IMG/VR virus record: IMGVR_UViG_3300034407_001737
Location: 1-31,296 of that record
DNA length: 31,296 bases
Source: a virus
Strand: one strand, 5' to 3'
Shown piece by piece: positions 1 to 31,296 of this stretch. Within the stretch, counting starts at the first letter, position 1. Every line of letters starts with the position of its first letter. A program made the translations under genes and the position numbers. A model generated the notes under the pieces. It was not told where the DNA came from, ran no database searches, and worked only from the letters and a program-made list of their open reading frames with translations.

Positions 1-70
1 AAGAATGTAAGGAGTGTAAACAAGGAAATAGTATTCTTATTGCAGTATGCTTCGGATAACACGTAATTGC

Positions 71-143
71 ATATAACACCCTTGTAATTGAGCTTGTGCG
101 CCTGTTCGCTTTTTAGCGAATTGCAATTACAACACTGTTATAA
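71..143. repeat. attC-like imperfect palindrome (element A)
   Basis: On the plus strand the order is ATATAAC (71-77), 4 nt, TTGTAATTG (82-90), a 33-nt centre holding a perfect hairpin TTCGCT-TTTT-AGCGAA (105-120), CAATTACAA (124-132), 4 nt, GTTATAA (137-143). Outer AAC/GTT boxes around an inner inverted repeat are the layout of integron attC sites. Read on the minus strand it is clearly related to element B at 23071-23141. It lies between the terminator of the probable tail tube gene and the left edge. Integron function is inferred; the repeat structure is seen directly. Confidence 0.55.
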
Positions 144-175
144 AAGAAAAAGGGGAATCAATTAAGACTCCCCTT
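142..175 (-). terminator. Rho-independent terminator after tail tube gene
   Basis: Read on the minus strand, a stem of up to 10 bp (150-159 with 166-175, AAGGGGAGTC / GATTCCCCTT with one G-U pair) closes a TTAATT loop and is followed by a T-rich run (142-150). It ends the capsid and tail tube transcript. It is almost the same hairpin as the one at 2997-3027. Confidence 0.8.
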
Positions 176-228
176 CACTTGTTAAACCAAGTTATCCCAC
201 CATAAGCCAAGTTATGATTTTAAATAAA

Positions 229-798
229 TTAAGCTCCGAAAGCTACAGTAGAAGAACTAAAAGTATCAATTGAACCTACAAATTCTCTTAGTAACTGTGC
301 TTGCTTTCCAGCAAAAGTAACAGTATAACCGTTTTGACCTTGTAATTCAGCTTCTAACACTTCGTTAGCAATAGCATCTACATGAGCATCTTTTTCCATA
401 ATCTCATCCCATCCTAAAACGAAAGCTTTGTTTTCAGTAGTTTCTTTGTTGTAAGTTTCAAAGATCACTACTAAACCACATGACTCAACGTAAGCATTGA
501 TACCAGCAGCTTTAATTTTTTCCATTCTTGGAGAGAATACTTCTAAAGATGTTTCATAAGAAATACTTCCGTTTTCTCTTGAACCTTCTGAAGAATATAA
601 TTTAGTTTCTAACTCACCTTCTACTTCATACCATACAGCATCAGTATCTTCTAATACTACAGCAGTGTATGAATGGTCATCAGTCGAAGCAGTGAAGCTA
701 GCAATATCGTCTTTGTTAATAACGAATACACGCTTAATACCACCACGTCTGTTCTCGTCATTACAAGAAATCAAAATATCTGTTGAAATTTCTGACAT
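229..798 (-). CDS. putative major tail (tube) protein
   Basis: A 189-aa acidic protein encoded directly after the major capsid gene. The pattern fits siphovirus tail-tube proteins: beta-rich, with a GSISYE segment near residue 80, a central region ending in FVLGWDE, and a late GYTVTFAG strand with A/S-rich ends. No catalytic motif, membrane segment or signal peptide is visible. A terminator lies between it and the capsid gene (819-847), so expression depends on read-through or a weak internal start. A head decoration protein is the main alternative. Virion role is fairly sure; the tube assignment comes from pattern and context. Confidence 0.5.
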   Translation of the reverse strand: MSEISTDILISCNDENRRGGIKRVFVINKDDIASFTASTDDHSYTAVVLEDTDAVWYEVEGELETKLYSSEGSRENGSISYETSLEVFSPRMEKIKAAGINAYVESCGLVVIFETYNKETTENKAFVLGWDEIMEKDAHVDAIANEVLEAELQGQNGYTVTFAGKQAQLLREFVGSIDTFSSSTVAFGA

Positions 799-818
799 AT
801 TTATAATTTTTATTAGTT

Positions 819-847
819 AAAAAAATGCCCCCCATATAGAGGGGCTT
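819..847 (-). terminator. terminator between capsid and tail tube genes
   Basis: On the minus strand GCCCC (841-845) pairs with GGGGC (827-831) across a short AT loop, followed by a run of seven T (819-825). It lies just after the capsid stop codon and only about 20 nt before the next start, so it probably lowers expression of the downstream gene relative to capsid. Confidence 0.75.
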
Positions 848-854
848 ATTATTA

Positions 855-1892
855 TTAGAAGTAGAAAGAGATTAATTCTCCAAAAACAAACTGAGTACCC
901 ATTTTGTACTTAGCAATAATTTTTAGTAACTCATCATCATCATCGTTACTTCTGAACTTCAATTGAGAAGCTGCATCATTAACATCAGTACCTAATACTA
1001 AGTTATCGTTTACTGTGTAAACCATCATGTTAGCACCAATATCAATACCGTTACCACCTGAGTTAGGGTTAGCAGCATCAGCTAGTTGAGTGTCCCATCC
1101 TGTAATCTCTACAACTGGAATACCTCTGAAAGTTAAAGTAGAAGCACCTTGACCGTCAATTAATCTTGATAAACCTAAGTTGTTTCCTGTTCCTAACTGC
1201 TCATAAGTAGTAGTTAAGTTATCAATGATAGTACAAGTTACTCTGAAAGACTTTGAGCTGTTAGGCATTTGTCTTAAAACCTTAGTTTGGTTTTCAAAAG
1301 CAGACTTTAATAATTCGTAAGCACCATCAGCAACTAAATCACCGTTAGTATCTTCAACGTTAGAAATAGCAGTCATTTCAAGGTAAACCCCTAAATCAGC
1401 AGAATCAGTAACGAAATGTTGAATAAAACCATCAAACTGGTCAAAATCAGCATCAGCAGCAGTAGAAGCAGCAAACCAAGCCATACGACCATTATCGTCA
1501 GCAATAGCTTCAGCAACTCTTTTTCTAGCAACCTCACCAACTACAGTAGGTAATAAGTCATCAATTGCAGTACCAGCACCGTAAAACTCTTCAAAGATAG
1601 TTCCATAAAAAGCATCACCACACTCTTCTAAGTTTACTTTAAGTCTTTCAACTTCTAAAGTTCTATCAGAAACGTCAGTAACACCACCAGTTGCAGCGAA
1701 ACCACAAGTAGAGTACTTACGAACTACTTTTGTTAAACTTGAGTTAAGGTACATGTTAGCCTTAACTTTAATGTTAGGAATTACTCTAATTCCCATTAAA
1801 TCATCGCTTCCTTCTTGTGGAGCGAATAAAATTTTAGTGAAATCCTTACCTGAGTAAGTATTATCAATAGATTGTGTAATAAAATTTGCCAT
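855..1892 (-). CDS. major capsid protein
   Basis: A 345-aa protein, the expected size for an HK97-fold major capsid protein. It follows the protease-scaffold gene by 13 nt, as usual in head modules. It has an N-terminal region followed by an E-rich helix (about residues 78-130, with LEVERLKVNLEECGDAFYG), a central P-like region around IDNLTTTYEQLG, and a C-terminal strand region ending GELISFYF. Codon use is richer in GCA/GCT and ACT/ACA than its neighbours, as expected for a highly expressed gene. A strong terminator follows immediately. The identification rests on size, composition, order and resemblance to flavobacterial phage capsid proteins. Confidence 0.8.
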   Translation of the reverse strand: MANFITQSIDNTYSGKDFTKILFAPQEGSDDLMGIRVIPNIKVKANMYLNSSLTKVVRKYSTCGFAATGGVTDVSDRTLEVERLKVNLEECGDAFYGTIFEEFYGAGTAIDDLLPTVVGEVARKRVAEAIADDNGRMAWFAASTAADADFDQFDGFIQHFVTDSADLGVYLEMTAISNVEDTNGDLVADGAYELLKSAFENQTKVLRQMPNSSKSFRVTCTIIDNLTTTYEQLGTGNNLGLSRLIDGQGASTLTFRGIPVVEITGWDTQLADAANPNSGGNGIDIGANMMVYTVNDNLVLGTDVNDAASQLKFRSNDDDDELLKIIAKYKMGTQFVFGELISFYF

Positions 1893-1905
1893 TTTCTTTT
1901 TTTAA

Positions 1906-2946
1906 TTAAGCGTTATATGAAGATTTTAAAATATTAAGGATAGTAGCACCTAGCTCATCTTTAACTTCTTCTTTCTTTTCTGGAGCAACTGCATCTTCTT
2001 TAGCCTCTAGTGGCTTTCTTGAAGCTTTTGCTTTATCCAATTCTTTTTTAGCAGCTTCTAATTCTTCAGCTTTAGCGTTAATTTCTGCTTCATGTGCAGC
2101 TTTAACTTCTTTAGCTTCAGCATCTTTTGCTTCTAACTTAGCTTCAATTTCAGCGGTTAACTTTGCTGAAATCTCAGCCGTTAATGCTTCCATGTCAACT
2201 TCTTGCTTAGGCTCTTCTTTCTTTGGTGCTTCTTCAGTACCTCCGATCAAAGCCTTTAACTTGTCCATTAAGGACTTTTCTGAGTTTTCAGACATATTCA
2301 CGTTATTTAATTGATTTACATAATCTTTAGGAGTATTCTTATACCCCATTTTAGCTAAGTCTTTTGCAGAAGCAAAGGCAGCAATCTTTTTACCTTCTTT
2401 AACTTCACTAACAAAACCTAACTCTTTAGCTTCCTCTGAGAAAATCCATGTTTCTTCAGCCATCATTTGTTGAACTTTTTCTAAACCTAAACCAGTTGCA
2501 TTAGAATAAATCTTAGCAATCTTTAAATTTAAAGAATCCATTAATTTAGCATCCTTCTCTAACTCTTGTTGATACTCTCTAATTTCTTCACTATTCATAC
2601 CAGCCATAGAGATAACAGGCATCCATGCGTTGTGAATCATTATAACAGAGTTTTCAGTCATTGTAGGTAGTGTATCACCAGCAAGGGCTAATACAGAAGC
2701 AGCAGAAGCAGCAACGCCAACAATTTTTACAGATACATTTAAATTAGATGTTTTCAAAAAGTCATAAATAGCAAATGCTTCAAATACAGAACCACCACCA
2801 CTATTTATTGTAAGCTCTATGTTTTTAGAGCCATTGCTTTGTACTTCTTCAATGAAGTCTTTAGCGTTGACACCAAAAGAGCCTATTTCCTCATCTATAG
2901 AAATAGATAGATTATTAATAGAATTTTGAATGTTATACCAATTCAT
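1906..2946 (-). CDS. ClpP-like prohead protease fused to scaffold
   Basis: A 346-aa protein in two parts. Residues 1-195 are a ClpP/S14-like serine protease: the INSGGG loop (about 47-52), the GVAAS nucleophile motif (Ser81) and the MIHN histidine motif (His105). The usual third catalytic position, in EETWIFSEEAKELG, carries Glu rather than Asp. Residues 215-346 are a Lys/Glu/Ala-rich coiled coil typical of scaffold. Met218 begins the scaffold part and could be an internal start, as with lambda C/Nu3; this is inference. It should mature the head and be removed before DNA filling. A terminator (2997-3027) lies upstream, so a promoter at the start is expected. Confidence 0.82.
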   Translation of the reverse strand: MNWYNIQNSINNLSISIDEEIGSFGVNAKDFIEEVQSNGSKNIELTINSGGGSVFEAFAIYDFLKTSNLNVSVKIVGVAASAASVLALAGDTLPTMTENSVIMIHNAWMPVISMAGMNSEEIREYQQELEKDAKLMDSLNLKIAKIYSNATGLGLEKVQQMMAEETWIFSEEAKELGFVSEVKEGKKIAAFASAKDLAKMGYKNTPKDYVNQLNNVNMSENSEKSLMDKLKALIGGTEEAPKKEEPKQEVDMEALTAEISAKLTAEIEAKLEAKDAEAKEVKAAHEAEINAKAEELEAAKKELDKAKASRKPLEAKEDAVAPEKKEEVKDELGATILNILKSSYNA

Positions 2947-2961
2947 AATACAATTGTACTA

Positions 2962-2997
2962 CAAACCTATTTAACATAATGTTATTATTATTAGCAA
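2962..2997 (-). promoter_or_regulatory. possible promoter of the head module
   Basis: On the minus strand TAGGTTTG (2962-2969) matches the Bacteroidota -7 box TAnnTTTG. A TTG lies at 2995-2997, but the 25-nt spacer is longer than usual. It sits between a strong terminator and the protease-scaffold start, where a promoter is needed. Confidence 0.4.
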
Positions 2998-3027
2998 TAA
3001 AAAAGGGAATCCGTTAAGACTCCCTTT
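2997..3027 (-). terminator. terminator before the head module
   Basis: On the minus strand a 10-bp stem (3018-3027 with 3002-3011; AAAGGGAGTC / GATTCCCTTT, one G-U pair) closes a TTAACG loop and is followed by a T run. It separates the small genes upstream from the protease-capsid block and is a near copy of the hairpin at 142-175. Confidence 0.82.
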
Positions 3028-3085
3028 ACACCAATTTTAATCATTCTTACCGTATGTAAGTAACTTGCATTTCAAATGTAACTAA

Positions 3086-3400
3086 TTATTTCTTCTTAGA
3101 ATGCTTTTTAACTATTTTTCTTATTAAAGCTACAGATATATCGTATTTAACAGATAGATTATGATAAATACTCATAGTTCCATTTAGAGGATTCTTATAC
3201 ATTATTAAGAAGTCATTGTAAATAGAAACATCTCTAATAACAGATTCTTTAATAACTCCAGCGTTTATTAAAATAGTTACAGCATGCCTAGCATCCATAG
3301 CTCCATCAACAATAGAGTAAAGAGTCTTAGTTAAAGTGTCTTCCAGTTCGATGCGTTCCTCTTCCAGTAATTTATCACTCTTTTTTTGCATTTTGCGCAT
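3086..3400 (-). CDS. hypothetical small helical protein
   Basis: A 104-aa basic, mostly helical protein. The N-terminal 25 residues are Lys/Glu-rich. The C-terminal stretch SVKYDISVALIRKIVKK looks like a helix-turn-helix of a small DNA-binding protein. It overlaps the end of the upstream gene by 70 nt in another frame, so one of the two starts may be wrong; a later start would remove the overlap but costs the N-terminal helix. It is followed by a terminator. No function is recognised. Confidence 0.55.
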   Translation of the reverse strand: MRKMQKKSDKLLEEERIELEDTLTKTLYSIVDGAMDARHAVTILINAGVIKESVIRDVSIYNDFLIMYKNPLNGTMSIYHNLSVKYDISVALIRKIVKKHSKKK

Positions 3401-3570
3401 GACACAGTAAAATTTGGTTCAACATTTTCTATAAAAAATTCTACAAGGATTTTAAGGCTTATACTGTCAGGTATGATTTTAGCATGTGTTTTATCCACAG
3501 CTTCTTTTATTTTAAACCAGTCCTCCTCAGATAAATCTCTTAAGTTTTGATTAACATTAAAGACTTTCAT
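3331..3570 (-). CDS. hypothetical protein with CxxC motif
   Basis: A 79-aa protein with a Trp- and Lys-containing amphipathic N-terminal half and a CAKC motif near residue 59 followed by KRVINYWKR. Small proteins with a single CxxC followed by a YW-type motif occur in head/tail modules of Bacteroidota phages, which supports a real gene; their role is unknown. Its 3' end overlaps the next gene. Its start lies just beside the leader of the oppositely oriented HNH endonuclease gene. Confidence 0.5.
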   Translation of the reverse strand: MKVFNVNQNLRDLSEEDWFKIKEAVDKTHAKIIPDSISLKILVEFFIENVEPNFTVSCAKCKKRVINYWKRNASNWKTL

Positions 3571-3593
3571 TATGCTAATATAATGATTTTTAC

Positions 3594-3691
3594 TATATTA
3601 GCGAAAGGTACGTGAGAAATACCAAAAAAATATTTTATTAATAGTTAATGGGTGAGCTTTCTATTCTCACGTACTCGCTCACCCATAACTT
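3594..3691 (+). promoter_or_regulatory. pseudoknot-type leader of HNH-AP2 gene
   Basis: Two interleaved inverted repeats precede the endonuclease start. P1 is 11 bp, GTACGTGAGAA (3608-3618) with TTCTCACGTAC (3664-3674). P2 is 10 bp, ATGGGTGAGC (3648-3657) with GCTCACCCAT (3677-3686). The 3' arm of P1 lies in the 19-nt loop of P2, which is the arrangement of an H-type pseudoknot. A degenerate -7 box TATATTAG (3594-3601) lies 6 nt before P1. The gene starts 19 nt after P2. The other HNH gene (29470-29982) has the same layout with unrelated sequence. Structure is seen directly; regulatory function is inferred. Confidence 0.65.
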
Positions 3692-3705
3692 TATTTTATT
3701 ACAAC

Positions 3706-4140
3706 ATGGAGACTTATCCGCAAGAAAGAAATATACTTAGATTAATGAAACAAAGATGTTTAAACGTTAAAAATAAAGATTATAAGTATTACGGTGGCAG
3801 AGGTATTCTTGTTTGCGAAAGGTGGTTAAGTAGCTTTCGCAACTTCCTAGAAGATATGGGTGAAAGACCATCTGAAAACCACTCTATTGATAGGTTAAAC
3901 AATGATAAAGGATACTATAAAGAAAATTGTAGGTGGGCGACAAGGAGTCAACAACAAAGAAATAAAGGCATGATGAGTAATAATAAAAGCGGTGTAAAAG
4001 GTGTTCACCTAAATAAGAATTCTGGTAAGTTTGAAGCATCCATAAGCGTAAGTAATAAAAGAATTTACCTAGGGTCTTTCTTTGACATAAAGTCAGCTGT
4101 AAAAGCTAGAAAGGACGGAGAAGAAAAGTACTGGGGTTAA
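3706..4140 (+). CDS. HNH homing endonuclease with AP2 domain
   Basis: A 144-aa protein and the only gene on the plus strand. The nuclease core carries YYGGRGILVCERW (about residues 30-42), a HSIDRLNNDKGYY segment and NCRWATRSQQQRN, typical of phage HNH-type homing endonucleases. The C-terminal 50 residues (SGVKGVHLNKNSGKFEAS, then RIYLGSF) form an AP2 DNA-binding domain. The ATG at 3706 is preferred: an upstream in-frame ATG at 3652 would translate through the leader pseudoknot. It ends in a 4-nt convergent overlap with the minus gene at 4137. It is a selfish mobile gene and its core is clearly related to the HNH gene at 29470. Confidence 0.85.
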   Translation: METYPQERNILRLMKQRCLNVKNKDYKYYGGRGILVCERWLSSFRNFLEDMGERPSENHSIDRLNNDKGYYKENCRWATRSQQQRNKGMMSNNKSGVKGVHLNKNSGKFEASISVSNKRIYLGSFFDIKSAVKARKDGEEKYWG

Positions 4141-4370
4141 GTCCATTTGTTCTTAGGGCAAGACTCTCCTTCCCACATTACTTTAGAATGTATAGCACAT
4201 TTACATACGCTACATTGAGGAACTCCTTTCTTTGTTTTAAATAATAACTTAAAGTCATTTCTGTAGTTAGGACAAGATTCACAAATAGACAATCTTTCTT
4301 TCTTTATTTTATTAGTTACAATATCACTATCAATATTCTTAACTCTTCCAAATAAATCAGTTAACCACAT
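4137..4370 (-). CDS. small Cys-rich zinc-binding protein
   Basis: A 77-aa protein with CESC (about residue 30), CSVCKC (about 53) and a late SCPKNKW. The clustered Cys plus a HSKVMW segment indicate a small zinc-binding protein of a type common near Bacteroidota phage tail genes (DUF6171-like, by resemblance). It follows the tape measure gene by 49 nt and may help tail or head assembly, but nothing proves this. TATATTTAC lies just before its ATG, close to a -7 box. Its 3' end abuts the invading endonuclease gene. Confidence 0.65.
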   Translation of the reverse strand: MWLTDLFGRVKNIDSDIVTNKIKKERLSICESCPNYRNDFKLLFKTKKGVPQCSVCKCAIHSKVMWEGESCPKNKWT

Positions 4371-4418
4371 GACTGTAAATATACTAAAAAGTTTTGTATT
4401 TACGTATAAGACAACTTA

Positions 4419-7193
4419 CTAACCAAACGTAGCCTCCTGCTGTACGTTATTAACCCTAACAGCTTCCCCTACAGTATCAGTAGCCACGTTGACTACTTGT
4501 ATAGCTCCTATTGAACTTGTTACGGCTCTAGTTATTCTATTTTCTAAATCAACCATATCAACAGAAGTACCACCACTTGCAAAACCACCGTTAGCAAACC
4601 CTATACCTAAGCTTGGTTGTGGTCTATTCATTCTCATAGATTCTAAAGCACTTACTAATTGTCCACCTTTTTGCGATTCTAATACGTTCTTAGGCACTAC
4701 ATATTCCCCTTCATGAACAACACCAGCTTGCTTAAATCCAGTACCGTCAGCACTACCAAAACCATCACCAGTGTAACCCCCTTCAGCAAATGACTGAGAA
4801 GCAATAACCCCAGCTTGAACAGCAGACCTAGCAACGGCTAAACCTGTTAATACAGATGCTTGAGATAAACCAGCAGCACCAAATGTTAAAGCGTTGCTAG
4901 GATTGGCAGCAGCACTAGCGTTTATACTTGCTATTTCTCTAGCTAAACTAATTGCAATCTGAGCAAGTTCTAACTTCTTTTGTCTTTGAAATGCTTTTCT
5001 TTCAATAGCTTCTCTTTCTTTCTCAAAATCAGCTTGAGATATTAACCCCTGTTCTAATCTAGCATCTAAAGAAGCAAGTTCTAAAGTTTTTTGTCTTTCA
5101 AATCTTCTATTAGATACATCTATTAAAGCCGTAGCAGTTTGTTCAGCTATAGCTATAGTTTCCTCTCTTACTTTTAATTCAAAAGCTTTTTTAGATTCAT
5201 CATCCTTTACTTTTTGAGCATCATCTTTATCTTTTTGCTTGTCAACTAAAGCTTGCTCTTTATTAAGTTTATCTTGAGCTTCTTTTGCATCTTCTTCTCT
5301 TCTACTTCTTTCTAGAGCCTTTCTTTGCGCCTCAAATTTAGCGTTTATAGATAGTTTAGCATCAACTTTAGCCTGTTCAGTAGCTACGGTTAAATCTATC
5401 TCTCTAATAGCGTTAGCTTCTTGTATTTCTAACTTCTTATCTTCAGCTTTTCTCTCGTCCTCTATTTCTAATACTGTAGTTTCTTGCTTTACTTTTCTAG
5501 TCTGTTCTGCAAGCTTCTTATTACTTTCTAGTATTTTTTTATTCCTATCTTCAATATCTTTTAACTCTTCCTTACTAAGTTTCTTACCTTCTTTAGCAGC
5601 TATTTCAGCTTCTGTTTTAGCGTTATCAGCAGCAGCTTTACTAACTACTTCTTGTTCTCTTATAGATTCAATTCTTTCTTTAACGCTTAATAAGAATTTA
5701 GTTTGAGAGTTAAGTATGATCTGTAAGTTTTCAGCACCAGACTCATTACCTTCTTCTTGAGCCTTGTTGATTTTATCCATAAGGCCTTTTCTAGTCCCTA
5801 ATACTTTTAAAAATTTCTTCTCTAAGGCTTCTCTATTACTTACATTCTCTTTTAAAAACTCATCTTGTTTATCAATAAGCGTTAATAATTGCTCTTCAAA
5901 TTTAGTAGCCTCACCCCTAAGCCTTAATGTAGCAGAACCGTCAGCACCTACTTCTTGTAGTCTTTGTATCTTTTCATTTAAAGACGTTATATCATTTAAA
6001 AAATCAGACAGTAAAGTCTTAGCCTTTGTTAACCCGTCTTCTGTACCATCTCCTAAGCTAAGTGTTAATCCTTCCCAAGCTGAATCAAGTTTCTTAGATG
6101 CTCCTACTGCTGTATTACCTATGGTATCAGCCATTTTCTTAGCCTCACCTTCACTACTTGCAAAAGCAGCCTCTAGGTTTCCTAATTCTTCAGATTGCTC
6201 AGAGAAAATAAGTAACGCTTTTGAGCCTCTATCACCTACTAAATCGGTAGCAGTCCCTAATTTATCAGCAGAACCAGCAACCATTCCCATAGCCTTATCT
6301 AGGCTAATACCCTTTTTATTAAGCTCTATAAATACTCTACTTAATTGTGTTCCTGCAATACTTCCAGATATACCGTTCTTAGCAAGTAAACCTAATTTAG
6401 CTGTAGTATCTTCTAGGCTCTCATCAACTGATTTAGCAGTAGGAGCTACTAACTTCATAGCTTCTTGGAATCTGTTTATATCTAAAGGTGTAGACGTAAA
6501 ACTCTCAGCCATTAAATCAACTATCTTTTGAGTCTCTTCAGCTTTAAGTCCAAACCCATTAAGAGTAGACGCTGCAACCTCAGCCGATTGCGCTAAGTCT
6601 GAACCTGTTGCGGTTGCTAATTGTAGTGTAGCTTCTGATGCTGCTAATATCTCAGCAGTACTAAAACCTAACTTAGCAAACTCTTCTTGTAGTTGCCCAA
6701 CCTCTGTAGCTGTGAATTGAGAAACCCTACCAAGTTCTTTAGCTGAATCAGTTAATAGGTCTACTTCAATACTTGTAGCTCCAGTTATTGCTGCTACTTT
6801 AGCCATCTGCAACTCAAACTCTTCAAGTGTTTTAATACCGCTTCTAACTATAGAAAATAGCTCTTGCACTGCAAACAACCCAATAAAAGCACCACTTATA
6901 GAGCTTCCTAGCCTGCTAAAGCTTTTACCTAATTTATCAGTAAAACTAGGCAAACCTATCATCTCACTCCTAGTCTTATTTAGTTGTGTCCTAGTGGCTT
7001 TTATCTCATTATTTAGTTTAGCCCTTCTTCTAGCTTGGCTATCGGTTAATGTTCCAGACTTTCCGATTTCTTTGTTTAACTTCCTTCTCTCTTCTGTTAA
7101 CTCTTTAAGACCTTTTTCTAAACCTGCTAAATCTTGCTTTTGTTTAGAAGTCCCTTCTACTTTAATCTGTATTGCTACTACCTTATCTGCCAT
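4419..7193 (-). CDS. phage tail tape measure protein
   Basis: A 924-aa protein that sets tail length and passes through the tail tube. An N-terminal Lys/Glu coiled coil (about 20-85) is followed by a hydrophobic segment (about 95-113) and the TP901-type tape-measure core (about 125-340, with LGRVSQFTATEVGQLQEEF and a GISGSIAGTQLSRVF segment). A long charged coiled-coil region (about 500-720) follows, then an Ala-rich hydrophobic helix. The C terminus has the usual tape-measure ending FAEGGYTG...VHEGEYVVPKNVLES. It starts 3 nt after the upstream tail gene. Assignment is secure; lack of a peptidase domain is normal. Confidence 0.93.
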   Translation of the reverse strand: MADKVVAIQIKVEGTSKQKQDLAGLEKGLKELTEERRKLNKEIGKSGTLTDSQARRRAKLNNEIKATRTQLNKTRSEMIGLPSFTDKLGKSFSRLGSSISGAFIGLFAVQELFSIVRSGIKTLEEFELQMAKVAAITGATSIEVDLLTDSAKELGRVSQFTATEVGQLQEEFAKLGFSTAEILAASEATLQLATATGSDLAQSAEVAASTLNGFGLKAEETQKIVDLMAESFTSTPLDINRFQEAMKLVAPTAKSVDESLEDTTAKLGLLAKNGISGSIAGTQLSRVFIELNKKGISLDKAMGMVAGSADKLGTATDLVGDRGSKALLIFSEQSEELGNLEAAFASSEGEAKKMADTIGNTAVGASKKLDSAWEGLTLSLGDGTEDGLTKAKTLLSDFLNDITSLNEKIQRLQEVGADGSATLRLRGEATKFEEQLLTLIDKQDEFLKENVSNREALEKKFLKVLGTRKGLMDKINKAQEEGNESGAENLQIILNSQTKFLLSVKERIESIREQEVVSKAAADNAKTEAEIAAKEGKKLSKEELKDIEDRNKKILESNKKLAEQTRKVKQETTVLEIEDERKAEDKKLEIQEANAIREIDLTVATEQAKVDAKLSINAKFEAQRKALERSRREEDAKEAQDKLNKEQALVDKQKDKDDAQKVKDDESKKAFELKVREETIAIAEQTATALIDVSNRRFERQKTLELASLDARLEQGLISQADFEKEREAIERKAFQRQKKLELAQIAISLAREIASINASAAANPSNALTFGAAGLSQASVLTGLAVARSAVQAGVIASQSFAEGGYTGDGFGSADGTGFKQAGVVHEGEYVVPKNVLESQKGGQLVSALESMRMNRPQPSLGIGFANGGFASGGTSVDMVDLENRITRAVTSSIGAIQVVNVATDTVGEAVRVNNVQQEATFG

Positions 7194-7196
7194 ATC

Positions 7197-9422
7197 TTAT
7201 CTATAAACTGGTTCTAATAATCCTGTTACTGGGTCTTCGTAATATACTTCTATTAAACTTACACCGTCCTCTACATAAATAGGTTGAGGTGTTGGTGTTT
7301 GACTACCGTTATCTTCTTGTGCGCTGTTATTACCTTGCTGAGTTCCGTCAACCGCAACACTACCTAAGTTTTCAAACTTAAATAAACTAACTTTAGTTAA
7401 ATTATTATTTAAAGGGTTGTAATCTATTACACTTTCTATTAAGTATCTACCTCTTATTTCTGAAGGGTAATCTATGTAAACTGTATTTCTAAAATCTAAA
7501 TTCTCAATATCTACATTATCTAAATCAAAGTAAGCTATTAACCTACCTCCTTCTTCAATGTTTTTAAACATCTTAGAGTAATAAGTGTAAAAAAGACCAT
7601 CGGTTTCACCAGTAAAACTTAAATTAATTCCGCTAGTAACATTGTCATAACTCTCAAAAATACCATAAGGTATAGATGTTATTATATTACCATCCAAGTT
7701 TCTTACTTGCTTAGTCACACCGTTTAAAGAAGTTTGAGTACCTACATTAAATTGATATATCTTAGGTCTATAATCTTCTATTTCTTCAATTGGTTTAGAT
7801 GTTACATAATCACTCCATAACCTAATACTAATAGGTGAAGTTTCAGCGTCAAAAGTACCGTTATCTAAAGCGTTATCAGAATCATTAACTATAGTATATC
7901 CAGCACAAAAAGTACTAAGCTCTATGGTGTCTGTTCCTTCTGCAAATCTATTAGGTAGAACGTGGTTATATTTACCATAAGTTCTTTTATTAGCATCTTG
8001 CCAACCCTTTAACCAATCATCATTATTTAATTCTCTATACTTAAAAGTTACATTTCTTTTATAGGATGAAACATAATCTATCTCGTACTTATTACTTAAA
8101 TCTAATTTATCAGTCCAATTGTAGTTATTATCTAAGAAAAAAGAGTCTCTAGGCTCAAAATAAACCGTTTTAGTCTTAATATCAGTCCAATAATAAACAT
8201 TAAACAACCTCGTAAAGTCATTCACAACGTCCATTAGTTTAAAATCTCTAGGTATTAACTCATTTAAATTAAACGTATCACCCTCTTCTATTTCTGATTT
8301 CCTGTAAATATTAACATTAGAAACATCATCTATATCTATAGAAGTAGTGTCAGAGCCTACATATATACTTATTTCATCTCCAGCACTTAAAGATTGAGAC
8401 TCTATAAGTATAGTACTAGATACTCCAGCAACGTTGTTTGGTATAGTCACATTCTTTTGACTTAAAATAGTACCAGTTCCAGTAGTAGTTGTTGAACTAC
8501 CATTTAAAACTACCTCTATATTATAATCTACAGCTATTGTACCACCTCTATTACCTACTATATTAGATATTATAGTGTAAGAGCCATTTTGAGGCACAGT
8601 ATATATACCTGTAACAGGGTTGTAGTTGTTGTTAGTGTCTTCATTAGGTGAGTTAACATCATCATTAAATATAGCTCTGTAGTTTTGAAATATAGGAACT
8701 GATATAGCACCGCTTGTTATTTCTGCCCTTGATTTAGATGCTTGTATATCAGCATCAGATACAATAAACTTTAAATCAAAATCACAAACTAATTTCTTAA
8801 TTTCAGCATCGGTAGTAAGGAAATCACTACTAATATTCCAACCTAATTGATTTAAACCCCTCTCTATAATACTTCTAAGGTAGTAAACAGGCTTATAAGA
8901 ATAGTCTCCACTTCTTGAAATGTAAGGATAAGCATGGTCATAAGTGTCAGAGTCAGCAGCATTAGCCGTATCTATACCAGATTGATTATAGGTTTGAGTA
9001 TTAAAATTAAAACTAATATCCTTTAAATTAAGCTCTGAGGCACTTTTTACCCAATCAACATTATTACCAAAAAAAACTAACTCAAATGAATCTAATTTAA
9101 ACCCATTATAAACTCTAGAAGTTTGTACAAATCCTTTTTCTATCTCAGCACCATCAACTATAATAACACAAGGCTTCCTATTTAAAGCGTCTTTATAATC
9201 TTTCCTACTGTTTATATCATCAATACTATTTAATAGGTTAGAATTGTTCTTAGTGTTAGGTACTTTAAAAGTTTTGGTATATGTACCTGTTCTAGCTTTT
9301 AAGTTATCTAAGTTTACAATACCCTTAGTTATTACTAAAGGAAAATCACTAAAATCTTTTAAATCTAAGTCTCCTAATACTGAATTATCTGTATCTAATA
9401 TTCTAATTATTACTTGTCTCAA
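7197..9422 (-). CDS. tail baseplate or tip protein
   Basis: A 741-aa protein just upstream of the tape measure gene. The N-terminal 130 residues (starting RQVIIRILDTDNSVLGDLDL, with a GTYTKTFKVPNTK motif) resemble the conserved front of Bacteroidota siphophage tail-tip proteins. A middle beta-sandwich region (about 270-360) carries a GIYTVPQNGSYTI motif typical of C1q- or TNF-like trimeric domains that bind receptors or glycans. The region around DFTRLFNVYYWTDI resembles baseplate hub proteins. The C terminus is Gly/Asn/Gln-rich. It overlaps the upstream gene by 4 nt. Virion location is likely; hub versus receptor-binding role is inferred. Confidence 0.65.
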   Translation of the reverse strand: MRQVIIRILDTDNSVLGDLDLKDFSDFPLVITKGIVNLDNLKARTGTYTKTFKVPNTKNNSNLLNSIDDINSRKDYKDALNRKPCVIIVDGAEIEKGFVQTSRVYNGFKLDSFELVFFGNNVDWVKSASELNLKDISFNFNTQTYNQSGIDTANAADSDTYDHAYPYISRSGDYSYKPVYYLRSIIERGLNQLGWNISSDFLTTDAEIKKLVCDFDLKFIVSDADIQASKSRAEITSGAISVPIFQNYRAIFNDDVNSPNEDTNNNYNPVTGIYTVPQNGSYTIISNIVGNRGGTIAVDYNIEVVLNGSSTTTTGTGTILSQKNVTIPNNVAGVSSTILIESQSLSAGDEISIYVGSDTTSIDIDDVSNVNIYRKSEIEEGDTFNLNELIPRDFKLMDVVNDFTRLFNVYYWTDIKTKTVYFEPRDSFFLDNNYNWTDKLDLSNKYEIDYVSSYKRNVTFKYRELNNDDWLKGWQDANKRTYGKYNHVLPNRFAEGTDTIELSTFCAGYTIVNDSDNALDNGTFDAETSPISIRLWSDYVTSKPIEEIEDYRPKIYQFNVGTQTSLNGVTKQVRNLDGNIITSIPYGIFESYDNVTSGINLSFTGETDGLFYTYYSKMFKNIEEGGRLIAYFDLDNVDIENLDFRNTVYIDYPSEIRGRYLIESVIDYNPLNNNLTKVSLFKFENLGSVAVDGTQQGNNSAQEDNGSQTPTPQPIYVEDGVSLIEVYYEDPVTGLLEPVYR

Positions 9423-10648
9423 CCTCTTAAACCTTTATCTCTGTTAGCAAATCTATAAGTTAATGAAAACTGAATAGGCATATTATCCCTATCTGCTTTA
9501 ACTACAGCAGTATCTATAATCTGTATAGGAAAATAACTACCATCAATCTCTACATAAGCCATATTATTATTTAATATAGATGTTGCGAATTGGTAAGAAT
9601 CTCTACCTATTGACTTACTATAAACAGTAAACTCATTAGATATTATATTTTGTATTGTTGCTGTACCTCTATTTTCACTAGAATAAGTGTTAGGTAACGC
9701 TTTTTCATAGGAAGTAGTTGACATTGAAACACTTTCTGATGAATTACCTTTAAAAGTCATGCTATCCTGTTTACCATACTTATTAAACCAATGCAGTCTA
9801 ACATCATCTGGGCAACTAGTAACTATATTATATCTTCTTAATTCACTAATATTATTAACTGAATTAACTAATTGAACAGTATAATATGAAACATTAGTTA
9901 AACTAACACCCTCATTAATTAAGTTTTGAGTACCAACACCTACATAGTAATATATTTGGTCTTCAATATCTATTAAATTAGTCCAAGATGTAACCCAAGT
10001 TGTTAACGGTATTAAATCTGTATTTAATAAAGCTCCTGAAGAATCATAAGTTAATACCTCAATTTCAAAATCTTTAGTAGATACTGGAGTATAATAACAA
10101 AAACCTAAAAACTCATTCTGATCTAATTCTATTTCCTTAACTAAAGTTGATTCACTTAAAAACTTTGAATCTGTTATAGAATCATTAAATAAGAAGTCTG
10201 TTAATACATAACTATTATAGTCTAAATGTGTTTCAGTCCAATTAGAGACAACTATTTGAGTAGTTATAGCATCGTAACTAACATTGTTAGCGTTTGATGG
10301 GTCGTAATTAGTAACCAAAACACTAGCAGGTTGAGTTACTTCATAAATCTTAATTCTGAAATTATTCACAGCATTGGCATCAGTTATAATACCATTACCA
10401 CCTAATGTAGATAAAGTAGATTCAACATGTTTAACAGCTTCAGAGCTTATATCTATAGTAAACTCATTAGCAGTGTTTATATCTGGTTGAACACTTCTAG
10501 CTGACACCCTAACATCATCTGCTAAAATCTCAACTACACAACTAACTATATCAACATCATCACTTGAGAACTTATAAACTAAAGGTCTATAAGCTAAATG
10601 AAGCTCTGATAACTCTGGTTGATTTGCTAAACTTATTGTTATTGCCAT
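9419..10648 (-). CDS. tail structural protein, distal tail-like
   Basis: A 409-aa beta-rich protein between the neck/tail-completion genes and the tail-tip gene. Notable segments are DVRLHWFNKYGKQDSMTF (about 285-303), found in Bacteroidota phage tail proteins, and a C-terminal region ending in a basic FANRDKGLRG. Its start overlaps the upstream stop by 1 nt and its end overlaps the next gene by 4 nt, so these genes are translationally coupled. It probably joins the tail tube to the tip. No enzyme motif is visible. Confidence 0.6.
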   Translation of the reverse strand: MAITISLANQPELSELHLAYRPLVYKFSSDDVDIVSCVVEILADDVRVSARSVQPDINTANEFTIDISSEAVKHVESTLSTLGGNGIITDANAVNNFRIKIYEVTQPASVLVTNYDPSNANNVSYDAITTQIVVSNWTETHLDYNSYVLTDFLFNDSITDSKFLSESTLVKEIELDQNEFLGFCYYTPVSTKDFEIEVLTYDSSGALLNTDLIPLTTWVTSWTNLIDIEDQIYYYVGVGTQNLINEGVSLTNVSYYTVQLVNSVNNISELRRYNIVTSCPDDVRLHWFNKYGKQDSMTFKGNSSESVSMSTTSYEKALPNTYSSENRGTATIQNIISNEFTVYSKSIGRDSYQFATSILNNNMAYVEIDGSYFPIQIIDTAVVKADRDNMPIQFSLTYRFANRDKGLRG

Positions 10649-11139
10649 TATTGCTTACTATTAAAATCTTTTATTATCTCTGTTACTGATGTGTCAAAAC
10701 CTTTAAAAACCTCATCTTCTAACTCATTTAGAACATCATCTAACTCGTTATCAATGACAAAATCAATAAAACCTTTACGCCTACCGTTATTACTAAACTT
10801 GAAACTACCCGTAGTTGGACTTCCTTCTTTGTGAATCGTTTGTTGAATCGCAAACGCCAAGCTTTTAACTTCTTTATTACCATTTACAATAGCCTTTCTT
10901 TCAATCCACTCAACTAATACACTAATAGGTACTTTCTTACCTCCTGACTTTCTGCCGTCATTTACATAAGTACCGTAGTCATCCATTAGTATATCTAATA
11001 CAACAGAATTAGGAGTAGAAATAACTCTTTGTTCAAATGAATTAACTAAGTTACCACTAGCCTCATGACCTTGACCTATAAGCTCTCTTTGAAGCTCTTT
11101 AATTATTAACTTATTTATTTTGTTGTAATCTACAGCCAT
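10648..11139 (-). CDS. HK97 gp10-like neck/tail completion protein
   Basis: A 163-aa protein with an N-terminal helix (KINKLIIKELQRELIGQGH), a central DYGTYVNDGRKSGGKKVP segment, and a C-terminal helix. The pattern of helix, short strands and a conserved YVNDGR turn resembles HK97 gp10-like head-tail connector or tail completion proteins. It overlaps its neighbours by 1 nt on both sides, which suggests matched expression. Function is by pattern and position. Confidence 0.6.
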   Translation of the reverse strand: MAVDYNKINKLIIKELQRELIGQGHEASGNLVNSFEQRVISTPNSVVLDILMDDYGTYVNDGRKSGGKKVPISVLVEWIERKAIVNGNKEVKSLAFAIQQTIHKEGSPTTGSFKFSNNGRRKGFIDFVIDNELDDVLNELEDEVFKGFDTSVTEIIKDFNSKQ

Positions 11140-11621
11140 TAGTAGTTAAAAGTTCCCTCTATGCAATCAGAATCAAGATCAACAGTCATTGTGTAAGTAG
11201 ACTGGACTAAATCATCATTATGAACATCATGAGCTAAGAAACCGCTTAAACTTGTGTTATCAACGATACTAAAACCGTTATCACCTTCAATATTCCTATT
11301 AATTAACTCAGCTATGTATTGGTCTAAGATGTTATCTATTTCACCTTGCTTAGTTTGTAAGTCTTTTACTTCTCTCTCTTTTTTTGGATAAGCTCCATAA
11401 CAAAAGATGTTAAACGTAAAACGTTTTCCCCTTGGTAAAAAACCATTATTACTATCGCCTCTGACATAATTAGGTGTTGAATTAACTAAAATCATAGGAT
11501 AATCTTTATCCTTGAGCCTACCATTTACGCTAGAAACCCTATTATATACAAAATAGTTAACGGAGGTAAATGCCTCCGCTACTACTTCAAATTCATTTAT
11601 AATATTATCGTACTTAGCCAT
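11139..11621 (-). CDS. tail terminator-like protein
   Basis: A 160-aa alpha/beta protein. The N-terminal helix followed by YPMILVNSTPNYVRG and the mid-strand FTFNIFCYGAYPKKEREVKDL, then a helix and a final strand region, match the pattern of tail-terminator (gpU-like) proteins, which usually sit beside gp10-like genes as here. A perfect 23-bp palindrome (11640-11662) lies 18 nt before its start. No catalytic residues. Confidence 0.5.
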   Translation of the reverse strand: MAKYDNIINEFEVVAEAFTSVNYFVYNRVSSVNGRLKDKDYPMILVNSTPNYVRGDSNNGFLPRGKRFTFNIFCYGAYPKKEREVKDLQTKQGEIDNILDQYIAELINRNIEGDNGFSIVDNTSLSGFLAHDVHNDDLVQSTYTMTVDLDSDCIEGTFNY

Positions 11622-11639
11622 AATACTAATATACTAATT

Positions 11640-11662
11640 TTATTTAGAATGATTCTAAATAA
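11640..11662. repeat. 11-1-11 palindrome after a stop codon (copy 1)
   Basis: A perfect inverted repeat with 11-bp arms around one central base; the core is TTAGAATgATTCTAA. It begins 2 nt after the stop codon of the 46-aa gene and lies just before the tail-terminator-like gene. As RNA it would give a 9-bp hairpin with a 5-nt loop. Its 7-1-7 core is the layout used by Fur-family repressors, so a DNA operator is the alternative. Related copies lie at 20259-20273 and 29403-29419. Confidence 0.7.
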
Positions 11663-11664
11663 GG

Positions 11665-11805
11665 TTAATGGTTATCTATGTCTATTGTAAACACTAACCA
11701 ATCAAAATACACTGAATACTTAAACCAACGCCCATTTTTATTTAATTGCGCCTTAAATGTTGGTATTAGCTTGATTAGCGCCCGTAATTTAATATCTGCT
11801 TTCAT
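11665..11805 (-). CDS. hypothetical 46-aa protein
   Basis: A short gene starting at a TAATG junction (1-nt overlap with the upstream stop). The product has a basic N-terminal helix, an NGRWFKYSVYFDWL motif and an acidic end. The overlap and the clean in-frame reading make it a likely real gene. Role unknown. It is followed after 2 nt by the palindrome at 11640-11662. Confidence 0.55.
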   Translation of the reverse strand: MKADIKLRALIKLIPTFKAQLNKNGRWFKYSVYFDWLVFTIDIDNH

Positions 11806-12443
11806 TATACTCTAGTTCCTGTTGCTATTGCGTTAAAAGTAGTTAGCCCTGTTAAGTTATCTTGTACTCTGAATATAATCCTATCGTTAGTACCTTTTCT
11901 AAGTCTTAAACCCCAAGGAAGCCCGTATATCTCAGTCATATCCATATTAGGTAGATAACTCTTTTCAGTACCACCACCAGATACATCGGCTAAATAAGCA
12001 TCAACACCCGTACCTATACCAGCGGTATCAGAAGCAATACGAATAAACTCTTTATTAGTTTTTATACCTTCGTGAAGCTCATAAAAAGGGTCTGCTTGAG
12101 TGTCCCAATAAAAAGCAACACCATTAGTTAAAGCACTTAAAGCGCCAAACTTATTAAGAGCAGGCGCACCATTATCTCCAATCTCAACAGTAATATACTT
12201 TATGTAAACATCACATTTATCTTCAGCCGCTATATAGAAATCAACAAAGTTAGTACTTCCGTTAACAGCCATATCATTACTACCAGTTAAACCTCCATTA
12301 TCTGTAAAGTATTGTCTAAAAGGAAAAGCTATTATAGATTCGTTTTCTGGAGGGTGTTGGTGTTCGGCAACGGAGATATAACCCTCTCCGTATACCTTTA
12401 ACTCCTTACCTTCTCCACTTGTTATATTAGCCTTAATACTCAT
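11805..12443 (-). CDS. virion structural protein
   Basis: A 212-aa Gly/Asn/Thr-rich beta protein with FPFRQYFTDNGGLTGSNDM near residue 43, VEIGDNGAPALNKFGALSAL in the middle, and a strand-rich C terminus. Such sequences are known as structural proteins in several siphophages, although the exact position in the particle is unclear. It is in tandem with the 200-aa gene at 12446, and both start with a short basic strand followed by a beta sandwich, so the two may be distant paralogues. Fibre, decoration or neck roles are possible. Confidence 0.6.
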   Translation of the reverse strand: MSIKANITSGEGKELKVYGEGYISVAEHQHPPENESIIAFPFRQYFTDNGGLTGSNDMAVNGSTNFVDFYIAAEDKCDVYIKYITVEIGDNGAPALNKFGALSALTNGVAFYWDTQADPFYELHEGIKTNKEFIRIASDTAGIGTGVDAYLADVSGGGTEKSYLPNMDMTEIYGLPWGLRLRKGTNDRIIFRVQDNLTGLTTFNAIATGTRV

Positions 12444-12445
12444 TA

Positions 12446-13048
12446 TTAATCAATATCTTTTAAAGTATCTACGAAGAAAGTAATAGCTATTTGAACGTCC
12501 ATAGAAGTATTACCTGTTGGAGGTGTTATATCAAATCCAATAGTACTACCTTTAGTCATAACTATATCACCTACATTTAAAACTGTTCTTTTACCACTTT
12601 GTACAATTGATTCAATAACTTTAGCACCGTCTGTAAATGTTTTACCCTCTCCACCTTTATAGCTAACAGATTCACTACTAAGAGTAAAACTAGAGCCGAA
12701 GTTCCTATTAACTCCACTCATTTCACAATCTACCGCATCAGTTATAATCGTTCCTAGTGTTGGGTTTCTTAATACTGTTACTAAAGTATCTCCGTTTGAG
12801 TTAGAGTTACCTAAAATATAAAACATATTAGTAATAACTACATCAAAATCTTCATTGTTTTTAAAGTAAAAAATACCAGATTTACTAGCCGTTGTTAGAC
12901 TAAGAGTGCCCGTATTACTATTATACCCGTTACCAATTTCTACTTCTTGCTCACTTCTTCCGAATGTGATAGAATCTACGTGTAGCCTTTTATGTTTATC
13001 TACTTTTGCTACTTCTCCTGAGTTTCCACTCTTTATTTTAACTTCCAT
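12446..13048 (-). CDS. putative virion structural protein
   Basis: A 200-aa beta-rich protein with an N terminus MEVKIKSGNSGEVAKV, a central DVVITNMFYILGNSNSNG strand pair and a C-terminal MDVQIAITFFVDTL strand. No enzymatic motif is visible. Its size, strand pattern and tandem position suggest that it shares a fold with the product of the gene at 11805-12443. Spacing of 2 nt on both sides places it in the structural operon. A tail or neck accessory protein is likely. Confidence 0.5.
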   Translation of the reverse strand: MEVKIKSGNSGEVAKVDKHKRLHVDSITFGRSEQEVEIGNGYNSNTGTLSLTTASKSGIFYFKNNEDFDVVITNMFYILGNSNSNGDTLVTVLRNPTLGTIITDAVDCEMSGVNRNFGSSFTLSSESVSYKGGEGKTFTDGAKVIESIVQSGKRTVLNVGDIVMTKGSTIGFDITPPTGNTSMDVQIAITFFVDTLKDID

Positions 13049-13049
13049 T

Positions 13050-13463
13050 TTATGATAAAATTAATTTTAATAAACTTTTAATATCTTCTAATTGTTCTAC
13101 AATAGCCACTAATGCGTACTTACTTCCGTCTGTGTTTAATTCTATTTCTGTTGATTTCTCAGATGTGTTTAGTATTGCATCAATAACAGTTTCACCTCCT
13201 GAAGTTGGTGGTGCTGTACCGTCTAAATAACCTACTAATTCTTCGTAAAGTAAATCTGAACTACCTAGTAAAGGTGTTACTACATCTGAATAATCAAATG
13301 TTACAGCTCTTTGTCCTAGTCCTACTGATGTGTTTGAGTCATCGTAAATAGTGAAAGAATCACCTGACTTTTTAAGCTTTATATTACGGTTAGATATATA
13401 GTACTTAATAGTACCTGAGTCAAACTCAATACCGTCAACCTTATTGTAAATACTTATAGCCAT
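13050..13463 (-). CDS. hypothetical protein, first of structural operon
   Basis: A 137-aa protein with a beta-rich N-terminal half (about 1-75), a Gly/Thr linker (APPTSGGETV) and a C-terminal helix ending LVAIVEQLEDIKSLLKLIL, which could form a coiled coil. It is the first gene of the block read toward the tape measure and follows a terminator (13506-13531), so transcription probably restarts in the 40-nt gap before it. Location suggests a virion protein; the function is not recognised. Confidence 0.5.
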   Translation of the reverse strand: MAISIYNKVDGIEFDSGTIKYYISNRNIKLKKSGDSFTIYDDSNTSVGLGQRAVTFDYSDVVTPLLGSSDLLYEELVGYLDGTAPPTSGGETVIDAILNTSEKSTEIELNTDGSKYALVAIVEQLEDIKSLLKLILS

Positions 13464-13505
13464 ATAATTTTATTATATAGCTTATGGGGATGGGTGTAAT
13501 ATAAC

Positions 13506-13531
13506 AAAAAAAAACCACATTATTAGTGTGG
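13506..13531 (-). terminator. terminator upstream of structural operon
   Basis: On the minus strand CCACAC (13526-13531) and its complement (13515-13520) form a 6-bp stem, including one wobble pair, with a short AT loop, followed by nine T (13506-13514). It ends the small-gene transcript from the right. Confidence 0.82.
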
Positions 13532-13573
13532 CTTCTTTGAAAGTTGAAAATAAAACGGTAAAAGCGTATTCTC

Positions 13574-13657
13574 CTAAAACAGACTTATGTTGTCGTCAAT
13601 CCAACGTACTACAATTCTTATTATAACTATAATTGCTACTAATGTAAATAAAGTCAT
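13574..13657 (-). CDS. tiny membrane peptide (27 aa)
   Basis: A 27-codon frame whose ATG overlaps the upstream stop (TAATG). The product is one hydrophobic helix (TLFTLVAIIVIIRIVV) followed by a charged tail (RWIDDN). Overlap with the upstream gene and the neat membrane segment favour a real gene. It may be a small membrane or lysis factor, but this is a guess. Confidence 0.4.
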   Translation of the reverse strand: MTLFTLVAIIVIIRIVVRWIDDNISLF

Positions 13658-14157
13658 TAATTTATTAGCTTAATAATTTCGTGTAGCTGTCTAAAGTCGT
13701 TTAGTACTTGCTTATGGTCTGAGTTGTCATAAAACCTTTTCTCAATACCTTCTAACATTGTATCTACTTGATCTATTTGACCTTCTAAACCTTTCTTAAA
13801 GTTAGCTTGTTCTTTAGACTTCTTCTGCTTATTAACTTCTTCTAAGTCATCTAACATAGTATTGTAAGCTTCTTTAGCCTTATCTAATACGTCAGGAAAC
13901 TCTTGAACAGCTTGTTCTTTTAACTTAGCTTGCTCTTTTGCTTGCTTAATTTGTGCTTCTCTTTGTATAATTAAAGACTTCTTAAAGTCTATTTCCTTTT
14001 GATACTCATAAGCTTCATTAATAGCTTTAAAAGCCTCTAATGTGTCTTTACCTCCATAAGACTCATCAATCTTATCTAAGTACTTTTGTAAGAACTCTAC
14101 TCTAACTTGGTAGTCGTTCAATTCTTTCTCTAATGCGGATAACGTTGCTTGTAACAT
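13657..14157 (-). CDS. hypothetical coiled-coil protein
   Basis: A 166-aa protein that is almost wholly helical and rich in Lys, Glu and Gln. Heptad-like spacing runs through residues 1-30, 55-95 and 100-150. There are no Cys, no membrane segment and no catalytic motif. It follows the 50-aa gene closely and is coupled to the tiny membrane peptide after it. A scaffolding or tail-assembly role would fit the shape, but no family was recognised. Confidence 0.6.
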   Translation of the reverse strand: MLQATLSALEKELNDYQVRVEFLQKYLDKIDESYGGKDTLEAFKAINEAYEYQKEIDFKKSLIIQREAQIKQAKEQAKLKEQAVQEFPDVLDKAKEAYNTMLDDLEEVNKQKKSKEQANFKKGLEGQIDQVDTMLEGIEKRFYDNSDHKQVLNDFRQLHEIIKLIN

Positions 14158-14159
14158 AT

Positions 14160-14312
14160 TTAGTTTGATTTAATTAATTCGTATTGCTCTGAATTTGGTA
14201 TATGACCTATTTCTATTTGTAAGTTCATTATATGCTCTGCTATGATTAAAACTTCTTCTTCTGTTTCGTATTCTTTTTCAATTCTAAAATAGTAGTCTAT
14301 ATCTTCATCCAT
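14160..14312 (-). CDS. hypothetical acidic 50-aa protein
   Basis: A short reading frame that ends 2 nt before the next ATG. The product is acidic (starts MDEDIDYYFRIEKEYETEEE) and helical, ending in ELIKSN. Tight spacing with the coiled-coil gene supports it. Unknown function. Confidence 0.5.
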   Translation of the reverse strand: MDEDIDYYFRIEKEYETEEEVLIIAEHIMNLQIEIGHIPNSEQYELIKSN

Positions 14313-14373
14313 TGCTAAGTACCTTTAAAACTAAAATACTAAAAATAATCAGTATTGTAACTCTATTTATCAT
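14305..14373 (-). CDS. possible tiny membrane peptide (22 aa)
   Basis: A 22-codon frame starting inside the end of the upstream gene and ending just past the next ATG. The product is a single hydrophobic helix (VTILIIFSILVLKVL). It would bridge two otherwise unlinked genes by coupled overlaps, but it is short enough to arise by chance in AT-rich DNA. Confidence 0.3.
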   Translation of the reverse strand: MINRVTILIIFSILVLKVLSNG

Positions 14374-14572
14374 TCTTTAAACCTCTTTCACCTATTTTTT
14401 TCATAATGTAACTAAGTCTCATGTGGCTACTATTTGGGTATTTAACCATAGATTTTTTATTTAAATAACTCAAATATTCATTACTTACATTAAATTCAAG
14501 ACATACACCACTATTAGTGGCAAACGCATCAATAGATACAGACATTGTTACATTGTAAACTTCTTTTCTCAT
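14363..14572 (-). CDS. hypothetical 69-aa protein
   Basis: A small protein with a beta-type N-terminal half (VYNVTMSVSIDAF, then GVCLEFNVSNEYL) and a basic C-terminal helix (RLSYIMKKIGERGLKNDK). The mix suggests a compact alpha/beta nucleic-acid or partner-binding protein, but no family is recognised. It follows the glycosyltransferase gene by 6 nt and is probably cotranscribed with it. Confidence 0.5.
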   Translation of the reverse strand: MRKEVYNVTMSVSIDAFATNSGVCLEFNVSNEYLSYLNKKSMVKYPNSSHMRLSYIMKKIGERGLKNDK

Positions 14573-14578
14573 AATTGT

Positions 14579-15289
14579 TTATTTTCTGTGTTCGCAAATA
14601 AGGTCGCTATCTATCATTACATTATACCCTACCTTCTCAATATCTGTAAATATAAAGCTATCACTAAAAGCATTCTTATTCACTTTTAAATCAGTTCTAA
14701 ATTTAACATGTTGTAAGGCTTCTTTATGGAATAACGTACAACCAATTCCAGTTGCAGTTAATCTAGCATCACCATCCTTTAAAAAATCTTTAAAACTAAC
14801 ACAACCTTTACCCATCTCATTATATCCTAGGCTTCTTTGCATTAACTTCTCACTTCTAACTCTGTTTAAGTCACTTGTAGCTGTTAAACACAAAGTAGGC
14901 TCACCTTTCATTATCTCATAAGTAGCTGTTACTGCTGCGCACTGATATGTTTCAGCGTACCCAACAAGCCTCTCTATTATAGATTCGCCTATAAAAATGT
15001 CGCTCTCTACCATCATAAGGTACTCATAGTCACCTCTTAAAAAGTATTCTCTAATAATGTTCTGGTGTCTTGCTAACTCTTCTCTAAAGTCACCGTTAAT
15101 AGGTTCATGTATAGCTTTAATACCGTTTTCATGCCATCTCTTGACTTGATTAGGGTCTTCTGAGTTGTCAACTACAAAAATATCATACAGCGGATAACTA
15201 AAAGTTGTTATTTGTTTAATAAAATCTTCCTCACAGTATTTCTTTTTATCTGATGTTGGGAATGCTACTAAAATCTTTGGGAATCTCAT
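14579..15289 (-). CDS. GT-A fold glycosyltransferase
   Basis: A 236-aa protein with the GT-A pattern: an N-terminal Rossmann-like strand (KILVAFPTSDKK), an IFVVDNSEDPNQ second strand, and a metal-binding ESD (residues 95-97, in LMMVESDIFI) serving as the DxD motif. The C terminus ICEHRK resembles the metal-ligand His of family-2-type enzymes. No membrane segment is present, so it acts in the cytoplasm. In a phage it may glycosylate virion proteins, modified DNA bases or host surface sugars; no base-hypermodification genes are seen here, so virion or host glycan is more likely. This role is inferred. Confidence 0.75.
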   Translation of the reverse strand: MRFPKILVAFPTSDKKKYCEEDFIKQITTFSYPLYDIFVVDNSEDPNQVKRWHENGIKAIHEPINGDFREELARHQNIIREYFLRGDYEYLMMVESDIFIGESIIERLVGYAETYQCAAVTATYEIMKGEPTLCLTATSDLNRVRSEKLMQRSLGYNEMGKGCVSFKDFLKDGDARLTATGIGCTLFHKEALQHVKFRTDLKVNKNAFSDSFIFTDIEKVGYNVMIDSDLICEHRK

Positions 15290-15329
15290 ATTATTTGTTT
15301 AATTGTTTTTGCTAATATAATAACTAATA

Positions 15330-15545
15330 CTACAAGTAATCTAACATATCATCTATTAAATCTTCTGTATTGTCGAAATCAACTACTTCACCGTATGACT
15401 CTTCTTGACTGTAACTAATAATGCTAATCTGTACAAAACCATTAGTTATCGCTACTATTTGATAGTGCTTATAAATACCGTAGACCTCCCAATTAACAAA
15501 AGCACAAGCTTCTAAAATTATTTCTAAATAATCGTCCCTTGTCAT
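15330..15545 (-). CDS. hypothetical acidic 71-aa protein
   Basis: A small protein, basic-neutral at the front and very acidic at the end (VVDFDNTEDLIDDMLDYL). Its ATG overlaps the TGA of the -1 frame of the gene upstream (ATGA). This overlap is strong support for the frameshifted product of that gene and suggests coupled translation. Charge mimicry of DNA by the acidic tail is possible but speculative. Confidence 0.55.
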   Translation of the reverse strand: MTRDDYLEIILEACAFVNWEVYGIYKHYQIVAITNGFVQISIISYSQEESYGEVVDFDNTEDLIDDMLDYL

Positions 15546-16476
15546 TTCTTCCTACGGTTTTTCTTCATACTCTCATCATGTGCGTGCTGTTGATATTCAG
15601 CTTTTAGAGTGTCTTTAGCCGTGTCTAAGCTAATAAACTTAAGAACCTCATATACATTAGTGTTATAAACACTCTGTAACGGTGTTAGCCCTTGTTTGTT
15701 ATAAACGCCTTTAGATGCGATATAATAAGCTTTATCTTCCCAGTAAAGGCTAGATAGTATCTTTTCACTAAGGGTATTGAGCTTTTTACCTTTTTTCTCT
15801 GGGTTAAAGATGATACTAAATGTTCTTGCTGCTTCTTTTGTAAAGAGAGCAAAAAAAAATAACCTCTGTATGCTTCTGATACTGGTAAGTTTTCAAAAGC
15901 TTTAGTTCTCATTTCAATTAAATCTTCCTCGTATTGTTCTTCTGCTTGTTCTCTGAATAGTATAGCTGTTATCTTAGATAGATAAGACCACTTTCTATAC
16001 TGTTTCTTTTGGAATAAATTAGCAAGAGCTTGAGATTCTGAGAAGTGCTTGTATGTAGCACCTCCCAGCATCTTAGAAACACCACCTGTAGTTTTAACAG
16101 ATTCAATTAACCTGTATTCTTTACCACCTAATTTTATTACTTCACTTTCTCCTAACTCTTCTTGTGATGGTTCACCTAAGAACTTTGAAACTAACCCAAA
16201 TAGCTCCAATAAAGAAAGTTCATTTGTATTATTTACCGCTATCTCTCCTTCTAAATATTCTTTAGGAATATCTGTGAAGAAACCTATCCAATCAACGTAG
16301 AACTTTAACAACTTACCCTCACTTACAGGCTCATCATCTTCAGAATAAATGTAATTAGATAGCCACTTAGGCATACTATCAATATACTCTTGTGCTTTAG
16401 CCATCTGTTTAATAGTAACGTCAGACCATTCGTTTCTAATTTCGTATTGCTTATCTAGGATGGTGGCGGTAATCAT
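15542..16476 (-). CDS. phage protein with -1 frameshift at T9
   Basis: The zero frame starts at 16476 and stops at 15685 (263 aa). At a run of nine T (15851-15859) a one-base backward slip enters a second frame that stays open to 15542, giving 311 aa. The -1 frame reads like a real protein (YFFFALFTKEAARTFSIIF, then SLYWEDKAYYIASKGVYN, TPLQSVYNTNVYEV), while the zero-frame tail is Lys/Ser-rich and low in structure. The -1 stop overlaps the next ATG. The product is acidic and helical and no family is recognised. By analogy with gpG/gpGT a tail-assembly chaperone is possible. A mutation or a homopolymer sequencing error would look the same. Confidence 0.65.
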
Positions 16477-16477
16477 A

Positions 16478-16693
16478 CTATAATGTTCTAATAATCATGT
16501 TTAAATCCATTTTTATCTTGTTTAATCTACTACAAGATGAGGTGTTTAACTGTTTACCTCTTTCTTCTTTAACTGATTTCTCAATAAATGCAGCCATTTC
16601 AATAAGCTTATCCTTTAATTCAACCTTAACTGGTTTCTTCTTAGATGCTTTCTTTTTCTTTGGAGCTTCTTGCTCTTTGTTTAATTCTTCCAT
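16478..16693 (-). CDS. hypothetical Lys-rich 71-aa protein
   Basis: The first 25 residues are charged and Lys-rich (KKKKASKKKPVKVELKDK), followed by a helix around IEMAAFIEKSVKEERG and a C-terminal helix SRLNKIKMDLNMII. It is immediately followed by the frameshifted gene (1-nt gap). A nucleic-acid-binding role is suggested only by the basic tail. TTATTATATTTACATT precedes the ATG, much like the leader before the gene starting at 23049. Confidence 0.5.
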   Translation of the reverse strand: MEELNKEQEAPKKKKASKKKPVKVELKDKLIEMAAFIEKSVKEERGKQLNTSSCSRLNKIKMDLNMIIRTL

Positions 16694-16810
16694 AATGTAA
16701 ATATAATAAATAATAACATACCACCATCTGCCAGCAAACCCAACTATTTTATGCAGTTTTTTTCTTCTCGGAAGCTTGGGAAATCTGGTGGCATGCGTTA
16801 ACTATAGCTG

Positions 16811-18046
16811 TTATTTAATAAACTTTACTTTTTGAGTGAAATCTAATCCTTTAAATGATTCACACACGAAGCCTCTACGACCTAATTTAAAGTTGTTCTT
16901 AATCCAGTTACTAGATGGGCTTAAAGCTGGGTAATTAAAGTAATAGAAGTCGTCTGAAGTGCATAAGTCCATTAAGCACTGGTGACTATCTCCTTTACAG
17001 AAAACAACTAACTCTGATTTCTTATAAATATCATTATGCTTTAAGTATTGGTCTATCTTCTCAACTCCTTTTAAATCTAGTTGAGGTTTAAATCCAAACT
17101 TCAAACTCTTATCATCCTTACCATGAGTGATAACAAAACAAATATCATTCACAAAGTAATGGTTGATAAACTTTCTGTGATTCGTTACTGTTACATTTTT
17201 AAATTGAATCTCTGCTATTTGCTTAAAAGCTTCATTAACAAAGTACCCAAATGAGCCAGAGTGATTATCATTACAAATATTGTTAAAATGTATTTCATTG
17301 TAGTAATCTTTTAAACCGTAAAGTATTTTCAACTTAAACTCTAAAGCATAATCAAAAGCTTCCTCGTTAGTCATGTTTTGAGGTAAAGAATGACCACCTC
17401 TAGTAGTTTGAGCGTTGAAACCATCTAATAAATCACCTAACTCATCAACATATAAAACATCGCTCTCTTGGTTCTCTATTGTTTCTTTAACAACAATATC
17501 AGCAGTTTTAAGTAACTCGCTCTTATTCCACTCTGACTTATACATTGTATTGTTGTCTATATCAGTATCCATCCCTACATGAACGTCAGATATAATAAGT
17601 TTATCAAAGTCTTTCTTGTTACGTTTATTCCCTTTATTTGTAACGTTTTTAGTTACTAAAGGTTTGATGTATTTTTTAATAATAGACTCAAAGTCAAACT
17701 CTTTAACCTCTTCTTCTATATCAACTTTCTTAGGAGCGTATTGAATCCATTGTTGGCCAGTTGTTTTAGATGTACTTACTTTTATTACTTCAAAGTTGTC
17801 AGGAACTTCTATAGGTTTGCTTTGTAGTTTCTCAGTGCTAGATATTACTTCACCGTTTTTGTTTAGTTTCTTTATTGTTTCTACAAACTTTCTTTTGTTA
17901 GGCTTACATCTAAGTCTTAAAACTTCACTAAACTCATCTTCTGTTACGTAGTATCTGTTTTGCCCTCTACCTTTTGCGTTTTCTTTTACTTTTAGACCTA
18001 AAAACTTAGCTTCTTCTTTGTTTAACCACTTAACAAGTTTACTCAT
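16811..18046 (-). CDS. calcineurin-like metallophosphoesterase
   Basis: A 411-aa protein. Residues 1-130 are a Lys-rich helical N-terminal region that may bind DNA. Residues 147-410 hold all metallophosphoesterase motifs: DVH (154-156), GDLLDG (204-209), NDNH (259-262), THG (His308) and GDSH (352-355). These bind two metals and hydrolyse phosphoesters; the substrate, possibly nucleic acid, is not known. Similar genes occur in several Bacteroidota phages. The gene follows the cassette-like region, beginning 33 nt after the last attC-like site. A TATATTTG box (18064-18071) is just upstream of the start. Confidence 0.8.
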   Translation of the reverse strand: MSKLVKWLNKEEAKFLGLKVKENAKGRGQNRYYVTEDEFSEVLRLRCKPNKRKFVETIKKLNKNGEVISSTEKLQSKPIEVPDNFEVIKVSTSKTTGQQWIQYAPKKVDIEEEVKEFDFESIIKKYIKPLVTKNVTNKGNKRNKKDFDKLIISDVHVGMDTDIDNNTMYKSEWNKSELLKTADIVVKETIENQESDVLYVDELGDLLDGFNAQTTRGGHSLPQNMTNEEAFDYALEFKLKILYGLKDYYNEIHFNNICNDNHSGSFGYFVNEAFKQIAEIQFKNVTVTNHRKFINHYFVNDICFVITHGKDDKSLKFGFKPQLDLKGVEKIDQYLKHNDIYKKSELVVFCKGDSHQCLMDLCTSDDFYYFNYPALSPSSNWIKNNFKLGRRGFVCESFKGLDFTQKVKFIK

Positions 18047-18078
18047 TTATTAGAAGTTTTTTCCAAATATAATAAAAT

Positions 18079-18147
18079 TTTTAACAAGTTGTAAAAGAAC
18101 ATCGCTACCGCGACGACGCACAAGCTTTCTTTACAAGGTCGTTATAA
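18079..18147 (-). repeat. attC-like site at left end of cassette region
   Basis: On the minus strand: TTATAAC (18147-18141), 4 nt, TTGTAAAGAA (18136-18127), a 27-nt centre, TTCTTTTACAA (18099-18089), 3 nt, GTTAAAA (18085-18079). The inner arms pair except for one extra T on the 3' arm, like the extrahelical base of integron attC hairpins. The TTATAAC box overlaps the stop codon of the gene at 18142. Layout is seen; attC function is inferred. Confidence 0.55.
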
Positions 18148-18324
18148 ATCATTAAAACGCTTAATAACATTATGTAAGAATTTATAAAATATACTACCGA
18201 GTGGTCTTTCAATTATAGCCTTTTCAAGTTGTTTAAGTCTAAATCCTAACATCGTACAGTCACCTGTTAAAGTTCCTGCTGTTATTAGCTGTCTTTGAAA
18301 TTGTGTTAAGTATGGTTTTTTCAT
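18142..18324 (-). CDS. hypothetical 60-aa protein, cassette-like gene
   Basis: A small basic helical protein (LTQFQRQLITAGTLTGDC, then GFRLKQLEKAIIERPLG). No family recognised. The stop codon is part of a TTATAAC box that opens an attC-like palindrome. It may share a cassette with the gene at 18364, because the boundary between the two has only the TTATAAC half. Confidence 0.5.
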   Translation of the reverse strand: MKKPYLTQFQRQLITAGTLTGDCTMLGFRLKQLEKAIIERPLGSIFYKFLHNVIKRFNDL

Positions 18325-18356
18325 AGTCCGTATATTTTACAAATCTTACATTTAGC

Positions 18357-18363
18357 GTTATAA
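18357..18363 (-). other. lone TTATAAC box after a cassette-like gene
   Basis: On the minus strand TTATAACGC follows directly after the stop codon of the gene at 18364-18573, as at the other cassette ends, but no paired arm or GTTA box is visible before the next start. It is likely a degenerate boundary. Confidence 0.35.
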
Positions 18364-18573
18364 TTAATTGGTAGCTACTAATTTCCCTTCGTGGAAAACC
18401 CTCCTATTACCGTCTTCAGTTAAAACTACCAATCCTTTAAAATCAAACTTATAACTCGTTTCTATCTTCTCTAAAGGGATTATATCACAACCATTGGTAG
18501 TCGGTGGTAAAGTAATAATACCATCATCTACGTATAGTACATTTCTATTTTTTTCGCTAAATCTTATCTTCAT
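18364..18573 (-). CDS. hypothetical 69-aa protein, cassette-like gene
   Basis: A compact beta-type protein (MKIRFSEKNRNVLYVDDG, then LPPTTNGCDIIPLE and KGLVVLTEDGNRRVF), rich in strands and without membrane segments. No family recognised. GTTATAA lies 11 nt before its ATG and TTATAAC directly after its stop. These are the same borders seen on its neighbours. A degenerate palindromic site (18585-18637, ATAAAAA with TTTTTAT arms) separates it from the methyltransferase gene. Confidence 0.5.
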   Translation of the reverse strand: MKIRFSEKNRNVLYVDDGIITLPPTTNGCDIIPLEKIETSYKFDFKGLVVLTEDGNRRVFHEGKLVATN

Positions 18574-18640
18574 ATTTCAACTAATTATAACACAGTATAA
18601 AAACAACTGCGTAGATTTTTATTCTTAATATTAGGCACAA

Positions 18641-19408
18641 TTAAAACAACGTGCCATTAATTCGCTCGTGTGCGATATTAAAATACTTTTCTTCTTTCTC
18701 TATTCCTATTCCGTGTCTGTTTAAATTCCTACAAGCAACCATAGTTGAACCGCTACCCATTGTAAAATCTAAAACATAATCCAAATCATTTGTGTATGTT
18801 TTTATTAAATACTCCATTAATGAAATAGGTTTTTGTGTTGGATGAAAGTGGTTTTTTCCATAACTATCTTTTTTATGATAAATTATTGAAGATGGATTTT
18901 TTAACTCAATACTATATTTATCGCTTTTATACTTTTTATCTAACCTTTCAACACCGTTCAATTCTTTGAATGTTGGCTTCCATTCTATATTATTGTCAAT
19001 AGCTTGTTTAACTCTGTTTTTTCCGCCCTCACTTCTTTCTATCATTTGCTTATTAAAAGTGGTTTTTTTAGAATAAAAAACGCTTATAACCTCGTGATAT
19101 TTCATAGGTTGAGTTTTTGAAGCTGATATATTACCTGCTTGGTTTTTTTCCCATACCCAATCATACTTATAATTCTTAATATTACTCATTCTTAAAGCAG
19201 AACTAAATGGTTCAGAACCAAACAATACAATAGCACCATTAGGCTTTATTATTCTGTTTAGTTGCTCCCACATCAAATCAAAATCAATAACACTATCCCA
19301 TTTACAAGCAGTAGTTCCGTATGGTGGGTCTGTTATAATAGCATCAATACTATTATCTTTAATCGTTTTCATTACTTCAAGGCAATCGCCTAATCTTAAA
19401 TCTATCAT
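18641..19408 (-). CDS. N6-adenine (or N4-cytosine) DNA methyltransferase
   Basis: A 255-aa protein with the DPPY catalytic motif (27-30) ahead of the SAM-binding DFTMGSGST motif (214-222), which is the beta-class order. TQKP (191-194) is also typical. It transfers a methyl group from SAM to an exocyclic amino group, most often adenine N6. The middle (about 110-185) is a target-recognition region. There is no restriction endonuclease beside it, so it is an orphan enzyme, probably protecting phage DNA. It is flanked by attC-like palindromes (19457-19510 before it, degenerate 18585-18637 after it), as if carried on a cassette. Target site unknown. Confidence 0.88.
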   Translation of the reverse strand: MIDLRLGDCLEVMKTIKDNSIDAIITDPPYGTTACKWDSVIDFDLMWEQLNRIIKPNGAIVLFGSEPFSSALRMSNIKNYKYDWVWEKNQAGNISASKTQPMKYHEVISVFYSKKTTFNKQMIERSEGGKNRVKQAIDNNIEWKPTFKELNGVERLDKKYKSDKYSIELKNPSSIIYHKKDSYGKNHFHPTQKPISLMEYLIKTYTNDLDYVLDFTMGSGSTMVACRNLNRHGIGIEKEEKYFNIAHERINGTLF

Positions 19409-19456
19409 ATATTTTAATTTTTCAAATTAATTTTGCCACCGCTCAAAAATAACTGT

Positions 19457-19510
19457 GCCTAACAATGGCTAAAACGGCATTAAAACGACCGTTTAGCCTA
19501 AGCGTTATAA
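19457..19510 (-). repeat. attC-like site, best example
   Basis: On the minus strand: TTATAAC (19510-19504), 5 nt, GGCTAAACGG (19498-19489), an 11-nt loop, CCGTTTTAGCC (19477-19467), 3 nt, GTTAGGC (19463-19457). GTTAGGC matches the integron R' consensus GTTRRRY exactly. The inner arms pair except for one extra T, matching the extrahelical-base pattern. It lies between the 83-aa gene and the methyltransferase gene. No integron integrase is in the window. Confidence 0.65.
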
Positions 19511-19514
19511 AAAA

Positions 19515-19766
19515 CTATTGTATTTCTTTTTTACAGTCCATACATTTATTATAGTCTAATTCCATTTTTGCTCGTTCGTGTCTTTCTAATTTACAATCGC
19601 ATTTTATAACAGCATCTGAAACAACATTATTAACGTGCTTCATCCCTGCTTCAAAACCTGCTTTAAATATTATATCTAAGTGAGGGTTGTTCATTCGGTT
19701 ATGTCCATTTATGTCAAATAATAAACCCATAATTGACTCTAATTCTTTTTCGCTAATTTTCTCCAT
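19515..19766 (-). CDS. hypothetical Cys-containing 83-aa protein
   Basis: An acidic helical protein with CDC (about residue 56) and CMDC (about 76), possibly a zinc-binding pair. The middle has FKAGFEAGMKHV, a motif often seen in small phage proteins. GTTATTA lies before its start and TTATAAC after its stop, the cassette-like borders. No function recognised. Confidence 0.5.
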   Translation of the reverse strand: MEKISEKELESIMGLLFDINGHNRMNNPHLDIIFKAGFEAGMKHVNNVVSDAVIKCDCKLERHERAKMELDYNKCMDCKKEIQ

Positions 19767-19803
19767 CTCTTTAATTCGTTAATAACATTGTTTAGTTGTA
19801 GCA

Positions 19804-19992
19804 TTATAAATCATTTACCCATTCAACTGAGCTATCTTTTATTGTTCCGTCGTTGTAAAGAACCTTACACTTACCACCTTCTATCATTAGAAGTATTTCA
19901 TGTGTAGAGCCATTAGATACTTTAGCGTGTTTTACATCTAAACCTAAATCAACACACATTTTTTTAACTCTCTTTTTACTTAAATTATTCAT
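19804..19992 (-). CDS. hypothetical 62-aa protein, cassette-like gene
   Basis: A small basic protein (MNNLSKKRVKKMCVDLGLDV) with a strand-rich C-terminal half (HEILLMIEGGKCKVLYNDGT). No family recognised. A GTTATAA box lies 11 nt before the start, and TTATAATGC overlaps the stop. The pattern matches the neighbouring cassette-like genes. Confidence 0.5.
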   Translation of the reverse strand: MNNLSKKRVKKMCVDLGLDVKHAKVSNGSTHEILLMIEGGKCKVLYNDGTIKDSSVEWVNDL

Positions 19993-20003
19993 GTTTAAAC
20001 AAT

Positions 20004-20065
20004 TTATAACACGTATGTAAAAGTCAATTCCCTACAGTCAAAGACCTTTACCTTATCCGTTACTT
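20004..20065 (-). repeat. attC-like site at right end of cassette region
   Basis: On the minus strand: AAGTAAC (20065-20059), 7 nt, GTAAAGGTC (20051-20043), a 17-nt centre, GACTTTTAC (20025-20017), 6 nt, GTTATAA (20010-20004). The inner arms pair in 8 of 9 positions. The first box contains the stop codon of the 45-aa gene at 20060. Weaker than the site at 19457 but with the same layout. Confidence 0.45.
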
Positions 20066-20197
20066 TTCTTTACTATCTTCTAACTCCTTAATCCTCAAGC
20101 TAACATAATACTCTAAAGTGTTTTCATACTCTTCATCTGTAAGCTCTGTTGAATTTCTTTCTCTAATAAGTAAGTCTTTGTAGTTCTTGCTGTCCAT
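20060..20197 (-). CDS. hypothetical acidic 45-aa protein
   Basis: A short charged helical protein (starts MDSKNYKDLLIRERNSTEL, then EEYENTLEYYVSLRIKELE). A TATATTTG box (20215-20222) lies 17 nt upstream of the ATG, which supports separate transcription after the terminase. It is the last gene before the cassette region. Function unknown. Confidence 0.5.
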   Translation of the reverse strand: MDSKNYKDLLIRERNSTELTDEEYENTLEYYVSLRIKELEDSKEK

Positions 20198-20214
20198 ATC
20201 TGTTTTTGTTTACT

Positions 20215-20222
20215 CAAATATA
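20215..20222 (-). promoter_or_regulatory. possible -7 promoter box
   Basis: On the minus strand TATATTTG matches the Bacteroidota TAnnTTTG box, but no TTG lies at the usual distance upstream. The palindrome at 20259-20273 lies about 37 nt upstream and could act as an operator. Confidence 0.35.
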
Positions 20223-20258
20223 ACACAATTAAAGTAATAAAAAAATAATACTGTTTAT

Positions 20259-20273
20259 TTAGAATGATTCTAA
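20259..20273. repeat. 7-1-7 palindrome after terminase stop (copy 2)
   Basis: TTAGAATgATTCTAA, a perfect 7-1-7 inverted repeat that directly abuts the large terminase stop codon. The same core is at 11640-11662 and, with one mismatch, at 29403-29419. Confidence 0.65.
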
Positions 20274-21611
20274 TTAAGCGATAGCTCTGACTGATTTTCT
20301 AGCAAGTTCATAAAACTCACGCATCATAAAGCAATCAGCAAAGTCAGGAGAACGGCCTATAGCCTCTTTAATCTTATCTTTTGATATTATACCTAGTTTA
20401 TTTTCATCACTATCAGCATTAGCTTGTTTAATAGCTGCTAACTCTTCTTTTAGTTCTTGCCAACATTTATTAGCAACACTAGGCTCAATATAAATACCAA
20501 AGTTATTAACTCTTTCGGCACTCTTAAAGTAACACTGACTTTTAAGGTTCTTATAGTTCTCGTTCTTGAATTTATTTACAATCGCCTTAGCGTTATTGGT
20601 AAAGCCCTTAGAACCTCTTAAAATATCCACAGCACCACCACCAACACCATCTTGATCTATTATAACATTAGACCTAGCAACATTATGCTTATTTGATAGT
20701 TGTCTTATAGTTAATACTACTTCATCAATACCAGATTTATCAATAGTATGTATATCAACTATAGCAAATCCTTTCCAAACCATTATAACTGTTTTATCTG
20801 CTCCAAATCGTGCAACATCACAAGTGATTATAGATTTACCCTCTGGTTTTATAAACTCATTAGTAGTTAGATTGTCAAGGCCTTCATCAGAGTATATCCT
20901 AGTAGGGTCATTGTCATAATCCCAATTACCATTTAAAAGCCTTTCTCTCTTAGAGTCATCTCTGATATTCTTAAGGTTAACTATGTATTCTTTATCTATG
21001 TAAGGATTATCAGTAACATAAGCTTCTATAAAAGCCATTGTTTTAGGTAGTGTCTTATTCCTGTAAGGCTGTATAAATTCATCATACATCCAGTTTCTTT
21101 TAGGGTTACAGGTAACTAATAGCTTTGGAAGTATTCCGTATTCTGTATTATACCATCTACCTATACGAGTCTTTAATACATCATAAGCACCAAAGTTAAT
21201 CTCACCACCTTCTTCAATCCATCCTCCAGTGTACTCTAATGAACCAAAACGCTCATACATCGGGTCAGAAGGTTTGTACTGTAAATCTAATAAGTCAATC
21301 CTAGAACCGTTAGGGAACTCTATAAAATTATCCTGACCTTGATACCTCCAAAAGTCCTGCGCTATTCCATGATGTTTACGAACTTTTAAAAGTGTTTGAT
21401 AAGTGGAAGCTCTTAAACGCTTTAACTCTTCCCTACCTATAAACCATTTAGTATTAGGATAACGTAAGCAGTTAATTAATAACCACTCACAACCTAGCCA
21501 AGACTTACCGCCACCAGCAGCACCACCATATAATACTTCTTTGGTAGATTCATCATTTAGCTTTGAGTAAGCTTCATGCTGTTTAGTTGATGGATTAAGA
21601 TTTATGTTCAT
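20274..21611 (-). CDS. terL: terminase large subunit
   Basis: A 445-aa packaging motor. The ATPase half has Walker A GGAAGGGKS (29-37) and Walker B GGWIEE (129-134). The RNase H-like nuclease half has Asp265 in TCDVARFG, Asp319/Asp321 in IIDQDGVGGG and Asp423/Asp426 in SPDFADCF. It cuts concatemeric DNA and pumps it into the prohead through the portal. Its start overlaps the stop of a 39-aa membrane peptide gene (ATGA), with the small subunit just upstream. Unusually no portal gene follows; the downstream genes are small cassette-like genes and a methyltransferase. Confidence 0.95.
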   Translation of the reverse strand: MNINLNPSTKQHEAYSKLNDESTKEVLYGGAAGGGKSWLGCEWLLINCLRYPNTKWFIGREELKRLRASTYQTLLKVRKHHGIAQDFWRYQGQDNFIEFPNGSRIDLLDLQYKPSDPMYERFGSLEYTGGWIEEGGEINFGAYDVLKTRIGRWYNTEYGILPKLLVTCNPKRNWMYDEFIQPYRNKTLPKTMAFIEAYVTDNPYIDKEYIVNLKNIRDDSKRERLLNGNWDYDNDPTRIYSDEGLDNLTTNEFIKPEGKSIITCDVARFGADKTVIMVWKGFAIVDIHTIDKSGIDEVVLTIRQLSNKHNVARSNVIIDQDGVGGGAVDILRGSKGFTNNAKAIVNKFKNENYKNLKSQCYFKSAERVNNFGIYIEPSVANKCWQELKEELAAIKQANADSDENKLGIISKDKIKEAIGRSPDFADCFMMREFYELARKSVRAIA

Positions 21612-21727
21612 CCTTTAATAGCAAATAAGTAAACCATCATAAAAGCATAGAAAGCTACACCTATCATCATAGCCCAATAACTATTGATTACTATATTAAC
21701 TATCTCTTTAATCCTTTTTAGGTACAT
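21608..21727 (-). CDS. small membrane protein between terminase genes
   Basis: A 39-codon frame that starts inside the 3' end of the small terminase gene and ends over the start of the large one (ATGA). The product is a basic head ([13 protein letters not shown]) followed by a strong membrane helix ([19 protein letters not shown]). The double overlap supports a real, coupled gene. A holin-like or membrane-targeting role is possible, but unproven. Confidence 0.5.
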
Positions 21728-22115
21728 TGTAATTAATCTTTATCTCACCCGTATGAGTATTCTCATTCTTATTCTCTTGCTTATCAGCCCAACCAAATCT
21801 ATTCTTCATATTCATATACCAACCAGTATAGGAAAACTCTTTATCATCTAAACTTTTACGACCTTTTTTAAGCCACCAAGCGTGAGATAATGCTCTACCC
21901 ATTTTTATGGTTTCCCAAAATTCAGGCTCTTCTTCTAACCACCTATCCCATAGGTTATTACTAAAACTCTTTCTCCACTTCCAAAACAATGCTTTTATTT
22001 CAACATCACTAGCCCCTTCTCCATACTCTTTTAGTATAACATCATACCAATCTTTAGGAAAGGATTTTTTAGATTCTTCAAACTCTGTTTTAGGTCTACC
22101 TACTTTCTTTGCCAT
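21708..22115 (-). CDS. terS: terminase small subunit
   Basis: A 135-aa protein with a basic N terminus ([13 protein letters not shown]), a central helical DNA-binding region ([14 protein letters not shown]) and [19 protein letters not shown], a motif found in Bacteroidota phage small terminases and related DNA-packaging proteins. It recognises viral DNA and activates the large subunit. Location directly before the large subunit supports the call. It overlaps the acetyltransferase gene by 20 nt. Confidence 0.8.
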
Positions 22116-22626
22116 TTTTATAATCTCTTAATACATTAAAATCTGAAGCACAAAGATACTTTGAAATCTTAGCAACTTCTTCTACTGGTAAATCCCACCA
22201 TTTAAAATCTAGTAAAAAATCAATATCTTCTTTATTGAATCTCTTTCTAATCTCTTTAGCTGGATTACCTCCTACTATTGTGTAAGGCTCAACATCTTTA
22301 ACTACGTGAGCATTATTTGCTATAACAGCACCATCACCAATAGTAACCCCTGACATTATAGTAGCATTAGCCCCTATCCATACATCATTACCTATAACTA
22401 CGTTTCCGTTAGTACTTGGTTGATTAGGACAAACATATCTAAACTTATCATGATGCACTAAACCAAATGGATAAGTAGAAATATAATCAGTATTATGATT
22501 ACCTCCTAACCATACAGTTAACCCCTCTGCAATAGAACAGTATTTACCAATAAATAGTTGCCCATTTTTATTAACAAACTTCTCTTTTATCTTATTGTGA
22601 CCGTATGTATAATCTCCTACTATCAA
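22096..22626 (-). CDS. CatB/Vat-like hexapeptide O-acetyltransferase
   Basis: A 176-aa left-handed beta-helix enzyme. Its pattern matches the xenobiotic acetyltransferase family: GKYCSIA near residue 27, [14 protein letters not shown] (catalytic His region, about 41-54), then hexapeptide repeats in [20 protein letters not shown] and [13 protein letters not shown], ending [12 protein letters not shown]. It uses acetyl-CoA to acetylate a hydroxyl group, of a sugar or small molecule. In a phage it most plausibly modifies host or virion glycans, perhaps with the glycosyltransferase at 14579. A resistance role is less likely. It is a cargo-type gene just before the terminase genes. Confidence 0.8.
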
Positions 22627-22856
22627 TCGTTGTTTTGTTTCTTTAAATCACTAATAGACCAATTAGGATTAACCCACTGGTAATTATCTATTATATCTTT
22701 CTCAACTTCTATACTTGTTAAAAAGTAATGTGTAGTATCATCATTTCTATGAACCTTAACAGCCTTTACAAATACATAATCTATATCTAAAGCTTTATAA
22801 GTTATATCCTTATATATAAACCAGTTACCTTTACTCAACAGCCCTACTTTAATCAT
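22623..22856 (-). CDS. hypothetical 77-aa protein
   Basis: A small beta-rich protein (KVGLLSKGNWFIYKDITYKA, then YVFVKAVKVHRNDDTTHYFL), like a small SH3- or OB-type barrel, with a polar C-terminal tail. It overlaps the acetyltransferase start by 4 nt and the membrane protein by 8 nt. No family was recognised. Confidence 0.5.
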   Translation of the reverse strand: MIKVGLLSKGNWFIYKDITYKALDIDYVFVKAVKVHRNDDTTHYFLTSIEVEKDIIDNYQWVNPNWSISDLKKQNND

Positions 22857-23049
22857 TGCACTCTAGTTTTCTAATTCTTTGTTCATGGTCTTTTATTAAC
22901 TCAGCCTTTTCCTTAACCTTTTCCTCTACTGTTTCTATTTCAATCTCTACAATTAAGAAGCGAGCATAAAGAGCTAATGCAGATCCTCCAAAAGTCATAA
23001 TAGCAAAAGCTATATACTTACCATACTTATTTAGTATCTCCTTCTCCAA
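22849..23049 (-). CDS. small membrane protein with coiled coil
   Basis: A 66-aa protein if started at the TTG at 23049: a short basic head, one membrane helix (YIAFAIMTFGGSALALYARFL) and a charged coiled coil (ETVEEKVKEKAELIKDHEQRI). The longer frame from the ATG at 23124 reads through the repeat at 23071-23141 and is not preferred. The DNA before the TTG matches the leader of the gene at 16478-16693, which also favours the TTG. A holin or spanin-like role is possible; no lysis enzyme is in the window. Confidence 0.5.
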   Translation of the reverse strand: MEKEILNKYGKYIAFAIMTFGGSALALYARFLIVEIEIETVEEKVKEKAELIKDHEQRIRKLECND

Positions 23050-23070
23050 TATGTAAATATAATAAAAAAA

Positions 23071-23141
23071 TAACAGTATTGTAATTGCAATTTTCTTGCA
23101 GAAAACAGTCGCCTCAAGGCTCAATTACATTAACGTTAGTG
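23071..23141 (+). repeat. attC-like imperfect palindrome (element B)
   Basis: On the plus strand: TAAC (23071-23074), AGTA, TTGTAATTG (23079-23087), a 34-nt centre with a GCCTcaAGGC hairpin (23111-23120), CAATTACA (23122-23129), 5 nt, GTTAGTG (23135-23141). The arms, order and spacing match element A (71-143) read on its minus strand, including TTGTAATTGCAATT and GCTCAATTACA, but the centres have diverged. The two lie in opposite orientation. Confidence 0.55.
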
Positions 23142-23192
23142 TTTAAAACCACCATTAACCCATGTTTTTAAGTATAATAGTGGTTATTTACA

Positions 23193-23321
23193 CTATTCTT
23201 CTTTACTATCTAAGTACTCATCTAAACACCCTTCACAGTGTAACCATCCCTCTTCAACTTCTTCACCACATACAACACATGTAGTATTATCAAATAAGCT
23301 TAGATGTATAATGTTAGCCAT
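23193..23321 (-). CDS. small zinc-ribbon protein (42 aa)
   Basis: A short protein with CVVC (residues 15-18) and HCEGC (29-33), a likely four-Cys zinc site, and an acidic tail DEYLDSKEE. It overlaps the end of the upstream gene by 8 nt. The role is unknown; such mini zinc ribbons are common in phages. It is followed by element B. Confidence 0.6.
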   Translation of the reverse strand: MANIIHLSLFDNTTCVVCGEEVEEGWLHCEGCLDEYLDSKEE

Positions 23322-23619
23322 TTATATTATCCCTTACTTCTTTTTCTAACTCCTTTCTCTTACCATACCTCTCACCTCTTAAATCCTCCCTTCTTTCCTG
23401 TACCTTACGTCTAGCCCTAGTAACACTCTCAAAAGCTGGGTAATTACCTAAAGCCATATTACTAAGTAAATAATTAGCGTCAGTATTCTTATTCCTTAAC
23501 ACAGGATCAAGCCTTAGTATTAGGTTTACATATAACCTATTATCGTTGTCTCTTAACTCTGGGTACTGAGAAAGCATTAACTCAATCTCAGGCTCTATTG
23601 ATTTGATTTGTTTTATCAT
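23314..23619 (-). CDS. conserved phage helical protein (101 aa)
   Basis: A basic helical protein. The segment YPAFESVTRARRKVQERRED resembles a motif found in small proteins of many phages (F-x-S-x-x-R-x-R-x-K), which have no assigned role. The N terminus has SQYPELRDNDNRLYVNLILR, then a middle linker. Its stop overlaps the mini zinc-ribbon gene. Its start overlaps the methyltransferase stop by 4 nt. Confidence 0.6.
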   Translation of the reverse strand: MIKQIKSIEPEIELMLSQYPELRDNDNRLYVNLILRLDPVLRNKNTDANYLLSNMALGNYPAFESVTRARRKVQERREDLRGERYGKRKELEKEVRDNING

Positions 23620-24455
23620 TTGTTTGTTGGTATATTTTTAAATATGTGCGCTATTACATCTACTGTCCATCCATCTCCTATTAAATCCGTTGCTTTAGAT
23701 TTGATTACGTCCATTTTATAATCTAAAGGTATTGTTTGTAGCTTTTTATACTCGTTCAAGGTTAAATCCCTAATACCGCTATCATCAGTAATAAATTGCG
23801 TATTCCATGCTGCGTAACCTCTAGCTGTTATAGGCATTGATTTATCACCATCCACCCTAACATACATAGTTCCTCCTCTCTTTTTTTCTATAAAGACTTT
23901 TTTCTTTTCTGACATATTTTCTTCTGGTGTAGAGCCATAATCAATAATATCTTTTAATAATACACTTTTGTCTTTTGGTTGCTCTACATTCGGTATGTTT
24001 GTCCAGTAGTATCTACGTCTATCAGCAGCACTAACTAAATTAGAATTTATCATTATAGGCTCAACACCTAACAAGTCTGTTATAGTTTTTTTGTCTTTGT
24101 TGTTCATACTAGCTACATTTTCTAGTAAGAAATAAGTAGGTTTAACCTCTTTCAAAACTCTTAAATACTCATAGAATAATATACTTTTATCCCCGTTTAA
24201 ACCAGCTTTTTTATTATTTATAATTGTTAAATCCTGACAAGGACTTCCACCTATTAGCAAATCTATTTTAGGTAAATTAACACCATTTACAAATTCAACA
24301 CTACCAAGTTGCTTAGTTCTTGGGTAATTATCTTGTGTAACTTTAATTGCGTGTTTTTTAATTTCACTTGCAAAGTAATTGTCATACTTAATCCCTAATT
24401 TGTTGAGTGCGATTTGTCCGCAACTCATTCCATCAAATAAACTTAATACATTCAT
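23616..24455 (-). CDS. C5-cytosine DNA methyltransferase
   Basis: A 279-aa protein when started at the ATG at 24455, whose N terminus MNVLSLFDGMSCGQIAL is motif I. The catalytic GGSPCQ is at 69-74 (Cys73), ENV at 112-114, and the SAADRRRYYW segment (142-151) corresponds to the RxR motif. It methylates C5 of cytosine. The sequence resembles the DNMT3-like group found in phages. An in-frame ATG at 24494 would add 13 residues and run through the upstream stop region, so the later start is preferred (4-nt gap). No restriction partner is visible; host defence evasion is likely. Confidence 0.88.
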   Translation of the reverse strand: MNVLSLFDGMSCGQIALNKLGIKYDNYFASEIKKHAIKVTQDNYPRTKQLGSVEFVNGVNLPKIDLLIGGSPCQDLTIINNKKAGLNGDKSILFYEYLRVLKEVKPTYFLLENVASMNNKDKKTITDLLGVEPIMINSNLVSAADRRRYYWTNIPNVEQPKDKSVLLKDIIDYGSTPEENMSEKKKVFIEKKRGGTMYVRVDGDKSMPITARGYAAWNTQFITDDSGIRDLTLNEYKKLQTIPLDYKMDVIKSKATDLIGDGWTVDVIAHIFKNIPTNK

Positions 24456-24459
24456 ATTT

Positions 24460-24708
24460 TTAATTATTAGTGTTTTTATTATAGGCATATTCACTCATAG
24501 CATCGTATATATTAGATATTACATTTTCCTGCATATTAGAAATAAAACTAAAAGCATCTTTACCTATATAAGCTATTAGTGTATCCTCTTGCTCAGATAA
24601 CTCACCCTGTCTTATATCTTCTAACTCTAACTCTTCTAATTTTTTATTCTCTTCAAATTGAATATTTTCTAAATGTTCTCTTTGGTATTTCTCTTGTATT
24701 GACTCCAT
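24460..24708 (-). CDS. hypothetical acidic helical protein (82 aa)
   Basis: An 82-aa Glu/Gln-rich protein with a long charged helix in the first half (EKYQREHLENIQFEENKKLE) and an acidic middle (RQGELSEQEDTLI). It overlaps the end of the upstream gene by 56 nt, which is long; no later Met is in a good position. Probably real but the start is uncertain. No function recognised. Confidence 0.45.
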   Translation of the reverse strand: MESIQEKYQREHLENIQFEENKKLEELELEDIRQGELSEQEDTLIAYIGKDAFSFISNMQENVISNIYDAMSEYAYNKNTNN

Positions 24709-24982
24709 AATGTTTGTTTATTGGTTTTAATTCTTGTACAGCTTCCATTAAATCTGTTACACCTTCTTTAGATAATCTACCTACTACATCATTAGTAATT
24801 GATGAATCATAGCAAATATTACCATCTAATAAAACAGCTAGTTCATATTGGTCATCATTATCAGTAAAAGCATATTTACCATTAATTACAGATACACCGT
24901 AACCATTATTGAACTCTAAATAAGCTCTACGCATATTTGTGTTTTCATTCTGAGTAAATTCTAAGTCTATAAAAGTTTTCAT
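24653..24982 (-). CDS. hypothetical 109-aa protein
   Basis: An alpha/beta protein with FIDLEFTQNEN at the front, a hairpin GYGVSVINGKYAFTDNDD, and a C-terminal helix plus basic tail (REIPKRTFRKYSI). A good Bacteroidota promoter (25008-25037) lies just upstream, so it starts a transcription unit reading through the methyltransferase and terminase genes. No family recognised. Confidence 0.55.
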   Translation of the reverse strand: MKTFIDLEFTQNENTNMRRAYLEFNNGYGVSVINGKYAFTDNDDQYELAVLLDGNICYDSSITNDVVGRLSKEGVTDLMEAVQELKPINKHYGVNTREIPKRTFRKYSI

Positions 24983-25007
24983 ACTGTTTGTTTTTTTGTT
25001 TGCTTTA

Positions 25008-25037
25008 CAAATATATAATAAAATTCTAATACAACAA
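25008..25037 (-). promoter_or_regulatory. Bacteroidota-type promoter
   Basis: On the minus strand TTG (25035-25037, or 25032-25034), a spacer of 19 or 16 nt, then TATATTTG (25008-25015). This fits the TTG-N17-23-TAnnTTTG consensus. The start of transcription is expected about 20 nt before the ATG at 24982. Confidence 0.65.
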
Positions 25038-25046
25038 TAACTTTTT

Positions 25047-25250
25047 TTATTTTTTTTTAATATTCATCCAATAATCTACACTACCATAACCATTATAACA
25101 AAGCTTTTTAGCTAAACATAATGTTATAACCCTACCTTGATTACTATTAATAATATGGTTTAAGTTAACTCTGCTATACCCTATCATATTAGCAAATTTA
25201 ACCTGACTTAGGCCACTTTTAGCGATTATCTTTAATAACTCTAATTCCAT
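25047..25250 (-). CDS. small Cro/CI-type HTH regulator
   Basis: A 67-aa protein with an HTH: GLSQVKFANMIGYSRVNLNH (about residues 13-32), then a basic end. The pattern Q-x-x-F-A-x-x-x-G-x-S-x-x-x-x-x-x-I fits the XRE family. It follows the 118-aa gene by 1 nt and ends just before the promoter at 25008-25037, so it may control that or its own operon. Confidence 0.7.
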   Translation of the reverse strand: MELELLKIIAKSGLSQVKFANMIGYSRVNLNHIINSNQGRVITLCLAKKLCYNGYGSVDYWMNIKKK

Positions 25251-25251
25251 A

Positions 25252-25608
25252 TCAAAACTTAAGAGATTGATTCTCTAATTTAAGTTCGTAATTCCTTTCT
25301 CTAAGCTGCTCGTTTTGCTCTTTAAGTTTATCAGAATATAATTTTAAAGCTTCTAACTCGTCATATACAGCAGTAGTGAAAAACTCTAACTCAGCAACAC
25401 CATCAATACCTTGCCTTAAAATCTTTGCTAAAGGTTCATTCACCCTACCAGCTTCTTCATACTTCTTAAAAACAGCCCTTAAAGCTATATCGTACGTTTT
25501 AAGAGACTCTTTAACCTCTTGCCTTACATTACCACTAAAAACACTTTTAGCTTCTTTAAACATAAAGTAAATAGGTAATGTGGCTAATTTTGGTTTATCA
25601 CTTATCAT
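25252..25608 (-). CDS. hypothetical helical protein (118 aa)
   Basis: A helical protein with a KPKLATLPIYFMFKEAKSVF front and a C-terminal coiled coil (KLKEQNEQLRERNYELKLEN). No enzyme motif. It follows the ATPase gene by 2 nt in the replication block and could be an accessory or loader protein, but that is only suggested by position. Confidence 0.5.
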   Translation of the reverse strand: MISDKPKLATLPIYFMFKEAKSVFSGNVRQEVKESLKTYDIALRAVFKKYEEAGRVNEPLAKILRQGIDGVAELEFFTTAVYDELEALKLYSDKLKEQNEQLRERNYELKLENQSLKF

Positions 25609-25610
25609 AA

Positions 25611-26612
25611 TTAAAACGGAATATCATTATTATCTATCTCTAATCCATAACTTGCTTTACTCATCCTATGGTGTTGTTCACTTCTGTTAACGGCTTGCTC
25701 TCCTAGTACGTCCATTTCTGTTTGACCTACTGTACTATAAGTTTTTTCTAATGGGTTAATGTTATCTATGTAATACTTACAATGATCTTCCCATCTTAAT
25801 TCAATAGGTGCATCTCTAGGGGTGACACCTCCACCTGTAATAGTTTCTTTTACTTTTCTAACGTGTAACTCTCCTATGTTCCATTTCTCAGGGTGTTGAG
25901 TCATTCTGTGAATAGTCCAAAAATCATCTGCTCTATTAGCAAACTTTTGACCTCCTTCAGTATCAGCTTTCTCGGGTGCAGCTAAATGCCCTTCGTAAAT
26001 ATGGTCTTTAGGGTATCTATTCCTTGCAGCCTGAGTTACTAAGTGAGCATTTACAAAAACATTAGTTTTAGTTTGTGATGCAAATATTCTAAGGTTAGCA
26101 CATATATCATAGTCTTCTTGATGCTTATTCCCTGTTTCAGTCATTAAGCTATTAAAAGGGTCTACCAATAATCCATCATGATTTTTCTTATTTGCTAATT
26201 CTAAAATATCATTTGCTGAGTATCTTTTGTTATTTGGTATAAACTCAAAGCAATCACTAATCTCATTTAAGGTTCTTTGAAATCCTTTGTCATCTATAGA
26301 AAAGTGCTTATCCATTCTTTTGCCTGTCCAGAAGTTAAATATTTTAAATAATTGGCTTCTAATAGTATTTTCTGAAGAGTAGATAAGATGTTTTTTATTA
26401 TGAATCTTAGACATACAAACAAAATACCAAAGTAGTACATCTGTCTTACCTACGTTATCATGACCGTTAACCATGTTAAACTGTCCATCTTTCCAAGCTA
26501 CACTATTATCAAACTTCTCAACTCCTATTCCTAAACCTTGTTTAACTTTACCTAGTCTTATTTCATCTAGTCCGCTAATCTCATCAAAAGGCTTTGTATA
26601 TATCTTCTCCAT
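25611..26612 (-). CDS. RecA/DnaB-like replicative helicase ATPase
   Basis: A 333-aa P-loop protein of the RecA/DnaB fold. Walker A is GHDNVGKT (50-57), Walker B is LLVD (148-151), and VFVNAHLVTQA (185-195) is a strand like DnaB motif H3. It most likely acts as the phage replicative helicase: its gene follows the initiator gene by 1 nt. The C terminus ends DNNDIPF, which resembles the acidic tip of SSB proteins (DDDIPF). Tip mimicry would let it bind SSB-binding partners; this is inference. A RadA-like recombination ATPase is the alternative. Confidence 0.8.
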   Translation of the reverse strand: MEKIYTKPFDEISGLDEIRLGKVKQGLGIGVEKFDNSVAWKDGQFNMVNGHDNVGKTDVLLWYFVCMSKIHNKKHLIYSSENTIRSQLFKIFNFWTGKRMDKHFSIDDKGFQRTLNEISDCFEFIPNNKRYSANDILELANKKNHDGLLVDPFNSLMTETGNKHQEDYDICANLRIFASQTKTNVFVNAHLVTQAARNRYPKDHIYEGHLAAPEKADTEGGQKFANRADDFWTIHRMTQHPEKWNIGELHVRKVKETITGGGVTPRDAPIELRWEDHCKYYIDNINPLEKTYSTVGQTEMDVLGEQAVNRSEQHHRMSKASYGLEIDNNDIPF

Positions 26613-26613
26613 A

Positions 26614-27315
26614 TTAATTGTTTCCTAACCAAGGGGCTGCCGATTTTTTAACTACTTCTTTAGGTTTATTGTAATTTAACCATCTCCAGAACCACGTAAT
26701 AACAGGCCCATATTGTTTATTCTTAAATTCGTCGTTTAACTTATTCTCTTCTAAGAACTCTTCTAACCTAATAATTAAATTTTCTTTATCAGTTTTAAAA
26801 CTTCTTTCTTTAGCATCGTAATTAGTTTCTTTAAATCTATCTATTACTTTAGAAACTTTTTCCTCTAATAAAGATATATTTATATCATTATCATTTACAG
26901 TAACAGTAACAGTATCATTAACAGCGACGTTTGCGACCTCTTGCGATGGGGTGCGATTAGTTTTATCGCTATGCGATGATTTGCGACTGTTTGCGATGTC
27001 TTTAGCTTCTTTAATAGTAATCTTTTTACTAACTACTTTATCATAAAGGTCTTTATTCCAACGCTTTAGGTTGCCTAACTTACCGTTATCACTCCTAGAC
27101 ACCTTAGAACCCTCATACTTCTCTAAATCTCTTTTTAACTGTTGCTTGATAGGTTCAAAAGCAATTTCTACTAATAAATTATCTGTTTTAGGGTCTTTAT
27201 CATTTACATAATCTAACAAATGTTTAAATAATTCACCAGCAACTTCATTAGGAAGTTTCTCTACAGTTTTAACTATATCACAATAAAGGATAAAAGATTT
27301 TTTATTCTCAGCCAT
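26614..27315 (-). CDS. DUF6291-like replication initiator protein
   Basis: A 233-aa protein. The N-terminal 75 residues (KKSFILYCDIVKTVEKLPNE, then ELFKHLLDYVND) match the DUF6291 pattern common before helicase genes in Bacteroidota phages. Residues about 95-145 are a polar Ser/Asn/Asp/Thr linker. The C-terminal part (helix, then KQYGPVITWFWRWLNY) looks like a domain that contacts the helicase. The linker DNA carries seven 10-bp units (26931-27000) that look like origin iterons, as in lambda O. Initiator function is inferred from the iterons, linker and neighbour. Confidence 0.65.
   Translation of the reverse strand: MAENKKSFILYCDIVKTVEKLPNEVAGELFKHLLDYVNDKDPKTDNLLVEIAFEPIKQQLKRDLEKYEGSKVSRSDNGKLGNLKRWNKDLYDKVVSKKITIKEAKDIANSRKSSHSDKTNRTPSQEVANVAVNDTVTVTVNDNDINISLLEEKVSKVIDRFKETNYDAKERSFKTDKENLIIRLEEFLEENKLNDEFKNKQYGPVITWFWRWLNYNKPKEVVKKSAAPWLGNN
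26931..27000. repeat. 10-bp-phased iteron array, candidate origin
   Basis: Seven consecutive 10-bp units; six carry TGCGA (5'-nTGCGAynnn) at 26932, 26942, 26952, 26972, 26982 and 26992. The unit at 26961-26970 instead has the complement ATCGCT. All repeats face the same side of the helix. A further gcgac lies at 26924. AT-rich DNA and TAACAG repeats (about 26850-26920) sit beside the array and could unwind. The array lies within the linker coding region of the initiator-like gene. Origin function is inferred. Confidence 0.6.
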
Positions 27316-27318
27316 TAT

Positions 27319-27630
27319 TTAATCTTCTTTTGATTCGTAATACTCAAACTTATTATTAGCCATTTCTAGCATTGACATATAGCTATTAAAAGTCTTTTCC
27401 ATATACTGATGTGCATACATAGGGTAATCTTCATTTGAAGGCTTCTTTTCACCACCTGTCACTAAAACACCGTTTATAGTTCTATCCTTAGAATATCTAA
27501 TCTTCCAAACCTCAATACTTTCACATGCGTAAAAATCCGCTTTAGCTGATAATATCAAAGCCTTTTTACCTCTTGATATCACTTTAAAGGAAACTCCTTT
27601 ATACTTAAATTCATCTTCAATTAACCTCAT
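27319..27630 (-). CDS. hypothetical 103-aa protein
   Basis: An alpha/beta protein with RLIEDEFKYKGVSFKVISRG, an ALILSAKADFYACESIEVWK middle strand pair and a helical C terminus (SYMSMLEMANNKFEYYESK). It precedes the initiator-like gene by 3 nt and follows the small HTH gene. No family recognised. Confidence 0.55.
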   Translation of the reverse strand: MRLIEDEFKYKGVSFKVISRGKKALILSAKADFYACESIEVWKIRYSKDRTINGVLVTGGEKKPSNEDYPMYAHQYMEKTFNSYMSMLEMANNKFEYYESKED

Positions 27631-27667
27631 AATTTAAACTTTCTTAAACTTATTAAACAAAAAAATA

Positions 27668-27835
27668 TTACAACTCTAAAGTCTTCTTTAATTTATCAAG
27701 TGTCTCATCACCTAAATCTTTTTTACCATTCAAGTAATAACTAAACCAAACATTTGTTACACCTATCTGTTTAGCTATAAAAGATTTCTTAAGACCTCTT
27801 TCAAAAATTACATCTCTTACTTTCTTGTAATTCAT
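27668..27835 (-). CDS. small HTH (Cro-like) protein, 55 aa
   Basis: A short gene not overlapping others. The product is a compact HTH: LKKSFIAKQIGVTNVWFSYY (about residues 15-34) is a helix-turn-helix of the Cro/XRE type, followed by NGKKDLGDETLDKLKKTLEL. Position between a DnaA-like gene and replication genes suggests a transcription regulator for the early region. TTGTATT precedes its ATG. Confidence 0.7.
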   Translation of the reverse strand: MNYKKVRDVIFERGLKKSFIAKQIGVTNVWFSYYLNGKKDLGDETLDKLKKTLEL

Positions 27836-27871
27836 AATACAATTATAATTAAATTTATTTAAACTAAAAAA

Positions 27872-28399
27872 TTATTCTTCAATTAATTCACTTATTTTCC
27901 TGTCATCAAACTCCCAACCCTTAAACATGTTTCTAGGCTTATAGTCTTTAAAAGATACTTTATCCATGTTCTTAGTATATGATATTTTTTGCATTAATAC
28001 ACACTTCTCAGCCTTTTCTACAAATTCTCTTAGTATTGGGTCGTAACCATTTAAAGCGTCCTCTATTGTATTCTTTGCGTATATCATAGTGGCATGGTCT
28101 CTATTAAAAATAGCACCTACTATAGTTGTTGAGAACTGAGTATATTTATAAATTAAATACATTGCAATTTGTCTAGCTTTTACAGCTTCTCTAAGTCTTG
28201 TCCTAGAAAACATTTGCTCTTTACTTATAGCAGTAATAAGAGAAACTACTTTTATAATATCATTATAATCATAGTAATGTCTTTCACTAAGCAACTCTTT
28301 TTCTGATACCTCTTTAGAAAGTTCATCTATTAACTCTGTAATAGAAAAGTCTCCTTTAAACTTTGATGCTGTCCTCCATACTAATTTTTTACTAATCAT
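27872..28399 (-). CDS. DnaA domain IV-like DNA-binding protein
   Basis: A 175-aa protein. Residues about 48-120 (FSRTRLREAVKARQIAMYL, then a DHATMIYA signature at 101-108) match DnaA domain IV, which reads DnaA boxes. There is no Walker A, so it lacks the DnaA ATPase. It may mimic or compete with host DnaA, or bind the phage origin near 26931. The rest is a short acidic helix at the front and a basic tail. A few host-like domain-IV proteins occur in Bacteroidota phages. Confidence 0.75.
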   Translation of the reverse strand: MISKKLVWRTASKFKGDFSITELIDELSKEVSEKELLSERHYYDYNDIIKVVSLITAISKEQMFSRTRLREAVKARQIAMYLIYKYTQFSTTIVGAIFNRDHATMIYAKNTIEDALNGYDPILREFVEKAEKCVLMQKISYTKNMDKVSFKDYKPRNMFKGWEFDDRKISELIEE

Positions 28400-28590
28400 T
28401 TCAATAAATTTAATTGGGTTTCTAAATCGTTGTAAGCGTCTTCTAGTATTCTTTGCATACTCATCATTGCTACTTTAGCTTCTGGGCTTCTGGCTTCATC
28501 TATATTCAATGTATTACCGTATTCACCTATACTATTTGCAAATATCATTAAGTGAGTTTCCATTTTTTCTATTTCTTCTTGCTTAGTCAT
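28396..28590 (-). CDS. hypothetical helical protein (64 aa)
   Basis: An acidic all-helical protein (KQEEIEKMETHLMIFANSIG, then SPEAKVAMMSMQRILEDAYNDLE), probably a helical hairpin. It overlaps the DnaA-like gene by 4 nt. No function recognised. Confidence 0.5.
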   Translation of the reverse strand: MTKQEEIEKMETHLMIFANSIGEYGNTLNIDEARSPEAKVAMMSMQRILEDAYNDLETQLNLLK

Positions 28591-28593
28591 GTC

Positions 28594-28785
28594 TTAACTT
28601 CTTAAATATTTATAAATAATTTCATTAACTACTTCCAACTTAGCCTCATACGTAGAAACCTGAGATATAAAGAAACCAGCGAAGCTTGGATTGTCTTTAG
28701 CATCCTTCTTACTACTTTCTATCATTTCTTCATAAGCTTGCTTCTCTGCTGTTAGCTCTAAATAAAATACTGTTTGTTTGTTCAT
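28594..28785 (-). CDS. hypothetical helical protein (63 aa)
   Basis: A charged helical protein (FYLELTAEKQAYEEMIESSK, then YEAKLEVVNEIIYKYL) with a small NPSFAGFFISQ break. It ends 3 nt before the next small gene. Shape and size match its neighbour; no function is recognised. Confidence 0.5.
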   Translation of the reverse strand: MNKQTVFYLELTAEKQAYEEMIESSKKDAKDNPSFAGFFISQVSTYEAKLEVVNEIIYKYLRS

Positions 28786-28796
28786 GTCTTTTGTTT

Positions 28797-29018
28797 TTAT
28801 TGTTCTACTACTCTCATTTCATAATTCCAAGCAATTCTACGCTTAGTAATTTCTACTTCCTTACCAATCGGATCACCTCCGTTTATTACATTTGTGCTAA
28901 CTAAAATAGTTTTATAACTATTCTCAGTTTCCTCAATAACATCATAAATATCTGTTATCCATGAGTTACCAGAAGTTCTAGTAGTTCCTTGTCTTGAGTG
29001 AATAATTTGCTTTTTCAT
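28797..29018 (-). CDS. hypothetical 73-aa protein
   Basis: A beta-rich, mildly basic protein (QIIHSRQGTTRTSGNSWITD, then SYKTILVSTNVINGGDPIG and RRIAWNYEMRVV). The small strand-rich form would fit an OB- or SH3-like barrel. It follows the 93-aa gene by 1 nt. No family recognised. Confidence 0.5.
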   Translation of the reverse strand: MKKQIIHSRQGTTRTSGNSWITDIYDVIEETENSYKTILVSTNVINGGDPIGKEVEITKRRIAWNYEMRVVEQ

Positions 29019-29019
29019 C

Positions 29020-29301
29020 TTATTGGTTTTTTTTCCATTCTTTAACTGATTCTCTTAACTGGTCTGAAAAGTCCTCTTCTAACTCTTCCCATTTATCTAA
29101 TGATACGATAACTTTAGAAATATCTAAACCATCATAGTAAATCGAATCTAATATAAATTCATCCCACTCATTAACTCTAAACTTAGCTTTAACAGCTTCA
29201 CTTCCAATACTAAAAAACTCTGTTCTCATGTTTAATTCTTTTCTTGCTTTCTCTACTAACTCAACGTTAGCTTTAACTGTAATTGGTTTTAAATCTCTCA
29301 T
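29020..29301 (-). CDS. hypothetical acidic 93-aa protein
   Basis: An alpha/beta protein with KPITVKANVELVEKARKELN, an acidic middle (FRVNEWDEFILDSIYYDGLD) and an acidic helix near the end (EELEEDFSDQLRESVKEWKK). It is the first gene after a terminator (29370-29398) and has its own promoter (29328-29355), so it starts the early transcription unit 29.3-27.3 kb. No family recognised. Confidence 0.55.
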   Translation of the reverse strand: MRDLKPITVKANVELVEKARKELNMRTEFFSIGSEAVKAKFRVNEWDEFILDSIYYDGLDISKVIVSLDKWEELEEDFSDQLRESVKEWKKNQ

Positions 29302-29327
29302 TTTACTTGTTTTTGTTTGTTGATAAT

Positions 29328-29355
29328 CAAATATAGTAATAAATAATTAATACAA
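29328..29355 (-). promoter_or_regulatory. Bacteroidota-type promoter of early operon
   Basis: On the minus strand TTG (29353-29355), 17 nt, then TATATTTG (29328-29335), an excellent match to TTG-N17-TAnnTTTG. It sits between a terminator and the gene at 29020-29301. Confidence 0.75.
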
Positions 29356-29369
29356 TACTATTAAAACAT

Positions 29370-29398
29370 AAAAAAAGGGTAAAAACTTAATTCTACCC
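29370..29398 (-). terminator. terminator after rusA remnant/HNH region
   Basis: On the minus strand GGGTAGAA (29391-29398) pairs with TTTTACCC (29377-29384) with one G-U pair, around a 6-nt loop, followed by a T run (29370-29376). It would end transcripts from the rusA and HNH genes. Confidence 0.75.
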
Positions 29399-29402
29399 CT
29401 TG

Positions 29403-29419
29403 TTTATAATGATTCTAAA
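29403..29419. repeat. 8-1-8 palindrome after a stop codon (copy 3)
   Basis: TTTATAATgATTCTAAA, one mismatch from the core of the copies at 11640-11662 and 20259-20273. It lies 3 nt after the stop codon of the rusA 3' remnant and directly before the terminator. Confidence 0.55.
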
Positions 29420-29422
29420 TAG

Positions 29423-29494
29423 TTATTCAATCGGTATTATATGAAACTCTACTCTAGGATTCTCTTTATCTAAGTGTTTTTTAGCGTGTATTTC
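29423..29494 (-). pseudogene. diverged duplicate of rusA 3' end
   Basis: On the minus strand the frame reads [20 protein letters not shown] and then PIE-stop. The intact rusA gene ends EIHAQKHLDKLNPRIEFSII then PL. The 13-nt agcgtgtatttct is identical in both copies (29483-29495, 30157-30169) while the rest has diverged. It is the remnant left when the HNH gene entered rusA, or was carried with it. The last codons of the HNH gene overlap it in a different frame. Confidence 0.85.
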
Positions 29495-29982
29495 TTTCTT
29501 CTATTATTCGCTTGCTCTTTAGCTGTCGCCCAACGACAGTTACTAGGTTCATAGCTACCGTTTACGTCTATTCTGTCGATAGAGTGTTTTAGCGATGGTT
29601 TTAAACCCATATCTGAAGCAAAGTTATCATAACTATTTAACCATCTGTCGCAAACGGTAATACCACGCCCTCCATAATCATTAAAGCTTTTAGAATTTGG
29701 ATTACTACATCGGGCTTTCATAGTTGCCCAAGTAGAATATAAAGGTTTATATTCTTTATTATGTTTATACCTAATACTACTTTCAGCCTTAACTTTTTCT
29801 TTATTTTTTTGGTATTTTAACCTTCTATTTTCTTTTAAGACTTCTTTGTTTTTATCTCTATATTCAGCACTTTTAGCTTTTTTATGCTCTTTGTTTTTTT
29901 GATAGGCATATTTTCCATAGCACGACTGACAAAAACCTTTACAGTAAACCTTTTTACCGCATCCATTAACTTTACACTTCAT
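29470..29982 (-). CDS. HNH homing endonuclease inserted at rusA
   Basis: A 170-aa protein from the ATG at 29982. Its N-terminal [20 protein letters not shown] is a Cys-rich zinc motif. A Lys-rich linker (about 28-65) follows. The nuclease core (about 85-155) has [27 protein letters not shown] and [10 protein letters not shown], matching the HNH gene at 3706. An in-frame ATG at 30018 would read through a hairpin leader and is rejected. The 3' end overlaps the rusA remnant. It should cut an intact rusA allele and promote its own spread; that target is inferred from the flanks. Confidence 0.88.
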
Positions 29983-29986
29983 AATT

Positions 29987-30065
29987 AAAAAACCCCCTTT
30001 ATCCGTGGTGGTAGACACTTCAAAAGAGGGAATTTATATAAATATTTTTAAAATGTATCTACCAC
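29987..30065 (-). promoter_or_regulatory. pseudoknot-type leader / attenuator of HNH gene
   Basis: On the minus strand P1 is an 11-bp helix, GTGGTAGATAC (30065-30055) with GTGTCTACCAC (30018-30008), one G-U pair. P2 is 8 bp, CCCTCTTT (30030-30023) with AAAGGGGG (30000-29993), one G-U pair, followed by six T (29992-29987). The 3' arm of P1 lies in the P2 loop, giving a pseudoknot layout. P2 plus T run alone is a Rho-independent terminator, so P1 could act as antiterminator. The ATG is 10 nt after P2. The layout matches the leader at 3608-3686. Confidence 0.65.
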
Positions 30066-30075
30066 AATACAGATA

Positions 30076-30105
30076 CAAATATATTAATTATGATATAATT
30101 TACAA
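30076..30105 (-). promoter_or_regulatory. promoter of HNH gene
   Basis: On the minus strand TTTG, 19 nt, TATATTTG (30076-30083), a full match to the Bacteroidota consensus. The -33 box overlaps the rusA stop codon. Transcription would start near 30069, only a few bases before the first pseudoknot arm. Confidence 0.7.
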
Positions 30106-30456
30106 AGGAATTATTGAAAATTCAATACGTGGGTTAAGTTTATCAAGATGCTTTTGAGCGTGTATTTCTAAACAGAGGTTATCATTCTTAATAGCTCCAC
30201 CTTTTTGTAAGCAATCCAATACAACCTTTAAAGCATTATCTAAGTCTGGTCTACGGGAATCATAAAAAACATCTATAACAAATCTAAAATCACCCTCGAT
30301 CATTTCATATTCATAATCAAGTAACTGTAGTTTAAAACTGTTTTCGTAGCTCTTAAGCTTTGCTTGTTTCCCTAGTGAACATTTAGAACCTAGTCTAATT
30401 ACTTTATAGCAGTTGCTCTTAGATGGGCAATTACCTTTAATTGTGAATACTTGCAT
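30100..30456 (-). CDS. rusA: RusA-type Holliday junction resolvase
   Basis: A 118-aa protein, the usual size for RusA. It has SRRPDLDNALKVVLDCLQ with Asp71 and Asp73, and NDN with Asp92, the metal-binding acidic residues that cut Holliday junctions. It resolves recombination or replication intermediates before packaging. The last 22 codons are duplicated downstream of the HNH gene (29423-29494), so this 3' end may be a replacement brought in with that gene. Its start overlaps the upstream stop by 1 nt. Confidence 0.9.
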   Translation of the reverse strand: MQVFTIKGNCPSKSNCYKVIRLGSKCSLGKQAKLKSYENSFKLQLLDYEYEMIEGDFRFVIDVFYDSRRPDLDNALKVVLDCLQKGGAIKNDNLCLEIHAQKHLDKLNPRIEFSIIPL

Positions 30457-30875
30457 TAGTTACCAGTTTGTTTAAATTCTGTTTCTAATCTTTTAATATC
30501 CTGCATCATAGATGAGATAGTATTATTAATAGTGTCCTGCTGACCTTTTAAACGCCTATAAATTGACTCGTAACCAGATTCAACTATTCTCATATCTTTA
30601 ATATTTATTTCAGCCTTCATACTGGCTTTAAATTGAGCATCACCATTAGATACATATTCTAGTATTAATCTAGCAGTCTCAGACTTTCTATGAGCGTACG
30701 TCCTGTTGTAAGTATCTAAAGCATCACCAACAGCAGAAGAAAAAGTAAAAGAATACCCTAATAACTTTCTTTTTGCAGACTCTAATAAGTCGCCATCTTT
30801 AGAATTAGCAGAAGAGTACCATGAAATAACTTTCACGATACCCTCAACTAATTTCACTAATTGTTCATCTTTCAT
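30456..30875 (-). CDS. hypothetical helical protein (139 aa)
   Basis: A 139-aa all-helical protein beginning KDEQLVKLVEGIVKVISWYS, with a middle YNRTYAHRKSETARLILEYV and a coiled-coil end (DTINNTISSMMQDIKRLETE). It lies between the SSB and RusA genes with a 1-nt overlap and no gaps, so a role in recombination or replication is likely, but no family was recognised. Confidence 0.6.
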   Translation of the reverse strand: MKDEQLVKLVEGIVKVISWYSSANSKDGDLLESAKRKLLGYSFTFSSAVGDALDTYNRTYAHRKSETARLILEYVSNGDAQFKASMKAEINIKDMRIVESGYESIYRRLKGQQDTINNTISSMMQDIKRLETEFKQTGN

Positions 30876-31229
30876 TTAAAACGGTAAATCATCATCACTA
30901 CCAGCATTCATATCTACAGCTTGTGGAGCTGGTGCTGAGTTGTTACCATCTTCTTTTTGAATAAACCACGCATCTAGGCTATTAAAATATCTATCCTGAC
31001 CTGTTTTAGGGTCATTCCAAGCCCTACCACGTAAGTTAAACTTAACTAATATTCTGTCACCAACTTTTAAACCGTTTAACTTATCACAGTTATCCTGTGT
31101 TAGTTGCATTGCTATATCTTGTGGATATTGGCTAGAGTCATCTGTTATTACAAATTCTCTCTTTTTAAACTTCTCAGTAACTTGTACTGATTCATTGACT
31201 ACTTTTAAAGCCCCTTTTAATTCAAACAT
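30876..31229 (-). CDS. DUF3127-type single-stranded DNA-binding protein
   Basis: A 117-aa protein resembling DUF3127 OB-fold proteins. The FKKREFVITDDSSQYPQDIA segment (about 21-40), KVGDRILVKFNLRGRAW and a final FNSLDAWF strand form the barrel. The C terminus ends SDDDLPF, the acidic tip that SSB proteins use to bind partners. It coats single strands in phage replication and recombination. It is the first complete gene at the right edge and is followed without a gap by the helical gene and rusA. Confidence 0.85.
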   Translation of the reverse strand: MFELKGALKVVNESVQVTEKFKKREFVITDDSSQYPQDIAMQLTQDNCDKLNGLKVGDRILVKFNLRGRAWNDPKTGQDRYFNSLDAWFIQKEDGNNSAPAPQAVDMNAGSDDDLPF

Positions 31230-31231
31230 AA

Positions 31232-31296
31232 TTATAAGTATTTACTGTTAAAAATTTTATCTAAGTCTCCTTCTATTTTGTTCTCTCTTAGATAGT
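31232..31296 (-). CDS. 3' end of a gene running off the window
   Basis: On the minus strand one frame stays open from the window edge for 20 codons (YLRENKIEGDLDKIFNSKYL, then TAA), ending 2 nt before the SSB-like ATG. The short spacing supports a real gene, possibly a recombination protein. It is too short to identify. Confidence 0.4.
   Translation of the reverse strand, partial: YLRENKIEGDLDKIFNSKYL

Follow-up and report, generated by a model that had tools for sequence, protein, structure and literature searches.

The two HNH nuclease genes encoded in a 31,296-base virus record with 32% GC (hereinafter, the window) are each preceded by a leader in which two inverted repeats interleave, and the covariation observed in a homologous leader from another virus argues that the leader of the plus-strand gene (leader 1, upstream of HNH1) is a real RNA structure. 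From predicted transcription start sites, the leaders fold into two hairpins with complementary loops, and comparison with related phages indicates that HNH1 and HNH2 are mobile insertions, probably free-standing homing endonuclease cassettes. The earlier note that drew attention to the repeats overlooked the 5' hairpin (P0), the kissing nature of helix P1 and the insertion of leader and HNH gene together as a mobile cassette. The other genes of the window encode phage structural proteins, terminase, RusA and SSB, and the promoter type, the low GC content and the gene complement make Bacteroidota the likely host group. For comparison, 75 phage relatives were gathered via a ClpP-type protein.

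Interleaved repeats upstream of two HNH genes

Reading the DNA confirmed the arms, linkers, loops and ATG distances that had been described for leader 1 and for leader 2 (minus strand, upstream of HNH2; Table 1). In both leaders, the arms follow each other in the order P1-5', P2-5', P1-3', P2-3', with P1-P2 linkers of 29 and 24 nt, P2 loops of 19 and 22 nt and P2-to-ATG spacings of 19 and 10 nt in leaders 1 and 2, respectively; leader 2 includes one wobble pair in P1 and one in P2. Dinucleotide shuffles equaled or exceeded the observed score of a geometric descriptor of this arrangement in 0/3000 cases for leader 1, 0/3000 for leader 2 and 1/3000 for the homologous leader described in the next section. 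In a looser free search without the geometry, shuffles reached leader 1 in 0/300 cases and leader 2 in 2/300. When the window was scanned, leader 1 ranked first, and leader 2 scored slightly lower, one point under an unrelated place. In view of these shuffle results and ranks, leader 1 alone is far beyond chance, whereas leader 2 is convincing mainly through its position.

Table 1. Features of the two HNH loci in the window and the helices of the homologous L001 leader
Feature	Positions	Strand	Sequence	Remarks
HNH1 insertion (promoter, leader 1, HNH-AP2 gene)	about 3571..4136	+		between two minus-strand genes
HNH1 -7 element	3594..3601	+	TATATTAG	5/6 near-invariant positions of TAHHTTTG; predicted +1 at 3606
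Leader 1 P0 hairpin	3607..3623	+	GGUA[CGUGAGAAA]UACC	RNA 5' end; in MFE from +1
Leader 1 P1 5' arm	3608..3618	+	GTACGTGAGAA	kissing core 3611-3618, remainder common to P0 stem
Leader 1 A/U-rich linker	3619..3647	+		sequence kept in L001; first bases are the P0 3' strand
Leader 1 P2 5' arm	3648..3657	+	ATGGGTGAGC	
Leader 1 loop segment	3658..3663	+	TTTCTA	identical in window and L001
Leader 1 P1 3' arm	3664..3674	+	TTCTCACGTAC	within P2 loop; kisses P0 loop
Leader 1 P2 3' arm	3677..3686	+	GCTCACCCAT	ends 20 nt before A of ATG
HNH1 gene, AP2-like C-terminus	3706..4140	+		PHROG HNH E 8e-52; AP2 sub-threshold
Native rusA 3' tail, downstream of HNH2	29423..29495	-		41/47 nt identical to L618
HNH2 gene	29470..29982	-		PHROG HNH E 3e-42
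Leader 2 P2 3' arm	29993..30000	-	AAAGGGGG	followed by T6; ends 11 nt before A of ATG
Leader 2 P1 3' arm	30008..30018	-	GTGTCTACCAC	within P2 loop; kissing core UACCAC 30013-30008
Leader 2 P2 5' arm	30023..30030	-	CCCTCTTT	
Leader 2 P0 hairpin	30054..30071	-	UGUAUU[GUGGUA]GAUACA	in MFE from +1
Leader 2 P1 5' arm	30055..30065	-	GTGGTAGATAC	P0 loop plus P0 3' strand
HNH2 promoter	30076..30106	-	TTTG-N19-TATATTTG	predicted +1 at 30071
rusA 3' tail brought by cassette	30100..30157	-	KHLDKLNPRIEFSIIPL	recoded; 31/47 nt identical to L618
L001 leader P1			ATAGGTGAGA:TCTCACCTAT	
L001 leader P2			AGGTAGGT:ACCTACCT	

A covarying homologue of leader 1

The closest relative of HNH1 in IMG/VR (55% amino acid identity) is encoded in another virus, contig IMGVR_UViG_3300025671_002387 (denoted L001; the same contig as L403), and is preceded, in the same place, by a leader with the same fold. 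The connecting sequences of leader 1 and the L001 leader are alike (A/T-rich linker, GTTAA, TTTCTATTCTCAC), and the helices are distinguished by seven compensatory pairs (two in P1, four in P2 and one in P0), with neither one-sided changes nor broken pairs in the aligned columns. When the partner strand was slid by 1-3 columns, 0-1 compensatory pairs were left and at most 50% of the cells were paired; a shuffle control on the covariation, which is coarse with two sequences, gave 8/500 and 16/500. In particular, base 3608 pairs with both 3622 (in P0) and 3674 (in P1), and all three bases switch in L001 from G-C-C to A-U-U (as DNA and in window positions, 3608 G to A, 3622 C to T and 3674 C to T). 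The interleaved order, together with the length and position of the helices, leaves little room for chance, and the combination of interleaved order with loop-loop pairing is what one expects from an RNA rather than from simple DNA palindromes.

The covarying L001 leader thus supports the interleaved RNA fold proposed previously. It is a covarying homologue upstream of a related HNH gene, of the kind that the note had suggested looking for, and brings the sequence-related leaders to two (leader 1 and L001). In leader 1, a 30-codon frame (3648-3740, plus strand) starts at an ATG within the 5' arm of P2; this frame overlaps the start of HNH1 and is absent from L001.

A 5' hairpin and loop-loop pairing

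Folding from the predicted +1 gives the 5' hairpin P0 in addition to P2 in 3/3 leaders (P0 of L001 is UAGAUAG[GUGAGA]UUAUCUA). The P0 loop is complementary, again in all three, to a stretch within the P2 loop, that is, to P1, so that P1 can be read as a kissing (loop-loop) pairing. The kissing core comprises 6-8 bp and may grow to the 10-11 bp P1 by displacing one strand of P0, namely the 5' strand in leader 1 and L001 and the 3' strand in leader 2. P0 and P1 compete for bases; P1 and P2 do not. Taken alone, P0 is modest, with shuffle p values of about 0.02 (leader 1), 0.02 (L001) and 0.012 (leader 2), the last value pertaining to a variant hairpin that has a 10-nt loop and begins ahead of the predicted +1.

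The third loop of leader 1 and L001 measures 2 nt and P1 spans 10-11 bp, a combination that, under standard helix geometry, does not allow the classical coaxial H-type fold. The possible alternatives are a kissing arrangement or a P1 stacked on P2 via the 2-nt junction, in which case the 6-7 nt loop would pass across P1. One 5' base has changed in concert with two different partners, as though both states were maintained, and this lends support to a two-state RNA switch, in which the P0 loop would serve as a toehold on the P2 loop and P0 and P1 would exchange strands; such a switch would travel with mobile HNH genes of phages probably infecting Bacteroidota and would time nuclease translation. 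We propose this switch tentatively and with low confidence.

Relationship of leader 2 to leader 1

Leader 2 is similar to leader 1 in topology, position, promoter distance and gene class. Homology of the two leaders, as implied by the original description, is not supported at the sequence level: a covariance model of two sequences, leader 1 and L001, assigns leader 2 14.5 bits (E 0.95), which is within background, and leader 2 is only the fifth place in the window for that model, below three other or reverse-strand matches. The covariance model is confined to leader 1 and L001, leader 2 having been misplaced against these two by MAFFT. Either fast divergence or convergence is possible. We consider it unlikely that leader 2 is a coincidence, with leader 1 and L001 the only real homologues: such a coincidence would fit the background-level score and the weaker P2 of leader 2, but not its descriptor score (0/3000 shuffles) or the same position and gene class and the similar promoter distance.

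Promoters

The promoter claimed directly upstream of the P1 5' arm in both leaders is supported by consensus prediction. The HNH2 promoter is the sole full -33/-7 match in the window, against 0.24 expected. The -7 box of L001 (TATATTGC) is weak, and the leader 1 box (TATATTAG) is also weaker than that of leader 2. The motif ACTATATTWG is enriched in the window, and TATATTTG lies 18-27 nt upstream of the start in three ordinary genes vs. 94 nt for HNH2. Transcription starts were set by assigning -5 to the final base of the -7 element, the -7 consensus having G at this position (PMC6847099). The +1 sites predicted in this way are 3606 (leader 1), 1877 (L001) and 30071 (leader 2), which places the start of P0 at +1 or +2 in 3/3 leaders.

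A 9-bp perfect inverted repeat at 3574-3602 (GCTAATATA-N11-TATATTAGC) contains a -7-like box on each strand and perhaps represents back-to-back promoters for HNH1 and for the minus-strand gene starting at 3570. Inverted repeats around the promoter or start are also seen in L001 (TATCTATA-N6-TATAGATA) and in leader 2 (TGTATCT-N10-AGATACA).

HNH genes as mobile cassettes

The HNH proteins (144-170 aa) match phage HNH families, and both reading frames end within target DNA. HNH1 is antisense to the flanking structural genes, and its stop codon lies in the target remnant. The HNH1 site is empty in more than 50 relatives (including L543, L560, L559, L562 and L545), where the flanking genes are adjacent or overlapping, which identifies the region at about 3571-4136 as an insertion. 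HNH2 sits in the 3' end of rusA, and its last codons and stop codon read the native rusA remnant in another frame. In the relative L618, rusA is uninterrupted, and the similarity to L618 extends to the DNA beyond the native remnant. The identities of the two rusA tails to L618 (Table 1) indicate that the cassette carried a recoded rusA tail and left the native one behind. Among 735 kb of relatives and added contigs, no HNH genes were found beyond those of L617, which is the same virus as the window, and L001/L403.

The genes flanking HNH1 (3086-4370) show 52-60% amino acid identity to those of the near relative L543, with 79% for the next gene, a divergence that might fit co-conversion around the insertion. 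The gene beside HNH1 is possibly recoded as well, a feature inseparable, at the sequence level, from the general divergence of that gene. A terminator-like hairpin follows the native rusA remnant (29374-29401, minus strand), and a similar sequence follows rusA in L618.

Search for additional leaders

The kissing-hairpin descriptor, which was written after the leaders had been seen, fits 4 of the 862 gene starts in the phage set, three of which are HNH genes (3/3 HNH genes vs. 1/859 other gene starts). Over all fetched starts, it fits 75/6,919 (about 1%), and the best of these are largely in GC-rich DNA. Three sequence-pattern scans of IMG/VR, filtered for the fold, retrieved only L001 among the matches listed. 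The covariance model detected no additional leader in 195 loci with HNH genes or in another 85 loci, mostly relatives, and produced one weak match, without an HNH gene beside it, in 296 Bacteroidota genomes. A blastn search of the leaders against cultured phages returned short chance matches only, and comparison with Rfam gave no gathering-score match for the whole window and chance-level matches only for the three leaders (E up to 5).

Two candidates were rejected: the match of human-gut record L365 to the leader is due to chance, and the HNH locus L069, which is GC-rich and scores high with the descriptor, contains an ordinary terminator-like hairpin. The HNH genes of Polaribacter phage Danklef_2 and of two Phocaeicola phages are separated from the preceding gene by 26-46 nt, which is too short for such a leader.

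Possible functions of the leader

By analogy with known phage systems, the leader may act in cis to throttle or time the translation of the mobile nuclease, an explanation that we prefer and in which we place about even confidence. In this reading, each cassette is self-contained, with a promoter, a structured 5' leader RNA and a small HNH gene, and the leader comprises, in order, the P0 hairpin at the predicted transcription start, the A/U-rich linker and the P2 hairpin with its loop of 19-22 nt. The P0 loop pairs with the P2 loop, and this pairing can grow into the 10-11 bp P1 while displacing one P0 strand. The sequences show the base pairs, their compensatory retention in one homologue, the placement of the fold between promoter and ATG and the insertion of the cassettes; the RNA would, in addition, hold HNH translation in cis at a low level or to a certain time. 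The compact fold stops 10-19 nt short of the start codon, where it abuts the 30S footprint, and the likely host group apparently initiates without Shine-Dalgarno pairing, with tuning by structure near the start.

Phage homing endonucleases, both free-standing and intron-borne, are often held down by leader RNA structure, as in the cases of I-TevI, mobE and segB (PMC3014915, PMC2988022), and in Flavobacterium johnsoniae, which naturally lacks Shine-Dalgarno sequences, structure between about -20 and +20 tunes initiation (PMC6847099). The fold in leader 1 and L001 stops just outside this region, and the start is not directly occluded. No helix covers the ribosome site or the start codon: the last base of P2 lies at -20 in leader 1 and L001, and only in leader 2 does P2 come as near as -11. 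Given these end points, a brake on initiation, acting at the edge of the ribosome site, is the best guess, followed by stabilization of the 5' end. An SSB-like protein is encoded near HNH2 (30876-31229, minus strand; PHROG 4932, E 3e-31) and, by analogy with T4 gp32, is a candidate RNA-binding partner.

A leader that merely stabilizes the 5' end would shield the short, isolated nuclease mRNA from 5'-dependent decay without any regulation. The start of P0 at the predicted +1/+2 in 3/3 leaders and the isolation of the HNH1 mRNA, which is antisense to late genes, are compatible with such protection, but one stable hairpin would suffice for it, and the long loop-loop pairing and the compensatory changes in P1 exceed that need; we regard this possibility as unlikely. 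Transcription attenuation, with P2 and a U-rich stretch terminating transcription and P1/P0 modulating it, appears improbable. The earlier note took P2 of leader 2 to be a terminator and suggested that P1 may control attenuation or translation. U-rich sequence indeed follows P2 in 3/3 leaders, but a T run (T6) directly adjoins P2 only in leader 2, P2 being followed by AAC in leader 1 and by ACTC in L001; the P2 loops of 19-22 nt (22 nt in leader 2) are long for a terminator, and a terminator scan calls none at either leader. Furthermore, P1 and P2 draw on separate bases and are able to form together. The compatibility of P1 and P2, the long loops and the restriction of the direct U run to leader 2 all weaken the case for attenuation.

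The repeats could also be half-sites of a DNA operator bound by a repressor, possibly the HNH protein itself, in the manner of I-TevI, which binds a homing-site-like operator at its own promoter (PMC2988022). There is some resemblance between the half-sites of P1 and those of P2 (GTGAG in leader 1, AGGT in L001), but the 8-11 bp match of each arm is with its own interleaved partner rather than with the other pair, the similarity between leader and empty target is not above that of shuffles (43/300 and 88/300), and P0 and its covariation are left unexplained, which makes an operator quite improbable in our judgment. A guide RNA of the HNH nuclease, comparable to the HEARO/omega RNA beside IscB-type proteins, would account for the presence of a structured RNA immediately before the HNH gene of a mobile element. 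It is nevertheless highly improbable: HNH/AP2-type proteins of 144-170 aa are too small for the IscB type, the leaders match no Rfam family including HEARO, and there is no leader-target similarity. The preferred explanation remains cis-acting control of nuclease translation, about as likely to be right as wrong.

Comparison with known systems

Among the closest parallels are the hairpins of T4-type homing endonuclease genes (I-TevI, I-TevII, I-TevIII, segB and Aeh1 mobE), where, as here, a folded leader directly precedes a mobile endonuclease gene, in some cases with a promoter at the structure, and is shown or thought to limit expression (PMC3014915, PMC2988022). The T4-type structures are single hairpins that sequester the Shine-Dalgarno site, in the case of I-TevI on read-through transcripts (PMC3014915, PMC2988022), whereas the leaders described here consist of two kissing hairpins behind their own (predicted) promoter, with the fold ending before the start region in two of the three, in a phage of a host group that apparently lacks Shine-Dalgarno initiation. 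A pseudoknot-type leader appears to ride with mobile nuclease genes in a phage of hosts that likely dispense with Shine-Dalgarno pairing, where the T4 trick of hiding that site may not be available. In seg43(25) of Aeromonas phage 25, the stable structure preceding the free-standing endonuclease gene also lies directly upstream of the ribosome site without overlapping it, but is a single hairpin rather than two kissing ones (PMC2988022).

The pseudoknot of the T4/T2 gene 32 mRNA is similarly located in the leader and followed by an A/U-rich single strand up to the start; it controls translation of the SSB gene in cis through two coaxial stems bound by gp32 (PMC3014915). The same layout is found here, with a predicted 5' end, but the helices are 8-11 bp long, the first loop is long and there is an extra 5' hairpin. 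HEARO/omega RNAs are, like the present leaders, structured RNAs that adjoin the HNH gene of a mobile element (PMC9755519) and differ in the protein family and in the RNA itself; a guide function is not indicated here.

At about 80 nt, the leader is compact and testable, and the cassettes provide a case of mobile endonucleases carrying their own expression signals. Kissing hairpins in which a short loop is fully paired with a second loop are typified by ColE1 RNAI/RNAII; the pairing proposed here is intramolecular. In the fungal mitochondrial atp6 gene, insertion of a homing endonuclease duplicates the end of the target gene, the incoming element supplying a new end while the old one stays downstream. 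HNH2 in rusA resembles the atp6 case and differs from it in involving a phage, the HNH family and a structured leader, thus representing a clean phage example of a cassette that replaces the 3' end of a gene and leaves the old end behind.
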